Assembly (NCBI RefSeq): GCF_001870675.1
Contig: NZ_MEHT01000023.1
Coordinates: 1-64,000, forward strand
Direction of reading: 5' to 3'
DNA: 64,000 nt
DNA from: Roseinatronobacter thiooxidans
GTDB taxonomy: Bacteria; Pseudomonadota; Alphaproteobacteria; Rhodobacterales; Rhodobacteraceae
Shown here: positions 1-64,000 of the stretch, in pieces
How the letters are laid out: every line of letters starts with the position of its first letter
How positions within the stretch are numbered: the stretch's first letter is position 1
The notes under the pieces: model-generated
The model's input: the letters and a program-made list of their open reading frames with translations, nothing else
Databases searched by the model: none
Told to the model about the DNA's origin: nothing
Made by a program: the position numbers and the translations under genes

Positions 1-41
1 GTCAGTTTTGCGAGACTTTTCAGCCGTTCGCGCGGAGTCGA

Positions 42-107
42 GGCGCGTAGCGCCGCCGCGCATCGCCGGGCCGTCCCCCGGCACGGCGATTTGGCTTGGC
101 TACGCGC
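42..107. repeat. Nested stem-loop element in intergenic DNA
   Basis: GCGCGTAGC at 43-51 pairs with GCTACGCGC at 99-107. Inside lies a second hairpin, ATCGCCG (62-68) with CGGCGAT (84-90), extended by GCCG/CGGC around a TCCCC loop. GGCGC-GTA-GCGCC at 42-54 can form an alternative small hairpin. The rest of 1-266 shows no convincing gene. The element lies downstream of the efflux operon and could be a dispersed palindromic repeat or a terminator-like structure; only the pairing is seen directly. Confidence 0.5.
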
Positions 108-266
108 AAAGCCTTGATCATACGCGGATTTTGCCAGCATAAAGTGCTGTAGCAGGGGGAGCGGATCGCCGCACCACGGCCCTACGCTGCGCGGCTAGTC
201 TCATCACGCCAATGTCTGAAGAGCCCTCTATGCTGTCATTGCGCAGCTTTTGTCAGGTGCTGAACT

Positions 267-3200
267 CTAGATGGTTTTGCGCGCGGATGCGCGTGTCAAT
301 TCTGCTTCCAGATGCGCCATACCCGCCGAACGCGGCGTGCTGAAGCGTGCCAGCAGCAGATAGGCAACCGGGGTCAGATACAGCGTGGCAAGGGTCGCCA
401 GCCCCAGCCCGCCCACCACGACCCAGCCCAGCGCCTCGCGCGCCTCCGCCCCCGGGCCGACGGACAGCACCAAGGGCACGCCGCCCAGCACAGTTGACAA
501 CATGGTCATCATTACAGGGCGCAGCCGGATGGTTGTGGCGTTCAAGATCGCCTCGCGCACCTCTGCGCCGTCGTCGCGCAACTGGTTGGCAAATTCGACA
601 ATCAGGATGCCGTTTTTGGCCATAATCCCCACCAGCAGCACCAGCCCGATCTGGGAATAGATGTTCAGACTGACCCCTGTGAACAACAGCGCGAAGGCTG
701 CACAGGCCAAACCCAGCGGCACTGTGGCCATAACCACCACGGCAGAGATGAAGCTTTCAAACTGTGCCGCAAGAACAAGGAACACGATCAGAATCGCAAA
801 TCCGAACACAATCAGAATTCCGCCCGAAGTTTCATCCAGTGTTGCGGCTTCGGCCAGCGGAATCAGCCGCTCATCCCCGGGCAGGATTTCGGCGGCCAGA
901 CGTTCCGCCTCGGCCCATGCAACGCCCAGCGGCACAGCATCGCCAAGGCTTGCGGTTACCTGAACCGCGCGCTGCTGGCTTTCGCGGGTCAGTTGCGGGG
1001 CAATCGCGCGTTCTTGCAGGCTGATAAAGGCAGAGAGTGGCAGCATCTGCCCGCTTTGGGTGCGGATAAAGCTGCTTTCCAGATCGCCGGGGTCGCGGAC
1101 AGGGGTTCGGGTAGACAGCATCTGAATGTCAAAGCTGCGATCATCCACAAAGACCGAGCCTACGCGGCGGCCATCCAGCATGGCCTGTAGCGCCTCGCCC
1201 AGACCATCAAGGTTCACGCCCAGATCAGACGCGCGTTCGCGGTCTACCTCTATGGACAATTGCGGCTGCGTCGTCTCGAAATCCAGCCGGACCTGCCCGA
1301 AGCGCGCATCCTCGTTCATGCGGTCAACCAGTGCCTGCCCGCTATCGGCCAATGCGTCGTAATTGCTGCCCAGAATGGCAAAGCGCAGCCCTTGCCCTGC
1401 ACCCCTGATACGCAGGGAATTGGGCTGGATCGCAAAGGCGCGCACACCGATGATGTTGCGCAGCCCGGCATTGATCTGGCCCACAATCTCTTGTTGGCTG
1501 CGCGTGCGCTGGTCCCAGTCGGCCAGCGTCATGACCATGAAAGCCCGATTGTCGCCGCCCCCCAGCCCCACGATGGAAAACAGGTTCGTCACCTCGCCGC
1601 TTTCGCGCAAAGGCGCGATGGTCGCCTCGATCTCGCGGACTTTGGCATCGGTGTAGTCGATGGAGACACCTTGCGGCGCGGTCACGCTGAGAAGGGCCAC
1701 ACCCCTGTCCTCGGGCGGGGTCAGTTCCTGCGGCACGGATTGGGCCGCAAACCAGCCCGATGCCGCGAAGACCAGCGCGGCAAGGATCACCACGAAGGGC
1801 GCACCAAGGGCGCGTTCCAGACTGGATTTATAGGCGCGTGCAAGCCGGTCACCAAACCGCGCGACAGGGCCGCGTGGGGCAGGTTCGCCGCCTTCCTGCC
1901 CTTTCAGCAGCAGGCTTGCCAAGACGGGGCACAGTGTCAGCGCCACAACCGAGGAGAGAAGCACCGCCATTGCCAGCGTGAAGCCGAATTCCCGAAACAG
2001 GCCCCCTGCCTGCCCCGGCAGGAAGGACAGCGGCACAAAGACCGCTGCAAGCGTGGCGGTCGTTGTCACAACAGCAAAGAACACCTGCCGCGTGCCCAGC
2101 ACGGCCGCGGCCCGCGCCCCCAAGCCCTGCGCCCGCCGCCGCACAATGTTTTCCAGCACCACGATAGCGTCATCCACCACCATGCCCGTTGCCAGCACCA
2201 GTGCCAGCAGCGTCAGAATATTGACCGAGAACCCAGCCAGATACACTGCCGCCAGCGTGCCGATCAGCGCAATGGGCAGGGTCACGGCGGGAACAAGCGT
2301 TGCACGGGCATCGCGCAGGAACAGATAGATGGTGGCGATCACGATCAAAAGCGCCATGCTAAGGGTCTTGATCACTTCGGAAATCGCGCCGCCCACAAAG
2401 GTTGCCTCGTCCGAGGTGACAAAGATTTTCACATCCTCGGGCAGGATTTGCTGCACCTCATCCACGATGGCGCGCACATTTCTGGAGATATCCAGCGTGT
2501 TGCTTTGTGCCTGCCGGATAATGCCAAGGCCGATACCGGTGTCCCCATTGGCGCGCAGGATCGTTTCGCCCGGCGATGGCCCCAGCGTCACTGTGGCGAC
2601 CTGCCCAAGGCGAACATCATTGCGCAGCACAAGCGCTTCAAAGGCCGCAGGGGTCTGGACATTGGCAGTGGTGCGCACCTGAATGCTCTGGCGGTCATTG
2701 GACAGCGCGCCTGCGGGCACATCAAACGAGACATTGCGCAGCGCCTCGCGGATATCGGCAATGCTCAGGCCGCGCGCGGCCAGTTCCAGCATGTCGATAT
2801 CGACGCGAAAAATCGCTTCGCGCGCACCGAAAACTTGCAGATCGGCCACGCCGGGGGCCGAGATTAACCGATCTTCAACCAAATCCTCGACCAGCCGCGT
2901 CAGGTCTTGCACCGAGCGCGCGCGCGAGGTGACGCTGATCCGCATGACGGCATCGGAATCCGAGTCTGCCTTGATGATGCGCGGCTCGTCCACACCGTCG
3001 GGCAGTGCATTGCGGATGCGCCCGATTGCGTCGCGGATATCGGTTGCGGCCACGTCAATATCGGTGGCATCGCTGAATTCGGCCACCACACGCGAATTCC
3101 CGAAGCGCGAGGTCGAGGATATGGATTGCACCCCCGCCACGCGCCCGACTGCGCCTTCGATGCGGCTGGTCACTTCGCGGTCAATGGATTCCGGTCCCGC

Positions 3201-3410
3201 GCCACTGAACCCGGTCGAGATGGTGACCACCGGACGGTCCACATTGGGCAATTCGCGCACTTCCACGGCAAACAGGGCAGCAAGCCCCGCGATCACGATT
3301 AAAGCGCTGAAGACGAAGGCCAGAATGGGCCGGCGCACGAATAGCGCGATACCCGATCGCGCCACCTGACGCAGTTCGTCCTTGTCCCTATCGCTGGTAT
3401 CGGCTGGCAT
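267..3410 (-). CDS. RND-family multidrug efflux pump permease (AcrB/MexB-like)
   Basis: Predicted inner-membrane, proton-driven efflux subunit of 1047 residues, the usual length of the hydrophobe/amphiphile RND family. One transmembrane helix lies near the N-terminus (around FVFSALIVIAGLAALFAV), followed by a large periplasmic porter domain. A helix bundle follows with the characteristic TLLALVLATGMVVDDAIVVLEN segment, in which the paired Asp residues are the proton relay. A second porter domain and a second helix bundle (GLVLLVGIMAKNGILIVEF) complete the fold. The ATG at 3410 is preferred over an upstream start because AGGGCG precedes it and it sits 10 bp after the adaptor stop. The longer reading frame would add about 50 low-complexity residues and overlap the adaptor. 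It forms an operon with the adaptor; no TolC-type outer-membrane gene is seen. The substrate cannot be told from sequence. Confidence 0.93.
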   Translation of the reverse strand: MPADTSDRDKDELRQVARSGIALFVRRPILAFVFSALIVIAGLAALFAVEVRELPNVDRPVVTISTGFSGAGPESIDREVTSRIEGAVGRVAGVQSISSTSRFGNSRVVAEFSDATDIDVAATDIRDAIGRIRNALPDGVDEPRIIKADSDSDAVMRISVTSRARSVQDLTRLVEDLVEDRLISAPGVADLQVFGAREAIFRVDIDMLELAARGLSIADIREALRNVSFDVPAGALSNDRQSIQVRTTANVQTPAAFEALVLRNDVRLGQVATVTLGPSPGETILRANGDTGIGLGIIRQAQSNTLDISRNVRAIVDEVQQILPEDVKIFVTSDEATFVGGAISEVIKTLSMALLIVIATIYLFLRDARATLVPAVTLPIALIGTLAAVYLAGFSVNILTLLALVLATGMVVDDAIVVLENIVRRRAQGLGARAAAVLGTRQVFFAVVTTTATLAAVFVPLSFLPGQAGGLFREFGFTLAMAVLLSSVVALTLCPVLASLLLKGQEGGEPAPRGPVARFGDRLARAYKSSLERALGAPFVVILAALVFAASGWFAAQSVPQELTPPEDRGVALLSVTAPQGVSIDYTDAKVREIEATIAPLRESGEVTNLFSIVGLGGGDNRAFMVMTLADWDQRTRSQQEIVGQINAGLRNIIGVRAFAIQPNSLRIRGAGQGLRFAILGSNYDALADSGQALVDRMNEDARFGQVRLDFETTQPQLSIEVDRERASDLGVNLDGLGEALQAMLDGRRVGSVFVDDRSFDIQMLSTRTPVRDPGDLESSFIRTQSGQMLPLSAFISLQERAIAPQLTRESQQRAVQVTASLGDAVPLGVAWAEAERLAAEILPGDERLIPLAEAATLDETSGGILIVFGFAILIVFLVLAAQFESFISAVVVMATVPLGLACAAFALLFTGVSLNIYSQIGLVLLVGIMAKNGILIVEFANQLRDDGAEVREAILNATTIRLRPVMMTMLSTVLGGVPLVLSVGPGAEAREALGWVVVGGLGLATLATLYLTPVAYLLLARFSTPRSAGMAHLEAELTRASARKTI

Positions 3411-3420
3411 GTGTCGCCCT

Positions 3421-4644
3421 TCAAATGTCGGGGGTGGAATCTTCGGTATCTGTGAGCTGCCGCGCCGCTTCCTGCGGGGCATCTTCCGGCGTTGCGACAG
3501 GGGCAGGGCGCAGGTCGCTGACATCGACTGCCGCGCCGGGCCGAAGGCTTTGCACACCTTCCAGCACGACGACCTGCCCCTCGGTCAGGTCAGCGCGCAC
3601 GAGGACAGCATCATCGCGGCGCTGCGCGATACCGACGCTGACGCGCTGCGCGCGGCCTTCGTCATCGACTGCCCAGACAAACGCGCCCCCTCTGTCCCAT
3701 TGAATGGCGAGAGGGTCCACCAGTGGCAAAACCTCTCCTGCAAGGGGCACTGCGATGCGAAAAGCCATGCCCGGGCGCAGACGGTCGCCTTCATTGTCAA
3801 TCTCGCCCTGAATGCGCAGGGTGCGGTTGGCGTCGTCCACGCGGGCATCCAATGCCCGGACCCGCCCTGTCAGCATTTCATGGCCGCGTGACAGGGGGCT
3901 GACCTCCAGATCATCGCCCACGCCGATCTGGCCCACGAATTGCTCGGACACCTCGAATTCCATCAGAAGCTTGCGGCGATCATCCAGCCGTGAAATCTCG
4001 CCATTGGCAGGAAGCTGGTTGCCCGGTTCTGCGGCGATGATCCCGACCCAGCCAGAGATGGGCGCGACCACCTGTCTGCGACGCAATTCAAGTTCGGCAT
4101 CGCGGATATCCAGCTCGGCGCGGTTTAGGGCCAGTTCGGCTTCGTCAATCTGGACCTGCGTTGCCGATCCGCTTTGGCGAAGCTGGGCAACCCTGTCTGC
4201 GCGCGCCTGCGCATCGCGCAGGCCAAGTTGTGCGCGCGCCAGCGACAGCTGCTGCATATCGGCATTGATCTGCGCAACCTGTGTGCCTGCATCGACCCAG
4301 TCGCCGGACTGGATCAGCACCTCTTCCAATGTGCCCGCCACCTCGGTTGTCAGCATGACGCTGCGCTGCGGCCGGGCCGTGCCTATGGCGACAACGCGGC
4401 TGACAGCTTCGGCCATGACAACCTGCTGGCCCACGACACGCACCTCGCCCCCGCCACGGCCCCCAAACCCACCGCCGCCGCCAGCGCCGCCGTTTTCAGC
4501 GATGGGCAGGCCCAATGCGCGCATGGGGGCAAGCAGGCCTGCCCGCTCCAACACGGGGTGCGCCCCGGGCAGGAAAACTGCCCACCCCAAAACGCCTGCG
4601 ACCAGAAGCCCCAAACAGATAAGTGCTGTCTTGATCAGCTTCAT
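3421..4644 (-). CDS. RND efflux periplasmic adaptor subunit (membrane fusion protein)
   Basis: 407 residues of the HlyD/AcrA membrane-fusion family, which bridges an RND pump to an outer-membrane channel. An N-terminal membrane anchor or signal (residues about 5-25, LIKTALICLGLLVAGVLGW) is followed by a Gly-rich linker (GGAGGGGGFGGRGGGE, about 53-68). Next come a lipoyl-like half motif (GTLEEVLIQSGDWVDAGTQVAQI), an alpha-helical hairpin of about 60 residues (QLSLARAQLGLRDAQARADRV and onward), the second lipoyl half (RRQVVAPISGWVG), and beta-barrel and membrane-proximal domains. It is translated 10 bp ahead of the pump gene, so the two are co-transcribed. The C-terminal 40 residues are rich in Pro, Asp and Glu and probably disordered. 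Confidence 0.92.
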   Translation of the reverse strand: MKLIKTALICLGLLVAGVLGWAVFLPGAHPVLERAGLLAPMRALGLPIAENGGAGGGGGFGGRGGGEVRVVGQQVVMAEAVSRVVAIGTARPQRSVMLTTEVAGTLEEVLIQSGDWVDAGTQVAQINADMQQLSLARAQLGLRDAQARADRVAQLRQSGSATQVQIDEAELALNRAELDIRDAELELRRRQVVAPISGWVGIIAAEPGNQLPANGEISRLDDRRKLLMEFEVSEQFVGQIGVGDDLEVSPLSRGHEMLTGRVRALDARVDDANRTLRIQGEIDNEGDRLRPGMAFRIAVPLAGEVLPLVDPLAIQWDRGGAFVWAVDDEGRAQRVSVGIAQRRDDAVLVRADLTEGQVVVLEGVQSLRPGAAVDVSDLRPAPVATPEDAPQEAARQLTDTEDSTPDI

Positions 4645-4770
4645 CGTGCCACCACCACCCTGTCATTCTGTTAGACCCTTGGTCCTAGAGCATTTCTTGG
4701 AAAAAGGAAGTCAGGACACAGGGACGTTATCTTTTTTCCCCAAGAGATGCATGGTTTGGGAACCAAGTCC

Positions 4771-4820
4771 GCAGCATGCAAACAAATAGGGCATGCTGCC
4801 CGATTAAGGGCGCATGCTGT
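4771..4820. promoter_or_regulatory. Three GCATGCTGC-type repeats upstream of the efflux operon
   Basis: The 4645-5139 interval holds no convincing gene; a 112-codon minus frame there looks spurious. It contains GCAGCATGC (4771-4779), its exact inverted copy GCATGCTGC (4791-4799), and a third copy GCATGCTGt (4812-4820). Start-to-start spacings are 20 and 21 bp, about two helical turns, which suits cooperative binding of a repressor controlling the minus-strand efflux genes (start 4644) or the plus-strand ggt gene (start 5140). No regulator gene is adjacent. The function is inference; the repeats are plain in the sequence. Confidence 0.45.
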
Positions 4821-5139
4821 GTGCTGTCATACCGCGGATTCTGCGGGGGGCGGGTATGAGAAAAGCAAAATAGCAGATCATCCGCCGTGACCCTGCTGCC
4901 GAATTGGGGGCGAGAGGCGATAAAACCCCGCCGCTGTGCTGCCGATGCACCCCATGAGAAATTCGGAGAGTCGTTTCTCACCGGCCTTGCCAAAGTCAGC
5001 CATCCGGTGAACAAGTTACGAAAACCCCTGATCACACGAAAAATATCGCATAGGACGGTCGCCAAGTGAGTTTGACTTTCACCTCCATCTCCTCAACGGG
5101 TCTGACGGCTTTCGTCCCCGCGCCAGCCCATAGCGCCGC

Positions 5140-6669
5140 ATGAGCGGTGCGCTGACCACTCCGCACCCGCTTGCAACAGCGGCGGGAATGGCGGTTCTGA
5201 ACCAAGGCGGCACAGCCCCCGAGGCGGTTATTGCCGCGGGTGCCGTTTTAACAGTGGTGATGCCGCATTTTTGTGGCTTGGGCGGCGATGCTGTCTGGCT
5301 GGTGGTCGATCACCAAGGCCGTCAGCGCAGTTTCATGGCAATTGGCCAAGGCATTGACAGGCCCATGCCCCAAGGCCCGTTTCCACTTCGGGGGCCGGGT
5401 TCGGTGCTGACAACGGCCGCAGTGGTCGATGGCTGGGACCATGCGTTCAACTATGCCAAAACCCATTTGGGCGGACAGGCCCATTGGGAAGACCTGTTGG
5501 CACCAGCCATCAGCTTGGCGGGGCAGGGCATTGAGGTGTCGAAGTCCCAAGCCTTTTGGGGAGATTTCCGCGCAGCCGAAGCAGGCGCGTGGCCCGGCTT
5601 TGCCGCCATCTTCATGGATCAAGGCCAACCATTGCAAGCAGGTTCTCTGCTGCGCCAGCCCGCGCTGGAAACCAGTCTGCGCCAGATTGCCGAGAAGGGG
5701 GCCGCAGAGTTTTATCGCGGCGCACTCGCACAGCGGATCGTCGAGGGGTTGCGGGCAGAAGGCGTCGTCATTGGCCCCGAAGATCTGGCGCGCACCACAA
5801 CACAAGAGGCAGCGCCGCTTGCGCTGACATATCGTGACATGACCTTGTTGGCCCCCCCTGTGCCGACACAGGGGGTGACCACTTTGCAGATTATGGGGCT
5901 TTTGTCGCATTTCGATCTGGCCTCACTCCAGCCCGGCAGCGCCGACCATATACATTTGTGCGTCGAGGCGACCAAGCGGGCGTTCCTGACCCGCCACCAA
6001 ATTTCAGACACAACCGATGCGCGCGAGATGACATCGGAATGGCTGTCACATGACAGATTGGCGCAGCTTGCCCAGAACATCGCGGTTCAAGAAGCGCTGC
6101 CTTGGCCACATGTGTGGCAACATGGCGATACAGTGTTTATCGGGGCGGTCGATGAACAGGGGAATGCCGCAAGCGTGCTGCAAAGCACCTATTTCGACTG
6201 GGGAAGCGGGGTAATTGCGGGCGATACCGGTATTATCTGGCAAAACAGGGGCGCGGCGTTCAGCAGTGATCCCGCCCATCCCAATGCCTTTGCGCCGGGA
6301 AAACTGCCATTCTATACGCTCAACCCCGGTATCGCACTTGCGGGTGGCAAGCCGAAATTCGTCTATGGCACCCAAGGCGCGGACGGACAGCCCCAAACCC
6401 TAAGCATGCTTCTGACGCGATTGATCGATTTTTCCCAACCGCCCGAACACGCGCTTGCGGCCCCGCGCTTTTTGCTGGGGCGCACGTTTTCCGACAGTCG
6501 TGACAGCCTGAAACTTGAAGCCGATGTCGCGCCCGAAGTCATCGCAGAGCTGAAGGCGCGCGGGCATGAGATAAGCCTTATCGCTGCGCATAGTCCGATT
6601 GCGGGGCAGGCAGGGATCGCAACCTTGGGCCGTGCCGGATGCAGGGCATGGCATGATCCGCGCGAATAG
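5140..6669 (+). CDS. ggt: Gamma-glutamyltransferase family protein
   Basis: 509 residues of the Ntn-hydrolase gamma-glutamyltranspeptidase family, which cleaves or transfers gamma-glutamyl groups from glutathione or related amides. The N-terminal segment (TPHPLATAAGMAVLNQGGTAPEA) and FCGLGGDAVWLV match the family's large-subunit start. The expected autocleavage site and N-terminal Thr nucleophile is Thr331 in HGDTVF, followed by GAVDEQGNAAS, the typical small-subunit opening. The usual tandem Gly motif is less obvious. No signal peptide is apparent, so it may act in the cytoplasm, as many soluble ggt-like proteins of marine Rhodobacterales do. No clear Shine-Dalgarno is seen before the ATG. 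It stands alone on this strand, flanked by the efflux operon and a decayed transposase. Confidence 0.9.
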   Translation: MSGALTTPHPLATAAGMAVLNQGGTAPEAVIAAGAVLTVVMPHFCGLGGDAVWLVVDHQGRQRSFMAIGQGIDRPMPQGPFPLRGPGSVLTTAAVVDGWDHAFNYAKTHLGGQAHWEDLLAPAISLAGQGIEVSKSQAFWGDFRAAEAGAWPGFAAIFMDQGQPLQAGSLLRQPALETSLRQIAEKGAAEFYRGALAQRIVEGLRAEGVVIGPEDLARTTTQEAAPLALTYRDMTLLAPPVPTQGVTTLQIMGLLSHFDLASLQPGSADHIHLCVEATKRAFLTRHQISDTTDAREMTSEWLSHDRLAQLAQNIAVQEALPWPHVWQHGDTVFIGAVDEQGNAASVLQSTYFDWGSGVIAGDTGIIWQNRGAAFSSDPAHPNAFAPGKLPFYTLNPGIALAGGKPKFVYGTQGADGQPQTLSMLLTRLIDFSQPPEHALAAPRFLLGRTFSDSRDSLKLEADVAPEVIAELKARGHEISLIAAHSPIAGQAGIATLGRAGCRAWHDPRE

Positions 6670-6816
6670 GTTTTCCCGCGCGGCAAGGGGGTTCAGGACA
6701 AGACAAACCGCAGCGCACGCAGTTGCGCGGTTGTTCGGCCGGTATTCCCGCCCACAGGCCCGACCGGCTGGGGTGTCACGCTCATGTAAAGACATGACTG
6801 CCATCGGTCCGAGTGA

Positions 6817-7170
6817 ATGCCCGAAGACGTGAAGTTCGCTTTCATCGCGAAGCAACGGCACGTCTGCCCGGTCAGTTGGCTGTGCGATGTTCTGGAAGTC
6901 TCGCGCTCGGGCTTCCATGCATGGCTGAATCGCCCCATCAGCGACCAGACAATCCTTGAGGCGAAGCTCGGCACCGCCATTGGCAAGACCTTTTAGGCCA
7001 GCGGCCGGACCTATGGCGCCCGCGTGGTCAGGCGCGATGTCTTTGAAGAAAAGCTGATTTGCGCACTTCATCGGACCTTGCGGCAGATGCGCCAGAATGC
7101 ATTGAAAGCACGCCCAAAATGACGCGGAACGCCTGAGGACGATGGCAAGAGTTCGGTCATTGCGGACAAC
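6817..7170 (+). pseudogene. Degenerate IS3-family transposase (OrfB N-terminal remnant)
   Basis: Reading in one frame from the ATG at 6817 gives MPEDVKFAFIAKQRH, then WLCDVLEVSRSGFHAWLNR. After in-frame stops at 6994 and 7120 the frame continues with SGRTYGARVVRRDVFEEKL, LRQMRQNALKARPK and PEDDGKSSVIADN. These blocks match, in order, the N-terminal part of OrfB transposases of the IS3 family (the GVSRSGFHAWL and DRTYGARRV motifs). The DDE catalytic core is missing and similarity stops at about 7170. No inverted repeats were found. It is a dead insertion-sequence fragment between ggt and the TetR gene, which explains this gene-poor stretch. Nothing recognisable lies in 6670-6816. Confidence 0.8.
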
Positions 7171-7218
7171 AGAAGTGGTCGCGAAATTTCGGACCATTGG
7201 TCACATCTTAATATCCCA

Positions 7219-7968
7219 TTAACTTCCTTGAACTTGTCGAGATCCGGAGGGTTGGCCTGGCCTATCTGACAGGCACGCGCTTAAGACCAGTCCCTGGACC
7301 GTTGCGCTATAGGTTTCGATGGCGACGCCCCGTCGCCGGTATTTTGCCCGCTTTACATACCATTCCTGCAACAGTGGTTTGATGATCGCGGGCAGCAAAG
7401 GCGAGGTGTCACTCCGGAAGACCCCCATTTTCGTGCCACGCTCGATGACTTCTGCAAACAAGCGTTCGGTCAGCGCTTCGCTATCGACAGCGATCCGGCG
7501 TTCGGCGGGGGGGAAGTTCTTTGCTTCCATAAAGGCAAAGGTAAACCACGGCAGCAGCGCTTCGGTCAGGTGAAGATGCGTGTCGATAAGCCATCTGAGA
7601 TGCGCGACAGGGTCTGCGGCGAGCGTTGCGGGGGGGCGCCCCAGAACGCGTTGCACAAGATCTGTCACCTCAAGCAGGATCATCTTGAGCAGTGTCGTCT
7701 TGCTGTCGAAATAGGCATAAAGCCCGCCCGTGGACAGCCCAGATGCGCGCGACAGATCGCGTAACGACATGGCCTGAAAGCCGCCTCGGTTTGACAAGTC
7801 CAGTGCCGCTTCGAGAATCCGTTTGAGGCGCGGGACAGCGATGGCGCTTTTGCGTACACAGATCGTGTCCTGATGCCGTGCAAGGATCGACCGGCACAGC
7901 CCCTCGGTTGTCAGTTCAAAGCCGCTGCAACTGGCGGCATCTTCAAGGTGCGGTGCATTCTGCATCAT
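7219..7968 (-). CDS. TetR/AcrR family transcriptional regulator
   Basis: 249 residues from the ATG at 7968 (MMQNAPHLED). About 60 uncertain residues precede the TetR HTH: RILEAALDLSNRGGFQAMSLRDLSRASGLSTGGLYAYFDSKTTLL, with the characteristic GLYAYFxSK recognition-helix end. The C-terminal helical domain (WLIDTHLHLTEALLPWFTFAF) should bind an acyl or CoA-type ligand, as is common for TetR proteins next to acyl-CoA genes. It is transcribed divergently from the SDR/acyl-CoA operon, with a palindrome at 8032-8049 between them, so it is the likely local repressor and autorepressor. A longer upstream frame exists but would run across the operator and into the divergent gene, so it was rejected. Confidence 0.88.
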   Translation of the reverse strand: MMQNAPHLEDAASCSGFELTTEGLCRSILARHQDTICVRKSAIAVPRLKRILEAALDLSNRGGFQAMSLRDLSRASGLSTGGLYAYFDSKTTLLKMILLEVTDLVQRVLGRPPATLAADPVAHLRWLIDTHLHLTEALLPWFTFAFMEAKNFPPAERRIAVDSEALTERLFAEVIERGTKMGVFRSDTSPLLPAIIKPLLQEWYVKRAKYRRRGVAIETYSATVQGLVLSACLSDRPGQPSGSRQVQGS

Positions 7969-8031
7969 GTCCTCAGATTTGCATGTAAAAACTTCTTGCC
8001 ACAAGAGTGATCTTAACTGTAAACCTAATCT

Positions 8032-8049
8032 ATCGAACGATCGATCGAT
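8032..8049. promoter_or_regulatory. Probable TetR operator between divergent genes
   Basis: ATCGAACGA followed by TCGATCGAT forms a near-perfect 18-bp inverted repeat with one mismatched symmetric pair. It lies between the TetR start (7968) and the SDR start (8077). Position and symmetry fit a TetR-family operator covering the divergent promoters; the assignment is inference. Confidence 0.55.
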
Positions 8050-8076
8050 TTTTTGGGAAGGGAGGCCCTGAATATC

Positions 8077-8844
8077 GTGACCGATGCAGGTGTGGAACAT
8101 TGGCCGGGGCTGAAGGGGTGCAAAGCCCTTGTAACAGGGGCATCTGCGGGGCTGGGTGCGCATTTCGCAAAACTTCTTGCGCGAAATGGCGTTCATGTCA
8201 CTGCGGCGGCGCGGCGCGCTGACAAGGTTGCGGCGCTGTGTGAAAGCATTGAGGAAGCTGGCGGCAGCGCAACGCCCCTAAGCCTTGATGTGACAGATGC
8301 ACAAGGCGTTTCGCAGGCGCTGGCAGACAAGGTGTTCGACATTGTTATCAACAATGCAGGCATTGCTGTTTCAGCCAGTGCGTTCGATCATGATGCCGCG
8401 ATTATCGACAAGGTCATCGATACCAACCTGAAAGGGTCGTTTCATGTCGCCCGCACCGCCGCTGCCAATATGGCCGCACAGGGGCAGGGGGGCAGTATTG
8501 TCAATATCGCGTCTATTCTCGGGTTTCGGGTGTCGGGGCAGGTTGCGGCCTATGCTGCATCCAAGGCCGGATTGGTGCATCTGACGCGCGCCATGGCGCT
8601 GGAATGGGCGCGCCATGGGATTCGCGTGAATGCCCTGTGTCCGGGGTATATCGAGACGGATCTGAACCGCGACTTCTTTGCCACTGACGCGGGCAAAGCG
8701 CTGATCCGGCGTGTTCCGCAGCGGCGACTGGGGCAGCCGGAAGATCTGGATGGTGCGCTGTTGCTTCTGGCGTCTGATCTTGGACGCTTCATGACAGGAA
8801 CCGAAATTGTGGTCGATGGCGGCCATCTGGTTTCATCTCTCTGA
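8077..8844 (+). CDS. SDR-family NAD(P)-dependent oxidoreductase
   Basis: Classical short-chain dehydrogenase of 255 residues. It has the TGxxxGxG cofactor motif (TGASAGLG, residues 20-27), NNAG, and the Ser-Tyr-Lys catalytic set (NIASILGFRVSG, then YAASKAG). The C-terminal end is MTGTEIVVDGGHL. I prefer the GTG at 8077, preceded by GGGAGG 11 bp upstream; an in-frame TTG at 8053 would add eight residues but lies against the operator. As first gene of the operon it probably oxidises or reduces a hydroxy/keto acyl-CoA. In the lva pathway the SDR LvaD interconverts 4-keto- and 4-hydroxyacyl-CoA, and this gene sits beside comparable partners here. The substrate is not determined by sequence. Confidence 0.9.
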   Translation: MTDAGVEHWPGLKGCKALVTGASAGLGAHFAKLLARNGVHVTAAARRADKVAALCESIEEAGGSATPLSLDVTDAQGVSQALADKVFDIVINNAGIAVSASAFDHDAAIIDKVIDTNLKGSFHVARTAAANMAAQGQGGSIVNIASILGFRVSGQVAAYAASKAGLVHLTRAMALEWARHGIRVNALCPGYIETDLNRDFFATDAGKALIRRVPQRRLGQPEDLDGALLLLASDLGRFMTGTEIVVDGGHLVSSL

Positions 8845-8854
8845 AAGGGTTTCT

Positions 8855-10063
8855 ATGGATTTCTGCATCTCCCCAAGAGTCGAGGAGTTTCGTACACGGA
8901 TCGCACGCTTTGTCGATGATGAGATCCTTCCGGTCGAGGTGCGGCGCGAGGCGTGGGACAGCCACGACAACATTGCCATCGACTGGCTGGAGGCCCTGCG
9001 AGAGAAGGCGCGGGCCGAGGGGCTGTGGTGTCTGCAGCTCAAACCCGAGACGGGTGGGCAGGGTTTGGGCAAGATGGGCATGGCCGTCTGCTATGAGGAA
9101 ATGAACCGCTCGATTTTCGGGCCTGTTGTCTTCAACTCTGCCGCGCCGGATGATGGCAATATGATGGTGCTGGAGCAAGCTGCCACGCCCGCGCAAAAGG
9201 AACGCTGGCTGGCGCCAATCGTGGCGGGGCAGGTCCGATCCTCTTTTGCGATGACAGAGCCGCATCCGGGTGGGGGGTCTGATCCGGGAATGATGTTGAC
9301 CACTGCGCGCAAAGCAGGCGACAAATATGTGATCCGGGGGCGCAAGTGGTTCATCACAGGTGCCGAGGATGCCGCCCATTTTCTGCTTATCGCGCGCACA
9401 TCAGATGATCCGCGCCGTGGTCTGACCGCATTCTTGCACCACCGTGACGACGCGAACTGGCGGATCGACCGCCGGATTCCCATCATGGGGCCGGAAGAAC
9501 ATGGCGGGCATTGTGAAATCATTTACGAAGATATGGAGCTTCCCGCCGATCGGGTCATCATGGGCGAAGGGCTGGGGCTGAAGGTGACCCAGATGCGGCT
9601 TGGCCCTGCGCGGCTGACTCATTGCATGCGCTGGCTTGGCCTTGCAAAGCGCTGCACCGAAATTGCGCGCGAATATGCCGAAAACCGGCACGGATTTGGC
9701 GTGCGCCTGTCCGAGCGCGAGAGCATCCAGATCAAACTGGGCGATCTGGCCATGGGAATCGAGATGGGGCGCTTGCTGGTGATGAAGGCGGCTTGGGAAC
9801 TTGATCAGGGCCGTTTCGCGCGCAAGGAAGTGTCGATGGCCAAAATCCATGTGGCGAACCTGCTGCACAAGGCCGCGGATGTGGCAATCCAGATCAACGG
9901 TGCGCGCGGCTACTCGCAAGATACCGTGTTGGAATGGATTTACCGATATGCGCGGCAGGCCCGTCTGGTTGATGGCGCGGATGAGGTTCATCAGATGGTC
10001 CTGAACCGCCATCTGGCCGATGAAAAACACAATTTCTGGCACTGGGATATCAGTCAGCAATAG
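8855..10063 (+). CDS. Acyl-CoA dehydrogenase family protein (ACAD10/11- or LvaC-like)
   Basis: 402-residue flavoprotein of the acyl-CoA dehydrogenase superfamily. It shows the FAD/substrate loop SFAMTEPHPGGGSDP (about 128-142), the KWFITGAEDA block, and the C-terminal GARGYSQDTVLEWIYRYARQARLVDGADEVHQM segment, which resembles the ACAD10/11 subgroup. In that subgroup the enzyme works with an APH-type kinase on 4-phosphorylated acyl-CoAs. The ATG at 8855 lies 10 bp after the SDR stop with GAAAGGG upstream; a longer frame overlapping the SDR was rejected. A kinase gene two positions downstream strengthens the 4-hydroxyacyl-CoA hypothesis. The true substrate remains open. Confidence 0.9.
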   Translation: MDFCISPRVEEFRTRIARFVDDEILPVEVRREAWDSHDNIAIDWLEALREKARAEGLWCLQLKPETGGQGLGKMGMAVCYEEMNRSIFGPVVFNSAAPDDGNMMVLEQAATPAQKERWLAPIVAGQVRSSFAMTEPHPGGGSDPGMMLTTARKAGDKYVIRGRKWFITGAEDAAHFLLIARTSDDPRRGLTAFLHHRDDANWRIDRRIPIMGPEEHGGHCEIIYEDMELPADRVIMGEGLGLKVTQMRLGPARLTHCMRWLGLAKRCTEIAREYAENRHGFGVRLSERESIQIKLGDLAMGIEMGRLLVMKAAWELDQGRFARKEVSMAKIHVANLLHKAADVAIQINGARGYSQDTVLEWIYRYARQARLVDGADEVHQMVLNRHLADEKHNFWHWDISQQ

Positions 10064-10097
10064 GCGTGACGGTTCAGAACAAGGGGGAGGGCCAAGC

Positions 10098-11678
10098 ATG
10101 TTGAGTATGAAGCATCTGGCGTCATCAGACGCCAATTTCCGGCCATTGACACCACTGGACCTTTTGGACCGGACGCTAGAGTTTTATGGCGAGCGCGTGG
10201 GGGTGATCTGGGGGGACCATTCGTGGACTTACGCGGAATTTGGCAGCATTGTCGCACGGCTTGTGGGGTATCTGCGCGCACAAGGTGTTGGCGCGGGTGA
10301 CGTCGTTTCTGTGATGCTGCCCAACCGCCCTGAAATGGTGGCGGCACATTTTGCGATCCCTGCTTTGGGTGCCGTGCTTAACACGCTGAATACACGGCTG
10401 GAACCCAACGACCTTGGATATATTCTGGACCATGCGGACAGCCGGATCGTGCTATGCGCGCCGGAAACCGAAATGGCGCTTGCAGGCTGTGATACGCCTG
10501 TCACACGGCTGTGCAGCGCACCCGGTGCAGGTGATGGGCTTGATCTGTTTTCAGGGTCCGTGCCGGATATGGATTTTGCGGTCGGTATTGCCGATGAAGG
10601 CCAACCGATCAGCCTGAATTACACCTCTGGGACAACGGGCAAGCCCAAAGGCGTCGTCTACACCCATCGGGGGGCTTACCTGAATGCTCTGGGGTCTGTT
10701 TTGGCGCTGGGGGTGAATGAACATAGCCGCTACCTCTGGACGCTGCCGATGTTTCATTGCAACGGCTGGTGCCATGCCTGGGCGGTGACTGCAGCGGGGG
10801 CCACGCATATCTGCCTTGACAAGGTCAAGCCGCGCTTGATCACCGATGCCATCCAAGCCCATGCCGTCACCCATATGAGCTGCGCACCCGTGGTTCTATA
10901 TATGTTGCTGGAGCACGCGACCGAGCCATCGCCGGTGCGGGTGCGGATTACCACAGGCGGGTCCGCGCCAACCCCTGCCTTGCTGGCGGGGCTGTCAAAA
11001 CTTGGCTTCGATATTGCCCATCTTTATGGCCTGACGGAAAGCTATGGTCCGGCCACCCTGAATGACCCGGGCGATGTGTCTGACATTGAAACGCGGGCGG
11101 CGCTGATGGCGCGGCAGGGCCGACGCCATATGACAGCGGGCCGCGCGCGGGTTGTGGACGAGTCTGGCTGCGATGTACCGGCTGATGGCCAGACCCTTGG
11201 CGAGATAGTTCTGGCCGGAAATACAGTTATGGCCGGATATTACCGCGACCCAGAAGCAACGGCTGCGGCCTTTCGCGGGGGGGTCTTCCATTCCGGCGAC
11301 CTTGCTGTGATGCACCCCGATGGCCAGATCGAGATCAGGGACCGTGCGAAGGATATCATCATTTCAGGTGGCGAGAATATCTCAAGCCTTGAGGTGGAAA
11401 AGACGCTTTACCAGCATCCCGACATCCGCCTGACCGCCGTGGTTGCAGCCCCGCATGCCAAATGGGGCGAGACACCTTGGGCTTTTGTCGAGCTTGTGGA
11501 TGGCAGTTCGCTGACAGCTGATGCGCTTGACCAGTTCTGCCGCGAGAGGCTTGCAGGGTTCAAGCGGCCCCGACATTTCGTCTTTGGCCCCTTGCCGCGC
11601 ACGGCAACGGGCAAAATTCAGAAATTCCTGTTGCGCAAAGACGCGCTGCGCATTGCCCGCGATCGGGGGCCGCAATGA
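10098..11678 (+). CDS. AMP-dependent acyl-CoA synthetase/ligase
   Basis: 526 residues of the ANL superfamily; activates a carboxylic acid to its CoA thioester via an acyl-AMP. Motifs in order are the P-loop-like YTSGTTGKPKGVVYTHRG, then TTGGSAPTPALL, GLTESYG, YYRDPEATAAAF, FHSGDLAVMHPDG, the hinge region RAKDIIISGGENISSLEVE, and the catalytic lysine in LPRTATGKIQKFLLR. It resembles medium-chain fatty acid and dimethylsulfoniopropionate-lyase-type ligases in outline; the specificity is not readable. The ATG at 10098 has the strong GGGGGAGGG upstream, so an upstream start within the dehydrogenase gene was discarded. The stop overlaps the next start by four bases (ATGA), showing translational coupling with the kinase. 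Confidence 0.94.
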   Translation: MLSMKHLASSDANFRPLTPLDLLDRTLEFYGERVGVIWGDHSWTYAEFGSIVARLVGYLRAQGVGAGDVVSVMLPNRPEMVAAHFAIPALGAVLNTLNTRLEPNDLGYILDHADSRIVLCAPETEMALAGCDTPVTRLCSAPGAGDGLDLFSGSVPDMDFAVGIADEGQPISLNYTSGTTGKPKGVVYTHRGAYLNALGSVLALGVNEHSRYLWTLPMFHCNGWCHAWAVTAAGATHICLDKVKPRLITDAIQAHAVTHMSCAPVVLYMLLEHATEPSPVRVRITTGGSAPTPALLAGLSKLGFDIAHLYGLTESYGPATLNDPGDVSDIETRAALMARQGRRHMTAGRARVVDESGCDVPADGQTLGEIVLAGNTVMAGYYRDPEATAAAFRGGVFHSGDLAVMHPDGQIEIRDRAKDIIISGGENISSLEVEKTLYQHPDIRLTAVVAAPHAKWGETPWAFVELVDGSSLTADALDQFCRERLAGFKRPRHFVFGPLPRTATGKIQKFLLRKDALRIARDRGPQ

Positions 11679-12724
11679 CAACCCAAACCGATAACCACGC
11701 GCTTGATATCGCCGCGCTGGCTGCGTGGCTGGCAGCGCGCAGTCCCGCCTCTGGCCTGCCTGTCCTGCACCGGATTGGGGGCGGGCAATCCAACCCCACT
11801 TGGTTTGTCGATTGGGGCGATGCGCGGCTGGTCTTGCGCATGAAACCGCATGGACCAATATTGCCCGGCGCCCATGCGATAGAGCGGGAATTTCGCGTGC
11901 TGCGCGCCTTGCAAGACAGTGATGTCCCTGTCCCCAAGGCGCTGTGGCTGGAAGAAGACGCGGCGGTTCTGGGCGCACCTTTTTATGTCATGGAACGGCT
12001 TGAAGGTCGGGTATTCGACAATGCGGCGCTACCTGACGTCTCTGCATCAGAGCGTCACGAGATGTATCTGGACATGGCGCGCACGCTTGCGCGTTTGCAT
12101 GCCTTGCGCCCCGAGGCTTTGGGGCTGGCCGATTATGGACGCCCCGGAAACTATTTTGCGCGCCAGATCACACGCTGGAGCGGGCAATATGCGGCCTCGA
12201 CAGGGCCGCGCATTGCCGATCTGGACCGGCTGGTGGAATGGTTGCCTGCCAATATGCCTGCAGATGATGGCGCTGTGTCGATAGCGCATGGGGATTTCAG
12301 GATCGGGAACCTGATGTTCCACCCGACAGAACCCCGTGTAATCGGCGTTCTGGATTGGGAGTTGTCCACGCTTGGCCACCCTCTGGCTGATCTGGGGTTT
12401 TGCGTGATCCCATGGCACAGCGCGCCCGATGAATATGGCGGGCTGCTGGGTACAGACTGGCGCGGCGCAGGCATACCGGAGCGCGCCGCGTTCGAGGCAG
12501 AATACCATGCCCATGCCCTGCCCACAGCGCCGCTTGCACCGTTTCATGTGGCCTTTGCCCTGTTTCGCTTTGCAGTGATTTTCGTTGGAATTGCAGATCG
12601 TGCGCGCAGCGGGTCTGCGGCATCCAGCGAAGCCGCAGACCTTGCGCCCTTGGCAGAACGCTTTGCCCATCGCGCGATCGAGGTGATTGATGCCGCACTG
12701 AAATCAGAGGGGGCCGCGCAATGA
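11675..12724 (+). CDS. Phosphotransferase family protein (APH fold, LvaA/ACAD11-kinase-like)
   Basis: 349 residues with the aminoglycoside-phosphotransferase fold. Motifs are the glycine-containing nucleotide loop (HRIGGGQSNPTWFV), Lys-equivalent LVLRMKP, the catalytic loop IAHGDFRIGNLMFHP (Asp as base, Asn for metal), and the metal-binding LDWELSTLGHPLADLGF. This last motif is typical of the acyl-CoA-associated kinases fused to or paired with ACAD10/11, rather than true antibiotic kinases. By analogy it should phosphorylate the hydroxyl of a 4-hydroxyacyl-CoA. It overlaps both neighbours by ATGA. The small partner LvaB of the Pseudomonas system is not seen here. Confidence 0.9.
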   Translation: MTTQTDNHALDIAALAAWLAARSPASGLPVLHRIGGGQSNPTWFVDWGDARLVLRMKPHGPILPGAHAIEREFRVLRALQDSDVPVPKALWLEEDAAVLGAPFYVMERLEGRVFDNAALPDVSASERHEMYLDMARTLARLHALRPEALGLADYGRPGNYFARQITRWSGQYAASTGPRIADLDRLVEWLPANMPADDGAVSIAHGDFRIGNLMFHPTEPRVIGVLDWELSTLGHPLADLGFCVIPWHSAPDEYGGLLGTDWRGAGIPERAAFEAEYHAHALPTAPLAPFHVAFALFRFAVIFVGIADRARSGSAASSEAADLAPLAERFAHRAIEVIDAALKSEGAAQ

Positions 12725-13251
12725 TCCTGCTAAAGGGGATTGATAAACTGAACACGGCCATCGGCAAGGCGATCAGCCTGCTGATCCTCGTTGGTATAGT
12801 CGTGCTGTGCTACGAGGTTGTTGCCCGCTATATTTTTGGCCAGCCAACGCTTTGGGCGCATGGCTATACACAGCGCATCTTCGGGTCATACTTTGTGCTT
12901 GTCGGTGCCTATACGCTTTTGCGCAAAGATCATGTCCGTGTGGACATCTTGCTTAATGCCGCCCCGCCGCGTGGCCGCGCCTTTCTGGACCTTGTAAATG
13001 TGTCCTTCCTCATTTTGTGGGGGGGTGTTCTGTCTTGGGAAGCTTTCTGGTTCTTTGAAGACAGCTGGCGCTTCAACGAGGTTGATGACAGCGCGCTGCG
13101 CCACCCCATGTGGCCGGTCAAATTTGCGATGTTTCTGGGTGTCTTGATGATCACGCTACAGGGCGTCGTGGAAGCTATCAGATCGCTTATTCTTATCGTC
13201 AACCCGAATGCCGATGTCGGCCGCGAAGACAATATCAGGAGCACCACATAA
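12721..13251 (+). CDS. dctQ: TRAP transporter small permease (DctQ family)
   Basis: 176 residues with four predicted membrane helices (around 14-36, 50-70, 90-115 and 132-155), the standard layout of the small TRAP subunit. Together with the large permease and the binding protein downstream it forms a sodium-coupled importer for an organic acid. The start codon overlaps the kinase stop (ATGA) and the stop shares an A with the DctM start (TAATG), so the subunits are made from one message with the catabolic enzymes. Confidence 0.92.
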   Translation: MILLKGIDKLNTAIGKAISLLILVGIVVLCYEVVARYIFGQPTLWAHGYTQRIFGSYFVLVGAYTLLRKDHVRVDILLNAAPPRGRAFLDLVNVSFLILWGGVLSWEAFWFFEDSWRFNEVDDSALRHPMWPVKFAMFLGVLMITLQGVVEAIRSLILIVNPNADVGREDNIRSTT

Positions 13252-14558
13252 TGACACCTGAACTGCTGACGATCGGTATGTTCAGCATGTTGCTGATCGC
13301 AATCGTGCTTGGGGTTTCGCTGACCTTTGCATTGGGTGGAACCGCTGTGGTGTTCGGTCTGCTGACCTTTGGCCCCAATGGTATGTTCACGATTGTGTCC
13401 ACCATGTTCGGATCGATGTGGTCGATCCTGCTATCGGCCATCCCGCTTTTTGTTTTCATCGGTGTCGCGCTGGCCCGATCGCGCATAGCGAATGATCTGT
13501 ATCAGTCATTCTACCTATGGTCAGGCCGCACACCGGGCGGGCTGTTGATGGGAACATCAGGTTTTGCCGCGACCCTTTCAGCGATGACAGGAAGCTGCGC
13601 GGCGTCCACTGTCACGACAGGTCTTGTCGGTATTCCTGCAATGGACAAACGCGGATATGACCGCCGCTTCGTCCTGGGCACGATCGGGGCATCGGGGACG
13701 CTGGGGATCATGATTCCGCCCTCGATCACGCTTATCCTGATTGGGCTTCAGACGGGGCAATCTGTGGGGCGGCTGTTCATGGGCGGGCTGATCGCCGGTT
13801 TGCTGCTGCTTGGCATGTTCATCGCCTATATCGCAATCCGAAGCCGTCTGAACCCCGCATTGGCCCCCGGGTCCGAGACTTTGGCACCTTTGTCAGAGCG
13901 GATACGCTCGCTGCGGGCCGTTATTTTGCCGTTGGTTGTGATTGTGTCGGTTTTGGTGTCGATCTTTGCGGGCATTGCCACACCGACAGAAGCTGCCGCC
14001 GTGGGCGCGGCGGCGGTGATCCTGTCTGTCGCAATCCGCCGTGAGTTAAGCTGGAGCTATCTTCGCGGCGTCTGCGCCGATACGGCTCGCATGACAGGCA
14101 TGGTGATCTGGATTGTATTCGGGGCGTCGGCCTTTGTCGCGGTCTATGGCGGCGGCGGCGGAACACGGTTTATGCAAAGCTATTTGCTGGGGCTGGAAAT
14201 AGAGCCTTGGATGATGATTGTACTGATGCAGTTGATCACGCTGATACTGGGCATGTTCCTGGACCCGGTCGGGATTATCCTGCTGGTTTTGCCGATCTTT
14301 TTTCCGATCGTGCTGACCTTGGGCTACGATCCGATCTGGTTTTGTATTCTGTTCCAGCTGAACCTGTGCATCGGCTACATATCGCCGCCCTTCGGATACA
14401 ACCTGTTCTATCTGAAAACACTCAGTCCCCAGACCCCGATCGTCGAAATATATCGGGCGATCCTTCCATACTTTTTCCTGATGATGGCAACAGGAATAAT
14501 GCTCTTCCTGTTTCCGGGATTGCTGACGAGTTTCACAGATCTCCCCGTGCGCCGATAA
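13251..14558 (+). CDS. dctM: TRAP transporter large permease (DctM family)
   Basis: 435 residues, about 12 hydrophobic segments, with family blocks ALGGTAVVFG, AIPLFVFIGVALARS, GTSGFAATLSAMTGSCAASTVT and GTIGASGTLGIMIPPSITLILIG. It is the ion-coupled translocation subunit in the inner membrane. The ATG at 13251 overlaps the dctQ stop by one base; an earlier frame start inside dctQ was rejected. It is followed after 36 bp by the binding-protein gene. Confidence 0.94.
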   Translation: MTPELLTIGMFSMLLIAIVLGVSLTFALGGTAVVFGLLTFGPNGMFTIVSTMFGSMWSILLSAIPLFVFIGVALARSRIANDLYQSFYLWSGRTPGGLLMGTSGFAATLSAMTGSCAASTVTTGLVGIPAMDKRGYDRRFVLGTIGASGTLGIMIPPSITLILIGLQTGQSVGRLFMGGLIAGLLLLGMFIAYIAIRSRLNPALAPGSETLAPLSERIRSLRAVILPLVVIVSVLVSIFAGIATPTEAAAVGAAAVILSVAIRRELSWSYLRGVCADTARMTGMVIWIVFGASAFVAVYGGGGGTRFMQSYLLGLEIEPWMMIVLMQLITLILGMFLDPVGIILLVLPIFFPIVLTLGYDPIWFCILFQLNLCIGYISPPFGYNLFYLKTLSPQTPIVEIYRAILPYFFLMMATGIMLFLFPGLLTSFTDLPVRR

Positions 14559-14594
14559 GGGCCTGCGGAGATACCACCAGAGGAGGAGAAGACC

Positions 14595-15647
14595 ATGACA
14601 GACAAGACACAACCCGTATCGCGCAGGGCGTTTTTTGCCGCATCTGCGGGCGCGGCGGCAGGTGTGGCGCTTGCCGCCCCACCCGCAATTGCGCAGGCGC
14701 GCACTGTGTGGCGTATGCAAACGCATTGGCCATCAGGAAACTGGTATTATGACGAAGTGTTCGTGCGGTTTTGCAACCGCATCACTGCAGCGACCGGAGG
14801 AGAGCTGACAGTAGAACCATATGCACCAGATGCAATTGTTCCGACAGGCGAGGTTCTGAATGCCGTGCGCCGTGGGCTGTTGGAAAGTGCTTTCATCTAT
14901 CCGGCATACTGGATCGGGCGCGTTCCTGCTGCGGGCCATCTGAATGGTCACATCGGGGCTTGGAACAGCCATGAAGAGATGGACATCTTCTACTATGAGA
15001 TGGGTGCGATAGATGTCATCCGCGAAGCATATGCAGAGCAGGGTGTCCACCAGGTCGGGCCAATTTCATATTCTGGCCTTACATTGTGGAGCAATCGCCC
15101 CCTGCGCACCACCGCAGATTTCGCGGGTTGGCCCGTACGCTCGACCGGGGCGGCGGGTCTTGTGCTTGCGAAAATGGGCGCGTCGCCAGTCGCGGTTCCG
15201 GGTGGCGAATTGTATCAGGCGCTGCAAACAGGTGTTGTGGACGGGGCGCATTGGGGGTCTACCGCGACTGCCTGGGGCATGAATTTTCAGGAAGTCTGCC
15301 GCCATATCATCGAGCCGGATCTGTTGGGCCATTTGAACGGCGAGGTAATGGTCGGCATGAATGCCTGGAATGCTATTGGCGACGATTTGAAAGCCGTCGT
15401 GAATGAGGTTGTGCGCGCCACTTCGGCGGAAGCAGCGGCGCATTTCCTGTACCGCGACATTCAGTTCAAGCAGCAATTCGTGAACGAGATGGATGGCGAA
15501 CTGGTCCAGTTGGACGAAGAGGCCCTTAACAATCTGCGCATGGCATCGCTGGAAGTTGTCGATGACTTCTCTGCGCAAGACCCGCAATATTCGGGGCGTC
15601 TGGGTGAAATGCTGCACGAGTTTTTGCGCGTAACGGGCCGCAGCTGA
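14595..15647 (+). CDS. dctP: TRAP transporter substrate-binding protein (DctP family)
   Basis: 350 residues. The N-terminus carries a twin-arginine-type export signal (SRRAFFAASAG, hydrophobic run, AIAQA). The mature domain shows the DctP fold: WRMQTHWPSG, then FCNRITAATGGELTVEPY, the central RSTGAAGLVLAKMGASPVAVPGGELYQALQTGVVDGAHWGS. The Arg and the GELYQALQTGVVDG block are family hallmarks for carboxylate binding. Trp-rich motifs and an imperfect basic pocket suggest a bulky carboxylate, but the ligand is not predictable. AGGAGGAG lies before the ATG. It is followed by a strong hairpin at 15675-15702. Confidence 0.93.
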   Translation: MTDKTQPVSRRAFFAASAGAAAGVALAAPPAIAQARTVWRMQTHWPSGNWYYDEVFVRFCNRITAATGGELTVEPYAPDAIVPTGEVLNAVRRGLLESAFIYPAYWIGRVPAAGHLNGHIGAWNSHEEMDIFYYEMGAIDVIREAYAEQGVHQVGPISYSGLTLWSNRPLRTTADFAGWPVRSTGAAGLVLAKMGASPVAVPGGELYQALQTGVVDGAHWGSTATAWGMNFQEVCRHIIEPDLLGHLNGEVMVGMNAWNAIGDDLKAVVNEVVRATSAEAAAHFLYRDIQFKQQFVNEMDGELVQLDEEALNNLRMASLEVVDDFSAQDPQYSGRLGEMLHEFLRVTGRS

Positions 15648-15674
15648 TCAAGCCCTGTGCTGTCGTTTGAACGT

Positions 15675-15702
15675 CACGGGGGCCATATCCATGGCCCTCG
15701 TG
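15675..15702 (+). terminator. Strong hairpin after dctP
   Basis: CACGGGGGCCAT pairs with ATGGCCCTCGTG around an ATCC loop, giving a 12-bp stem with one G-T wobble. It is followed by TTTCC. It probably acts as a partial terminator or RNA-stabilising 3' end behind the binding-protein gene, ahead of the oxidoreductase gene. Confidence 0.6.
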
Positions 15703-15732
15703 TTTCCGGTTCCTGAAAAACATGAGGATTCT

Positions 15733-16722
15733 ATGACTTTGCCCAGCAGCATGACAGCCGTTGAAATCAGTGCCTATGGCGGCCCTGACGTGCTTCGCCC
15801 AGTCACATTACCCGTGCCTGAACCGGGCGAAGGCCAGATTCTGATCCGCATCGACCATGCGGGTGTCAACCGTCCGGACGCGCTTCAACGGGCGGGCAAT
15901 TATGCGCCGCCGCCAGATGCATCACCACTGCCGGGCCTAGAGGCATCGGGATATGTCGCTGCGATCGGGCGCAATGTGACGCGTTGGAAAGAAGGCGATG
16001 CAGTGACGGCGCTTTTGCCCGGTGGCGGCTATGCGGAATATGCCGTGACAGCCGCCGATCAGGCGTTGCCGGTTCCGCGCGGCATGGGAATGGACGCTGC
16101 GGCGGGGCTTTGCGAAACATATTTCACTGTCTGGACGAATGTTTTTATGCGCGGCAATTTGCAGGCAGGAGAGCGTTTTCTGGTTCATGGCGGTGCATCA
16201 GGCATTGGCACCACGGCTATTCAACTGGCGCGCCTGCGCGGGGCAAGGGTCTTTGCCACTGCTGGGTCTGACGAGAAATGCGCCGCTTGCCTGTCACTTG
16301 GCGCAGAGCGTGCGGTGAACTACACCCATACCGACTATGTGGACGTCATGCGCGCCGAACAGGGGGCAAACCTTATCCTGGACATGGTCGGCGGTGATTA
16401 TATACAGCGCAATCTTGATGCTTTGGCGATGGATGGGCGCTTGGTGCAGATTGCCTTTCTACAAGGCTCGAAAGTCACTGTGGATCTGATGCAGGTGATG
16501 ACGCGGCGGCTTACTGTAACGGGATCGACCTTGCGCCCCCAATCCCTTGCAGCGAAAGCAAAAATCGCTCGGGCTTTGGAAGCCGAAGTTTGGCCGCATC
16601 TGGAAAGCAAAGCCATCGCCCCGGTGATGGACAGCGTATTTCCCTTGGTGGACGCGGCACAAGCGCATGCAAGGATGGAAAGCTCTGCAAATATCGGCAA
16701 GATTGTTCTGAAGGTCAGCTGA
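15733..16722 (+). CDS. Zinc-free NAD(P)H:quinone oxidoreductase (MDR superfamily, PIG3-like)
   Basis: 329-residue medium-chain dehydrogenase/reductase lacking zinc-ligand cysteines. It shows HAGVNRPDALQRAGNYAPPPDASPLPGLEASGYV near the N-terminus, typical of the PIG3 quinone-oxidoreductase group, and the nucleotide motif HGGASGIGTTAIQLARLRGARVFATAGSDEK. It likely reduces quinones or enoyl-type substrates with NADPH. The ATG at 15733 has GAGG six bases upstream; an upstream start within the hairpin was rejected. It lies in the same direction as the TRAP operon and two bases before the hydrolase, so it probably belongs to the same catabolic unit. Confidence 0.88.
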   Translation: MTLPSSMTAVEISAYGGPDVLRPVTLPVPEPGEGQILIRIDHAGVNRPDALQRAGNYAPPPDASPLPGLEASGYVAAIGRNVTRWKEGDAVTALLPGGGYAEYAVTAADQALPVPRGMGMDAAAGLCETYFTVWTNVFMRGNLQAGERFLVHGGASGIGTTAIQLARLRGARVFATAGSDEKCAACLSLGAERAVNYTHTDYVDVMRAEQGANLILDMVGGDYIQRNLDALAMDGRLVQIAFLQGSKVTVDLMQVMTRRLTVTGSTLRPQSLAAKAKIARALEAEVWPHLESKAIAPVMDSVFPLVDAAQAHARMESSANIGKIVLKVS

Positions 16723-16724
16723 CA

Positions 16725-17714
16725 ATGCCGGATTGGCGCGCACATGATCTATCGCATAAATTCCAGATAGCATCGCGCCACCAGCCTGGCCTGAATCTGG
16801 CATTGCGGCGCTATGGTGCTGGCCCCCCTGTTCTTTTTGTTCATGGGGCCACATTTTCAGGGCGGATATTCGATATCCCGCATCCGGGGCTGAACTGGTT
16901 GCAAGATGTCGCGCAGTCCGGCTTTTGCGCATATGCGCTCGATATCCGGGGTTATGGCTTGTCCCAGCCTTGCGCCTTTCCGCCCGCGCGGCCCTATGCG
17001 ACAGGCGCGGAAGCGATTGAAGACATCGCGGATGCTGTAGACTGGATTTCGGCGCGGCATGGGGGTGTGCCCGTCTCTCTGGTTGGCTGGTCTTGGGGGA
17101 CGCTGACCACGGCGCGCTATGTCGCCCAAACCATGCAGGGCTTGGTGAATGCACTGGTGCTCTATGCTCCGATTTTCGCACAGCGCAATCAAGGCTGGAT
17201 CGACATGCTGGCCGATCCTGCGGACCCCCAGCGCTTGCGCCAGCTTGCACCGTTCCGCCTTGTGACCATGGCCGACACCACAGAGCGTTGGGATTCCCAG
17301 ATTCCGGCAGGGGCAGACTGGCGCTGTGAGAGTGCCCTGACTGCCTTGGTCGAGGCATCGATCGCAGATGATGGCGCAAGCATGCTTGCCCCTTCGCCTG
17401 CGTTTCGGGTGCCCAATGGCACGTTTCTGGATTTGTGGGAGTGCTTTAACGGCCGCAGTATCTACGATCCGGCTGACATAACATGCCCGACATTGCTTAT
17501 TCGGGGCGCGCAAGACCCAACCTCTACACGCCAAGACGCGCTTGGGGTGTTTGACCGCCTTGGCGCGCCAGACCGCGCTTATATCGAGATCGCAGACGGC
17601 ACGCATTTCATAAATGCTGAACATCGCGCGCCGGCCTTGTTTGCGCAGGTCGCCGCATTCTTGCGACGCATAAACCGCCCGTCACCCCAGCAAGAGCGGG
17701 AGGGTGCTTTGTAA
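16725..17714 (+). CDS. Alpha/beta-fold hydrolase
   Basis: 329 residues. The oxyanion segment VLFVHGATFSG, nucleophile elbow GWSWG (Ser123), acid region LLIRGAQDPTS and C-terminal His in IADGTHFINAEH form a complete catalytic set. The ATG at 16725 follows the oxidoreductase stop by two bases. A long in-frame extension into that gene was rejected. It could be an esterase, a thioesterase or a ring-opening hydrolase that feeds the acid-degrading enzymes upstream. No export signal is visible. The last gene of the operon; 17715-17945 behind it shows only a small ACCGC/GCGGT hairpin near 17715. Confidence 0.88.
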   Translation: MPDWRAHDLSHKFQIASRHQPGLNLALRRYGAGPPVLFVHGATFSGRIFDIPHPGLNWLQDVAQSGFCAYALDIRGYGLSQPCAFPPARPYATGAEAIEDIADAVDWISARHGGVPVSLVGWSWGTLTTARYVAQTMQGLVNALVLYAPIFAQRNQGWIDMLADPADPQRLRQLAPFRLVTMADTTERWDSQIPAGADWRCESALTALVEASIADDGASMLAPSPAFRVPNGTFLDLWECFNGRSIYDPADITCPTLLIRGAQDPTSTRQDALGVFDRLGAPDRAYIEIADGTHFINAEHRAPALFAQVAAFLRRINRPSPQQEREGAL

Positions 17715-17945
17715 ACCGCGGCGCGGTTACGACGACACCTGACAAATTCCGCGGTCACACTGGAGCGCGCCTGCTTGTGTACCCACGCGCCCCGAGGTGA
17801 CGGTCGCAAGCGCGGGTCTTGATGCCAGCATCACCGGCACGCTTAGAAAATGACCATATCGCAGAGGCGGTCACCTGTTCAAAGTGGTTGAAATCTTTCA
17901 GTCTTGGCGACAGACTAGGGTTTTTGAATGACCTTTGGAGTGAAT

Positions 17946-18554
17946 ATGAAGAATATCGTCCTGCCCATCATCCTGGCAATGTCAAGCATGCAGGCTGCGG
18001 CGCAGTCCCTGTCTGTCGAGGATATTCGCGCGCAGATTGAGGCAGAGCAGTCACAGCCAAACCCGTATGACGAACTGCTGGCCGATCCTGACCCGGCTAT
18101 CGCACGCCGCGCCATGGAGATCATGATCGAGTCAGGCGATGTGGTGTTGCGCGATATTGCGATAGAGTTTGGCGTGAACAGTCCAGATCCGGAATTCCGC
18201 CATCTTGCGATGCTGGCTTGGTTCAAAAGCAATCCGCGCATGGAAATTGTGTTCCAAAACAACGGATCACCTGACCAGAACTATCGTTCTGTTTCCAGAA
18301 ACTGGGGGTCTGAGCCAAATTCCCAAGGCGAGTTTATCTGGATTACCCAAATTACCGGATACGATGCCGAGAGGACATGTTTCCGGAATGCGCAGGGGTG
18401 TCTGTTCCGGCATACACCGAACGGCGCATGGATCTACCAATTGTCACGCTGGCAGGAAATCGCGATCGACAATCAGGGGCAGCTTGCTGGTGAGATCAGC
18501 ATCGGCGGCGGCGGGCAAGTCGCCAATGTGCGTTTCCGTGTGCCGGTGCCGTGA
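17946..18554 (+). CDS. Hypothetical exported protein with HEAT-like helical repeats
   Basis: Family not recognised. 202 residues from the ATG at 17946, chosen because GGAG lies five bases upstream and because it starts a clean signal peptide (KNIVLPIILAMSSMQAAAQ). The mature N-terminal half (ELLADPDPAIARRAMEIMI, then SPDPEFRHLAMLAWFKS) looks like two HEAT/armadillo-type helical repeats. The C-terminal half contains two cysteines (TCFRNAQGC), possibly a disulfide, and a Gly-rich beta segment (ISIGGGGQVANVRFRV). It converges with the protease-like gene, leaving a five-base gap. With the next three genes it may form a functional group of envelope proteins. Confidence 0.7.
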   Translation: MKNIVLPIILAMSSMQAAAQSLSVEDIRAQIEAEQSQPNPYDELLADPDPAIARRAMEIMIESGDVVLRDIAIEFGVNSPDPEFRHLAMLAWFKSNPRMEIVFQNNGSPDQNYRSVSRNWGSEPNSQGEFIWITQITGYDAERTCFRNAQGCLFRHTPNGAWIYQLSRWQEIAIDNQGQLAGEISIGGGGQVANVRFRVPVP

Positions 18555-18559
18555 TCACG

Positions 18560-19636
18560 TTATCGCATCAAGACAGCCTCGATGCCAATGGGCCCGAAAT
18601 CCTGCGCTGTTTCTATTGTAAAGCGCACCCACCGCGCCAGTTGTGCCGAGCGATTGATGGTAAACACACCATCAGGTGCCATTTCAGCTTCGGCAAAGTG
18701 GCGCCAGCCCGCTGTCGGCTCGGCGGCTGTGCTGACTTCGACGCGGATCAGTCGCGGCAGCGCGTAATCGGCGTCCGGGTCTGACCGCAAATCGATGCGG
18801 GCCAATGCCCCCGGGTTCACACCGGGAATTCGGAAAATGATCTGGTTGCGACCAGCAGGAAAGACATATGCGCCCTCCTGCCGCATGTTTTCGGGCGCAG
18901 TGTTGCTGTTCAGGGGCGGCTGGGTGACAGAGTGCAGCACAATCCGCATGCCGTCCACAAGTGGCGCTGTATCCGCGCTTGGCGCAGTGCCGACAAAGCG
19001 CACGCTGCGCTGGACCCAACGCGCGACATTCTGATACAGTTCTTCGATGCGAATGAACTGCCCCTCTTGGCCATCAGTCGTTGTCACCACCATGCCCATA
19101 GGCCGGTCCCCGACAAAGGCGAAAGCGCCAGATGTTCCGCGAAAGAACGCATCTTCCTGCCGCGCCATGCGGGCCTTGAATGTCAGATAGCGGGCGTCTT
19201 CGAACTCCAGCGCACTGCGCTCTACTTCTCCGGTGTCGCGCAGGCGCAGCAAATGCATCGGCTGTCCGGCATCCACTTCAAGGCTTTGGTCAAACTGCGT
19301 CAGGGGGGTGCGACAATAGTCCCCCAACCCTTCGGCGCGGACTGTGCCGATGGCCAGATCCATGTCATCCCAGAACGGGCTTTCCATAGTGGCACTGGCG
19401 CTGCGCATGGGCGATGCTGTCTTGACCGTCGCTATGCGGCGGCTGCCAGTCACATGGCGCGGCGTAATCAAATAACAGACGCCCCCATGCCGCAGCACGA
19501 ACCCATGTCCAACCTCCGGCCCGCTCTCGACGCGGACAATCTGTGCGAATACAGGGTTTGACGAGGCGCTGCTAATCACTAACATGAAAGTTGCAGCTGA
19601 CAGTACGAGAGCAAAGATGCGACAGATTTCTTTCAT
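18560..19636 (-). CDS. Exported trypsin-like serine protease with C-terminal beta domain
   Basis: 358 residues with an N-terminal signal peptide ending near PVFAQ. Residues about 35-230 resemble a chymotrypsin-fold peptidase with a plausible complete triad: His61 in YLITPRHVTG, Asp93 in DDMDLAIGTV and Ser169 in FRGTSGAF. Cys54 and Cys108 may form a disulfide. The C-terminal 120 residues are beta-rich, ending in ARWVRFTIETAQDFGPIGIEAV, and resemble a discoidin/carbohydrate-binding jelly roll; that assignment is tentative. AAAGGGA precedes the ATG. Its first 20 bases overlap the start of the divergent gene at 19617. Probable periplasmic or surface protease of unknown target; catalytic activity is inferred from motifs only. 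Confidence 0.72.
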   Translation of the reverse strand: MKEICRIFALVLSAATFMLVISSASSNPVFAQIVRVESGPEVGHGFVLRHGGVCYLITPRHVTGSRRIATVKTASPMRSASATMESPFWDDMDLAIGTVRAEGLGDYCRTPLTQFDQSLEVDAGQPMHLLRLRDTGEVERSALEFEDARYLTFKARMARQEDAFFRGTSGAFAFVGDRPMGMVVTTTDGQEGQFIRIEELYQNVARWVQRSVRFVGTAPSADTAPLVDGMRIVLHSVTQPPLNSNTAPENMRQEGAYVFPAGRNQIIFRIPGVNPGALARIDLRSDPDADYALPRLIRVEVSTAAEPTAGWRHFAEAEMAPDGVFTINRSAQLARWVRFTIETAQDFGPIGIEAVLMR

Positions 19637-20327
19637 GGCAATCCCTTTTTTCTTTACTCCAGCATATGCGCAAGAGCCTGTCAGCTTTTCAACGCTTCTT
19701 CCGGATCAAGCGAATATAATTGAGGAACTCAGAGCCAGCCCAGCGATTTCAGGCGCACGCATTGTCGGTATCATGCGGGCAGGCGCCGAGGTGCAAGCCG
19801 CGGGACCGGATTTCCTGCTTCAGGTTCCTTATGGCTGGTCCCATGACAGTGTGTGCCTGCGGGTTGTCAGTGTCGATGCGCTGTACGAGGCGCAGGCAAG
19901 CTATGATGTGCCACAGCTGCATGGCGCGCAAACCGTCAGGCTGGAATTCAGCTCTCGCAAGCCGCAATTCTGGAACTCGCTGGCACAACGCGCCGAGAGC
20001 GATGCGATTACGGCACTTGCAACGAAAGGCTCTTGCGATCTGCCACGCGAACAGGCGCTTGCAATACCTGTCGAGATTGGCGCACCAGCAGAACATGTGC
20101 GCGTGTCGGTCTTCCTGAATACGTTTCGGTCCGAAGAGGCATTTGTCTTGTGGAATGGCGAAGAGATCGCGTGCGAGCCTGTGAACGCCCCGATCCGCAC
20201 AGCCTTTGACATGCGCTGCACCGTAGACCTTGATCCCGTTGCGTCGCCCTCTGCATCTGATTTGGTAATTTACCCCATTCGGGCAGGTGAACTTGGCCTG
20301 CCAATGACAGCCCGGCTGCACCCATGA
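19617..20327 (+). CDS. Hypothetical exported protein
   Basis: Family not recognised. 236 residues from the ATG at 19617, which begins a good signal peptide (MRQISFMAIPFFFTPAYAQ). An ATG at 19584 would add 11 polar residues before the signal. The mature protein has four cysteines (VCLRV, GSCDLP, IACEP, MRCTV), consistent with two disulfides in the periplasm, and several beta-strand-like stretches. It overlaps the next gene by ATGA, so the two are coupled and probably interact. Its 5' end overlaps the 5' end of the divergent protease gene. Confidence 0.65.
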   Translation: MRQISFMAIPFFFTPAYAQEPVSFSTLLPDQANIIEELRASPAISGARIVGIMRAGAEVQAAGPDFLLQVPYGWSHDSVCLRVVSVDALYEAQASYDVPQLHGAQTVRLEFSSRKPQFWNSLAQRAESDAITALATKGSCDLPREQALAIPVEIGAPAEHVRVSVFLNTFRSEEAFVLWNGEEIACEPVNAPIRTAFDMRCTVDLDPVASPSASDLVIYPIRAGELGLPMTARLHP

Positions 20328-21256
20328 AGCACGATATTCACCTTGTCATTTTCAGATTGGACCAGGTCCGAAAACTATCTTTGGCGTTTCTGGTCATCGG
20401 CGTGACAATGGGGTTTCTGATTGCGCTGGCAAGTGGTCTGGGCAGTGACCGGACCCTTATTATCGAGGCGGAAACCCGCTGGGCTGGCATTAAATTCGGA
20501 GGTGATACAGAGGCTTGGCCGATCGATACATCGCCCGTCTGCCTGACGCGCCCGCAACGTGACCTGACCATACCGCGCGGGGATGGCCCTTGCGATGCGC
20601 GTTTGTTCAACATCAGCCAGTCGCAAACCGGATTTATAGAGTGGGGCCGGGATGGGGAAGCAGATGTCTCGGTCGGCACGGATGGCGGGTTGATGATCCG
20701 TGTCATACGTTCGCAAACCTACCCCGAAGGGACGCTTGTCTTGGTTGATCGGGAAACCTGGCAGACGATCGGTGCTTTGTCGTGGTTCGGATATATCACT
20801 GTTGGCAAAACCGCCGAGAGTGGCGAGCGCGGTTTGCTGTTGTCAGGGCAATTTGAAATACGCGAATTGTTCAGGTGGTTCTGGCCAAGCATCCGTGGCA
20901 CAGAAGTGGTGAAATCGGGGTTCTTGCGCCAAGGCGAGGCGATTGCTTTGATAGATACCAGTCGGGCGTCACGGCAACCCGCGCATATATCCATGCAGAG
21001 TTTCGGCCACATTTTCTTTGCAGACCGTGCGGATGCATTTCGGGTTGTCGGATTGACATCTGTTGGAAGGCCCGCGCTGTCGATCCGTTTCCTCGGGGCG
21101 GACAAACCCACAATCATCAGGCCGAACTGGATTGATCGGGTCACGTCCAGCCCAATGCTTGCAGCCTTGATAACCATCTTCGCGGTCCTGATATCGGTTA
21201 CAAAATTCGTGACCGCGTGGATTTTCCCGCGCGCGGAGCAGCGCCGCGAAACTTAG
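20324..21256 (+). CDS. Hypothetical membrane protein with large periplasmic domain
   Basis: Family not recognised. 310 residues with one membrane helix near the N-terminus (about 18-40, LSLAFLVIGVTMGFLIALASG) and one near the C-terminus (about 275-300, MLAALITIFAVLISVTKFVTAWIF). About 230 residues lie between them on one side of the membrane. The central part contains two cysteines (PVCLTRP, GPCDAR). The start overlaps the upstream secreted-protein gene by ATGA. This suggests an anchored partner of the exported proteins encoded at 17946-20327. No catalytic motif seen. Confidence 0.65.
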   Translation: MKHDIHLVIFRLDQVRKLSLAFLVIGVTMGFLIALASGLGSDRTLIIEAETRWAGIKFGGDTEAWPIDTSPVCLTRPQRDLTIPRGDGPCDARLFNISQSQTGFIEWGRDGEADVSVGTDGGLMIRVIRSQTYPEGTLVLVDRETWQTIGALSWFGYITVGKTAESGERGLLLSGQFEIRELFRWFWPSIRGTEVVKSGFLRQGEAIALIDTSRASRQPAHISMQSFGHIFFADRADAFRVVGLTSVGRPALSIRFLGADKPTIIRPNWIDRVTSSPMLAALITIFAVLISVTKFVTAWIFPRAEQRRET

Positions 21257-21385
21257 GCGGCGCGGTGTTGCGCTGGCCAGTTGCCGCTGAAGCTGCTTGA
21301 CCGACAGGCCAAGCGCTTCTGCGACACGTTCGATATTGCAGTTTCCTGTGCCCACAATGCTGGGAATGGTCAGGGCAACAGTCAC
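21215..21385 (-). pseudogene. Remnant of an AraC-family regulator (HTH only)
   Basis: The minus frame reads NIERVAEALGLSVKQLQRQLA and then FAALLRARE, the first helix-turn-helix of AraC-type C-terminal domains. There is no ligand-binding domain upstream and the frame runs into DNA antisense to the membrane-protein gene. It appears to be a truncated, decayed copy. The flanking 21257-21461 interval holds nothing else recognised. Confidence 0.5.
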
Positions 21386-21461
21386 CGAATATCACGACAG
21401 CCACGATGGGCGGCTATGGCGGTGGCACCTCGAAGGCGACAATCGGCACACTCACGGCGGG

Positions 21462-22175
21462 TTACCCCAACAGCCGCTTTTCCACCGAGCGCAAATGCAT
21501 GCGCATCGCCCCCTGCGCCGCATCCGGGTCACGCAGGGCGATTTCTTCGATGATTCTGGCATGTTCCGCGAAGCTTTTGTGTTCGGCCTGCGGGCGGGGG
21601 CCGGTGCGAACCATGCGCCCCCAAGAGACCATACGCCGCAACGTGTTCAACTGGTCAAACAGCGCAAGCAGAGAGGTAGAGCCAGTGCTTTCCGCGATCA
21701 AACGGTGAAAGTCATTGTCCAGCGCTTCATATTCCCGCCATGTGCCAACCTGCGCGACACGTTCGACATTCAACCGCATCTTGGCAATGTCGGATGCCGA
21801 GGCATGCAGCGCCGCCTCTCGGGCAATGGCGGGTTCCAGCGTTGCGCGGGCACGAAACACATCGGCAGGGCTAACCTGCCTTGCAAGTTGGCTTATGGCA
21901 TCTGGCGGTGCTGCGGCGGGGTCCACCTCGGTCAGGAAGGTGCCTTTTCCGACATGGCGCCAAATGCGGTTTTCTTGCTCCAGCACCTGCAAGGCCCGCC
22001 GCAGCACCGCGCGGTTCAGGCCCAGATCGGTACACAGCACCCGTTCCGATGGCAGGCGCTCTCCGGGTTTGAAGGATCGGTCGGCAATATAGGCGCGCAA
22101 TTGCGCCAGACCGGAACTTTCGGAAACACCATGATCAGGCGCGGATTTCTGTGGCAGGGTCATATGGTCTGGCAT
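21462..22175 (-). CDS. GntR-family regulator, FCD (FadR) subfamily
   Basis: 237 residues. The winged HTH spans about 25-85 (LRAYIADRSFKPGERLPSERVLCTDLGLNRAVLRRALQVLEQENRIWRHVGKGTFL). The C-terminal FCD ligand domain contains metal-type residues in DNDFHRLIAES and in the His-rich end (EHARIIEEIA, MRMHLRSVE). It diverges from a fumarylacetoacetate-hydrolase-family gene, with an operator-like sequence at 22182-22199, just upstream of its start. It is clearly related in layout and sequence (IWRHVGxGTF) to the regulator at 23180, so the two arose by duplication or serve the same pathway. Confidence 0.9.
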   Translation of the reverse strand: MPDHMTLPQKSAPDHGVSESSGLAQLRAYIADRSFKPGERLPSERVLCTDLGLNRAVLRRALQVLEQENRIWRHVGKGTFLTEVDPAAAPPDAISQLARQVSPADVFRARATLEPAIAREAALHASASDIAKMRLNVERVAQVGTWREYEALDNDFHRLIAESTGSTSLLALFDQLNTLRRMVSWGRMVRTGPRPQAEHKSFAEHARIIEEIALRDPDAAQGAMRMHLRSVEKRLLG

Positions 22176-22181
22176 GGTTTA

Positions 22182-22199
22182 GTCAATACTGGAATTGGT
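22182..22199. promoter_or_regulatory. Probable GntR operator, copy 1
   Basis: Read on the minus strand this is ACCAAT-TCCAGT-ATTGAC. It matches, with the same six-base spacer, the perfect palindrome ACCAAT-CCCCGT-ATTGGT upstream of the second GntR gene. It lies 6 bp before the regulator start and between divergent genes, as expected for autoregulation. Site function is inferred. Confidence 0.5.
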
Positions 22200-22283
22200 T
22201 AAGTCTGTCCAGATTGATCCTGATTGATCTGTCCATTCAAATCTGTGATCAAGAGGTTCAGCCTATAAAGGAGACATTTGCCC

Positions 22284-22970
22284 ATGCCAAATTACGCGTT
22301 CAGCCCGCCGCCTGTGGTAACCCTGCCGATTGAAGGGTCCGATGCGCTTTTCCCCGTCCGGCGCGTCTATTGCATCGGGCGCAATTATGCGGCGCATGCC
22401 ATCGAGATGGGCCACGACCCCGACCGCGAGGCGCCGTTCTTCTTTCAGAAAAACCCGAACAATCTGACCACAGGCGACACGTTTCCTTACCCGCCCCAGA
22501 CCGGCGATGTGCATCATGAGATCGAAATGATCGTTGCGCTGAAATCCGGGGGAAAGAATATCCCGTTGGATCAGGCCTTGGGCCATGTCTGGGGCTATGG
22601 CCTTGGGCTGGATATGACGCGGCGTGACCTTCAGGGTGTGGCCAAGGAAATGGGCCGCCCATGGGAAATTGGCAAGGCTTTTGAAGACTCCGCGCCTGTC
22701 AGCGCGCTGCGCCCTGTGTCAGACGTGGGCCATCCGTCAGCAGGCTTGGTGCAGCTGAAGGTCAATGGCACACCGAAACAGACAGGTGATCTGAACCAGA
22801 TGATCTGGAAAGTGCCCGAGATGATCTCGTATCTGTCTGATTTCTTCGAGCTGGCCGCTGGCGATGTGATCATGACAGGAACCCCGTCAGGTGTTGGTGC
22901 GGTCGTGCGCGGCGACGTGATGGAATGCCATGTCGAAGGTGTTGGCGATTTGACCGTGACAGTTATTTAA
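22284..22970 (+). CDS. Fumarylacetoacetate hydrolase family protein
   Basis: 228 residues of the FAH C-terminal-domain superfamily (hydrolases, isomerases and decarboxylases acting on beta-keto or oxalo-type acids with a divalent metal). Family blocks are VRRVYCIGRNYAAHAIEMG, FFFQKNPNNL, HHEIEMIVAL (metal-binding Glu pair), GYGLGLDMTRRDLQ (metal Asp) and DVIMTGTPSGVG. It is of the short YcgM/maleylpyruvate-hydrolase-like length. Start ATG at 22284; an in-frame TTG at 22278 is closer to the AAAGGAGA box and cannot be excluded. Divergent from the GntR regulator. Probably acts with the related enzyme at 24058 in one degradation pathway. Confidence 0.9.
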   Translation: MPNYAFSPPPVVTLPIEGSDALFPVRRVYCIGRNYAAHAIEMGHDPDREAPFFFQKNPNNLTTGDTFPYPPQTGDVHHEIEMIVALKSGGKNIPLDQALGHVWGYGLGLDMTRRDLQGVAKEMGRPWEIGKAFEDSAPVSALRPVSDVGHPSAGLVQLKVNGTPKQTGDLNQMIWKVPEMISYLSDFFELAAGDVIMTGTPSGVGAVVRGDVMECHVEGVGDLTVTVI

Positions 22971-23179
22971 TTCGCCACCTGTTATGGGGGTGCGGCTTGT
23001 GCGCGGCGGGCAAAGTTAACGCTCGGGTGTGCGGGGCATTTGGGCGACTGGGCTGCACCCCTTGTGTGGAGTAAGGCCGCAGGCCGCCGCGCGGCTTGTG
23101 TAAGTCGTCCAAACTCCGCGCCCGCGCGCTTCCTTTTCGGGGGCTTATGTCGGGGGGGCAAGCACGCGGCAGATGGCGG

Positions 23180-23857
23180 TCATCCCCCCAATGCTGGCAG
23201 CACCCTGTCGCGGACTGACACCAGATGATCGGACATCAACTGTGATGCGAGCGTGGCATCCCGTGCCAAGATGGCAGCGCAGATGGCATCATGCTCTGAA
23301 AAACTGGGGTGATCGGGGGGCGGCATCTTGTTCGATCTGGATTGCCCCCAAACGGTCGAGCGTCTGACGACATTCAGGATATCGAAAAAATAAACCAGCA
23401 ATTTGTTATGTGTCGCCTTGGCGATGGCATAGTGAAGGTTGTTGTCCCAGGCTTCATAGCTGCGCCAATCGGTGGCCGCCTGACACCGCTCTTTGCAGGA
23501 AATGATTCTGTCGAAATCCGATGATGTGCCGTAGATCGCGGCCAATCGTGCCAGATCCGGTTCAATAACCATCCGTGCCACGATAACCTGCGCGGGGCTT
23601 GCAAGCTCACCCAGATAGGCCGCATCGGCCAGATTCAGCACGGGCTGTGCACCGATGAATGTGCCGCGCCCGACGTGACGCCAGATCAGCCTGTCTTTTT
23701 CCAACTCTGCCAGGGCTTTGCGCAACTCTCCCCGTGTTACGTTAAAGTGTTGGCTTAGCACCCGTTCGGGCGGCAGGCGGTCGTTATGGTTGAACCGTTC
23801 CGCTGCAATATACGCCTTGATCTGTTCAGCAAGCCGCTGTGCGCCGGTGATATCCAC
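23180..23857 (-). CDS. GntR-family regulator, FCD (FadR) subfamily
   Basis: 225 residues with an N-terminal winged HTH (IKAYIAAERFNHNDRLPPERVLSQHFNVTRGELRKALAELEKDRLIWRHVGRGTFI) and an FCD domain (DNNLHYAIAKATHN, SEHDAICAAILARDA, LMSDHLVSVRD). It diverges from the FAH/ABC operon at 24058-27731. A perfect palindrome lies at 23863-23880, six bases from its start, and a TGGTGCACCA element at 23943. It is a likely repressor of that operon that responds to a pathway acid. The 22971-23179 gap downstream shows no feature. Confidence 0.9.
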   Translation of the reverse strand: MDITGAQRLAEQIKAYIAAERFNHNDRLPPERVLSQHFNVTRGELRKALAELEKDRLIWRHVGRGTFIGAQPVLNLADAAYLGELASPAQVIVARMVIEPDLARLAAIYGTSSDFDRIISCKERCQAATDWRSYEAWDNNLHYAIAKATHNKLLVYFFDILNVVRRSTVWGQSRSNKMPPPDHPSFSEHDAICAAILARDATLASQLMSDHLVSVRDRVLPALGG

Positions 23858-23862
23858 TTACG

Positions 23863-23880
23863 ACCAATCCCCGTATTGGT
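23863..23880. promoter_or_regulatory. Probable GntR operator, copy 2
   Basis: ACCAAT and ATTGGT form a perfect inverted repeat around CCCCGT, immediately upstream of the GntR start at 23857. It is the symmetrical counterpart of the site at 22182-22199. Placement suggests autoregulation plus control of the divergent operon. Confidence 0.6.
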
Positions 23881-23942
23881 TATATTTAAATCCTAGGCAG
23901 AAGGCAGAAACCCCGTTAGCGTACCTATAAGCGGCACAAGAT

Positions 23943-23952
23943 TGGTGCACCA
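23943..23952. promoter_or_regulatory. TGGTGCACCA palindrome upstream of FAH/ABC operon
   Basis: A perfect 10-bp palindrome flanked by AT and CA, about 106 bp before the gene at 24058. TGGT/ACCA half-sites are common for FCD-type GntR regulators, so it may be a second binding site of the neighbouring regulator. Evidence is symmetry and location only. Confidence 0.35.
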
Positions 23953-24057
23953 CACATTCATTGGCCAAGGCCAAATCTGTCTACACTGCCAGGCCGGTTT
24001 GTCAAAGGTCGATGTCAGTCGCACCAGCCCATACTCTAGTGAAGAAAGAAGCGTCTT

Positions 24058-24972
24058 ATGCGTTTTGCAACGATTTCTACCCGCACCGGACCCGCCTGCG
24101 CGGTCCAGTTGGCCAATGGGCAGTTCCTGCCCGTCGCTGCGGCTGGTGTGCAACATGCGGCCCTTCTGGACGGCAGCCTTCAGGCGGTGATCGAGGGCGG
24201 GGATGCCGCCTTGGCGGAACTGGCGCAGCTTGTGGCCCGCGCCGATGATGGCGACCCAAGCCTTGCGGCCTTGGCTGTGTCCGATCCCGAATTGCTTGCC
24301 CCGTTGCCGCGCCCTGCCAAGAATGTGTTTTGTGTTGGCCGCAATTATGCCGAACATATCGCAGAAGGGGCGCGGGCGCAAAACACCACGATTGCCGTGA
24401 CGGAAGTGCCGGTATTCTTCACCAAACCCTGCACCGCGGTTATTGGACCAGAGGCAGAGATTCCCATTTTTCCACAGGTCTCGACCCAGATTGATTATGA
24501 GGTGGAACTTGCGGTCATCATCGGCACGCCGGGGCGCAACATTGCCAAGGAACGGGCCTATGACCATGTCTGGGGCTATACAATCCTGAACGATATCACC
24601 GCGCGCGATGTGCAGCGCAGGCATGGCGGGCAATATTTCAAAGGCAAAGGGCTGGATGGGTCCTGCCCGCTAGGTCCGGTGGTGGTCACGCGCGACGAGT
24701 TGCCCGAACCGCAGAATATCGGGTTGCGCTGCTTGGTGAACGGGGAGGTTCGCCAGAGCAGTACAACTGCGAAAATGATCTTCGATATTCCCACCTTGAT
24801 TGCGTCGCTGTCAGAAGGGTTAACGCTAGAGGCGGGGGATATTATTGCCACCGGCACGCCTTCGGGGGTGGGCTATGCGATGGACCCGCCCCGGTTCTTG
24901 CAAGATGGCGATAAGGTGGTCTGCGAAATTGATGGAATTGGACGGTTGGCGAATACCCTTCGCACCGTCTGA
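24058..24972 (+). CDS. Fumarylacetoacetate hydrolase family protein (full-length form)
   Basis: 304 residues. An N-terminal 80-residue domain (MRFATISTRTGPACAVQLANG) precedes the FAH catalytic domain: KNVFCVGRNYAEHI, VFFTKPCTAVIGP, IDYEVELAVIIG (metal Glu pair), YTILNDITARDVQRRH (metal Asp), KGLDGSCPLGPVVV, GDIIATGTPSGVGYAM. This layout is seen in 2-hydroxyhepta-diene-dioate isomerase, ureidoglycolate-lyase-like and acylpyruvase proteins. It opens an operon with an NMT1-type ABC importer, so the imported compound is probably converted by this enzyme and by its paralogue at 22284. The substrate is unknown. Confidence 0.9.
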   Translation: MRFATISTRTGPACAVQLANGQFLPVAAAGVQHAALLDGSLQAVIEGGDAALAELAQLVARADDGDPSLAALAVSDPELLAPLPRPAKNVFCVGRNYAEHIAEGARAQNTTIAVTEVPVFFTKPCTAVIGPEAEIPIFPQVSTQIDYEVELAVIIGTPGRNIAKERAYDHVWGYTILNDITARDVQRRHGGQYFKGKGLDGSCPLGPVVVTRDELPEPQNIGLRCLVNGEVRQSSTTAKMIFDIPTLIASLSEGLTLEAGDIIATGTPSGVGYAMDPPRFLQDGDKVVCEIDGIGRLANTLRTV

Positions 24973-25036
24973 GACGCGAACCGGCCACATGGCCGGGCCG
25001 CACTGGACTGAAATTTTCATATTGGGAGGAGGCAAT

Positions 25037-26056
25037 ATGCTAAACAGACGTGGATTTACGACCCTCATAGCCGGGGCGATGGCCTTGGGTATGACCGCGC
25101 CGGCACTGGCACAGGACATGACACGCGTGACTGTCGTGCAACCCAGCCCATCTGCCATCAATTCTTTCAACGTATTTGTGGCCATTGGAGAAGGCTATTT
25201 CGCCGATGAAGGGCTGGATGTGACAGTAGAGGCCATCAACGGTTCTGGCGCTGTGCTTCAGGCGCTTTCAGCTGGTCAGGCACAGTTTGGGCGCCCTGGC
25301 CCTGGCCCGGTTCTGGCCGCGCGGGGCCGTGGTGTTGATGCGGTTTTCATCTATAACTTCTCGGCACGGTCCAATTTTGGCATTGTCGTGCCAGAAGATA
25401 GCCCTGTGCAGACCCCGGCCGATCTGGCAGGCATGGTCGTTGGCACCGGCACTGCGGATGGGGCCGAGGTGGGCTTTGCGCGCAACGTGATGTCCGGCTC
25501 GGGCATGACAGAGGGGACAGACTACACCTTTCTGACCGTGGGCGATGGTGGCCCCGCTGTTGCAGCATTCCAGCAAAACGCGATTTCCGCCTATTCAGCA
25601 TCCACCGCCGATGCGGCAATCCTGAACCAGCGCGGGCAGGCGGTGCGTGACATAACCCCCTCAGAATATGCGCGGTTCTTTGGCAATGGCTACATTACCA
25701 CAGGTGCCTTGATCCGCGACAACCCCGAACTGGTAGAGAAATTTGTCCGCGCAATCTACAGAGGGCATGCTTTCGCGCTTGATGATGCGAACCGCGACGC
25801 GGTGCTGGCGCATCTGGCAGCGGGCAACCCGCAGGAAAGCGAAGACAAGGAATTTGCGGCCTCGCTGTTCGAGGCAGTGCGCAGCAAAACCATTCCTGTC
25901 GATATGGCAAATGGGCTTGGTTACCAGCCGCCGGAAGTCTGGGAAGAATGGCAGGCTGTCCAGATTGCAGGGGGTGACCTTGCCGAACCTTTGCCGGACC
26001 TGACCGAAGCATATACCAATGAATTCACGCTGAAAGTTAACGGGAGCGCGAACTGA
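25037..26056 (+). CDS. ABC transporter substrate-binding protein (NMT1/THI5/SsuA-like)
   Basis: 339 residues with a signal peptide (LNRRGFTTLIAGAMALGMTAPALAQ). The mature domain has the NitT/TauT-family pattern: FVAIGEGYFADEGLDVTVEAINGSGAVLQALSAGQAQFGRPGPGPVL, then SPVQTPADLAGMVVGTGTADGAEVGFARNVM. Proteins of this type bind thiamine precursors, sulfonates, nitrate or aromatic acids. GGGAGGAGG precedes the ATG at 25037; the much longer frame start inside the FAH gene is not used. Its stop overlaps the ATPase start (TGATG). Next to FAH enzymes the ligand may be a hydroxy- or keto-acid from aromatic or pyrimidine breakdown; this is inference. Confidence 0.9.
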   Translation: MLNRRGFTTLIAGAMALGMTAPALAQDMTRVTVVQPSPSAINSFNVFVAIGEGYFADEGLDVTVEAINGSGAVLQALSAGQAQFGRPGPGPVLAARGRGVDAVFIYNFSARSNFGIVVPEDSPVQTPADLAGMVVGTGTADGAEVGFARNVMSGSGMTEGTDYTFLTVGDGGPAVAAFQQNAISAYSASTADAAILNQRGQAVRDITPSEYARFFGNGYITTGALIRDNPELVEKFVRAIYRGHAFALDDANRDAVLAHLAAGNPQESEDKEFAASLFEAVRSKTIPVDMANGLGYQPPEVWEEWQAVQIAGGDLAEPLPDLTEAYTNEFTLKVNGSAN

Positions 26057-26865
26057 TGCAGGCTGCCGCAGCCAAGACCGACCCGGCGAACACCACTGGC
26101 GAACCTGTGTATCAGCTTCGCAATGTTGGCAAAACCTATGCCCGAAATGCGATCGTCGCTTTGGAAGGGGTCAATCTGACCCTGAACAAAGGCAGCTTCT
26201 CTGCTGTCATCGGGTCCAGTGGCTGCGGCAAGTCAACACTTCTTAAAATCATGTCGGGATTGATCCCGCCATCCACGGGGCGGGTGGTCTTGCAAGACCG
26301 CCCCGTAACCGGCCCGCGCCGCGACATCGGGATGATGTTTCAGCAGGCCACATTGTTCCCTTGGCGCACGACGCTGGAAAATATTGTCCTGCCCATCGAG
26401 ATCCGAGACGGCAAGGCCGCCGCCAAGGCCGCGCATGAACAAGGGCGCGCCCTTCTGGAACTGGTCGGGCTGAAAGGGTTTGAAAACACCTATCCAAGCG
26501 AGCTGTCGGGCGGAATGGCGCAGCGGGCCTCGATCTGCCGGATGCTGATTACAGAACCGGCGGTGCTGCTACTGGACGAGCCGTTTTCTGCACTGGACGA
26601 ATTGACGCGCGATTTCATGAATATGGAATTGCAGCGCATCTGCACCACGCGCAATGCGACCGCTTTTCTTGTCACCCATTCCATTCAGGAGGCCGTCATT
26701 CTGTCCGATGTTGTCTATGTGATGAAACCCCGCCCCGGTCGCGTTGCAGAAGTGGTGACAATCGATCTGCCGCGCCCGCGCACGCTGGACATGATGACAA
26801 CCCCGAAATTTGGCGAGCTTGTCGAACATATCCGCAGTTCTCTGGACAAAGAGGCCTTCAAATGA
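26056..26865 (+). CDS. ABC transporter ATP-binding protein (NitT/TauT family)
   Basis: 269 residues with Walker A GSSGCGKST, Q-loop MFQQATLFPWRT, signature LSGGMAQRASICRML, Walker B VLLLDEPFSALDELTR and switch His in FLVTHSIQEAV. It energises the importer made with the binding protein upstream and the permease downstream. One-base overlap with the former and four-base ATGA overlap with the latter show a single operon. The N-terminal 20 residues are polar and not part of the domain. Confidence 0.94.
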   Translation: MQAAAAKTDPANTTGEPVYQLRNVGKTYARNAIVALEGVNLTLNKGSFSAVIGSSGCGKSTLLKIMSGLIPPSTGRVVLQDRPVTGPRRDIGMMFQQATLFPWRTTLENIVLPIEIRDGKAAAKAAHEQGRALLELVGLKGFENTYPSELSGGMAQRASICRMLITEPAVLLLDEPFSALDELTRDFMNMELQRICTTRNATAFLVTHSIQEAVILSDVVYVMKPRPGRVAEVVTIDLPRPRTLDMMTTPKFGELVEHIRSSLDKEAFK

Positions 26866-27731
26866 GCAATCTGGAACGGATCGCCGACACCGCCCCTGCG
26901 ACAGAAGAGGATACAGTCTGGACAGAACATGTCGGCTGGCTGGACCAGGTTCCGCGCGCTGTGCAGATGCTGTTCGTCTTTGTCGTTTTTGTGCTGGTGT
27001 GGGATATGGTAACCCGCTTCGGGCTGGTTAGCCCGATTATCCTGCCAACGCCGGCAGAGACGCTGGCAGATATGATCTTTGTGGGCAAGAACCTTGCCAC
27101 AGGGGGCTATATGCTGCCCGCGCTATGGATCACCCTGAAAGAGGTGTTTTATGGCTTTTTGCTGGCGATCGCCATTGGCTTCACCTTGGGCGTGATCGTG
27201 GGGGAAACGGCCTTTGGCGAGCGGGCAATCATGCCTTACCTTGTGGCCATTGACACAATGCCGAAAGTTGCCTTTGCCCCGCTATTCGTGGCGTGGCTTG
27301 GGTTTGACATTCACAGCAAGGTCGCGCTGGCTGCTTTCATTGCGACTTTCCCGATTATCGTCGGAACAGCCGCAGGTTTGCATGCCGCCGATACGAACAG
27401 CCGCAATCTGTTCAAGACGATGGGTGCCAGCCGCTGGCAAACGCTGATCAAGATGAAGCTGCCCATGGGCCTGCCGCAAATCTTTACCGGCCTCAAGATC
27501 GGGTCGGTTGGTGTTATGGCCGGGGCGATCACAGGCGAGTTTCTGGGGGGTGGCAAAGGCTTTGGCGAATTGATCCGCACAGCCGCCAGCCAACTGAACA
27601 CACCGCGCGTCTTCGCACTTATCCTGTATCTGTCGATCGTGGGTCTGGCACTGTTTGCCTTTGTGGCCTGGGTACAGCGCCGCTTTGTTTTCTGGCACAA
27701 AGAACGCGCGGGCTTGGGTGGAGAGAGCTAA
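26862..27731 (+). CDS. ABC transporter permease (NitT/TauT family)
   Basis: 289 residues with about six membrane helices in the C-terminal 230 residues. It includes the coupling-loop motif of binding-protein-dependent permeases (GASRWQTLIKMKLPMGLPQIFTGLKIG). An acidic, soluble N-terminus of about 30 residues (ERIADTAPATEEDTVWTEH) precedes the first helix. It is the last gene of the operon starting at 24058 and is followed by the bidirectional hairpin at 27836-27867. Confidence 0.93.
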   Translation: MSNLERIADTAPATEEDTVWTEHVGWLDQVPRAVQMLFVFVVFVLVWDMVTRFGLVSPIILPTPAETLADMIFVGKNLATGGYMLPALWITLKEVFYGFLLAIAIGFTLGVIVGETAFGERAIMPYLVAIDTMPKVAFAPLFVAWLGFDIHSKVALAAFIATFPIIVGTAAGLHAADTNSRNLFKTMGASRWQTLIKMKLPMGLPQIFTGLKIGSVGVMAGAITGEFLGGGKGFGELIRTAASQLNTPRVFALILYLSIVGLALFAFVAWVQRRFVFWHKERAGLGGES

Positions 27732-27835
27732 GTCGTAACGCTGCCCGATCCCGCCCGCCGCGATACAGGTTGCGTGCTGCCGACAGGCGGGCCAAGGGGG
27801 ATAGTCTGGCGATGGGTATCGGGCTTTGGAATAGT

Positions 27836-27867
27836 GCCTTGCCACCTTTAAGTGGCAAGGCGATTTT
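27836..27867. terminator. Bidirectional intrinsic terminator
   Basis: GCCTTGCCAC and GTGGCAAGGC form a perfect 10-bp stem around CTTTAA, followed on the plus strand by GATTTT. It sits between two convergent operons (plus gene ending 27731, minus gene ending 27870). It is the clearest intrinsic terminator of this part of the window. Confidence 0.85.
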
Positions 27868-27869
27868 CA

Positions 27870-28658
27870 TCATAGCGTGGGCAGGGGCGGCAGCGGCTGG
27901 CCAAACCATTTTTCTGACAGCTCGTTCAACTCACCCCCCAAAGTCTTGTGCATAATGAAAACATTGACCCATTGCAGCAAATCGAAATTGCCTTTTTTGA
28001 CACCGATGAAGCAGGGTGAATCGCGCATGATGAATTTGACATCCACGCTTAGGTTGGGGTTGTTGGCCGCAAGTTCAGCAGCAACTGTGTTGCCTGTAAC
28101 CAGCACATCGACCTGACCGGATTGAAAGGCTGAAAGCGTGGCGGCATTGTCACCAAAGCGGATGATTTCCGCGCCATCCGGGGCGGTGCGGGTCAGTTCC
28201 AGATCCTCCAGCGCGCCGCCGGTGACGCCGATCTTCAGGCCCGAAAGGTCAGCCACAGAGGAGATGTCCAGATCAGCCGATGCGAAAGCGCCCGAATAAA
28301 AGGGTGCATAAGCCGCGGAAAACCAGATTGATTTCGCGCGCTCTGGGTTTGCCCCCATGGAAGAGATCACCAGATCGACGCGGTCGGTTTCCAGATAGGG
28401 AATACGCTGGTTGGAACTGACGGGAACGATATTCACCTCGACCCCCAGCTCTGCCGCGATCAGTTTGGCGACATCGACATCATAGCCTTCATGCTCGCCT
28501 TCCATTCCCAGCGCGCCGAAGGGCGGGAAGCTTTCGGGCACGGCGATATTGATGGTGCCGCGCGCCAATATGTCGGCCAGGTCGGCAAGGGCGGTGCTTG
28601 GCGCAAGGCTGGCAAGGCCAAGCCCCGCTGCGATGATAAGGGATTTCAGGGTCTTCAT
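27870..28658 (-). CDS. Amino-acid-type ABC transporter substrate-binding protein
   Basis: 262 residues of the SBP_bac_3 family. A signal peptide (MKTLKSLIIAAGLGLASLAPSTALA) precedes GTINIAVPESFPPFGALGMEGEHEGYDVDVAKLIAAELGVEVNIVPV and the ligand-binding RIPYLETDRVDLVISSMGANPER. The ATG at 28658 is used because AGGAAAGG is correctly spaced there and abuts the alternative ATG at 28667. It is the third gene of a minus-strand operon after two permeases. Likely ligands are polar amino acids or a related compound. No ATPase gene follows; the terminator at 27836-27867 ends the unit. Confidence 0.9.
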   Translation of the reverse strand: MKTLKSLIIAAGLGLASLAPSTALADLADILARGTINIAVPESFPPFGALGMEGEHEGYDVDVAKLIAAELGVEVNIVPVSSNQRIPYLETDRVDLVISSMGANPERAKSIWFSAAYAPFYSGAFASADLDISSVADLSGLKIGVTGGALEDLELTRTAPDGAEIIRFGDNAATLSAFQSGQVDVLVTGNTVAAELAANNPNLSVDVKFIMRDSPCFIGVKKGNFDLLQWVNVFIMHKTLGGELNELSEKWFGQPLPPLPTL

Positions 28659-28691
28659 GGGTGTCATCCTTTCCTGAGTGACAGTCAAAAG

Positions 28692-29399
28692 TTATGCAGT
28701 CGCAACGGGTTGCAAGGTCTTGATCGTGCCCATCCGGCGTTCGAGATGGCGCGAATACAATGAAAGTGGAAAGCACAGGCTGAAATATATCAACGCCATC
28801 AGCGGGAAGATGATGTAGGGTTCTGTCCCCGGAACCGGCGCGTTGGCCCAGCGTTTGCCGATTGTCATCAGGTCGGTGAAGCCGATGATATAGGCCAGTG
28901 ACGTGCCCTTGATGATCTGCACCATGAACCCCACAGTTGGCGCAAGTGCGATGCCCAGCGCCTGAGGTGCAACAACAAGGCGCAGCGTTGGCAGGAAGCG
29001 CAAACCAAGCGCACTGGCCCCTTCCCATTGCCCGCGCGGTATCGCCTCTAGCGCGCCGCGCCAGACATCGGACATATAGGCACTGGAATACAGCGTCAGC
29101 GAAATGCTGGCTGCGTACCATGGGTCAATGTTCATGCCGAACAGGCGGGGCACACCAAGTCCTGTAAGGAACAGCAGCATAAGAAGCGGGGTCGATTGGA
29201 ACAGCCAGATATAGGCGATTGTTATCCGCTTGCCCCATGTGTTGGGGGCGATCCGTATCAGCGCGATCAATGCGCCCAGCAAGCCACCACCCACGAAGGC
29301 GATCAATGACAGGTAGATGGTAAATTGCGTGGCATCCAGCAACTGATACAGCACAATGCCATGCGGGCGCCCGAAAATCTCGATCATGAGGTCTCTCAT
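28692..29399 (-). CDS. Amino-acid ABC transporter permease (HisM/GlnP-like)
   Basis: 235 residues, about five helices, with the polar-amino-acid permease signature IALIRIAPNTWGKRITIAYIWLFQSTPLLMLLFL and the coupling motif GASALGLRFLPTLRLVVAPQALGIALAPTVGF. The ATG at 29399 overlaps the upstream permease stop (ATGA). It pairs with that gene as a heterodimeric channel. Confidence 0.92.
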   Translation of the reverse strand: MRDLMIEIFGRPHGIVLYQLLDATQFTIYLSLIAFVGGGLLGALIALIRIAPNTWGKRITIAYIWLFQSTPLLMLLFLTGLGVPRLFGMNIDPWYAASISLTLYSSAYMSDVWRGALEAIPRGQWEGASALGLRFLPTLRLVVAPQALGIALAPTVGFMVQIIKGTSLAYIIGFTDLMTIGKRWANAPVPGTEPYIIFPLMALIYFSLCFPLSLYSRHLERRMGTIKTLQPVATA

Positions 29400-30076
29400 C
29401 GCTGCAATCCCACCCAAGGAAAGAGCAGCCGGTACAGCCCAACCATCAGCGCCTTGAAGCTAAGCGAGATGGCGATGTAGATCACGGTCAAGGTCACGAA
29501 CACCTCGAAGGTGCGGAACGTCCGGCTGTCGATAAAGATGCCTGCATTGGTCAGGTCACGCACGCCGATTTCAGAGATGATCCCAGTCGTCAGGAACAGG
29601 AAGATAAACTGACTGCTAAGCGAGGGGAACATTTTGCCCACAGCCTGTGGCAGTGTAATCTTTAGGAATATGATGAACGGCTTTAGCCCCATGGCCTGTG
29701 CAGCCTCTTCCTGCCCTTTGCCCACAGTGTTGAAACCGGCGCGCAGGATTTCCGAAAAATAGGCTGAGAAGTTCAACACCAGCGCAAGCAGCGCATGCGC
29801 CCAAAACGGCCATTGATACCCCAGAAGCAAAGGTAGCCCGAAGGCCACGAAGAAAAGCTGCACGATCAGCGGCGTGTTGCGGATGAACTCGACATATGTC
29901 GCCGCGACCCAGTGAATGCCGAACACCCTTCGGTGGCGCAGGAAGGACAGGACCATGGCGATTGCAAAGCCGATAATCCCCGCCGCCAAGGTTATCCCGG
30001 CACTCAGCGCGGCCCCTTCAAAAAGACGCCAGACATAATCGGCATTTCGGAAAATCTCAAAAAACCGCAAGTCCAC
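29396..30076 (-). CDS. Amino-acid ABC transporter permease (HisQ/GlnP-like)
   Basis: 226 residues with the family signature YVEFIRNTPLIVQLFFVAFGLPL and coupling motif EEAAQAMGLKPFIIFLKITLPQAVGKMFPSLSSQ, and about five membrane segments. First gene of a three-gene minus-strand operon (permease, permease, binding protein). The ATPase expected for this importer family is absent from the operon and its surroundings. Confidence 0.92.
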   Translation of the reverse strand: MDLRFFEIFRNADYVWRLFEGAALSAGITLAAGIIGFAIAMVLSFLRHRRVFGIHWVAATYVEFIRNTPLIVQLFFVAFGLPLLLGYQWPFWAHALLALVLNFSAYFSEILRAGFNTVGKGQEEAAQAMGLKPFIIFLKITLPQAVGKMFPSLSSQFIFLFLTTGIISEIGVRDLTNAGIFIDSRTFRTFEVFVTLTVIYIAISLSFKALMVGLYRLLFPWVGLQR

Positions 30077-30401
30077 TGTCCGCGCGCCCCATACCCAATG
30101 TCAGGAATGAGGCAACACGGCTTGATGATGCACGAGCCAGATATTTTTCCGCGACAACAGTTTTCGGGTTTTTTTGATAATGCGCCATATCTGCGCTTAA
30201 GCGTCTGATAGGACGCCGCTATGTTGAAATCTGGCCGTAGGGCGCGCGGAATTCCATCTGCTGCCATCAAGGTGCCTTGCTTAAATAATGTGCGGGTCGA
30301 TTATGAAAGGGTCAAAATGCAATCTCTGCGCGTGCTGCCAGATTGACCTGAGATGCCGCCCATGGGCGCATCCCGAACCTGTGCGTGTTCATGGGCAAGG
30401 G
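30077..30401. other. Gap between tadE and the amino-acid ABC operon
   Basis: About 325 bp with no convincing gene. It must hold the promoter of the amino-acid importer on the minus strand. Two weak features are visible: an AT-richer stretch with a run of seven T near 30168-30175, and a small GCGTC/GACGC hairpin near 30205. No clear -35/-10 pair could be assigned. Confidence 0.4.
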
Positions 30402-30833
30402 TTACAACTGGTCGGGAAAACACGCTTCCGCTTGCAAGGTTGCGCCGTCCAAACCCGGCAGGACACTGACGAAGCTGAAACTTAGCGCGACACGCAAAAA
30501 CCCTGTGTCGCCCGCGCAACCGGCGTCGGCGTTCAGGCTGATATCCGTGGGGTCCAGCACCAGCCCCCAAGATTGCGCAGCGCTGATGATAAAGGCATTT
30601 GTCCGCTCTGGAATGACCTGCTCCTCTTCAGCGCATCCCGTCGCGCGGATACCCATGCAGCGTGCCGCGCTGATGGCCACCTCGTCCAGAGCATGGCCGG
30701 ACCACATCAGGCGTCCCACCTCGATTGTCCCGATCAACAGCAACAACAAAGGGCCGACCAGAAACGCGAATTCAATAGCCGTTGCGCCACTGGTGTCGCG
30801 CTGGAAGCTCCGGCATTGCCGGATGCCCATCAT
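30402..30833 (-). CDS. tadE: TadE-like pilus assembly pseudopilin
   Basis: 143 residues from the ATG at 30833, which overlaps the stop of the gene before it (ATGATGG; an ATG three bases later is equally possible). The N-terminus has the TadE-type processing motif, SG before ATAIEF, then a hydrophobic helix (LVGPLLLLLIGTIEVGRLMW). After cleavage the Glu would be residue 5, as in type IV pilin-like proteins. Two further Cys pairs (RCMGIRATGCAEE, AGCAGD, EACFPD) suggest disulfides in the envelope. Third of three overlapping minus-strand Tad genes. Confidence 0.85.
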   Translation of the reverse strand: MMGIRQCRSFQRDTSGATAIEFAFLVGPLLLLLIGTIEVGRLMWSGHALDEVAISAARCMGIRATGCAEEEQVIPERTNAFIISAAQSWGLVLDPTDISLNADAGCAGDTGFLRVALSFSFVSVLPGLDGATLQAEACFPDQL

Positions 30834-31399
30834 GGCAAACGCACCACGGCAGAGTTTTGCAGCGTCTCGGGGCTGAAAAAACTGTATGCCCCCAGAATAG
30901 AGGTGAAAGGGGCCTGCGCGGTAATTTGCACAAACCGTCCTGCAAGGCTGCCATCCGCACAGTCGGTATTGCATGCCATGCTGGCGTTCCAGTCGTACCC
31001 CGCTTCGCCCCACGTGGGGCAGTAGCAGTTTGCAACTGGCGCGCCTGTATCTGTGACCACGATTGTGCCACCTTCAAGACGGGCTGTGACGGCGTTGTTC
31101 AGATTGACTGTTGCACTGCGTCCCCGACCGGCCAGCCCCCCCAAAAGCGCTGTCGCCACGGTTTGGGCCGTCCCGTCATCAACTGTGGCGGCACTGTCCA
31201 GTGTCTGGTGTGCAGTGGCAGAGATGGCCCCGACAAGACGCGATTTTGCCCGAAGTGTCAGACCAATCTCGAAAGTGACTGCCAGAATAAGCAAGATCAC
31301 AGGCGCAATCAGGGCAAATTCGACAGCGGCGCTGCCGGTTTCCTGCTGCGCAGCCCTAAGCCAGAAAAGGGGCAGGCGGCGGCGGGGTGGCTGCGTCAT
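30830..31399 (-). CDS. TadE/TadF-like pilus assembly protein
   Basis: 189 residues. The processing motif TG before SAAVEF, followed by ALIAPVILLILAVTFEIGLTL, marks a TadE-like minor pseudopilin. The mature domain has a cluster of cysteines (NCYCPTWGE, ACNTDCADG) that could form disulfides or bind metal. It overlaps both neighbours by four bases, so the three products are made together and likely form a tip or assembly complex of the Flp pilus. Confidence 0.85.
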   Translation of the reverse strand: MTQPPRRRLPLFWLRAAQQETGSAAVEFALIAPVILLILAVTFEIGLTLRAKSRLVGAISATAHQTLDSAATVDDGTAQTVATALLGGLAGRGRSATVNLNNAVTARLEGGTIVVTDTGAPVANCYCPTWGEAGYDWNASMACNTDCADGSLAGRFVQITAQAPFTSILGAYSFFSPETLQNSAVVRLP

Positions 31400-32166
31400 T
31401 CAATCAACCTGACCTGCGCACCGCCCCCTGCGTTGCCCGATACGCAGTCCGATGTGGTGGATGTGCCCCCCTCCAATGTGACGCTTGCCCCGACCAGTTG
31501 GAAGCACCCCTCACCGGCGCTGCTTGCACCGGCCCCGCCGGTCAGCAAGATGGGGCCATTGGGAACGTAAAATGCGCCGGAAATCTGGCTGCCAAAGGCA
31601 CCACCACTGAATGTTGCCCCCGCAGTGACCGTTGGCGACAAGGGGCCAATCACGGCAATATCGGCATATGGCCCAGAGGATGGCGCGACAAGGCGCATGG
31701 AATCATAGCCGCTGCTGGCGCAAAAGGCGGCATAGCCGTTGCAATTCTGGTTATTGCTGTGCAGACCCTTGCCCGAAAGCACAAAGCTTACACCAATCGC
31801 GCGCAAGCTGACCATCGCATCCTGACACCAGACACTGCCCCCCGCCACCGCACCCAGATGCAGATATCCGTCAATCGTATAGACACCCTGCCCAAAGGTG
31901 ACGCCCCCCGACAGGTCAAAGTGCCCGGCAATATCGTGGTTTGTGGCCGCGCTGCGTCCACAAGCGACAATGCCTGCATGTGCAGCAAGATCGGCCACTC
32001 TTTGGGTTTCAGCCCGCGTGACCAGCGCATCGCCATATTCGATGGCCAAACCGGCGATCCCAAGCAGGGCGGGCAGCACCAGCGCGCTGGACACCGCAAC
32101 TGACGCCTGTTCGCCTGCGGCAAAAGCCTTTGCGTGGTCTGTCCTGAACAGGTGGTGGTGCAACAT
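31396..32166 (-). CDS. TadG-like Flp pilus-associated protein
   Basis: 256 residues, with GGGAGAGG before the ATG. The N-terminal helix (SVAVSSALVLPALLGIAGLAIEYGDALVTRAETQRVADLAAHAG) matches the start of TadG-family proteins, including the short loop of residues after the helix. The Glu expected at mature position 5 is replaced by Ser (VAVSSA), and the usual large von Willebrand domain is missing. The C-terminal 170 residues are Gly/Ser-rich and beta-like, with several cysteines. First gene of the three-gene operon. Confidence 0.75.
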   Translation of the reverse strand: MLHHHLFRTDHAKAFAAGEQASVAVSSALVLPALLGIAGLAIEYGDALVTRAETQRVADLAAHAGIVACGRSAATNHDIAGHFDLSGGVTFGQGVYTIDGYLHLGAVAGGSVWCQDAMVSLRAIGVSFVLSGKGLHSNNQNCNGYAAFCASSGYDSMRLVAPSSGPYADIAVIGPLSPTVTAGATFSGGAFGSQISGAFYVPNGPILLTGGAGASSAGEGCFQLVGASVTLEGGTSTTSDCVSGNAGGGAQVRLIE

Positions 32167-32352
32167 ACGCCTCTCCCTGCATGTGGCCGATCACTGAGGC
32201 AGGCGGATCGCCAATCGTATGCCCTGCATATGATAGCCGGTTTTGCCGCAAGTTTCACTTGGCCATGCGGCCAGTCCGGTGGGTTTGCTTGGGCGCAGGC
32301 GGGGCAGGGGCGCGCGCAAAAGCGCACGCGCGCCGCCGTCACGTTTATTGCG

Positions 32353-33333
32353 CTACAGCGACGGGCCGGTGGGAATGGAGCGTGTCTGATTGCGCCCTTT
32401 TGACTTTGCAAGATAGACTGCGGCATCCACTTCGCGCATCATCGCGGCTGAATCTTGATCGTATCTGGTAATGTCAACCAGCCCGATGCTGATGGTCAGC
32501 GACAGGTCCGGATAGTCGTCCAGACGGAATTGCGCAACGGATGTGCGCATGCGGTTAACCACCTTGGCGGCGCGTTCAAGCGCGGTATCTGGTAGCAGGA
32601 CAGCAAATTCTTCGCCGCCTATGCGCGCCAGATAATCGCTTTTGCGCAAGCGGGTCGACAGCAGATCGGCCAGCGCCTTCAGCACTTTGTCGCCGACGGG
32701 GTGGCCATATGTGTCATTGACCGATTTGAAATGGTCCAGATCCATCAGGGCAAGGGTTGCGGCGGACCCGTTCCGGTTTGTCCGCGACATTTCGCGTTCC
32801 AGCACGGTTTCAAACCCGCGCCGGTTCAAAATTCCGGTCAGATAGTCTTGATCCGCCTGCGCCCGCAATTCCAGCAGATCACTGACCAAAAGTGCGAAGC
32901 TGCGCAGAATATCGATCTGCTCTGGCGAGAAAACGCGCGGCTTTGTGTCCAGTGCGCAGAGCGACCCCAGATGGAATCCGGCCTTGGTTGTCACCGGCGC
33001 GCCCGCATAGGCGCGCAGCCCCATCGGGCCTGTGACGGCCGGGTTATCTGCGACGCGGGCATCCTTGTGCATATCTTCGATAATCAGGGGCTTTCCGCTG
33101 CGCACAACGATATCGCAGACCGCGTCACCTCGCTTGGTTGTTTCAAGATCAATCCCCTGCCGCGCCCGCAGATATTGTGTGTCATGGTCGATCAATGTGA
33201 TCGCTACGGCAGGTACATGCAGTATCTGTTGAACAAGGCGGGTGATCAGATCGAAATTCGCTTCCGAGGCGGTTGTGGCCGGATTGATCCGTGCAAGCTC
33301 TTTCAGCCGCAGAGTTTCGCAGGACTCGGTCAT
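32353..33333 (-). CDS. Diguanylate cyclase with N-terminal GAF domain
   Basis: 326 residues from the ATG at 33333. Residues about 15-155 form a GAF-type sensor (LVQQILHVPAVAITLIDHDTQYLRARQGI, then PVTTKAGFHLGSLCALDTKPR). Residues about 165-320 form a GGDEF domain with DYLTGILNRRGF, LMDLDHFKSVNDTYGHPVGD and the active-site RIGGEEF. An RxxD inhibitory site (RKSD) lies exactly five residues before GGEEF, so product feedback is expected. It makes cyclic di-GMP from two GTP. Its position between the TadE/G operon and the Flp pilin suggests it controls pilus-based attachment. Confidence 0.93.
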   Translation of the reverse strand: MTESCETLRLKELARINPATTASEANFDLITRLVQQILHVPAVAITLIDHDTQYLRARQGIDLETTKRGDAVCDIVVRSGKPLIIEDMHKDARVADNPAVTGPMGLRAYAGAPVTTKAGFHLGSLCALDTKPRVFSPEQIDILRSFALLVSDLLELRAQADQDYLTGILNRRGFETVLEREMSRTNRNGSAATLALMDLDHFKSVNDTYGHPVGDKVLKALADLLSTRLRKSDYLARIGGEEFAVLLPDTALERAAKVVNRMRTSVAQFRLDDYPDLSLTISIGLVDITRYDQDSAAMMREVDAAVYLAKSKGRNQTRSIPTGPSL

Positions 33334-33726
33334 GTTCGGTTGCCTTGTGTTGCTGATATGGGGCACGGGTCCGGCTGTGTCTCGGACAGGGCAGTGGGGC
33401 GTTGCAATTCACATAGCGCACTTACCTATCGCGCGCGGTGGCGACAGGAAACTGGCCAGAAGGGTTGGCCATATGTTTGGTCTTGCTTTCTGCCCTGACG
33501 GGCCACAGCAGTTTCGCTCCGCATTCTTGGGTTTGTGAAAGCCAGCTTTTTCGGCAGAAAGCCCGAACTGGCGTTTGGGTCTGTGCCCCTGCATGCACAG
33601 GCGCTTGCCGCAGCAGTCCCGACATACCGAAATTCACGCGCTGGTCAGAGAGTGGTCATGCCAAGTACTGTTGCGGCGGGCGCAACGCCCAAGCGCGCTA
33701 TGCCAAATGCAGCGTGCAAGGCCGGA
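33334..33726. other. Gap between response regulator and diguanylate cyclase genes
   Basis: Nearly 400 bp without a credible gene: short frames on both strands lack ribosome-binding sites and protein-like composition. It must contain the promoter of the minus-strand diguanylate cyclase. A GCGGGCGC/GCGCCC-like pairing near 33676-33690 and a CAAGGCG-CTT-CGCCTTG hairpin at 33728-33744 (inside the end of the next gene) are the only structures noticed; the latter may terminate the regulator transcript. Confidence 0.4.
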
Positions 33727-34482
33727 TCAAGGCGCTTCGCCTTGTAAAAGTTTCATCGCCCGTGTCGCGGCCTCTACCCGACTGTTTGCACCCAGCAGGC
33801 GCAACACGGCGGACATGTGGAATTTGATGGTGCCCTCGCTAAGGTTCAGGGCGCGCGCCATGCCTTTGTTTGAATGGCCTGCAATAAGCAGGTCAATCAC
33901 CTCGCGTTGCCGTGGGCTGCAATGCAGCAGGTTTGGCGCATTGGCTAGGATGGGGGCGGGCGGTGTCGGCGGCGCAGGGGTTTGGGTGCCCTCTCGGGGG
34001 GGGACATGTGCCTCTGGTGCCATGATTTCAGTAGCGACCGACGGTGCCTCGAACACGCTTTCAGGCAGGAAAGGCGGCACATAGACCTGACCGTTGCAAA
34101 TCTGCGCCACTGCGCGGCTCAACTCGGACGCGCCAAGTCCTTTGCTGATGAACCCATGCGCGCCGATTTCCAGCGCCCTGAGGATATCTTCGCGCTGGCG
34201 CGAGGCCGTGACGATAATCAGCAGCATATCCGGAAATTCACCACGCAGGGCCGACAGGTCTCGCCAGTTTTCCATGCCCACCATTTTTAGGTCGAACAGG
34301 CCCACATCGACTGCGCCCATATGGCCCAGCAGGTCAACCGCCTCTTCAAAAGAGGTTGTTTCGATCACTTCGGCAAACCCGTTGCGTTCCAGCAAAAGGC
34401 TGCGCAGGGCAACGCGAAAGAATTCATCATTGTCCGAGATGATGGCAGTGGAGTGCGAACCTAGATTCGGCTGGTCCAGCAT
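33727..34482 (-). CDS. LuxR-family response regulator (receiver plus HTH)
   Basis: 251 residues from the ATG at 34482 (AAGGAAA upstream). Receiver domain 12-130 has an acidic pocket (SDND), phosphoacceptor Asp64 (GLFDLKM), Thr92 (IVTAS) and Lys114 (FISKGL), all the residues needed for phosphorylation. A Pro/Ala linker (PREGTQTPAPPTPPAPI) follows. The GerE-type HTH comes next (LHCSPRQREVIDLLIAGHSNKGMARALNLSEGTIKFHMSAVLRLLGANSRVEAATRA). It is divergent from the flp pilin gene across 283 bp, so it probably regulates pilus genes. No cognate kinase gene is adjacent. Confidence 0.92.
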   Translation of the reverse strand: MLDQPNLGSHSTAIISDNDEFFRVALRSLLLERNGFAEVIETTSFEEAVDLLGHMGAVDVGLFDLKMVGMENWRDLSALRGEFPDMLLIIVTASRQREDILRALEIGAHGFISKGLGASELSRAVAQICNGQVYVPPFLPESVFEAPSVATEIMAPEAHVPPREGTQTPAPPTPPAPILANAPNLLHCSPRQREVIDLLIAGHSNKGMARALNLSEGTIKFHMSAVLRLLGANSRVEAATRAMKLLQGEAP

Positions 34483-34765
34483 GATGTGGATTTCCTTATT
34501 TTTTTGGCGACGGAACGAGAGCGCCTGACATACTATCAGAACTCGCATGGACGCAGGCACCATCCACATGTCCAAGTGCATTTGCCCGGATGATGAGAGA
34601 GGACAGTGTCCAAACATCCAATTTGGACAGGCCATGCGTCTAACTATTCAAGTTGTCTCACTTAAGCAAGTATAAGTTGAGCAAAAGGGTTATACCGCAA
34701 CTTATTGGTGTTCCTCGCACTCTCCCTTGGCGCGCAGTTGGCTCGTCTCAGCAAGAGGTTATCAC

Positions 34766-34948
34766 ATGAAACACTATCTGGTCCGCTTCATCAAAAACGA
34801 CTCTGGCGCGACAGCGATTGAATATGGTCTGATCGCAGGGATAGTCTCTGTTGCGATCATCGCGGCGTTTGGGCTTTTTGGTGGTGATTTGTCTGCTTTG
34901 TTTGAGGTAATTAGTGCCGAAATTAATCCTAAGGATGCTGATGGCTGA
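34766..34948 (+). CDS. flp: Flp-type type IVb pilin
   Basis: 60-residue prepilin. The leader MKHYLVRFIKNDSG is followed by ATAIEYGLIAGIVSVAIIAAF, the standard Flp processing site (after Gly, with Glu5 and Tyr6 in the mature protein). The C-terminus is short and acidic. Major subunit of the Tad pilus used for surface attachment. AAGAGG lies upstream. Start chosen at 34766; the 13-codon upstream extension would hide the leader. A hairpin at 35012-35042 separates it from cpaB, which allows pilin to be made in excess. Confidence 0.95.
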   Translation: MKHYLVRFIKNDSGATAIEYGLIAGIVSVAIIAAFGLFGGDLSALFEVISAEINPKDADG

Positions 34949-35011
34949 TAATGTCTTTGCGGCTCTCTTTCTGTTGTGCGGCCGCAACCCATCATCGCCC
35001 AACCGAGCGTA

Positions 35012-35042
35012 GCTGTTCTGGCGTCTTTCGCGCCGGAACAGC
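35012..35042 (+). terminator. Hairpin between flp and cpaB
   Basis: GCTGTTCTGGCG pairs with CGCCGGAACAGC around TCTTTCG, a 12-bp stem with one wobble. No T-run follows, so it is likely an RNA-stability or attenuation element rather than a full terminator. It is placed where pilin message must be more abundant than assembly-gene message. Confidence 0.55.
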
Positions 35043-35084
35043 CTTATAGCCCCCACCCCTGACACAGGAAGATGACACGCCATC

Positions 35085-35858
35085 ATGCTGCGCCTGCTTA
35101 TCCTTCTTGTAGCGATTGGGGCAGGCGGGGCGGCGGCATGGGTGTCAACCAGTCTGACACCGCCACCGCCGCCACCCTCTGCCACCGCGCCTGACCCCGT
35201 GCCAGAAGCGCAAGTGCTTGTGGCCGCAAGCCCGTTGGCGCAGGGTGCCGAACTGGCACAAGACGATATGCGCTGGCAGGCATGGCCCGCGCATACACTG
35301 GTTGACGGGTTCATCACCCGCACCGACCAGCCGGACGCGCCTGATGCCTTTATCGGCTTCCTGACACGCGTTGATTTCTCTGCGGGAGAGCCGATCCGCG
35401 CAGAAAGACTGATCGAGCGGCGCGGCGGGTTTTTGTCATCCATGCTTGATCCGGGCAAGCGCGCCGTCGCGGTTCGCATTTCGGCAGAAAGCACAGCCGG
35501 GGGGTTCATCATGCCTAATGACCGTGTCGATGTGTTGCGCACATTCAGCAGACAAGGCCCGTCCGGCCAGACGCAGATGCACAGTGAAACCATTTTGCGC
35601 AACGTGCGGGTTCTGGCCATTGACCAGACCACCGACACCCGCACGAATGACACTGTCCTTGGCAAGACGGCCACGCTGGAACTGGAAGCGAACGAGGTTG
35701 AAATTATCGTGGCAAAAGAAGCCTCGGGCCTGTTGTCTTTGGCGCTGCGCTCTTTCGCGGATAATGACGATGACGCGCGCATTGTCGCCACGCCCGCGCC
35801 AAAACCTGCTGTGCGCATTTTCCGTGGCGGTGTCTTGGAACAGGTAGATGTCAGATGA
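35085..35858 (+). CDS. cpaB: Flp pilus assembly protein CpaB (RcpC)
   Basis: 257 residues. An N-terminal hydrophobic anchor (LRLLILLVAIGAGGAAAW) is followed by a Pro-rich linker, a SAF domain (VLVAASPLAQGAELAQDDMRWQAWP) and the CpaB core (GKRAVAVRISAESTAGGFIMPNDRVDVLRTF). It is thought to work in the periplasm with the secretin. ATGA overlap with cpaE. In most Tad loci the secretin gene cpaC/rcpA follows directly; here it is absent. Confidence 0.93.
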   Translation: MLRLLILLVAIGAGGAAAWVSTSLTPPPPPPSATAPDPVPEAQVLVAASPLAQGAELAQDDMRWQAWPAHTLVDGFITRTDQPDAPDAFIGFLTRVDFSAGEPIRAERLIERRGGFLSSMLDPGKRAVAVRISAESTAGGFIMPNDRVDVLRTFSRQGPSGQTQMHSETILRNVRVLAIDQTTDTRTNDTVLGKTATLELEANEVEIIVAKEASGLLSLALRSFADNDDDARIVATPAPKPAVRIFRGGVLEQVDVR

Positions 35859-37159
35859 CACAGCCCGCAAAAATGCCCAAAATGGAAAACGCCTCTGCAC
35901 CGCTGATGCTACGCTCCGAGGCGCGCATCACCCCGGGGGAAGCGGGCCTTTCGGGCCGGATTCCGCATATCTCGGCAGGCGTGTTTTGTGACACGCCGGC
36001 TGCGGAACATGCGTTGCGCGATGCGCTGCAAGATCGCAGAATGTCGCGCGTGACACCGCGGATCGCCGCAGGCGGCATTGCGGCGGCTATTGCGTTTTGC
36101 GCCAAGGAACCAACCCCCGATCTGCTGATCCTTGAAACAACCGCGACCGGGGACGAGATATTGGCAGGGCTGAACAGACTGTCCGATGTCTGTGACCCCG
36201 ACACCAAAGTTGTCGTGATCGGCAGGCCGAATGATATCGCGCTCTACCGCGCCATTCTTGCAAGCGGTGTTTCGGATTACCTTGTCGCGCCAGTGGACAC
36301 TCTTTTTGCGATCGCGGCAATTCTGCGGCTCTATGCCAGCGGGCCTGCCAAGCGCATGGGGCGGGTCTGCGCCTTTCTGGGGGCCAAAGGTGGTGTTGGC
36401 ACGTCAACGCTTGCGCAGAATGTCGCATGGCGCATGGGGCAGGACAGGCGCGGCCCCGTCATGCTGGCCGACCTTGATCTGCAATTTGGCACTGCGGCCT
36501 TGAATCTGAACCTTGTGCCCTCGGCAGGGTTTGCGGAACAGGCGACAGACCCCGACCGGCTGGACCAAGCCCTTTTGGAACGCGCATTGATGCTGAAAGG
36601 GGCCTATCTGCATGTCCTGCCTGCATCTGGTCGCATGCAAGAAATCGCCGCCCCAAGCCCCGCCGCTGTTGAAAAACTGCTGGACCTTGCGCGGCAGACA
36701 TTTCCGGTGGTGGTGCTGGACCTGCCACATCTGCAATCCTCGTGGATGCGCGCGGCACTGGCTGTGGTGGATGACCTTGTCATTGTCGCGGGGCCTGATC
36801 TGGCCAGCTTGCGCAATGCAAAATGCCTGCTCGATATCTTTCGCGCCGCACGCCCGAATGACACGCTGCCAAGGCTGGTCTTGAATCAGGTGGGGATTTC
36901 CAAACGGGCCGGTGTGTCGCCCGCTGATTTTGCCCAAGGGCTGGAGGTAGAGGTCAAGACACGGATCGCATTCGATCCCCAGATTTTCGCAAAAGCCGCA
37001 GGCGAAGGCCGGTTGATCACCGAAATGGCCCCGCGCGCGGGGCCAAGCCGCGCAATCGCCCGATTGGCAAAAGATATCACCGCAGATCGCGCACTGGGGG
37101 GTGCGGGGGCAGGCAAAAAAGGGGCGTGGTTTCGCATGCCGTGGCACGCGGCGGGCTGA
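35855..37159 (+). CDS. cpaE: Tad pilus assembly ATPase CpaE (TadZ), MinD/ParA-like
   Basis: 434 residues. The N-terminal part to about residue 160 resembles a receiver-like domain (PDLLILETTATGDEILAGLNRL). Then comes a MinD-type ATPase with deviant Walker A FLGAKGGVGTSTLAQNVAW (about 172-190), the switch region LADLDLQFGTAALNLNL, and LDLPHLQSSW. It localises the Tad machinery at the cell pole in relatives. It overlaps cpaB by four bases; 78 bp separate it from cpaF. Confidence 0.93.
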   Translation: MTQPAKMPKMENASAPLMLRSEARITPGEAGLSGRIPHISAGVFCDTPAAEHALRDALQDRRMSRVTPRIAAGGIAAAIAFCAKEPTPDLLILETTATGDEILAGLNRLSDVCDPDTKVVVIGRPNDIALYRAILASGVSDYLVAPVDTLFAIAAILRLYASGPAKRMGRVCAFLGAKGGVGTSTLAQNVAWRMGQDRRGPVMLADLDLQFGTAALNLNLVPSAGFAEQATDPDRLDQALLERALMLKGAYLHVLPASGRMQEIAAPSPAAVEKLLDLARQTFPVVVLDLPHLQSSWMRAALAVVDDLVIVAGPDLASLRNAKCLLDIFRAARPNDTLPRLVLNQVGISKRAGVSPADFAQGLEVEVKTRIAFDPQIFAKAAGEGRLITEMAPRAGPSRAIARLAKDITADRALGGAGAGKKGAWFRMPWHAAG

Positions 37160-37237
37160 ATGCGCGGCCTGCGGCCACAGACGTGACAAGGGGCAGGTCC
37201 GATCGGGATTTGTGTTCACCAACAGGAAGCAGGCAAC

Positions 37238-38656
37238 ATGTTCGGCAAAAGACAGCAGCGCCCCGACAATATATCCGCCATCATCACCCAGCCCAAAGCC
37301 GCCGCTGCCGATGGGGGGGCGCCCCCGCGCGCATCCGCGCCGGTCCAAGCTGTCAGGGCAAAAGCCGATACGTCAGAGACTTATTTCGACCTGAAGAAAG
37401 CCATCGTTGCCACCCTGATCGAGGCCATCGATATTTCCAACCTGTCCGAACTGGAGCCGGAACAGGCGCGGCGCGAAGTGGCCAGTGTGACCGCAGATAT
37501 TCTGGCTGCGCGCAAAACTGTATTATCGGCCAGAGAACAGGACGACATGGTAGAGGATATCTGCAATGATGTTCTTGGCTATGGCCCGCTAGAGCCGTTG
37601 CTGGCCCGCGACGATATTGCCGATATCATGGTGAATGGCACCAAACGTATCTTTATCGAAGTTGCAGGGCGCGTGCAGGAAACCGACATCCGCTTTCGGG
37701 ATAATGCGCAACTGTTGAATGTCTGCCAGCGGATTGTCAGTCAGGTGGGGCGGCGGGTGGATGAATCCAGCCCGATCTGCGATGCGCGCCTGCTGGATGG
37801 CAGCCGCGTCAATGTCATCGCGCCGCCCTTGGCGATTGATGGCCCCACCTTGACCATCCGGCGCTTCAAGAAGGACAAACTGACCCTTGATCAATTGGTG
37901 AATTTCGGGGCGATCACACCGGAAGGTGCCGAAATCCTCAAGATCATCGGGCGGGTCAGGTGCAATGTGATCGTGTCCGGCGGCACTGGTTCGGGCAAGA
38001 CCACATTGTTGAATTGCCTGACGGCCTTTGTCGATGCGCATGAACGCATCATCACCTGCGAGGATTCTGCCGAACTGCAACTGCAACAGCCCCATGTGGT
38101 GCGGCTGGAAACGCGGCCTGCCAATATCGAAGGGGTGGGCGAGATTACAATGCGTGATCTGGTGCGCAACTGTCTGCGCATGCGCCCCGAACGTATTATC
38201 GTGGGCGAGGTGCGCGGCCCTGAAGCCTTTGATCTGCTGCAAGCCATGAATACCGGCCATGACGGGTCCATGGGGACATTGCACGCCAACAGCCCGCGCG
38301 AGGCATTGTCGCGCATGGAATCCATGATCACGATGGGGGGCTTCTCGCTGCCCGCAAAGACCATCAAGGAAATGGCGGTCGCCTCTATCGATGTGATTGT
38401 TCAGGCCGCGCGCCTGCGCGACGGCTCGCGCCGGATTACCCACATCACCGAAGTGCTGGGGATGGAAGGCGAAGTGCCAATCACGCAGGATATTTTCGTT
38501 TTCGACATGATCGGCGAAGATGCCGATGGCCGCATTATCGGAACGCACCGCTCGACCGGAATTGGCAAGCCCGCTTTCTGGGACAAGGCCCGCTATTACG
38601 GAGAAGAGACACGCCTTGCGCGCGCCCTTGACGCCTCGTCGGGTGCATCGGGATGA
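37238..38656 (+). CDS. cpaF: Tad secretion ATPase CpaF (TadA)
   Basis: 472 residues of the GspE/VirB11 superfamily. Motifs are NDVLGYGPLEPLLARDDIADIMVNG, Walker A SGGTGSGKTTLLN (about 247-258), the Asp box ITCEDSAELQL, Walker B RPERIIVGEVRGPEAFDLL, and the His box GHDGSMGTLHANSPREALSR. Cytoplasmic motor that powers assembly and retraction of the Flp pilus. GCAGGCAAC-type weak ribosome site. Neighbours tadB and tadC encode the membrane platform. Confidence 0.95.
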   Translation: MFGKRQQRPDNISAIITQPKAAAADGGAPPRASAPVQAVRAKADTSETYFDLKKAIVATLIEAIDISNLSELEPEQARREVASVTADILAARKTVLSAREQDDMVEDICNDVLGYGPLEPLLARDDIADIMVNGTKRIFIEVAGRVQETDIRFRDNAQLLNVCQRIVSQVGRRVDESSPICDARLLDGSRVNVIAPPLAIDGPTLTIRRFKKDKLTLDQLVNFGAITPEGAEILKIIGRVRCNVIVSGGTGSGKTTLLNCLTAFVDAHERIITCEDSAELQLQQPHVVRLETRPANIEGVGEITMRDLVRNCLRMRPERIIVGEVRGPEAFDLLQAMNTGHDGSMGTLHANSPREALSRMESMITMGGFSLPAKTIKEMAVASIDVIVQAARLRDGSRRITHITEVLGMEGEVPITQDIFVFDMIGEDADGRIIGTHRSTGIGKPAFWDKARYYGEETRLARALDASSGASG

Positions 38657-38693
38657 TGCGCGTGTGTGGCCCCGACCTGTTGCAGAGGTGGCC

Positions 38694-39704
38694 ATGAGTC
38701 CGGCCCTCTCTGCGCTGACGACATTCGCATTTGTCGCCGCCAGTGTCGGCGGGCTGTTGCTGGCGCTGTTCCTGCCCACCCTTGCGGGCAAAACCCATAT
38801 GCGACAGCGGCGCGAGCTTGCGCTGGGCATGGGCGGCGGCACAGTGCAGCACAGCGGCCCCAAAGCCGCGCAGGGCCAGCGCCATATGCGACGGTCGGTT
38901 GAAGAAACACTGCGCGAACTGGAACAGAAAGGGCAGGCCCGCAGTCGCTGGCGCTCTCGGACCACCCTGAGGGGCAGGTTGCGCGAAGCGGGGCTGGAGT
39001 GGTCCCCGCTGGTTTATGGCGGCATCTGTGTGGTTGTGGGTCTGGCTGTCACGGTTGCACTGTCCTTGGGGCTTGGGGTTGCAGTTGGTGCAAGCGCGGG
39101 GTTCGGGCTGGCCTTGGGGGTGTGGCTGCCCCATGCCTATATCGCGCGGCAGATACAGCAACGCCGCAAAGCCTTTACCGCAGCTTTTCCCGATGCGGTC
39201 GATATCATTGTTCGCGGTGTGCGATCCGGCATTCCGCTGACAGATTGCCTGCATATCGTGGCAACTGAATCGCCCGATCCGGTGCGATCCGAATTTCGCA
39301 CTGCGGTAGAAGACCTGACAATGGGGCTGGCGGTGGATGACGCTGTCCATCGCATGTCCGAGCGCGTCGCGCTGGAAGAGGCGCGTTTCTTTTCCATCGT
39401 CATCACAATCCAGAGCCGCACAGGGGGCAACCTGTCCGAAGCGCTTGGAAACCTGTCCATCGTCTTGCGCGACCGTGCCAAGATGCGGGGGCGTATTCGC
39501 GCCATGAGTTCCGAGGCCAAAGCCTCTGCATGGATTATCGGCTCTTTGCCGCCGGTGGTATGTCTGCTCGTGTTCCTTACCTCGCCCGACTATGTGGGGC
39601 TGCTGTTTTCGACATTCGCAGGAAATGTGGTGCTTGCCGCTTCTGCGCTGTGGATGCTGTGCGGCATTGCCATCATGCGCCAGATGATCAACTTCGATTT
39701 CTAG
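38694..39704 (+). CDS. tadB: Tad inner-membrane platform protein TadB
   Basis: 336 residues of the type II secretion F domain family. An N-terminal helix (FVAASVGGLLLALFLPTLAG), two central helices (about 110-150) and the T2SSF domain (FPDAVDIIVRGVRSGIPLTDCLHIVATES, then FSIVITIQSRTGGNLSEALGNLSIVLRDR) are followed by two C-terminal helices. Start ATG at 38694, preceded by GAGGTGGCC; a longer frame overlapping cpaF was rejected. Forms the polytopic platform with TadC. Confidence 0.93.
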   Translation: MSPALSALTTFAFVAASVGGLLLALFLPTLAGKTHMRQRRELALGMGGGTVQHSGPKAAQGQRHMRRSVEETLRELEQKGQARSRWRSRTTLRGRLREAGLEWSPLVYGGICVVVGLAVTVALSLGLGVAVGASAGFGLALGVWLPHAYIARQIQQRRKAFTAAFPDAVDIIVRGVRSGIPLTDCLHIVATESPDPVRSEFRTAVEDLTMGLAVDDAVHRMSERVALEEARFFSIVITIQSRTGGNLSEALGNLSIVLRDRAKMRGRIRAMSSEAKASAWIIGSLPPVVCLLVFLTSPDYVGLLFSTFAGNVVLAASALWMLCGIAIMRQMINFDF

Positions 39705-39715
39705 GAAATATCGAC

Positions 39716-40684
39716 ATGGACCTTGCCAGCCTATCCCTGCACCCAGACATCTTGACTGCGCTGTTTGCAGCGGTGGCAGCGGGGCTTGCTGTGCTGGCCG
39801 TGGCTTGGCCCTATCTGCGCCGCGATACGCAACACCACCGGATGCGCCAGATCACCCATGTCCAAGAGCGGATCAGACAACGCGAAAGGGCCAAGCTGGG
39901 CACCCCGCCTGCGCGCGCGCTGGTCCGTCGCGCGCCGCGCAAGTTCTTCCTCGATATTGTCAAACGTCTTGATCTGGTCAGTCAGGCCGAGAATGGCGAG
40001 ACGATCCACTTGCTACAACGCGCAGGGTATCGGGGCAGATCGCCGGTGATAACCTATCTTGCGCTGCGGGTGATCTGCCCGCTGGCCATGCTGTGCCTGT
40101 CGGCCTTCTATATATTCGTGGTGGTCAAGCCAGAGTTTTCGATGCCGGCGCTTTTGGCCATTGTCGCGCTGTGTACCGTCAGCGGCTATTATGTCCCGAC
40201 ACTTTACTTGCGCAACCGCATTACAAAGCGTCAGGTTTCAATCCGGCGGGCCTGGCCGAATGCGCTTGATCTGCTGCTGATCTGTGTTGAATCCGGCATG
40301 AGCAGCGAAGCGGCGTTTCGCAAGGTCACGCAAGAAATCGGGACTGATTCCCCCGCGCTGGCCGAAGAACTGTTGCTGACCACAGCCGAACTGGCCTACC
40401 TGCCAGAGCGGCGCATCGCGTATGAAAATCTGGCGAAACGCGTAGGCATTGCATCTGTTAAATCGGCAATCGTGGGGCTTATCCAGTCGGAAAAACATGG
40501 CACCTCGCTTGGGCAGGCGCTTCGGGTGCTGTCGCGGGAAAGCCGCGAGGCCCGCATGGCCGATGCCGAACAAAAAGCCGCCGCCCTGCCACCCAAGCTG
40601 ACGGTTCCCATGATCGTTTTTTTCCTGCCGGTCCTGTTCGCGGTGATTCTGGCGCCGATGATCATCCAGATGCTGCAAGGCTAA
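39716..40684 (+). CDS. tadC: Tad inner-membrane platform protein TadC
   Basis: 322 residues, T2SSF domain with RRAWPNALDLLLICVESGMSSEAAFRKVTQEIG and GLIQSEKHGTSLGQALRVLSRE, and helices near 10-28, 115-165 and 295-318. It begins 11 bp after tadB. Start at 39716 chosen because the longer frame would run back into tadB. Last recognisable Tad assembly gene in this strand run; TadD and later Tad genes are not seen. Confidence 0.92.
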   Translation: MDLASLSLHPDILTALFAAVAAGLAVLAVAWPYLRRDTQHHRMRQITHVQERIRQRERAKLGTPPARALVRRAPRKFFLDIVKRLDLVSQAENGETIHLLQRAGYRGRSPVITYLALRVICPLAMLCLSAFYIFVVVKPEFSMPALLAIVALCTVSGYYVPTLYLRNRITKRQVSIRRAWPNALDLLLICVESGMSSEAAFRKVTQEIGTDSPALAEELLLTTAELAYLPERRIAYENLAKRVGIASVKSAIVGLIQSEKHGTSLGQALRVLSRESREARMADAEQKAAALPPKLTVPMIVFFLPVLFAVILAPMIIQMLQG

Positions 40685-40771
40685 GTCGATGCCCCCACGC
40701 GCGCCCGCCTGCACCACACGGCCGCGAAACAGAAGACCCGACCAAACCACCAAACCAAAGACGGATATAAA

Positions 40772-41071
40772 ATGAGCAGACAGCCCCCAAATTCCGCCCA
40801 GGTCTTCCCGAAATTCAAGGTTCCCGTGCGGATACTGTTTCCCGACATGTCCACACTTATCGGGATTGTCTTTGTGCTTCAGGGGCAACGCATTCTGGAC
40901 CTTTTATGTGACGATCGCGCCTTTTTCCCTGTAGGGCTGAAAACCGGCACAGTGCTTGTGAACAAGTCCCATGTCCGCCAGATCAATGTTCTTGATCTGG
41001 CGGATATGTCAGAGTTGCAAGATTTGTTGCCGGAATTCGACCGCGACTACATGCAAAGCAATGCGTGGTAA
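40772..41071 (+). CDS. Small conserved-looking protein of unknown function
   Basis: 99 residues. No named family recognised with confidence. The sequence is compact and protein-like: VPVRILFPDMSTLIGIVFVLQGQRILDLLCDDRAFFPVGLKTGTVLVNKSHVRQINVLDLADM. This predicts a small beta-sheet domain. It is cytoplasmic (no signal). It lies between tadC (87 bp upstream) and the EAL gene (51 bp downstream), in the same direction. The arrangement suggests a regulatory partner of the pilus or of cyclic di-GMP turnover; this is inference. Confidence 0.7.
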   Translation: MSRQPPNSAQVFPKFKVPVRILFPDMSTLIGIVFVLQGQRILDLLCDDRAFFPVGLKTGTVLVNKSHVRQINVLDLADMSELQDLLPEFDRDYMQSNAW

Positions 41072-41122
41072 CCAGAAACCAGATGCCCCCAGACCCGAAA
41101 ACGGAATGAAGGTTTCAAGAAT

Positions 41123-42016
41123 ATGCCCCGTCTTACAGCCCGTCTTCTGTCCAGTTTGCTTGGCACTGGCCCAAATGGCCGTCAGCAGGGGCCTGCCCCC
41201 CCCGACAGCCCGAATACCGGTTGCGACATGGCCGAGCAGTCGGGCCGGGATGGGCCGCGTATGGACCGCCATGTGCTGGACGCCGAGTTAGAGCGCGCGA
41301 TTACGTTGCAACAATTCGTCCTGTTTGCACAGCCGCAGGTTGCGATTTGCGGGGATACTGTGATGGTGACGGGCCATGAACTGCTTGTGCGCTGGGATCA
41401 CCCCTATCGGGGTCTGCTTTTGCCGCCGCAATTCATCTGCCGTGCCGAGGAAACAGGCGTGGTCCAGCATATCGACATGTGGATGCTGGAGCAAACCTGT
41501 CGGCTGTTGTCAGGCTGGAAAAATGACCCGCAGCGCGCGCATTTGCGCCTTTCGGTGAATTTAAGCAGGGTGCATTTCCGTGATCCCGCTTTCGCGGCCA
41601 GAGTTGCCGCGCTTTTGCATGATCTGGACGCGCCCGCACACCGCCTGACGCTTGAGATCACCGAAACGCTGCCTCTGGATGACCTTGAGGTGACGCAGAA
41701 TACCATGCGGCACCTGCGTCATTTGGGACTGGCGCTATCGCTTGACGATTTCGGGACAGGGTTTTCGTCGCTTAGCCTGATCCAGCAGTTGCCCTTCACC
41801 GAAATAAAGATCGACCGCATTTTTGTCAGGGAACTTCCGGAAAACCGGCGCAGCGCGGCCATCGTGAAGAACATGATCCGGCTGGCGCAGGCCCTTGATC
41901 TCGATGTGATCGCCGAAGGCGTTGAGACACGAAGCCAGATGCTCTGGCTTGTTGGAAACAACTGTCGCGCAGCGCAGGGGTTTTTGTTCGGCAGGCCAGA
42001 GCTGATGACAGTGTAA
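41123..42016 (+). CDS. EAL-domain cyclic-di-GMP phosphodiesterase
   Basis: 297 residues. A short Pro/Gly-rich N-terminus (about 45 residues) is followed by a full EAL domain: FVLFAQPQVAICGDTVMVTGHELLVRW, NLSRVHF, LEITETLPLDD, SLDDFGTGFSSLSLIQQLPFTEIKIDRIF, VIAEGVETRSQ, AQGFLFGRP. The signature is ELL rather than EAL, but the catalytic Glu, Asn, the Glu of ITET, both Asp residues, Lys, the Glu of EGVE and Gln are present, so activity is expected. It degrades cyclic di-GMP and, located behind the Tad genes, probably counteracts the diguanylate cyclase at 32353. The 42017-42313 gap behind it holds only a weak GCCCC-GCAA-GGGGC hairpin near 42115. Confidence 0.92.
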   Translation: MPRLTARLLSSLLGTGPNGRQQGPAPPDSPNTGCDMAEQSGRDGPRMDRHVLDAELERAITLQQFVLFAQPQVAICGDTVMVTGHELLVRWDHPYRGLLLPPQFICRAEETGVVQHIDMWMLEQTCRLLSGWKNDPQRAHLRLSVNLSRVHFRDPAFAARVAALLHDLDAPAHRLTLEITETLPLDDLEVTQNTMRHLRHLGLALSLDDFGTGFSSLSLIQQLPFTEIKIDRIFVRELPENRRSAAIVKNMIRLAQALDLDVIAEGVETRSQMLWLVGNNCRAAQGFLFGRPELMTV

Positions 42017-42313
42017 AGGGTCGTCTGCTTGGGGTTTTCAGGGGCCACCCGATATCAGGTTTTCAGCGCAAGCGCCCCTATCCATAGTTCAGCGTGGCGG
42101 CAAAGTTGGGCGGCCCCGCAAGGGGCTGTCTGTGTCGCGCGCCCCATTGGCCCAAACGTGCCACATACCAGCCATCAGGGCATTTACTGCGCCGGTGGTG
42201 GGCGTGCCAATCCGAATGCGCCGCCCCCATCTACAGGTTCCGACAAGCACAGACTGGCACAAAACTACACATCCTGTCAGGCACCCCGGACCGGCCAAGG
42301 AATACCAAGCCGG

Positions 42314-42856
42314 TCAGAACATGGGCGCGAATTTCCACGCATCGGCATCGGGTGTGACTTCGTCCAGATCATATCCGGCCGCTTGCAACCGCCGTGCAAT
42401 GCCAAGGCCATCCGCGGCCGCGCGGTCCACAAGGGCGCGCCCTGCTTCGATGTCTTGGGCAACGCCGCGCCCGCGGATCATGTCGATCCCGTGGTTATAG
42501 GTGCCTACGGCATCGCCCATCTCGCCAGCCCTCCTGCTCCATTCTGTGGCGCGGTCGGGGTCTTCATCCGCGCCAAGGCCGTTATGGTCCAGCTGGCTCA
42601 TCCAGTTCATGGCCTGCGTCCAGCCCGCATTGGCGCAGGCTTCAAAGATGATGCGGGCCTGTTCATGGCGGCCTGCCTTGGTGGCCAGATATCCATTGGC
42701 GCAGACCATCATATCCACATCCCCGCGTGCCGCGCGCTCGACCAGCCGCTCCAGCGTCATTTCCTCGGGGTTGGTGGTGCCGTATTGCGAAAAGTCTTCT
42801 TCATCCGCCATGGCAGGCAGGGCGAATAGCAGCAGCAGTGCGGCGAGAGCGCGCAT
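42314..42856 (-). CDS. Exported Sel1-like repeat protein of the PQQ region
   Basis: 180 residues with a signal peptide (RALAALLLLFALPAMA). The mature part consists of helical pairs resembling Sel1/TPR repeats: EQARIIFEACANAGWTQAMNWMSQLDHNG, ATEWSRRAGEMGDAVGTYNHGIDMIRGRGV, EAGRALVDRAAADGLGIARRL. Probably a periplasmic scaffold or adaptor. It is the last gene of a five-gene minus-strand operon (binding protein, beta-propeller, ATPase, permease, this gene) associated with PQQ alcohol dehydrogenases. The start ATG is 13 bp after the permease stop. Confidence 0.75.
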   Translation of the reverse strand: MRALAALLLLFALPAMADEEDFSQYGTTNPEEMTLERLVERAARGDVDMMVCANGYLATKAGRHEQARIIFEACANAGWTQAMNWMSQLDHNGLGADEDPDRATEWSRRAGEMGDAVGTYNHGIDMIRGRGVAQDIEAGRALVDRAAADGLGIARRLQAAGYDLDEVTPDADAWKFAPMF

Positions 42857-42868
42857 CTTGTGTCCTCC

Positions 42869-43666
42869 TCAGGGGCTGGCTTTGCGGGTCATGATACCAC
42901 GGGCGGGGTCGAACCCCCAAATGGCAAGCGTCAGAAAAACAGCGAAGGTCAGCGCGACCCAACCCAAAGCTTCAGGATTGAGGCGCATATACAGCGCGAA
43001 GCGGATCAATTCGACCGCGTGGCTAAACGGGTTCCATGCGCAGATATCGCGCAAAAGGCGCGAGGATTCGGCCATGCGCCACAGCGGGTAAAGTGCTGTG
43101 GACAGAAAGAAGACAGGGAAGATCACAAAATTCATCACGCCTGCGAAGTTTTCCAACTGCCGGATGGTCGATGCAAGAAACAGCCCCACAGCCCCCAGCA
43201 TCATCCCAGAGACCAGCAGCGCGGGCAAAACCCAGACATAGCCCATGGGCGGCAATTTGATCCCGTAAAGATAGGCGATGCCAAGAAAGGCATAGACTTG
43301 CAGAATGGACACCAGCACCCCCGCCAGCAGCTTGCAAAACAACAGCCACCAGCGGGGCAGGGGGGCGGTCAGCAACAGCCGCATGGACCCCATCTCGCGG
43401 TCATAAACCAGGGACAGGGCCGATTGCATGGCGTTAAACAGCTGGATCATCGCGCACAGGCCGGGGATGATATAGACTTCATAGGTGATATAGGTCTGAT
43501 AGGGCGGCGTGATCGACAGGCCAAGGGCGGCACGAAAGCCGGCGGCAAAGACGATCAGCCAGACCAGCGGGCGCACAAGGGCTGCCAGAAACCGCTCGCG
43601 CTGGGTCACAAAGCGCAGCGCTTCGCGGATCAGGATCGCCGCGAGGGCGTGCAGGTAGAGGCTCAT
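42869..43666 (-). CDS. ABC-2 type permease, PQQ-dehydrogenase-associated (PedC-like)
   Basis: 265 residues with six hydrophobic segments. ALVRPLVWLIVFAAGFRAAL near the N-terminus, MRLLLTAPLPRWWLLFCKLLAGVL and a C-terminal ABC-2 pattern (FFLSTALYPLWRMAE, WNPFSHAVELIRFALY) mark an exporter-type permease. Such genes recur beside PQQ alcohol dehydrogenases together with the ATPase, beta-propeller and binding protein upstream. Overlaps the ATPase stop by four bases. Exported substrate unknown. Confidence 0.88.
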   Translation of the reverse strand: MSLYLHALAAILIREALRFVTQRERFLAALVRPLVWLIVFAAGFRAALGLSITPPYQTYITYEVYIIPGLCAMIQLFNAMQSALSLVYDREMGSMRLLLTAPLPRWWLLFCKLLAGVLVSILQVYAFLGIAYLYGIKLPPMGYVWVLPALLVSGMMLGAVGLFLASTIRQLENFAGVMNFVIFPVFFLSTALYPLWRMAESSRLLRDICAWNPFSHAVELIRFALYMRLNPEALGWVALTFAVFLTLAIWGFDPARGIMTRKASP

Positions 43667-44391
43667 GTGACCGGCTCTTCGGTCAGGTGCATGAAATGGG
43701 CAGCCAGCCCGCCCTTGGGGGCCAGTTGATCGGCGCGCCCTGTCTGAAGGATTTCCCCCTGATGCAGGATAAGTGCCGTGTCTTCAGGGGCCACTTCATC
43801 CACCAGATGTGTCGCCCAAAGAACGGCGATCCCGTCATCGCGCGCCAACGCATGCACATGCGCAGTGATGGCCGCGCGCGATCTTGTATCAAGGCCCACT
43901 GTGGGTTCATCCAGCAGCAACAGGCGGGGGCGGTGCATCAGCGCACGGGCAATTTCCAGCCGCCGCCGGTGGCCGCCATTCAGATTGCGGGCCTTTTCGC
44001 GCGCACGCTCGGCCATATCCAGCCGTTCCAGCACCGCGCCCGCGCGCAAGGCCGCTTCGCGCCGTGACAGCCCGTGCAGCGCGCCGAAATAGGCAAGGTT
44101 GCGCGCCACGCTCAGGTCCAGGTCCAGCGTCATTTGCTGAAACACCACCCCCATGCATGCCAATGCGGCGCGCGGGTTGGTCTGCAAATCCTGCCCCATG
44201 ACGGCAATGCGCCCCTGCCGCGCCACGAACAGTCGCGTCAGAAGTGCAAACAGCGTCGATTTCCCTGCGCCATTGGGGCCAAGAAGGGCGCAGAACTCGC
44301 CCGGCATGACGCGGAAAGAGACGCTGCGCAGCGCCTCTTTCTTGCCGTAGCGAAAGCTGAGATCCGTGACCTCTAGGGCAGGGTCGTGCAT
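43663..44391 (-). CDS. ABC transporter ATP-binding protein, PQQ-dehydrogenase-associated
   Basis: 242 residues with Walker A GPNGAGKST, Q-loop VVFQQMTLD, a signature variant (LNGGHRRRLEIARALM, Asn in place of Ser), Walker B LLLLDEPTVGLDTRS and switch His in VLWATHLVDE. DrrA/CcmA-like exporter ATPase. Its start shares one base with the beta-propeller stop (TGATG) and its end overlaps the permease, so all are co-translated. Partner of the ABC-2 permease. Confidence 0.92.
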   Translation of the reverse strand: MHDPALEVTDLSFRYGKKEALRSVSFRVMPGEFCALLGPNGAGKSTLFALLTRLFVARQGRIAVMGQDLQTNPRAALACMGVVFQQMTLDLDLSVARNLAYFGALHGLSRREAALRAGAVLERLDMAERAREKARNLNGGHRRRLEIARALMHRPRLLLLDEPTVGLDTRSRAAITAHVHALARDDGIAVLWATHLVDEVAPEDTALILHQGEILQTGRADQLAPKGGLAAHFMHLTEEPVT

Positions 44392-45365
44392 CAGCTATCC
44401 GCAGGCCGGTAAGCAGCCCCCCATGGGAAACGGCCCACCTTGACGGATTTGACCGGCTCTTGGCGTTCCAGATCAATGATCGTGACATCACCTGACACGC
44501 CATTGGTGGTAAACAGCTTGGTTTCGTCATCCGACATGGCCATGTGCCAGACGCGGCGGCCCACCAGATGATAATCCAGCACCTCGTAGGTTTCGGCATC
44601 GACCACGGCAATGCGGTTTGCCGGGCCAAGGGCCACATAAACGCGGGTCATATCTTCGGTCAGCTTGAAGCCCACGGGCTGTATGTCATGGGGGTGCACA
44701 TCGGGGATTTCAAAGCGGATTTCGGCCAGTTCTTCAAAAGTTTCGGTGTCAAACACATGCAGCCCCCCACCAATTTCGGCACTGACGAACAGGCGTTTGT
44801 CGTCGCTGGTGAATTCCGCATGGCGCGGGCGCGAGCCGACAAGCGAGTTCTGGAATATCTCATATGTCTCGGTATTGATCCAATGCGCCATATTGGTGGT
44901 CTCGGACGTAGTGATGGCGATGGTGCCCGCGCGGTTGATGGCCTTGCCTTCGGGTTCCACCCCCACCGGAATTTGCGCCACGATCCGGCGATCCACCACA
45001 TCAAGAACCGAGGTGATGTTGTCATCTTCATTCGAGATGTAGATATGGCGGTTGTCGGGGTGCAGGGCAAAGGTTTCGGGGTTCTCGCCCGAGGGCAGGT
45101 TGTGCAGGATTTCGCGCGTCGCCACATCGATCACCTGAATGGTGCTGTCATCGGATGCACACAGATAGGCCACCTTGTGGTCATGGCTGAACATAATGCC
45201 GCGCGGGCGCGCGCCGACTTGAATCGTCTCGATCACTTCCATGCTGGACACGTCGATGATGCTGATCGTGTTGTCGCGCTCGTTCGAGACCCAGACTTCT
45301 TGCGCCACTGCGGGCGCGGCAAGAAGGGTTGTCAGGGCAAGGGCGGATACTGTGCTGCGGATCAT
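44391..45365 (-). CDS. Periplasmic YVTN-type beta-propeller, PQQ-dependent catabolism-associated
   Basis: 324 residues. A signal peptide (IRSTVSALALTTLLAAPAVAQ) is followed by seven repeats of about 42 residues of the YVTN/NHL type: EVWVSNERDNTISIIDVSSMEVIETIQVGARPRGIMFS, VAYLCASDDSTIQVIDVATREILHNLPSG, and so on. The family occurs next to PQQ alcohol dehydrogenases and this ABC exporter; its biochemical role is not established. The C-terminus WGAAYRPADS closes the last blade. Confidence 0.9.
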   Translation of the reverse strand: MIRSTVSALALTTLLAAPAVAQEVWVSNERDNTISIIDVSSMEVIETIQVGARPRGIMFSHDHKVAYLCASDDSTIQVIDVATREILHNLPSGENPETFALHPDNRHIYISNEDDNITSVLDVVDRRIVAQIPVGVEPEGKAINRAGTIAITTSETTNMAHWINTETYEIFQNSLVGSRPRHAEFTSDDKRLFVSAEIGGGLHVFDTETFEELAEIRFEIPDVHPHDIQPVGFKLTEDMTRVYVALGPANRIAVVDAETYEVLDYHLVGRRVWHMAMSDDETKLFTTNGVSGDVTIIDLERQEPVKSVKVGRFPWGAAYRPADS

Positions 45366-45377
45366 TTGGTTTTCCTC

Positions 45378-46547
45378 TCAGTCGAAGGCCGTGCAGGCCG
45401 TTTCGGGGCGGTCGCGCCCCAATGTGTCAAGGGTGCTGACCTCGTGCAGGAAGCCGGGCATGGGTGTCATGGCGACAAGGGCGGTTTTCGTGGCAACGGG
45501 CATGGGCTGGCGCATCTGGCCGTTCCAGTCCCGAAAGGTGATGGCGGCACCTTTGAAGGCGGCCAGCTCGAACGCATCGCTCAGGATGTAGGCGCGAATC
45601 TCGCCCGCATCGTTGCTGCCTGTGCGTGTCACCGCTTCCCCCACCGCGCGTACAGCTGCCCATGCGGCATAGTCCACAGCCCCCATGGGCCGGTCGGCCA
45701 GCCGTTTGAAACGCAGTTGCAACTGTGCCGCGCCGTAAGCTTCGACACGGTCTGACCATGCGTCGGGGCGCGCGCCGCTCGATCCTGCGACAGGGCGCGG
45801 CTCCCATGCGTTGAATTCAAGGAAGGGTCCGAAATCGCCTGCCTCATCGGCCACAAGCATGACATGGTGGCTGGGGAAATCCTGCGTGAAGACCGGAAAT
45901 TCCTGCCCGATATTGCGGCGCATGTCCGACGACATGTCCCATTCCTTCTCTGCGCGGATGCGCGCACCAAACTTGGTGGCGGAATTGCGCAGGGCTTCGG
46001 CAAAAGCCATATCGCTCTCGCGCTGGCCTGTGATCATGACCAGATCGCCCCATCGTTTTGAAATCAGGAATTGCATCAGGGCATCCGCGCGCATTGCGTA
46101 GCTTGGCATGGTGTGCAGCAGGTTCGCGCGACACGCGCCCTCGCGCAGCGCCTCTGCCTCGGCGCTGGCGTTGAAGATCAGCGCGCTTTGGGCCTCTGGC
46201 AGATCGGCCAGTGCCAGAAGTGCCTCGGCGGGGGCATTCACGACCACGATGCTGTGATCGGCCAGCACGGTGCGCGCGGCCTCCAGCCAGTCATCGCCCA
46301 AAGGCACCACTACATCGCTCAGGCTGTAATTATGGCCCATGAACCCGCCCGTCGTGGCGTTATCTGCCAGCCCCAGTGCCGCGCCCATGCGGCCCAGATC
46401 AGCGGGAACCGGGTCCAGATTGGTCAGCACAGGGGGCCGCTCGATTTCCAGTTCCAGATAGGCAATCGGCACTTCAATCGTAGCCAGCGCGGCATTGGCG
46501 GCAAGGCTTGCGAGAAGGGTCGGAATGACAAGGGGCGTGGGTTTCAT
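45378..46547 (-). CDS. ABC substrate-binding protein, PQQ alcohol dehydrogenase system
   Basis: 389 residues from the ATG at 46547 (GGGAGGAGG upstream). Signal peptide (TPLVIPTLLASLAANAALA), then a periplasmic-binding type I fold reminiscent of branched-chain amino-acid binding proteins: IPIAYLELEIERPPV-like opening, MGAALGLADNATTGGFMGHNYSL, HSIVVVNAPAEALLALADL, DLVMITGQRESDMAFAEALR. Characteristic of PQQ-dehydrogenase gene clusters, where it is paired, unusually, with an exporter-type ABC set. First gene of the minus operon and divergent from the cupredoxin-like gene. Confidence 0.9.
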   Translation of the reverse strand: MKPTPLVIPTLLASLAANAALATIEVPIAYLELEIERPPVLTNLDPVPADLGRMGAALGLADNATTGGFMGHNYSLSDVVVPLGDDWLEAARTVLADHSIVVVNAPAEALLALADLPEAQSALIFNASAEAEALREGACRANLLHTMPSYAMRADALMQFLISKRWGDLVMITGQRESDMAFAEALRNSATKFGARIRAEKEWDMSSDMRRNIGQEFPVFTQDFPSHHVMLVADEAGDFGPFLEFNAWEPRPVAGSSGARPDAWSDRVEAYGAAQLQLRFKRLADRPMGAVDYAAWAAVRAVGEAVTRTGSNDAGEIRAYILSDAFELAAFKGAAITFRDWNGQMRQPMPVATKTALVAMTPMPGFLHEVSTLDTLGRDRPETACTAFD

Positions 46548-46610
46548 ATGGCCTCCTCCCAAAGGTTAGGAAGAGGCTAGCCACAGGGCAGGGCGCGCGA
46601 AATAGGACTT

Positions 46611-46636
46611 TGGTCCGATAGACCATGGTCGTATTC
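46611..46636 (+). promoter_or_regulatory. Repeated TGGTC-type activator site, promoter A
   Basis: TGGTCCGATAG (46611-46621) and TGGTCGTATTC (46626-46636) are direct repeats 15 bp apart; the second lies within the palindrome GACCATGGTC. A -10-like TAGGCT (46658-46663) lies 32 bp after the second repeat. The same layout occurs at 47117-47168 and, on the other strand, at 51439-51475. It probably binds a regulator of the PQQ genes and controls the cupredoxin-like gene and perhaps the divergent operon. Confidence 0.5.
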
Positions 46637-46693
46637 CCATCGTTGCGCCGCTCTGACTAGGCTGAGACGATCATGCAGATGGAGGAGATAAAC

Positions 46694-47119
46694 ATGATAC
46701 GCATCACGACACTGGCGGCCGCGTCCCTGCTGGCCTTTGGCGGGGCGGCGCATGCGATAGGGGGCGATCTGTCATCGCTGCCCGAGGCGCTGGAGCTGCA
46801 GGTCGGCACCGGAGACAATGGATTTGGCATGGAGCCCAGTGAATTCCAGATGCAAACCGGGCAGGCTTATCGCCTGAAGGTTCAGGCGGTAGGCTGGCAC
46901 GAATGCAACTGGCAAGCGCCACGCTTTTTTCAGAACGCATGGCTGCGCAAGATCGAGGCCGGGAATATGGAAATCAAGGTCGCCCAGCTTAATGAGCTGG
47001 AAATGGATGCAGACGGCGAGGTGGAGCTTTTCTTCGTGCCGATTCGTCCGGGCACATACAGCTTTGGCTGCCGTGGTCTGGAAGATCGCGGGATGACCGG
47101 CACATTTGTCGTCCAATAG
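46694..47119 (+). CDS. Small exported cupredoxin-like protein
   Basis: 141 residues from the ATG at 46694 (GGAGGAGAT upstream). Signal peptide (IRITTLAAASLLAFGGAAHA). The mature domain follows cupredoxin strand order and ends YSFGCRGLEDRGMTGTFVVQ. Candidate copper ligands are His69 (VGWHECNW), Cys126 and Met134. The second His expected between Cys and Met is absent (CRGLEDRGM), so either the copper site is atypical or it is lost. It may carry electrons from the PQQ enzyme or deliver metal. Followed by a separate promoter-like motif and the cytochrome gene. Confidence 0.75.
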   Translation: MIRITTLAAASLLAFGGAAHAIGGDLSSLPEALELQVGTGDNGFGMEPSEFQMQTGQAYRLKVQAVGWHECNWQAPRFFQNAWLRKIEAGNMEIKVAQLNELEMDADGEVELFFVPIRPGTYSFGCRGLEDRGMTGTFVVQ

Positions 47120-47142
47120 TCGCATAGCCCATGGTCGAATAG
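47117..47142 (+). promoter_or_regulatory. Repeated TGGTCG-type activator site, promoter B
   Basis: TAGTCGCATAG (47117-47127) and TGGTCGAATAG (47132-47142) are direct repeats 15 bp apart; the first overlaps the stop codon of the cupredoxin-like gene. A -10-like TAGGGT lies at 47163-47168, 31 bp after the second repeat start. It matches the architecture of promoter A and would drive the cytochrome c and MoxJ-like genes. Confidence 0.5.
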
Positions 47143-47197
47143 CGCGGGCAGGGTGGCTTCGCTAGGGTCAATGCCAAGACACAGTCCGGAGGAAAGA

Positions 47198-47908
47198 ATG
47201 CCCTATCATCTGAATATCCTGTCATCGGCGGCACTTGCTGTCACCTTGTCAACATCGCTGGCGCTGGCCCATGGGGATGTCGCACCTCAGCCTGTGAACA
47301 CCGAAGGACTGCCGGACCTTGCCAGCGGGTGGGAGCTTGAAAACCCGTTCCGCGATCCGGCTGGCGACTATTGGGAACGTGCCCTGCGCATCGGTGACAG
47401 CGCCTATAACCAGAATTGCGCGCGCTGCCACGGGCTGGAGGTCGTCTCGGGCGGGCTGGCGCCGGACCTGCGCTATCTGATGGCCGAGGAAATGGATGAT
47501 GAGTGGTATATGGAGCGTATTCGCCGTGGCTCTGGCGAACGGATGCCTGCCTATGAAGATCTGATGAACCAGCAGGCCATGTGGGCGATCCGCACTTTCA
47601 TCGAAACACGGCCAGACCCGGATGGGATTGCCGAATTCATGCCGCGCTTGCGTGACATCCGCGACGGGTTGCGCGACAAACAGGAAGCGATTGCCGCAGG
47701 CACCGCGACAGACGCCGATTATGCCGATGAAATCGCAGCCCTCCATGCCGAGTTGATGGAGATTGCCGTGGCTGTGCCCACCCTGTCAGGCGCACCCAAA
47801 GCCGACAGCATTGCACGCCGCGCGGCGGTTATTCTGGAACGCGGCGGCGAGCGGTTCTTGCGCGATGCGGATGAGACTCTGACCATCGGCCTGTCTGTCG
47901 CGCGCTAG
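47198..47908 (+). CDS. Periplasmic c-type cytochrome of the PQQ system
   Basis: 236 residues from the ATG at 47198 (GGAGGAAAG upstream). Signal peptide (HLNILSSAALAVTLSTSLALA). Single heme-binding motif CARCH (residues 74-78) with a likely axial Met in GERMPAYEDLMNQQAMWAIRTFI. The region after residue about 150 is a charged helical extension. Probable electron acceptor of the PQQ-dependent dehydrogenase (PedF/MoxG-like role). Unusually long for such cytochromes because of the C-terminal helices. Followed 24 bp later by the MoxJ-like gene. Confidence 0.9.
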   Translation: MPYHLNILSSAALAVTLSTSLALAHGDVAPQPVNTEGLPDLASGWELENPFRDPAGDYWERALRIGDSAYNQNCARCHGLEVVSGGLAPDLRYLMAEEMDDEWYMERIRRGSGERMPAYEDLMNQQAMWAIRTFIETRPDPDGIAEFMPRLRDIRDGLRDKQEAIAAGTATDADYADEIAALHAELMEIAVAVPTLSGAPKADSIARRAAVILERGGERFLRDADETLTIGLSVAR

Positions 47909-47931
47909 ACCGGATCAGAACGGAGATGTGA

Positions 47932-48828
47932 ATGTCCCTCAGAACCTCCCTGTCAGCCGTGATGCTGATGACTGTCCTGACCCTCGCGGGGTCAGGACTT
48001 TTTGCCCGTGAATACCCGTCAGACGATTCAGGCCGTGACCGTGTTGGCATCGACTATGATGCGATCATGGAACGCGGCTATATCGAGGTCGGGGTTTATC
48101 AGGATTTCGCGCCTTATTCGTGGCGCAACGGCTCGGGGCAGTTGGTGGGTGTCGATGTTGATCTGGCGCAGCTTATCGCGGACGGGCTGGGGGTCGAGCT
48201 GCGCGTGATCGATCTGCCCGCAGATGAGGATGTTGACACCGATCTGCGCAACTATATCTGGCGGGGGCATTACATGGGGCGGCGCGTGGTCAACGTGCTG
48301 ATGCGCGTGCCCTATAACCGCGAACTGGATTACCGCAACGAACTGGCCGCGCTGACCGGACGCTATGCGCAGGAACGCATCGCCATTGGCTACCGTGTCT
48401 CGGATTATGCGGACGAGCCACCCTGGCCGGGAAGCTTCACCACCAAAACCGTGGCGGTCGAAAACCACTCCCTGCCCGATTTCTACCTGACCGGATTGCA
48501 ACAGGGCGCGCTGATGTCCAACATCAGCCGCCGCCGCACCCTGTCCGAAGCGGTTGATCTGTTGCGCATGGGCGAGGTGAGTGCGGTGATGGGCAGTCGC
48601 GCGCAGCTGGAGCATTTCCTGCGCGATGACCCGGAATTTGCAGTTGAAAGCGGGCCGTTGCCGGGGCTGGCTATCGGGTCATGGCCGGTCGGTATTGCAA
48701 CGGCATTCTATACAGCGCGGATGCTGAGCTATGAGGTCGATGACATCCTGACAGCGGCCGTGCGCGACGGGCGGGTGGCGGCGATCTACCACGCCCATGG
48801 GCTGAGTTGGGACGAACCGGGGCGGTGA
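47932..48828 (+). CDS. MoxJ-like quinoprotein-dehydrogenase-associated binding protein
   Basis: 298 residues. A signal peptide (SLRTSLSAVMLMTVLTLAGSGLFA) is followed by an SBP_bac_3-like fold: DAIMERGYIEVGVYQDFAPYSWRNGSGQLVGVDVDLAQLIADGLGVEL, then SEAVDLLRMGEVSAVMGSRAQLEHFL. Proteins of this type accompany PQQ methanol/ethanol dehydrogenases (MxaJ/XoxJ). They are thought to help cofactor or metal loading rather than transport. The conserved carboxylate-binding Arg of amino-acid binding proteins is not evident. Second gene after the cytochrome; converges with the ABC genes at 49051. Confidence 0.9.
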   Translation: MSLRTSLSAVMLMTVLTLAGSGLFAREYPSDDSGRDRVGIDYDAIMERGYIEVGVYQDFAPYSWRNGSGQLVGVDVDLAQLIADGLGVELRVIDLPADEDVDTDLRNYIWRGHYMGRRVVNVLMRVPYNRELDYRNELAALTGRYAQERIAIGYRVSDYADEPPWPGSFTTKTVAVENHSLPDFYLTGLQQGALMSNISRRRTLSEAVDLLRMGEVSAVMGSRAQLEHFLRDDPEFAVESGPLPGLAIGSWPVGIATAFYTARMLSYEVDDILTAAVRDGRVAAIYHAHGLSWDEPGR

Positions 48829-48862
48829 GCGCCCGTCCTGCCCCGGCTTGGTCTGACACGAG

Positions 48863-49053
48863 GTGCCGGATCAAGTCCGGCACGGCGTCGCGCCGGACTT
48901 GATCCGGCGCCTCTTGCCGTGTCTGCCATGTGGAACGGCAGAAAAGCTTGCCTAGAGAAATTTCAGAAAAACTGACAGGTTTTTTGGTTCGAATTTGCGG
49001 CAAAACAGAAAGTTAAAGCGTTTCGGCATCTCAAGGAAACCCGAAACGCTTTA
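48863..49053. repeat. Intergenic repeat element, copy 1
   Basis: Contains two mirror-image hairpins: GTGCCGGA/TCCGGCAC around TCAAG (48863-48883) and GCGCCGGA/TCCGGCGC around CTTGA (48890-48910). Then come CTCTTGCC, an AT-rich block (AATTTCAGAAAAA, CAAAACA) and the AAAGCGTTTCGG hairpin. The part from about 48887 to 49053 matches the reverse complement of 56519-56690 block by block. Both copies lie between convergent genes, so it looks like a dispersed repeat co-opted as a terminator. Confidence 0.75.
49015..49052. terminator. Bidirectional hairpin terminator in repeat copy 1
   Basis: AAAGCGTTTCGG (49015-49026) pairs perfectly with CCGAAACGCTTT (49041-49052), a 12-bp stem with a 14-nt loop. 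Its right end overlaps the stop codon of the minus-strand ATPase gene. It separates the MoxJ-like gene from that convergent gene. Confidence 0.65.
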
Positions 49054-49629
49054 GGCCAATGCGCCCAGCATCATCTGCCGTGTTGCCAGCCGGTCGGCCT
49101 CGGCCTGCGCATGGGTGACGAATACGGTCGCGGGCCGTTGCTCGGCGATCACGCTTTCTGTCAGGGCCAGCATATCGGTGACAAGCGCGGTATCCAGCGA
49201 CACGAAAGGTTCATCCAGCAGCAAAATTGCGGGTTTGGCCGCATAGGCGCGCGCCAGCGACAGCCGGCGTTGCTGGCCAAGCGACAATTGCCCCGGATAC
49301 ATCCCGCCCTTGCCCGCAAGCCCCACGCGCGCCAGCGCGGCTTGTGCCTGCGTGGCATCTACCCCTGCTGTCAGGCGCAGATTGTCCAGAGCTGTGCGCC
49401 ACGGCATCAGCGTGGGTTCCTGAAACACCATCGCCAGACGCCCCTCGCGCCGGATCTCGCCGGTGAAATCTGCATCCAGCCCTGCCAGCAGGCGCAAGAG
49501 CGTTGACTTGCCAACCCCGGAGGGCCCAAGCACCGCCAGCACCTCGCCGCGCCTGACCTGAAACATGACATCGCGCAAGACAGGCAGCGCGCCAAAGCTT
49601 TTGGCGTGGATGGCCGCGTGCAGGCTCAT
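49051..49629 (-). CDS. ABC transporter ATP-binding protein (NitT/TauT type) in the PQQ region
   Basis: 192 residues, short for the family. Walker A GPSGVGKST, Q-loop MVFQEPTLMPWRT, signature LSLGQQRRLSLARAYA (Gly-Gly replaced by Leu-Gly), Walker B ILLLDEPFVSLDTAL, switch His in VFVTHAQAEADRLA. It lacks the usual C-terminal 40-60 residues. The ATG at 49629 overlaps the permease stop (ATGA). Third gene of a minus-strand importer operon divergent from the PQQ dehydrogenase. Confidence 0.9.
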   Translation of the reverse strand: MSLHAAIHAKSFGALPVLRDVMFQVRRGEVLAVLGPSGVGKSTLLRLLAGLDADFTGEIRREGRLAMVFQEPTLMPWRTALDNLRLTAGVDATQAQAALARVGLAGKGGMYPGQLSLGQQRRLSLARAYAAKPAILLLDEPFVSLDTALVTDMLALTESVIAEQRPATVFVTHAQAEADRLATRQMMLGALA

Positions 49630-50444
49630 GCCTCTCTCCAACGGCGCGCGCGCGCCTCGAGAGGTTGCAAGACCAGCGTTTCAATCGCCAGCATGACCCC
49701 GATAAAGCTGAGCGCATAGACCATCACCATTGTCACATCGAACATCTGGAAATGCAGGTGTATCTTGAACCCAACCCCTTGTCCGCGCCCCAGAAATTCC
49801 ACCACCAGCACAATCTTCCAGATCAGGCTGAGGCCCGAGCGCGCGGTCGAGGCCAGATGCGGCGCAAGCTGCGGCAGCAGGATATGGCGCAGGCGTGCCA
49901 TGCGCGTCATGCCGAACACCTGCGCCATATCGGCCAGCTGGCCGTTCAGCGCGCGCGCCCCTTCGCGCAACATGGCCGTGACCAGCGGGATTTTATTGAT
50001 CGCCACGGCCACGATGGCGGCGGTTTCATTCAGCCCGATCCATAAAAAGCACAGCACAATCACCACCAGCGCGGGCAGGTTGAGGAAAAACACCAGCCAC
50101 GGGTCAAGCCAGCGGTTCAGCCTTGGCATAAGCCCCATCAGAATGCCAAGCACCAACCCCAGCGACATGGCAGCGACGAAAGCCTGCACCACCCGCCACA
50201 GGGTGGCCCCCAGATGATGCCACAACGCGCCCGACATGGCTTCGGCCCCAAGGCGCGGCAGCACGATCTGCGGCCCCGGCAACACCATCGGATCGGCCTT
50301 GAGCCATGACAACCCCCACCAGAAGACCAGCAGCCCCGACAGCGACAGCCCGCGCACCACCCAGTTTGGCAAGGCGCGGGGTGGGGGAATGGCACTCTGT
50401 CCGCTGGTCAGGCGGGCGGTGTCACTCAGCGCCATGCGGGTCAC
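49626..50444 (-). CDS. ABC transporter permease (NitT/TauT type) in the PQQ region
   Basis: 272 residues, about six helices, with the coupling motif MAQVFGMTRMARLRHILLPQLAPHLASTARSGLSLIWKIVLVVEFLGRGQGVG. The GTG at 50444 overlaps the stop of the binding protein gene (GTGA); an ATG nine bases later is possible. Forms one importer with the neighbouring genes. The ligand is unknown; an organic metallophore, cofactor precursor or alcohol-derived acid are all conceivable. Confidence 0.9.
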   Translation of the reverse strand: MTRMALSDTARLTSGQSAIPPPRALPNWVVRGLSLSGLLVFWWGLSWLKADPMVLPGPQIVLPRLGAEAMSGALWHHLGATLWRVVQAFVAAMSLGLVLGILMGLMPRLNRWLDPWLVFFLNLPALVVIVLCFLWIGLNETAAIVAVAINKIPLVTAMLREGARALNGQLADMAQVFGMTRMARLRHILLPQLAPHLASTARSGLSLIWKIVLVVEFLGRGQGVGFKIHLHFQMFDVTMVMVYALSFIGVMLAIETLVLQPLEARARRWREA

Positions 50445-51412
50445 GATCCCAAAGGCACAAAAACACCTTCCGGCAGGTCGGTTGCCGTGCCAACCAGCTC
50501 TTCTCCGCCCAGTTCCACCATCAGGCGGAACATGGTCCGCGCCGAGGCTTCGCTGATCGGGCCATCACTGGGAACGCCTGCCCGAAACCCTGCCTTGAGG
50601 GCTGAAAATTCCCCGTCATCTGCGGCATTCATCACCGGGCGCAACCTGTCCCAATCTGCGTCAGAGGTGGTCAGTTGCGTTTTCGCATCGCGCGAGGCAG
50701 CAGCGAAGGCGGCCACCAGTTCGGGCCTCTCTGCCACCAGCGCGGATTGGACCACATAGCCCAGAAGTGGCATTGCAGGGTCCATTCCCAGCGCCTCTGC
50801 CGCGTCCGAGACGGAAATCAGATGCCGCATCCCTGCGGCTTCCTGTTTGGCCATGAAATGCCAGAAATTGATCGCACCGCCCAACTCACCCGAACGCGAG
50901 GTCTGAAAGATCAGCGGCGGGGCACCGTAAACCTGTTCGGTCGCGGCCATCAGATCAAACCCTTGCTGCGCCGCATAGGCGCGCAGGATCAGCCAGCTTT
51001 TGTCATTTGGGCCACCGGCAATGCCGATCTTCTCACCGGCCAGATCCTGCAAGGTCCGGGCGGGGCTGTCTGCGGGCACCATCACCCCCCCGACAGCACG
51101 GCTATAGGGGATAAACGCGATATCCTGACCCGCTGCCCGCTGCCGCGCAACCCAGATCCAGTCATCGACAATGACATCGACCGCGCCGCCCTGAAAGGCA
51201 ATCTGGCCCGCTGCCTTGCCCGCGACCTCTTGTATCTCCAGTCGAAAGCCGTTGGCGGTGTCGAAGCCGTGGTGCCGGATTGTGTCCAACTCCCATGCGA
51301 CAGTGCCGCCAGCCTGACTGGCGATTGTCAGGACCGGTAAATCCGCCAGAACCGGACCGGCGGCAAAGGTCAGCGCGAAGGCCGCGCGCCGGAAGCTTGT
51401 GAATATCGACAT
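50441..51412 (-). CDS. ABC substrate-binding protein (NMT1/SsuA-like) in the PQQ region
   Basis: 323 residues. A signal peptide ([20 protein letters not shown]) is followed by [68 protein letters not shown], a pattern of the NitT/TauT binding-protein class. Start ATG at 51412 has GGGAGGAGA upstream; the frame extends further upstream but only through the divergent promoter and the dehydrogenase gene. Divergent from the PQQ dehydrogenase and sharing its promoter region, so it is likely induced with it. Confidence 0.9.
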
Positions 51413-51438
51413 GGTCTCTCCTCCCAACATGTGACCGC

Positions 51439-51529
51439 AGGATATGCCCTGACGCCTGCGCCTCCTATTCGACCAAAGGCCAAGACCCGGCAGCGCCTGT
51501 CGCACAAAGGTCGTAAGACCAAAGGCCAA
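51439..51529. promoter_or_regulatory. Divergent promoter region with TGGTCGAATAG motif, promoter C
   Basis: On the minus strand TGGTCGAATAG (complement of 51465-51475) lies 31 bp before a -10-like TATCCT (complement of 51439-51444), the same layout as promoters A and B. A related site, minus-strand TGGTCTTACGA (51511-51521), lies 46 bp further upstream. As a consequence GACCAAAGGCCAA appears twice on the plus strand (51471-51483, 51517-51529). GGTC-GTAA-GACC at 51509-51520 is palindromic. These sites can serve both the importer and the dehydrogenase gene. Confidence 0.5.
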
Positions 51530-51625
51530 TTTCGCGGCCCTCACGTTTTCGGGATACTTCGTGTCACTTATGTTGCCGCGCCGTGCCGATACCCGGCCAA
51601 GCCCGGCCCTTTGGGAGGAAGATCG

Positions 51626-53371
51626 ATGAATAGATTTCTGCTGGCAGTCTGTGCCGGGCTTATGGCCGCACCCATGGCCGTGGCGCAGGTCACGGATGCC
51701 GATCTGGCGCAAGATGATGTGGTCACAACCAGTGTTCTGACCAACGGCATGGGGCGGCATATGCAGCGCTACAGCCCGTTGGACCAGATCAACAAGGACA
51801 CTGTGCAAAACCTGTTTCCTGCATGGAGCTTCAGCTTTGGAGGAGAGCGCCAGCGCGGGCAGGAAAGCCAGCCACTGGTTTATGACGGGGTTATGTATGT
51901 CACCGGCTCTTACAGCCGCGTCTTCGCGCTGGACATCAAGACAGGACGCAAGCTGTGGCAACATGATGCGCGGCTGCCCGAAGGCATTTTGCCCTGCTGC
52001 GATGTGATCAATCGCGGGGCCGCAATTTATGGCGACAACATCTATTTTGGCACACTGGATGCGCGCATCGTCGCGCTGAACCGGCATACTGGCGCGACAG
52101 TCTGGAACAAGCGCATTGCCGATTACCGCGAAGGCTATAGCTATACCGCAGCCCCCCTGATTGTGAACGGGCTGGTGATTACAGGCAATTCGGGCGGTGA
52201 ATTCGGCATTGTCGGCGCCATCGAGGCGCGCGATGCCGAAAACGGTGATCTGGTCTGGCGGCGTCCGGTGATCGAGGGGCACATGGGCGAGTTGAACGGC
52301 GAAGAAAGCACCATGACCGGCACGTTGAACGCATCATGGCCCGGTGATCTGTGGAAAACCGGCGGCGGTGCGCCATGGCTGGGCGGCACCTATGACGCTG
52401 AAACCGACACGCTGATTTTCGGCACCGGCAACCCTGCGCCATGGAACAGCCACCTGCGCGAAGGTGACAACCTCTATGCGGCCAGCCGCGTGGCACTTGA
52501 CCCGGCCACAGGCGAAATCAAGTGGCACTACCAGACAACCCCATGGGAAGGCTGGGATTATGACGGCGTGAACGAGGTGATCCCCTTCACCGATGCCGCA
52601 GGCAATGGCCGTCTGGCCACTGCGGATCGCAACGGCTTTTTCTACCTGCTGAACCGCGAAGACGGGACATTTGTCGATGCGATGCCCTTTGTCGAGGAAA
52701 TCAGCTGGGCCAGTGGCATTGGCGAAGATGGCCGCCCGATCTTCAACCCCGATAACCGCCCCGGCAACCCGGCAGAGTCGGCAGATGGGGACCGCGGCGA
52801 GGTGGTCTGGGCCGTGCCGGGCTTCCTTGGGGGCAAGAACTGGCAGCACATGGCCTATTCCCAGCGCACCGGCTATTTCTATGTGCCCGCGAATGAATGG
52901 GGTATGGATATCTGGAACGAGCCGATCACCTATCGTCAGGGGGCCGCGTATCTGGGTGCGGGTTTCACCATCAAGCCCCTGTTTGAAGACCATATCGGCG
53001 CGCTGAAAGCGATTGACCCCAACACGATGGAAATCAAGTTTCAGGTCAATAATGCCGCGCCTCTGTGGTCTTCGGTCATGGCAACGGCAGGCGGGTTGGT
53101 GTTCTACGGCACGCCTGAAGGCTATATCAAGGCCATCGATGACGAAACCGGCGAGGTTGTCTGGCAGTTCCAGACCGGGTCTGGCGTGGTCGGCCAGCCA
53201 ATCACATGGGAAGATGAAGACGGTGTGCAATGGCTGTCGGTCGTGTCCGGCTGGGGCGGGGCAGTTCCGCTTTGGGGGGGCGAGGTTGCGCAGCAGGTCG
53301 CCTATCTCAATCAGGGCGGGTCGGTCTGGACCTTCCGCATTCCTGATGCGCTTCTCGCCTCTGCGCAATGA
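51626..53371 (+). CDS. PQQ-dependent alcohol dehydrogenase, predicted lanthanide type (ExaF/PedH-like)
   Basis: 581 residues, signal peptide [20 protein letters not shown]. Eight-bladed quinoprotein propeller with the vicinal disulfide pair Cys124-Cys125 ([10 protein letters not shown]) that contacts PQQ. The catalytic Asp is Asp311 in [10 protein letters not shown]. Two residues later is Asp313; an Asp here marks lanthanide-dependent enzymes, whereas calcium enzymes have Ala or Ser. The [22 protein letters not shown] segment is closer to ethanol-type than to MxaF methanol dehydrogenases. Oxidises alcohols in the periplasm and passes electrons to cytochrome c. GGGAGGAAG lies before the ATG. 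No PQQ synthesis genes are in the window. Confidence 0.93.
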
Positions 53372-53398
53372 TCCCGCGCGAAATCCGATGACTGCGGC

Positions 53399-53421
53399 GA
53401 ACCCGGCCTTGCGCCGGGTTC
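53399..53421 (+). terminator. Intrinsic terminator after the PQQ dehydrogenase
   Basis: GAACCCGGC and GCCGGGTTC form a perfect 9-bp stem around CTTGC, followed by TCTTCT. It lies 28 bp after the stop and probably limits read-through into the NosR-like gene. Confidence 0.7.
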
Positions 53422-53489
53422 TCTTCTGTCCGGTGCTTTGGGCGAAAGTCGCATATCCACAAAGACCGACCTTCGCTACGCTTTGACCC

Positions 53490-55598
53490 ATGTTCATGAT
53501 TCTTCGCCTCATTGTCCTGTCATGTCTTTTTGCCCTGCCTGCCCGCGCGCAAGTGCTGTCGGCGCAAGACATGCAGGCCTATGTGCCGCCGCCCTTCGCT
53601 TTGGGCGAGGCGCTCAATGACAAGGGGCTATACCGCGTCGTGAATTCCGGGGGCGCACCTGCGGGCTATGCGTTCACCACCCAGCCCTATGCCCCCTTGC
53701 CGGGCTTTGCCGGTGCACCCGTCAATGCGTTGGTGGTGCTGGACCGCGATGGCACCTTTGTCACCGTGCGCGTGGTTCATCATAACGAGCCGATCTTCAT
53801 CTCGGGCATGGGCGAAGGCCCGTTTCGAGAGTTTTTTGAACAATATGCCGGCAAGTCGATCTGGTCGCCCATGTCCATCGGCACGCCCTATGGCGGCGCG
53901 GATGCGGGCTCGTCGCTGGTGCATCTGGACGGCATCTCCAAGGCCACGGCGTCGGTGCGCATCGCGCATGAATCGATCATGGCCGCAGCGCATGCGGTTG
54001 CGCGCGAACATATGCAGGGCCGCGTTGCCGCCCCTGCCGCGCGCCCCGATCCCGAATATGACGCGCCGTTGCACTGGGCCGATCTGGTCGAACAGGGGCT
54101 TGCCCGCCACTTGCGCGTCACCAATGCCGAGATTGACGCAGCCTTCAAGGGCACGCGCTGGGCTTATTCCGACCCTGCCGCGCAGGCTGATCCCGATGGC
54201 CTGTATCTCGACCTTTGGCTGGTCGATGTGACGCCGCCCGCATTGGCGCGCGCAGCGCTGGATCAAGGCACGATCGACCAGATGAGGCGCTTTCAAGGCG
54301 TGGCCCCGACCGATGAATTCCTGCTGCTGATCGATGCGGGGCGGCATGGGTTGGTCAGTGACAGTTTCGTGCGCAACACCGCGCCCGATCTGATCAAGGC
54401 GGAACAGGGCGGCTTTCCCATCGCCCTGCGCGATGCCGATTTTCTGGTCGATCTGGCCCCCGGTGTGCCCGAAGGGACCGCCCTGATCCTGCGCACCGAT
54501 CGTCGTCTGGGGTTCAATCCGGCCGAGCCGTTCACCCTGATCATCGAGGCCGTGCGCGAGCATGGCTTTATCACCCCTGAAATCGGGCGGGTAGAGCTGG
54601 CGCTGGAGCATCAGACCGATGAACGCTTCTTCCTGCGCGAGAAAATCATCACCCCGCTGCCCCCATGGCTGGAAGCGCTGTATAATCGACAAGTTGATCT
54701 GGCCCTTCTGGCGCTAGGGCTGGCCGCACTGGTCTGGGCACTGGGGGCGCGCATGAACCGCTTTGCCGCATGGCGCCATTTCACCCCCGCGCGGCTGCTG
54801 ATCCTTGCGGTGATGACCGGCTTTGTAGGCTTCTGGGGGCAGGGGCAGTTGTCCATTGTGACGCCGCTGGGCGTGCTGCGCACCACGCTTGAAGGCGGGT
54901 CTTACCTGTTCTTGCTTTATGATCCCTTCTCGCTGATGGTCTGGGCGGCGGCGGGGCTTGGGTTTGTGCTTTGGGGGCGGGGGCTGTTTTGCGGCTGGTT
55001 GTGCCCTTTTGGCGCGCTTCAGGAATTTGCACACCATCTGGGCCGCGCCCTGCGCCTGCCGCAGATCGAGCCATCGGCCCAATGGGACAAGCGCCTGAAA
55101 TCGCTGAAATACATAGCCCTTGGTGGGCTGGTCGGCTTGGTCGCCTTCGCGCCCCAGCATGTGGACACAGCCGCCGAGATCGAGCCGTTCAAAACCGCGA
55201 TTACCGTGTTTTTCCTGCGCGAGTGGTATTTTGTCGCCTATGCCGCCTTTTGGCTGCTTGCGGGGATGGTGCTGTTCAAGGGGTTTTGCCGCTATCTCTG
55301 CCCTCTCGGTGCGGTCATGGCCCTTGGCGGGCTGGTCCGGGGCCGCGACTGGATCGCGCGGCGCGCGGAATGTGGCAGCCCCTGCCAGCTTTGCCGCGTG
55401 AAATGCAGTTATGGTGCCATCGAGAAAAGCGGCAAGATCGCCTATTCCGAATGTTTCCAATGCCTTGATTGTGTCGCCATCCATGATGACGCGACACGCT
55501 GCGTGCCGCTTGTACTGGCCGCGCGCAGGGCAGGGCGGGCGGAACCTGTCGGAACAGTGCCCAAGCCAGTTTCCCCGCCGCAGGAAGCCCCCGTATGA
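53490..55598 (+). CDS. NosR/NirI-like membrane flavin/iron-sulfur electron-transfer protein
   Basis: 702 residues. Signal peptide (FMILRLIVLSCLFALPARA), then a periplasmic FMN-binding domain with the flavin-transfer motif DGISKAT (147-153; Thr153 is the expected attachment residue). About 240 residues of periplasmic sequence follow, then some five to six helices (from about residue 400) with two CxxxCP motifs (FCGWLCPFG and FCRYLCPLG). The C-terminal cytoplasmic ferredoxin-like cysteines are CGSPCQLCRVKC and CFQCLDC plus C at TRC. In NosR this layout carries electrons across the membrane to periplasmic enzymes. No nos or nir genes are present; here it sits behind a PQQ dehydrogenase and overlaps the flavin transferase gene. 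Confidence 0.9.
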   Translation: MFMILRLIVLSCLFALPARAQVLSAQDMQAYVPPPFALGEALNDKGLYRVVNSGGAPAGYAFTTQPYAPLPGFAGAPVNALVVLDRDGTFVTVRVVHHNEPIFISGMGEGPFREFFEQYAGKSIWSPMSIGTPYGGADAGSSLVHLDGISKATASVRIAHESIMAAAHAVAREHMQGRVAAPAARPDPEYDAPLHWADLVEQGLARHLRVTNAEIDAAFKGTRWAYSDPAAQADPDGLYLDLWLVDVTPPALARAALDQGTIDQMRRFQGVAPTDEFLLLIDAGRHGLVSDSFVRNTAPDLIKAEQGGFPIALRDADFLVDLAPGVPEGTALILRTDRRLGFNPAEPFTLIIEAVREHGFITPEIGRVELALEHQTDERFFLREKIITPLPPWLEALYNRQVDLALLALGLAALVWALGARMNRFAAWRHFTPARLLILAVMTGFVGFWGQGQLSIVTPLGVLRTTLEGGSYLFLLYDPFSLMVWAAAGLGFVLWGRGLFCGWLCPFGALQEFAHHLGRALRLPQIEPSAQWDKRLKSLKYIALGGLVGLVAFAPQHVDTAAEIEPFKTAITVFFLREWYFVAYAAFWLLAGMVLFKGFCRYLCPLGAVMALGGLVRGRDWIARRAECGSPCQLCRVKCSYGAIEKSGKIAYSECFQCLDCVAIHDDATRCVPLVLAARRAGRAEPVGTVPKPVSPPQEAPV

Positions 55599-56521
55599 GC
55601 GCGCTGTCCCGCCGCCGCTTTCTGACCATCGCGGCCTGCACCGCGCTGGCAGGCTCTGGCCAGAGCCTGCCGCCCGCACCGCGCATGACATGGCGCGGCA
55701 CAGCGCTTGGGGCCGATGTCAGCATCACGCTGGACGGCCCCGAGGCGTTGACGCGCGCAACCCTTGCGCGCGCTCGTCTGGAACTGGAAGCCTATGAGGC
55801 GCGTTTCAGCCTGTTTCGGCCAGATTCCGATCTTGTGAGGCTGAATACACAAGGCGAGCTGCCTGATCTGGATGCGCGCTGGCAGGATATGTTGGGCCTG
55901 AGTGATCGTCTGCACCGCGCCACCAATGGTGCGTTCGACCCGACCATACAGCCCTTATGGCTGGCCCATGCGCGCGGGGGGGATGTGCGGGCGGCGCGCG
56001 CTCTGGTCGGTTGGCAGCGTGTCGCCCTGCCAACCGACGCGCGGCGCGGGGTGCGCCTTGCTGCGGGGCAGGCGCTAAGTTTCAATGGCATCGCCCAAGG
56101 CATGGCCACAGATGCGGTCACCGCCACGCTAAAGGCTGCCGGAATGCAGCGCGTCATGGTCGACATGGGCGAGACAGCCGCGCTGGGTGGCCCGTGGCAT
56201 CTGGGGGTGGCTGATCCGGACCGGGGGCATTTTGCAACTGTTCAGCTGAAAAACAGGGCTATGGCTGTCTCCAGCCCTATGGCGCTGCGGCTTAGCACTG
56301 GCGCGCAGCATATCTTGCACCCGCAAGGGCGCATGCAGGCGCATTGGTCCAGTGTCGCAGTCATTGCGCGCAGCGCTTCTGTTGCGGACGGATTTTCTAC
56401 GGCGGCCTGTTTCATGACCAAGGCCGAGCTGCAGGCTTGCGCGATCCGCTTGGGCGGGATTGACCGTGTTCTTCTTCTGGACCATCACGGCACCCGTGAC
56501 ACGGTTTTGATCCATAGCTAG
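55595..56521 (+). CDS. apbE: FAD:protein FMN transferase (ApbE family)
   Basis: 308 residues with a twin-arginine-type signal (SRRRFLTIAACTALAGSG), so it acts in the periplasm. Family blocks are EAYEARFSLFRPDSDLVRLN, LHRATNGAFDPTIQPLW, FNGIAQGMATDAVTATLKAAGMQRVMVDMGE and the metal-binding end SVADGFSTAACFM. It transfers FMN from FAD to a Thr or Ser of target proteins. The obvious target is Thr153 of the NosR-like protein, whose gene it overlaps by four bases (ATGA). Comparable to NosX. Its 3' end runs into repeat copy 2. Confidence 0.92.
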   Translation: MSALSRRRFLTIAACTALAGSGQSLPPAPRMTWRGTALGADVSITLDGPEALTRATLARARLELEAYEARFSLFRPDSDLVRLNTQGELPDLDARWQDMLGLSDRLHRATNGAFDPTIQPLWLAHARGGDVRAARALVGWQRVALPTDARRGVRLAAGQALSFNGIAQGMATDAVTATLKAAGMQRVMVDMGETAALGGPWHLGVADPDRGHFATVQLKNRAMAVSSPMALRLSTGAQHILHPQGRMQAHWSSVAVIARSASVADGFSTAACFMTKAELQACAIRLGGIDRVLLLDHHGTRDTVLIHS

Positions 56522-56690
56522 AGCGTTTCGGGTTTTCCTAGAGGCACCGGAACGATTAGACGTTTTGTTTTGCTGTAATTTCAAACCGAGAATGCCCATC
56601 AAATTTTTGCTGAATTTTCTTCAGCCAGCTTTCCCCAGACCCCGGATGGCAGATAAGGCAAGAGGCGCCGGATCAAGTCCGGCGCAACGC
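56519..56690. repeat. Intergenic repeat element, copy 2 (inverted)
   Basis: Reverse complement of copy 1: the TAGAGCGTTTCGGG end at 56519 overlaps the apbE stop, followed by an AT-rich block and by the GCGCCGGA-TCAAG-TCCGGCGC hairpin at 56665-56685. The hairpin arm near 56550 (CCGGAACGATT) has diverged from its partner. Lies between convergent apbE and the histidine kinase gene, again in terminator position. Confidence 0.7.
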
Positions 56691-56731
56691 TGCGCAAGAC
56701 CTGGTCACGTGGGGCAGGGCACAATGAGGTG

Positions 56732-59146
56732 TCAGTGCTCCATATGCCGGTTCTGGTCTGCAGCTTGACGCACGGCGCGCACAAGTTGCAAGGACGTGAC
56801 GGGTTTTGACAGCACCGCACTGAAATTTTTTTTCGTCTCGTCACTCAGCGTATCCGCGCGTGCGGTGACCAGCACTGTCGGAACAGGTGGCGACAGGCTG
56901 TTTGCATGCGCCGCCAAGGCATGGCCGTTCATGCCCGGCATATGCAGATCGGTGACCAGCGCAGACCAGAGGTCTGGCGCCTCTGCAAGGGATTTCACGG
57001 CGACTTCGGGATCGGACACGGCCAAGGCCAGCGCACCTGCGGCCTCCAGCATATCGACCAGAACCTCTGCGACGTCTATCAGGTCGTCCACAACCATAAT
57101 GCGCTGATCCGCCAGCGTATCTGCCAGCGCTGTGGGATCAATCAGCAATGCGGCCTTGTCATGGTCATTCAGGCGCTTGGGCTGGGTGCGCGGCGCAAGC
57201 GGCCATGCGACAGTTATTTCGGTGCCTTTCTCCACTGTGCTGTCCACCCAAAGCGCCGCGTTGTTGCTTTGAAGAATGGTTGACACAATCAGAAGGCCCA
57301 GCCCCGTGCCTGCCGACCCTTTGGTCGTGTAATTGGGCCGGAACATGCGCGCGCGCACCTGTGGCGTAATGCCGGTTCCTGTGTCGCTGACGCTGAACAT
57401 GGCCATGGGCAAGCCCGCTTGCGGCGCAATCCCTGCATGGGGTGGGGTCTTTGGCAGTGCACTGCCTGTGGGAAATGTTTTCAACGACACAGTGGCCGGA
57501 CGCTCTTGGGTGCCTGAATCGCAGGCGTTGACCGCCAGATTGACGATGACCTGCGCCAGTTCGGTGGGGTTGGCCCAAATTGGCGTGGGGTCATCGGCCA
57601 GATCCAGACGCACCGAATGGTGTGTAATGCGCCGCTGGCCCAACAGATCCACTGCATCGCGCAGAAGTTTGCCCAGATCATGCGCCTCGCGCTGGGTGTC
57701 GGGGCGCACAAGCCCGTCAAGCCCTGAAATAAGGTCGCGCGCCATCGTCATGGAGCGCTGGATGCGGCCCAGCCCTTCCTTCAGCCATGGCTGGTCGCCC
57801 GCGCGCTGTTCCAGCATTTCTGTTGTGCCAGCCACAACCGCAATCAGGTTGTTCAGGTCATGGGCCACGCCGCCCGCAACCTGTGCCACAGTGTCGCGTT
57901 GTTGGGCGCGCTGCAAATCTTCGCGCAGCTGCGCCTGATCTTCTTGCGCCTTGAGCCGCGCTTCCATTTCTGCGGTGATGTTGAAACTTACGCCTGAAAG
58001 GGCGGTTGGCTTGCCCGTTTCGTCGCGCTCGCTGACGCCTGCATGAACTTGCAACCAAATCCATGCGTCGTCTATCTGTCTTCGATATGTCAGGATGCGC
58101 CGTTCAAACGTCCCGTTTTCAAGCGCCGCGACCTCTGCCCTGACCGTTGCCACATCGTCGGGGTGGACGGTGCGAATCCAGCTGTCACTTGGCATGTCTT
58201 GCTCGCCCGGCGGGTGGCCTGCCAGTTTCGCCCAACGCCCGTCAAATTCAGACCTTTGCGCGCGAATATCGCGCCGCCATGTATATGCACGGGCCGCTTC
58301 AAGAACGGTCTGCAATTCTTGCTCGGCCGTCTTGAAGGCGTGAATATCGACAAGCAGACCCTCCCAAATGACCGACCCATCTGCAAGACTGCGCGGCACG
58401 GATTCGGCCCTGACCCATCGGGTCCGGCCGTTTGCCACGATGCGGGCCTCTTCGGCAAAGGGCAGCCGACCGGCTACGGTTTTGGCATTCATCTCGATCC
58501 AGTGTGGCCGGTCTTCGGGATGCACGCGTGCAAATACGCGCATCGGGTCGCCCTCGGCCTCTTCTTTGGTCATGTCAAGCATATGCAGGAACTGTCGGCT
58601 TAGAAAGGCGAATTCGGCCATCTCGGCGCCGGGGCGCAGGACCATTGTATAGGCACCTGCAGGCATGTTTTCAGTCAGTGCATAGGCTGTTTGCTCTTTC
58701 TGGCGGCGTTCCGCTTCCAGCGCGGCTTCGGCTGCGCGTGTTGGTGTGACATCCTGAAACGTGACGATCGCAAGATCGCCCTGCAAGGCAAACCCGACCA
58801 GCACATCGCGTTGATGGCCTGCGCGGTCGCGGATCTGATATTCGCCGGGCGGTTTTATCTTGCCGCTTGCCTGACGTTCGGCAACCTCGGTCTGCCAGTG
58901 GGCAAGGACACACGCGCGGCACTTCGGGTCTGGATAGGTCAGCGTGGCCCATGCTGACAGGTTCGGCATATCCTCGATTGTATAGCCAAAGTCTCTGGTA
59001 AAGCTGGGATTTACGAACCGGACCATATTCTCTGCGCGCAACTCATATGCCACAACAGGCACGGGCAGGGCGCTGAGCAATTCCCAGAGATTAACCTTGT
59101 CGGTGTCACTTGCCGATGGTGTCAGAGCTTCTGGGACGGGCAGCAT
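56732..59146 (-). CDS. PAS-domain hybrid sensor histidine kinase
   Basis: About 804 residues from the ATG at 59146; a TTG at 59206 would add 20 residues forming a hydrophobic stretch, and no good ribosome site settles the choice. Order: PAS (VVAYELRAENMVRFVNPSFTRDFGYT) with CRAC-type cysteines near residue 75, then two further PAS regions, and a coiled linker. The kinase core follows: H-box VAGGVAHDLNNLIAVV, N-box LAQVIVNLAVNACDSG, G boxes FSVSDTGTGI and GSAGTGLGLLIV. A C-terminal receiver has MVVDDLIDVAEVL and phospho-Asp in VTDLHMPGMNG. No membrane helices in the shorter form, so probably cytoplasmic. Possible sensor for the neighbouring PQQ region; that link is positional only. Confidence 0.88.
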   Translation of the reverse strand: MLPVPEALTPSASDTDKVNLWELLSALPVPVVAYELRAENMVRFVNPSFTRDFGYTIEDMPNLSAWATLTYPDPKCRACVLAHWQTEVAERQASGKIKPPGEYQIRDRAGHQRDVLVGFALQGDLAIVTFQDVTPTRAAEAALEAERRQKEQTAYALTENMPAGAYTMVLRPGAEMAEFAFLSRQFLHMLDMTKEEAEGDPMRVFARVHPEDRPHWIEMNAKTVAGRLPFAEEARIVANGRTRWVRAESVPRSLADGSVIWEGLLVDIHAFKTAEQELQTVLEAARAYTWRRDIRAQRSEFDGRWAKLAGHPPGEQDMPSDSWIRTVHPDDVATVRAEVAALENGTFERRILTYRRQIDDAWIWLQVHAGVSERDETGKPTALSGVSFNITAEMEARLKAQEDQAQLREDLQRAQQRDTVAQVAGGVAHDLNNLIAVVAGTTEMLEQRAGDQPWLKEGLGRIQRSMTMARDLISGLDGLVRPDTQREAHDLGKLLRDAVDLLGQRRITHHSVRLDLADDPTPIWANPTELAQVIVNLAVNACDSGTQERPATVSLKTFPTGSALPKTPPHAGIAPQAGLPMAMFSVSDTGTGITPQVRARMFRPNYTTKGSAGTGLGLLIVSTILQSNNAALWVDSTVEKGTEITVAWPLAPRTQPKRLNDHDKAALLIDPTALADTLADQRIMVVDDLIDVAEVLVDMLEAAGALALAVSDPEVAVKSLAEAPDLWSALVTDLHMPGMNGHALAAHANSLSPPVPTVLVTARADTLSDETKKNFSAVLSKPVTSLQLVRAVRQAADQNRHMEH

Positions 59147-59419
59147 GATCAAAAACCATAACGGAAAAACGAATCCGACGGTTACTGGTTTTCGGGTGAA
59201 TCGCAAACTCTCTTTTGATGCGGGCTGGTGGAAATATCACACTTGCCTGCGCGTGACACGGCCAGCATGGCCTATCGCGGTGGTGCGTCCACCCAGAGTA
59301 TGCCGCACCAATAATAGCCATGCGAGAGTTGCCATTTGAAATTTTGCGCGCGATAAGATTAGCCTGCGGTGGAGTGCTTAAATCAGGCGCAGTGGCGCCA
59401 CGCGATGGGACCGAGTCGA

Positions 59420-60451
59420 ATGTCTGACACCAAAATACGCAACATGGAAGAATTCGCCGCGTTGATCGGTATTTCAAGGCCAACTGTTTCAAAATACTTT
59501 CAGGATGCCGAAAGTGTCCGCCCTTCGACCCGGCAGCGCATTGAAACGGCGCTTGCGCAGTATGACTACCGGCCCAATATCTTTGCGGTGAACCAGAACC
59601 GCAAACTGACCAAGATTGTTGGTATTGTTGTGCCCTATCTGGCTGATCCGTTTTTTGCAGAAATCGCGCGGCAACTGGAACGGCGCTGCATAACTGCGGG
59701 GTATCGCCCTGCACTTTACAGCGCGCATGGCCAGCCAGAGCTGGAGGTGGATGTTCTTGACGGGTTGAGGCTGTTGAAACCGGCAGGCGTGTTGCTGGCA
59801 CCGCTTGGCAGAATTTCAAACCGTGCGGCGATAAAGCAGTTTTGCACCGAAGTGCCCACAGTCTTGTTTGACAGCAATATGGACGGGATCGGCGAAGCCT
59901 TTGTCGGTTCGGACAATTTCAGCTTTGTGTCTCAGACAGTGGACTACCTGACACGGACGGGCCAGCCACCCTGTTTTTTCGAAATGCAGACCCCTGCAAA
60001 CCCCAACGCGAACAAGCGCCGGACTGCCTATTACAAGATGATGGATCAACTGGGGTTCGAGCCGCAGGTTTTCAGTGTCGAAGGCGCTGGATGGGCGTTC
60101 GAGGAGATTGGGCGCGTGGGGGCGTTGCGCATTCTCGATGAAGGCGGGTTTTCGACCAATACTGTCTTGTGCAGCAATGACAGGCTTGGCATCGGCCTGC
60201 TGTCAGCCTGCTATGAGCGCGGGTTGAAAGTTGGTCGAGAGGAGGGGTGTGATCTGCGGGTGGCCTCGCATGATGATCATCCGTTTTCGCGGTTCACATG
60301 CCCGTCGCTGACGACAGCGGCCCATGATTACGACGCTGTGGCGAATCATGCCTTTTCAACCCTGACCGACCTGATCGAGGCAGGCGGCAAGTTTGACGAG
60401 AGAACCGAAACGCTGTTTCCTGCCAAACTGGTCCTGCGCAGTTCTGCATGA
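59420..60451 (+). CDS. LacI-family transcriptional regulator of the polyol operon
   Basis: 343 residues from the ATG at 59420. N-terminal HTH (NMEEFAALIGISRPTVSKYFQDAESVRPSTRQRIETALAQYDYRPN) and hinge helix are followed by a periplasmic-binding-like sugar domain (KIVGIVVPYLADPFFAEIARQLERRC, VLLAPLG, VPTVLFDSN, TVLCSNDRLGIGLLSACYERGL). It lies 90 bp before smoE in the same direction, and a palindrome in the smoE promoter could be its operator. The likely inducer is a hexitol such as sorbitol or mannitol. Confidence 0.92.
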   Translation: MSDTKIRNMEEFAALIGISRPTVSKYFQDAESVRPSTRQRIETALAQYDYRPNIFAVNQNRKLTKIVGIVVPYLADPFFAEIARQLERRCITAGYRPALYSAHGQPELEVDVLDGLRLLKPAGVLLAPLGRISNRAAIKQFCTEVPTVLFDSNMDGIGEAFVGSDNFSFVSQTVDYLTRTGQPPCFFEMQTPANPNANKRRTAYYKMMDQLGFEPQVFSVEGAGWAFEEIGRVGALRILDEGGFSTNTVLCSNDRLGIGLLSACYERGLKVGREEGCDLRVASHDDHPFSRFTCPSLTTAAHDYDAVANHAFSTLTDLIEAGGKFDERTETLFPAKLVLRSSA

Positions 60452-60480
60452 GCAATAGTTTGCGCGCGTGAATATTTTTG

Positions 60481-60510
60481 TTGACGCGCGGCAAGTTTAT
60501 AACTTACGCT
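60481..60510 (+). promoter_or_regulatory. Promoter and operator-like palindrome of the smo operon
   Basis: TTGACG (60481-60486) is a good -35; TACGCT (60505-60510) at 18-bp spacing is a weak -10. Between them AAGTT-TAT-AACTT (60493-60505) is an inverted repeat in the spacer, well placed for repression by the upstream LacI protein. GGAGGAG precedes the smoE start. Confidence 0.5.
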
Positions 60511-60541
60511 GGCATCTCATCCATATCAGGGAGGAGATGAG

Positions 60542-61846
60542 ATGAGTTTGAGAAAATCACTCTATGCGGCAACAGCAATGGGGTTGATCTCGGCTGTTGG
60601 TGCATCCGCAGACACCCTTACAATCGCAACCGTGAATAACGGCGACATGATCCGCATGCAGTCGCTAAGCAGCGAGTTTACCGAAGCGACCGGGATCGCG
60701 CTGGAATGGGTCATTCTGGAAGAAAACATCCTGCGCCAGCGTGTGACGCAGGATATCGCAACCAGCGGCGGGCAGTTCGATGTCATGACAATCGGCATGT
60801 ATGAAACGCCGATCTGGGCCGCGCGCGACTGGCTGGTTTCGCTGGACGGGTTGCCCGATGACTATGACATCGACGACATCCTGCCTGCCATGCGCGCGGG
60901 GCTGTCCCATGAAGGGTCGCTTTATGCAGCGCCGTTTTATGGCGAAAGCTCGATGGTCATGTATCGCACCGATCTGATGGAAGCGGCAGGGCTTGAAATG
61001 CCCGAAGCGCCAACTTGGGACGATATTGCCGAAGCCGCCGCAGCCATGACCGACCGTGACAACAACATCAACGGTATCTGCATTCGCGGCCGGGCGGGGT
61101 GGGGCGAGAATATGGCCTTTATCACCACAGTCGCCAATTCCTTTGGCGCGCGCTGGTTCGATGAAGACTGGAACGCCCAGCTTGACAGCCCTGAATGGCT
61201 GGAAGCGGTGACCTTCTACAACGACCTGTTGCAGAATTACGGGCCTGCGGGGGCCGCCAACAACGGCTTTAACGAAAACCTGACGCTGTTCCAGCAGGGC
61301 CGTTGCGGTATGTGGATTGATGCAACCGTCGCTGCAAGCTTTGTGACCAATCCCAACGACTCGACCGTGGCAGACCATGTGGGCTTTGCTCTGGCCCCCA
61401 ACAAGGACGGAATGGACAAGCGCGCCAACTGGCTATGGGCATGGGCGCTGGCAATTCCTGCGGGCACCCAGCAAGAAGCCGCCGCGATGGAGTTCATCAA
61501 CTGGGCCACATCGAAAGAGTATCTGGAATTGGTGGCAGAGCGTGAAGGTTGGGCAAATGTGCCTCCGGGCAGCCGCACCTCGCTCTATGAAAACCCGGAC
61601 TATGCCGAAGTGCCTTTCGCCGCGATGACGCTGCAATCCATCAACGCAGCCGATCCGAACAACCCCACAGTTGACCCTGTCCCTTATGTGGGCATCCAAT
61701 ATGTGGCAATTCCTGAATGGGCCGGTATCGGCACCTCGGCGGGGCAGGAGTTTTCGGCCATGGTTGCCGGTCAGCTGACGCCGGAACAGGCGCTTCAACG
61801 CGCGCAAGCGCTGGTGACCGACGAAATGGAAGCGGCGGGCTACTAA
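60542..61846 (+). CDS. smoE: Sorbitol/mannitol ABC transporter substrate-binding protein
   Basis: 434 residues, signal peptide (SLRKSLYAATAMGLISAVGASA). The mature start TLTIATVNNGDMIRMQSLSSEF, the ILEENILRQRVTQDIATSGGQFDVMTIGMYETPIW block and YAAPFYGESSMVMYRTDLM strongly resemble SmoE of Rhodobacter sphaeroides, the hexitol-binding protein (extracellular solute-binding family 1). First gene of a smoEFGK-type operon, followed by a classic terminator hairpin before smoF. Confidence 0.9.
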   Translation: MSLRKSLYAATAMGLISAVGASADTLTIATVNNGDMIRMQSLSSEFTEATGIALEWVILEENILRQRVTQDIATSGGQFDVMTIGMYETPIWAARDWLVSLDGLPDDYDIDDILPAMRAGLSHEGSLYAAPFYGESSMVMYRTDLMEAAGLEMPEAPTWDDIAEAAAAMTDRDNNINGICIRGRAGWGENMAFITTVANSFGARWFDEDWNAQLDSPEWLEAVTFYNDLLQNYGPAGAANNGFNENLTLFQQGRCGMWIDATVAASFVTNPNDSTVADHVGFALAPNKDGMDKRANWLWAWALAIPAGTQQEAAAMEFINWATSKEYLELVAEREGWANVPPGSRTSLYENPDYAEVPFAAMTLQSINAADPNNPTVDPVPYVGIQYVAIPEWAGIGTSAGQEFSAMVAGQLTPEQALQRAQALVTDEMEAAGY

Positions 61847-61860
61847 GCCACAGGTCGCAG

Positions 61861-61891
61861 AACAGGGCGGGCCATGCCTGCCCTGTTTTTT
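61861..61891 (+). terminator. Partial terminator between smoE and smoF
   Basis: AACAGGGC pairs with GCCCTGTT, and inner bases GGGC/GCCT extend the stem to a CAT loop; six T residues follow. An intrinsic terminator here, inside the operon, would let the binding protein be made in excess of the permeases, as is common for such importers. Confidence 0.8.
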
Positions 61892-61941
61892 CAACATTTT
61901 CGCAATCCCTGTGACTCTCGCCTTGATGAAAGGACAGTGCC

Positions 61942-62808
61942 ATGGCCACGAAGGCTTCGCGCAGTGCTGCCCGATTGATGCTGGCACCCGCAGTCATCCT
62001 GCTTCTGGGCTGGATGCTTGTGCCGCTGACAATGACGCTGATCTTTTCCTTCCAGCGCTATCTGCCCATGCGCGGCGGGTTTCTGGACTGGGTCGGGTTT
62101 GAAAACTACGTCCGCTTTGTCACATCCAGCGCCTTCTGGCCCGCAGTTCAGGCGACCTTGATCATCGTGGGCGGCGTGCTTCTCATTACAGTGATACTGG
62201 GCATCTTGCTGGCGGTTTTGCTGGACCAGCCGATGTGGGGGCAGGGCATTGTCCGCATTCTTGTGATCGCGCCGTTTTTCGTCATGCCCACTGTGTCGGG
62301 GCTGGTCTGGAAAAACATGTTCATGGACCCCAATAACGGGCTTTTGTCGCATCTGTGGCGGTTTTTCGGGGCAGACCCTATTATCTGGCTGTCAGATGCC
62401 TCGATGGCGTCGATCATCCTGATCGTGTCATGGCAATGGCTGCCTTTCGCCACGCTGATCCTGCTGACCGCGATTCAATCGCTGGACAGCGAGCAGATTG
62501 AAGCGGCGGAAATGGACGGGGCATCTGCCTTGTCGCGTTTCTGGCATATCGTGCTGCCGCATCTGGCGCGGGCAATCACCATTGTGATCCTGATCCAGAC
62601 AATTTTCCTGCTGGCCATCTTCGCCGAGATTTTTGTGACCACACAAGGGTCGTTCGGCACGCGCACCCTGACATATCTGATCTACCAGCGTGTGCTGGAA
62701 AGCCAGAATGTTGGGCTAGGCTCTGCGGGCGGGATTTATGCGGTCATTCTGGCCAATATCTTTGCGCTGTTCCTGATGCGCATCGTTGGCAAGAATCTGG
62801 ATCGTTGA
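61942..62808 (+). CDS. smoF: Polyol ABC transporter permease
   Basis: 288 residues, six predicted helices. It resembles MalF-type sugar permeases, with the coupling motif AEMDGASALSRFWHIVLPHLARAITIVILIQ and the start LAPAVILLLGWMLVPLTMTLIFSFQRYLP. AAAGGA upstream. Forms the channel with the next gene product. Confidence 0.92.
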   Translation: MATKASRSAARLMLAPAVILLLGWMLVPLTMTLIFSFQRYLPMRGGFLDWVGFENYVRFVTSSAFWPAVQATLIIVGGVLLITVILGILLAVLLDQPMWGQGIVRILVIAPFFVMPTVSGLVWKNMFMDPNNGLLSHLWRFFGADPIIWLSDASMASIILIVSWQWLPFATLILLTAIQSLDSEQIEAAEMDGASALSRFWHIVLPHLARAITIVILIQTIFLLAIFAEIFVTTQGSFGTRTLTYLIYQRVLESQNVGLGSAGGIYAVILANIFALFLMRIVGKNLDR

Positions 62809-62818
62809 GGAGGTTATC

Positions 62819-63649
62819 ATGGCCCGTTCTGTCACAACGCAACGCAAGACACTCAACACAGTCATCGCATGGGGGATTGGCCTGCTGATCTTCTTTCCGA
62901 TCCTGTGGACGATCCTGACCAGCTTCAAAACCGAAGCGCAGGCCATCGCAGACCCGCCCGTGTGGTTCTTCTTTGACTGGACGCTGGAGAATTACCGCGT
63001 GGTGCAGGAACGCTCGAACTATAGCCGGTTCCTGTGGAACTCGGTCATCATTGCAGGCGGGTCTACCCTGCTTGGTATGATGGTTGCCATTCCCGCCGCG
63101 TGGTCGATGGCCTTCGTGCCCTCGACCCAGACCAAGAACATTCTGCTATGGATGCTGTCCACCAAGATGCTGCCTGCGGTGGGGGTGCTGTATCCGATCT
63201 ATCTGATCTTCATCCAGCTTGGCCTGCTGGACTCGCGCATCGGGCTGACACTTGTTCTGATGCTGATCAACCTGCCGATCATGGTCTGGATGCTGTACAC
63301 CTATTTCAAGGAAATCCCCGGCGAAATTCTTGAAGCGGCGCGGATGGATGGCGCGGGCCTGCGGCAGGAAATCCTGTATGTGCTGACACCGATGGCCATT
63401 CCGGGCATTGCCTCGACCATGCTTCTCAACATCATCCTTGCATGGAACGAGGCGTTCTGGACCTTGAACCTGACCGCGGCGCGCGCAGCCCCGTTGACGG
63501 CCTTCATCGCCAGCTATTCCAGCCCGGAGGGGCTGTTCTACGCCAAATTGTCCGCGGCCTCGACCATGGCGATTGCACCCATTCTGATCATCGGCTGGTT
63601 CAGCCAGAAGCAACTTGTGCGCGGCCTGACCTTTGGCGCGGTAAAGTAA
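62819..63649 (+). CDS. smoG: Polyol ABC transporter permease
   Basis: 276 residues from the ATG at 62819 (GAGGAGG upstream), MalG-type with about six helices. N-terminal GIGLLIFFPILWTILTSFKTEAQAI and coupling motif AARMDGAGLRQEILYVLTPMAIPGIASTMLLNIILAWNEAFW are typical. Starts 10 bp after smoF. Confidence 0.92.
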   Translation: MARSVTTQRKTLNTVIAWGIGLLIFFPILWTILTSFKTEAQAIADPPVWFFFDWTLENYRVVQERSNYSRFLWNSVIIAGGSTLLGMMVAIPAAWSMAFVPSTQTKNILLWMLSTKMLPAVGVLYPIYLIFIQLGLLDSRIGLTLVLMLINLPIMVWMLYTYFKEIPGEILEAARMDGAGLRQEILYVLTPMAIPGIASTMLLNIILAWNEAFWTLNLTAARAAPLTAFIASYSSPEGLFYAKLSAASTMAIAPILIIGWFSQKQLVRGLTFGAVK

Positions 63650-63661
63650 GGGAAATTCACT

Positions 63662-64000
63662 ATGGGACGCATTGTTCTGGACAAGGTCACCAAGAGTTTC
63701 GGCGATGTGACCGTCATCCCGCCCTTGGACCTGACGATTGAGGATGGCGAATTCACTGTATTTGTCGGCCCTTCTGGCTGTGGTAAATCCACGCTTTTGC
63801 GCCTGATCGCAGGGTTGGAAGATGTGTCATCGGGGGCCATTCTGATTGACGGTCAAGACGCCACATCGATCCCGCCTGCCAAGCGGGGCCTTGCGATGGT
63901 GTTTCAGTCCTATGCGCTTTATCCGCATATGACTGTACGCAAGAATATCGCCTTTCCGCTGCGCATGGCGGGCATGGACAAGGCCGAACAGAACCGCCGG
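63662..64000 (+). CDS. smoK: Polyol ABC transporter ATP-binding protein (cut by window end)
   Basis: The first 113 residues are present: [23 protein letters not shown], Walker [48 protein letters not shown] (Q-loop), [12 protein letters not shown]. MalK/UgpC/SmoK type by sequence and by position 12 bp after smoG. The signature, Walker B and regulatory domain lie beyond the window. Confidence 0.92.

Follow-up and report, generated by a model that had tools for sequence, protein, structure and literature searches.

A distant relative of NosR that accompanies lanthanide-type PQQ alcohol dehydrogenases

What does a NosR-like flavin and iron-sulfur membrane protein do beside a PQQ alcohol dehydrogenase? 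The question is raised by the window analysed here, the whole stretch of 64,000 nucleotides of Roseinatronobacter thiooxidans DNA, in which the gene for such a protein, named NosR-ped, begins 118 bp downstream of the dehydrogenase end (53371) on the same strand. Lanthanide alcohol dehydrogenases are widespread, and the accessory proteins that keep these enzymes working are poorly understood. The features of the locus are shown in Table 1.

Table 1. Coordinates and basis of assignment of the features of the NosR-ped locus.
Feature	Position	Strand	Details and basis
PedC-type ABC permease	42869..43666	-	TIGR03861, 426 bits, cut-off 241
PQQ_ABC_ATP	43663..44391	-	TIGR03864, 344 bits, cut-off 302
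PQQ-associated beta-propeller	44391..45365	-	TIGR03866, 474 bits, cut-off 287
PQQ_ABC_bind	45378..46562	-	TIGR03863, 453 bits, cut-off 413.6
Small cupredoxin-like periplasmic protein	46673..47119	+	28% homologue of hypothetical protein from related clusters
Cytochrome c-550 PedF	47153..47908	+	TIGR04494, 169 bits, cut-off 122
PedG/MxaJ/XoxJ-like periplasmic binding protein (family-3 SBP)	47932..48828	+	Profile matches
NMT1/SsuA-type ABC importer	49051..51412	-	ATPase 49051-49641, permease 49626-50444, binding protein 50441-51412
PQQ alcohol dehydrogenase, PedH (lanthanide) type	51626..53371	+	TIGR03075, 734 bits
WDYD, catalytic Asp and second Asp of lanthanide enzymes	52553..52564	+	Motif comparison
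NosR-like FMN/Fe-S membrane protein, ped type (NosR-ped)	53490..55598	+	702 aa
Periplasmic FMN-binding domain of NosR-ped, residues 23-177	53556..54020	+	Predicted model against RnfG/NqrC; PF04205 marginal
Flavinylation motif DGISKATAS (D147-S155), with Thr153	53928..53954	+	Alignment of NosR-family rows
First CxxxCP motif of NosR-ped (C501, C505)	54990..55007	+	Alignment
Second CxxxCP motif of NosR-ped (C600, C604)	55287..55304	+	Alignment
Two-cluster ferredoxin cysteines, NosR-ped C-terminus (C628-C671)	55371..55502	+	Alignment; predicted model without confidence here
ApbE flavin transferase	55595..56521	+	308 aa; PF02424, 137.4 bits, cut-off 25.6; ATGA overlap with NosR-ped gene

The preliminary description had read this gene as encoding a full NosR-type protein with a flavin site at Thr153, two CxxxCP motifs and ferredoxin cysteines, and profile matches together with invariant residues confirm, at the level of sequence, that 53490-55598 encodes a complete flavin/Fe-S membrane protein of this type. 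The NosR model NF046105 matches residues 24-679 (412.5 bits, where its curated cut-off is 1000), and PF12801 scores 46.5 bits. NF046105 itself carries the name 'transcriptional regulator'. The match to PF04205 (FMN_bind) is marginal, at 21.8 bits, or 22.2 with the in-frame neighbours, for a cut-off of 22, and was absent from a whole-Pfam scan of NosR-ped at 0.001. In the predicted model (mean pLDDT 66.5, built from 11 sequences, and unreliable in the membrane and Fe-S parts as well as in the loop 134-152 before Thr153, where pLDDT is below 50), the FMN domain resembles RnfG (7zc6_G; Z 11.3, rmsd 2.9, 128 aligned) and NqrC (4xhf_C; Z 9.0, rmsd 3.7, 143 aligned). A second periplasmic domain (residues ~200-381) gives weak beta-sandwich matches with Z no higher than 5.2. 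Foldseek on the whole model returned nothing below 0.001, RnfG being the best at 1.7e-3, and a PDB sequence search with NosR-ped gave no match at 0.001.

Twelve redox cysteines are present, at residues 501, 505, 600, 604, 628, 632, 635, 639, 655, 658, 661 and 671. Thr153 is conserved in 49/49 orthologous rows of the alignment, and each of the cysteines is kept in all 48 or 49 rows that have a letter there, one row being truncated; the threonine and all 12 cysteines are also invariant in 43/43 nos, 15/15 nir and 11/11 side rows. Residue 151 differs between the groups: it is Lys in 49/49 orthologous and 10/11 side rows and Gly in 42/43 nos rows, and the flavin site reads KAT instead of GAT in nearly all ped-side proteins. 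In a single ped-side protein (G267) the position of Lys is taken by Ser, as it is in loci L154, L176 and L178 in a survey of the motif over the class loci, 5/56 of which gave no motif.

A tree of 121 rows places 60 on the ped side (49 orthologous rows and 11 relatives from Beta-, Gamma- and Alphaproteobacteria) and 61 on the nos/nir side, with an SH-aLRT of 100 at the split. The tree comes from a quick search, with ORFs read from the upstream stop and one row of more than 1000 residues trimmed to its final 760; orthologues at contig ends are among the rows labelled 'other', and the long rows L072, L204 and L194 are placed unsurely. Whether the protein clades with true NosR was a question set beforehand, and the split answers it: NosR-ped groups neither with nosZ-linked NosR nor with nirS-linked NirI, 15/15 nir rows falling on the opposite side. 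We conclude from the tree that NosR-ped is not a NosR, being a distant relative of it.

The ATGA coupling of the gene to its flavin transferase, also described earlier, is seen in the overlap 55595/55598 and recurs widely. The stop of the NosR-like gene, which alone was inspected for this count, reads ATGA in 46/51 orthologous loci, and in 9/9 annotated plasmid clusters there is a four-base overlap between it and the start of the FMN-transferase gene. In the genome of the window, 3.50 Mb in 50 contigs and 100% complete, an FMN_bind match, an ApbE and a NosR-family match were each detected once. The earlier statement that denitrification genes are lacking stands for the window, where nos and nir reference proteins found no match, and for the genome it reaches as far as NosZ: with TIGR04244, the only model used, none exceeded the cut-off, the best hit scoring 23 bits over the last part of the model.

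The neighbouring dehydrogenase ORF opens at 51431, and the signal-peptide start is probably 51626. A second Asp two residues past the catalytic Asp is the criterion for lanthanide enzymes, and it is present here; the same site reads WDFD in 6zcv and WDFS in ExaA (1flg). WD[YF]D occurs in 49/49 alignments at 58% identity or more to the dehydrogenase, some genes being counted twice. By its motif, the neighbour is thus of the lanthanide (PedH) type. The gene at 47932..48828 is labelled PedG-like because of its conserved place beside PedF and the account in PMC12997753. In other genomes the NMT1/SsuA-type permease is often a divergent neighbour of the NosR-like gene.

The tie to a PQQ dehydrogenase proposed in the preliminary description is much stronger than can be seen from a single locus. 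Among 198 genomes of the family, 42 carry NosR-ped and 156 do not. An orthologous dehydrogenase, defined by at least 71% identity with the motif read just in the loci examined, is found in 39/42 carriers and 1/156 others, and PedF exceeds its cut-off in 40/42 and 2/156, respectively; PedF is in view in 31/40 NosR-ped loci read for at least 5 kb on both sides. NosZ is distributed as chance predicts, with 12/42 carriers against 38/156 others (P 0.56; the Fisher tests used here and below ignore shared ancestry). We rejected the idea that NosR-ped is left over from denitrification, as its own genome has no NosZ over the cut-off and just one NosR-family protein, 30/42 carriers have no NosZ over the cut-off (in G016 a match of 298 bits falls short of it), and every one of the 12 NosZ-positive carriers has one or more additional NosR-family copies.

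The association extends beyond the family. In a scan of 398 genomes of the phylum, with two candidates scored per genome, 66 genomes matched, and 37 of these could be assigned to the ped, nos or nir type by their loci; the other 29 are mostly lower-scoring, and absence of the ped type is not firm among them, G518 being the only one with a PedH-like dehydrogenase. A dehydrogenase with the lanthanide motif is also present in every genome with a typed ped-type copy (16/16), including six with no ped gene in the stretch around NosR-ped. Six 'orphan' Gamma-like relatives were considered as a separate system and rejected, because all six genomes hold a lanthanide-type dehydrogenase and PedF elsewhere; unrelated genes adjoin the three that have annotated neighbours. 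Conversely, no ped-type NosR was detected in 17/33 genomes with a PedH-like dehydrogenase (57% identity or more; the motif was read in 30/33, all lanthanide-type, leaving G259, G437 and G435), and NosR-ped is therefore dispensable for the enzyme in general. As judged from these genome sequences, NosR-ped co-occurs with lanthanide-type dehydrogenases and PedF, independently of NosZ.

In Pseudomonas putida, the ped cluster includes PP_2666, PP_2677 and PP_2678, which encode rhodanese, SoxYZ-like and SoxH-like proteins (PMC12997753); no such genes were found in the window. Within the stretch read around each locus, rather than the whole genome, Sox genes lie within 1.5 kb of the lanthanide-type dehydrogenase in 0/16 NosR-ped genomes and 6/14 others (P 0.005, Fisher), and outside the family in 0/10 with NosR-ped and 6/14 without (P 0.024). 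One of the 14 negative genomes, the Sox-positive G518, has an untyped NosR match, and 8/14 negative loci have no Sox gene within 1.5 kb. SoxYZ is in view at 3/52 orthologous NosR-ped loci and at 1/36 of those with PedF in view, and a NosR-like gene occurs in 1/57 SoxYZ loci with a dehydrogenase in view. Plasmid dehydrogenase loci (17, hand-picked for distinct organisms from 60 of 122 records) include 12 of the lanthanide type from distinct organisms, of which five have NosR only, six Sox only, none both and one neither.

Strict exclusion of the Sox module by NosR-ped is broken by 10/80 SoxYZ loci (80 kept of at least 303) that also carry a NosR-like gene, and the pattern is a tendency only; by their titles, eight of these ten are from Rhodobacterales genera or Paracoccaceae, one is an Alphaproteobacteria MAG and one a beta-proteobacterium. 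A Rhodobacterales locus from Maliponia (L265) has the lanthanide-type dehydrogenase, PedF and Sox genes with no NosR-like gene in view, and S. fredii GR64 and genome G147 have neither module in view.

The reading that we favour, albeit tentatively, is that NosR-ped is a dedicated member of the ped system that exports electrons to the periplasm and keeps the quinoprotein system active. ApbE would attach FMN to Thr153 in the periplasmic RnfG/NqrC-like domain, and the CxxxCP motifs together with the C-terminal [4Fe-4S] ferredoxin domain would connect this flavin to the membrane and cytoplasm. If the protein works as NosR does, electrons would pass from quinol or a cytoplasmic pool to the periplasm, where they may serve maturation or rescue of the dehydrogenase, PedF or PedG; candidate targets are the vicinal-cysteine disulfide of the dehydrogenase, a PQQ adduct or an off-state. 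Catalytic electrons from the alcohol would leave through PedF, as in Pseudomonas, and since PedF is kept in carriers this usual outlet is present. A flow of electrons towards periplasmic enzymes has been proposed for NosR and PceC (PMC7660919, PMC5928378). Related clusters appear to give the same job to the SoxYZ-like/SoxH-like/CXXCW-rhodanese set, whose role is itself a proposal. It is conceivable, if somewhat doubtful, that NosR-ped/ApbE is a non-homologous replacement of this SoxYZ/SoxH/CXXCW 'quinoprotein relay', each serving to maintain lanthanide PQQ dehydrogenases.

Electrons might instead run inward, from the reduced PQQ enzyme through FMN and the Fe-S centres to a quinone or cytoplasmic pool in parallel to PedF, which we consider rather unlikely. 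The tight co-occurrence of NosR-ped with the dehydrogenase would suit such a relay, as would the gain in energy, electron entry at the quinone level conserving more of it. Its middle steps would be uphill, however, given potentials of -205 mV for free FMN, usually low values for [4Fe-4S] centres and about +90 mV for PQQ. This argument is weak because flavoprotein potentials span +153 to -495 mV (PMC5928378). The preliminary description had offered inward flow as a role not established for this family; it is already a published prediction, in which electrons come from the oxidase and a flavoprotein stands in for cytochrome c550 (Meheust et al. 2021, PMC8238504). Such a substitution by NosR-ped is rejected, as PedF is present in the window and in 40/42 carriers and is in view at most loci. 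Inward flow is also at odds with the best-known homologues, which are proposed as donors to periplasmic enzymes (PMC7660919, PMC5928378).

That NosR-ped is a redox sensor reporting the state of the periplasm or dehydrogenase to transcription, as first thought for NosR, seems improbable. The name of the NF046105 model points that way, as does the part that nosR plays in transcription of nosZ in addition to N2O reduction by whole cells (PMC7660919), but profile scans found no DNA-binding or kinase domain in NosR-ped, and several such clusters encode a response regulator and FIST/PAS kinases of their own, neither of which was found in the window. We give very little weight to redox chemistry in metal or cofactor supply, for instance the release of a lanthanide or other metal from a bound or oxidised state to supply the apo-enzyme or the transporter of PedA1A2BC type. 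NosR-ped does occur with lanthanide-type enzymes and adjoins transporter genes, yet cells cannot normally reduce Ln(III), and no NosR-like gene is in view at three Azospirillum lanthanide-type clusters with a similarly annotated transporter.

The earlier interpretation is thus partly supported overall. A flavin relay that tracks lanthanide dehydrogenases and tends to displace a sulfur-carrier module would give both a common, testable function. Were the replacement real, two unrelated periplasmic redox systems, one of flavin and Fe-S centres and one of sulfur carriers, would share one job, which could be tested by swapping the modules. Caution is due before a NosR-like gene alone is taken to indicate nitrous oxide reduction.

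Among known systems, PceC/RdhC and NapH share with NosR-ped a membrane module with CxxxCP motifs; NapH lacks an FMN domain. PceC also has an exocytoplasmic covalent FMN, but unlike NosR-ped it has no C-terminal Fe-S clusters (PMC5928378). NosR (nosRZDFYLX) and NirI agree with NosR-ped in domain order, in the flavinylation Thr, the two CxxxCP motifs and the ferredoxin cysteines, and in having an ApbE partner (NosX/NirX), whereas NosR-ped is only ~25-35% identical to them, has Lys in place of the Gly that precedes AT in the flavin site of nos rows, and resides in a genome with no NosZ found by TIGR04244. The P. putida ped cluster likewise has a lanthanide-type dehydrogenase, PedF, a PedG-like protein and ped-type ABC transporter genes (PMC12997753); the window differs in holding the NosR-like/ApbE pair and none of the three Sox-associated genes listed above, and the terms ApbE, FMN and 4Fe-4S are absent from the main text of that review.

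The closest precedent is the flavinylated NapH-like clusters with ExaA described from 172 genomes (Meheust et al. 2021, PMC8238504), which share an FMN-binding domain with a PF12801 membrane Fe-S protein, ApbE and a PQQ dehydrogenase; the PF12801, marginal PF04205 and TIGR03075 scores place our locus among them, while KEGG assignments were used in that study. The locus differs from them in that PedF is kept and the dehydrogenase is lanthanide-type. Several independent origins are proposed there; in our sample all ped-context rows fall on a single side of the tree, but the sampling was by similarity to NosR-ped and would miss other origins. Among the matches listed, mostly from open papers, only Meheust et al. 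join NosR-like proteins to PQQ dehydrogenases, and none joins them to lanthanide enzymes or a Sox-like module. What is new here is the lanthanide-type partner and a tendency of NosR-ped to replace the SoxYZ, SoxH and rhodanese genes of related clusters.

Judged from its sequence, the NosR-like protein is intact and, as the preliminary description held, complete in its flavin site and redox cysteines: Thr153 and twelve cysteines are invariant in 49 orthologous rows (with gaps in one truncated row only) and also in the nos-linked, nir-linked and side rows. The ATGA overlap that couples its gene to apbE, and its position downstream of the PQQ dehydrogenase, are likewise seen in the window. Hydrophobic stretches lie at residues ∼397-420, 431-454, 475-510, 536-554 and 573-616. 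In a structure model made with 11 sequences, confidence is good over most of the periplasmic region and low for the loop before Thr153, the membrane part and the Fe-S part; residues 23-177 of this predicted model have an RnfG/NqrC fold (7zc6_G, Z 11.3, rmsd 2.9, 128 aligned; 4xhf_C, Z 9.0, rmsd 3.7, 143 aligned). The genome holds one FMN_bind match and one ApbE, and ApbE thus has no other detected FMN_bind-family substrate.

The protein resembles NosR in anatomy but, on comparison of sequences, it is not a NosR. In a phylogeny of 121 proteins (quick search), run against NosR and NirI as suggested earlier, it stands apart from the nos and nir rows; one branch with SH-aLRT 100 divides 60 rows, of which 41 show ped genes in view and 19 do not, from 61 rows that are nos-linked (43), nir-linked (15) or other (3). 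The ped-side flavin site is DGxxKAT[AV]S, with Lys151 in 49/49 orthologues and 10/11 side rows, whereas nos rows mostly have SGATVT, with Gly at the Lys151 position in 42 of 43, and nir rows have Arg (11/15), Gly (3/15) or His (1/15). The protein falls far below the curated NosR cut-off, and no NosZ above the TIGR04244 cut-off was found in its own genome, consistent with the absence of nosZ noted before. The ∼30% homologues on four annotated plasmids lie within one nirS and three nosRZDFYLX clusters.

Profile searches and ORF reading place the gene in a ped-type alcohol oxidation cluster.

Features of the ped-type cluster in the window, in cluster order
Feature	Coordinates	Strand	Evidence or remark
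Sel1-repeat protein, cluster edge	42317-42784		57% to Phaeobacter counterpart
PQQ-ADH-associated ABC system: PedC-type permease, ATPase, beta-propeller, binding protein, in that order	42869-46562	minus	TIGR03861, TIGR03864, TIGR03866, TIGR03863, each above cut-off
Cupredoxin-like protein, small, secreted	46673-47119		plastocyanin-like match 9pcy, E 7e-4
Cytochrome c-550 PedF			TIGR04494 above cut-off
PedG/MxaJ-like binding protein			after PedF
NMT1/SsuA-type ABC importer	49051-51412		divergent, within cluster
PQQ alcohol dehydrogenase (ADH)	51626-53371	plus
NosR-like protein, 702 aa	53490-55598	plus
ApbE	55595-56521	plus	last in cluster order

In P. putida, lanthanides are imported by the ABC transporter PedA1A2BC, according to a passage of PMC12997753, and by analogy the PedC-type ABC genes may do the same here. 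The cupredoxin-like protein has no match in Pfam or NCBIfam at 0.001; its gene adjoins pedF here, and a 28% homologue in related clusters sits between the beta-propeller and ABC ATPase genes. In other genomes the NosR-like gene often has the permease gene of the NMT1/SsuA-type importer as its divergent neighbour; a similarly annotated importer follows pedF in Azospirillum (loci L251 and L341). The Sel1-repeat protein is found in many of the ped clusters compared. No pqqB, pqqC or pqqE match was found within the window; pqq genes lie in or beside some related clusters (L116, L337, L339), and in these three a three-subunit molybdenum hydroxylase (annotated as xanthine dehydrogenase type), which may act as an aldehyde oxidase in this pathway, is encoded between ApbE and the PedG-like gene.

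The nearest solved relative of the dehydrogenase is 6zcv/6zcw (794 bits), deposited as a quinoprotein ethanol dehydrogenase, which we take to be PedH; ExaA (1flg) scores lower, at 648 bits. At the metal site the dehydrogenase reads WDYD, compared with WDFD in 6zcv and WDFS in ExaA, and the lanthanide Asp is present in 49/49 ADH alignments at ≥58% identity, some genes being counted from two loci. Lanthanide enzymes require a second Asp, according to the title of a reference cited in PMC12997753.

Among 198 family genomes, 42 carry an orthologue of the NosR-like protein. The orthologous ADH occurs in 39 of these and in 1 of the 156 others, and PedF above cut-off in 40/42 versus 2/156, whereas NosZ shows no such link (12/42 versus 38/156, P 0.56). 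Carriers without the ADH are genomes G020, G122 (76% complete) and G191, and those without PedF are G020 and G098 (84% complete). The reverse exceptions are G147 (73% complete) and G002, the sole family genome whose only ADH match at 1e-100 is calcium-type (WDFS); it has PedF and lacks a ped-type NosR. The single same-genus genome searched has neither NosR-like orthologue nor orthologous ADH. The link holds outside the family on Aquabacterium and Variovorax plasmids; at two distant loci (L194, L197) PedF, ADH and PedG-like genes adjoin the NosR-like gene, and in six further genomes ped genes are absent from the stretch around it, but ADH and PedF lie elsewhere in all six. In a phylum sample of 398 genomes, lanthanide-type ADH is present in 16/16 genomes with a typed ped-type copy, and 17 others have a PedH-like ADH with no ped-type copy detected.

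A 2026 review of ped systems describes, in a passage of PMC12997753, three further proteins associated with lanthanide-type ADH (a rhodanese, a SoxYZ-like carrier and a SoxH-like hydrolase), with disulfide formation, cofactor stabilisation or PQQ protection as proposed roles. Genes for none of these were found within the window, and among the 52 orthologous loci SoxYZ comes into view at 3; where PedF is in view as well (36 loci), it does so at 1. Sox genes lie ≤1.5 kb from lanthanide-type ADH in 0/16 phylum-sample genomes with this ped-type NosR (NosR-ped) versus 6/14 others (P 0.005), and in 0/10 versus 6/14 outside the family (P 0.024), P values that ignore shared ancestry. Twelve plasmid loci with lanthanide-type ADH have NosR only (5), Sox only (6), neither (1) or both (0); five with calcium-type ADH have Sox (3), neither (2) or NosR (0). 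Maliponia (L265) has lanthanide-type ADH, PedF and Sox, with no NosR-like gene in view. Strict mutual exclusion is contradicted, however, by a Sox-side scan in which, among the matches listed (80 loci kept of 303), at least 10 loci carry a NosR-like gene. By title, eight of those ten are Rhodobacterales genera or Paracoccaceae, one an Alphaproteobacteria MAG and one a beta-proteobacterium; 9/10 have no ADH in view, and Sox loci with ADH in view have a NosR-like gene in 1/57 (L314), again among the matches listed. The counts on both sides thus indicate that the modules usually alternate and sometimes lie side by side, which fits two systems serving one enzyme; neither fact proves one shared job. 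One contig with a PedF/SoxYZ/SoxH/ADH cluster (L256) is titled Enemella evansiae, probably wrongly; its Sox genes are 97-98% identical to Ponticoccus alexandrii.

Architecture, ApbE pairing and partner set of the NosR-like protein are shown by the sequences; the direction and target of its electrons are what we infer. Our tentative preference is for an outward relay that would maintain the quinoprotein. This fits the relatives NosR and PceC, the presence of PedF and the way in which the Sox module tends to alternate with the NosR-like gene. Passages of PMC7660919 propose that NosR is the physiological electron donor of N2O reductase, an enzyme whose copper centres form in the absence of NosX, and PceC may donate electrons to its reductase (PMC5928378, in part). 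An inward relay, with electrons from alcohol oxidation entering via the NosR-like protein, seems to us unlikely. It has a published counterpart in a passage of PMC8238504, where a flavinylated NapH-like protein is proposed to accept alcohol oxidase electrons, a role held elsewhere by cytochrome c, and ExaA-linked flavinylated clusters are counted in 172 genomes with several independent origins. Replacement of cytochrome c is excluded as the explanation for the present clade, because PedF is kept.

Relays of the flavinylated NosR/NapH-like kind paired with a PQQ alcohol dehydrogenase have been known since 2021. Apparently new, as far as literature listings show, are a clade with its own flavin-site signature, its tie to lanthanide-type ADH, the retention of PedF beside the relay and a usual, though not strict, alternation with the SoxYZ/SoxH/rhodanese module. 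With NosR the protein shares its anatomy, and it differs in tree side, Lys151 signature and a score below the NosR cut-off; in the ExaA clusters, as that passage of PMC8238504 describes them, a flavoprotein is proposed to take the cytochrome c role, whereas the NosR-ped clade keeps the cytochrome.
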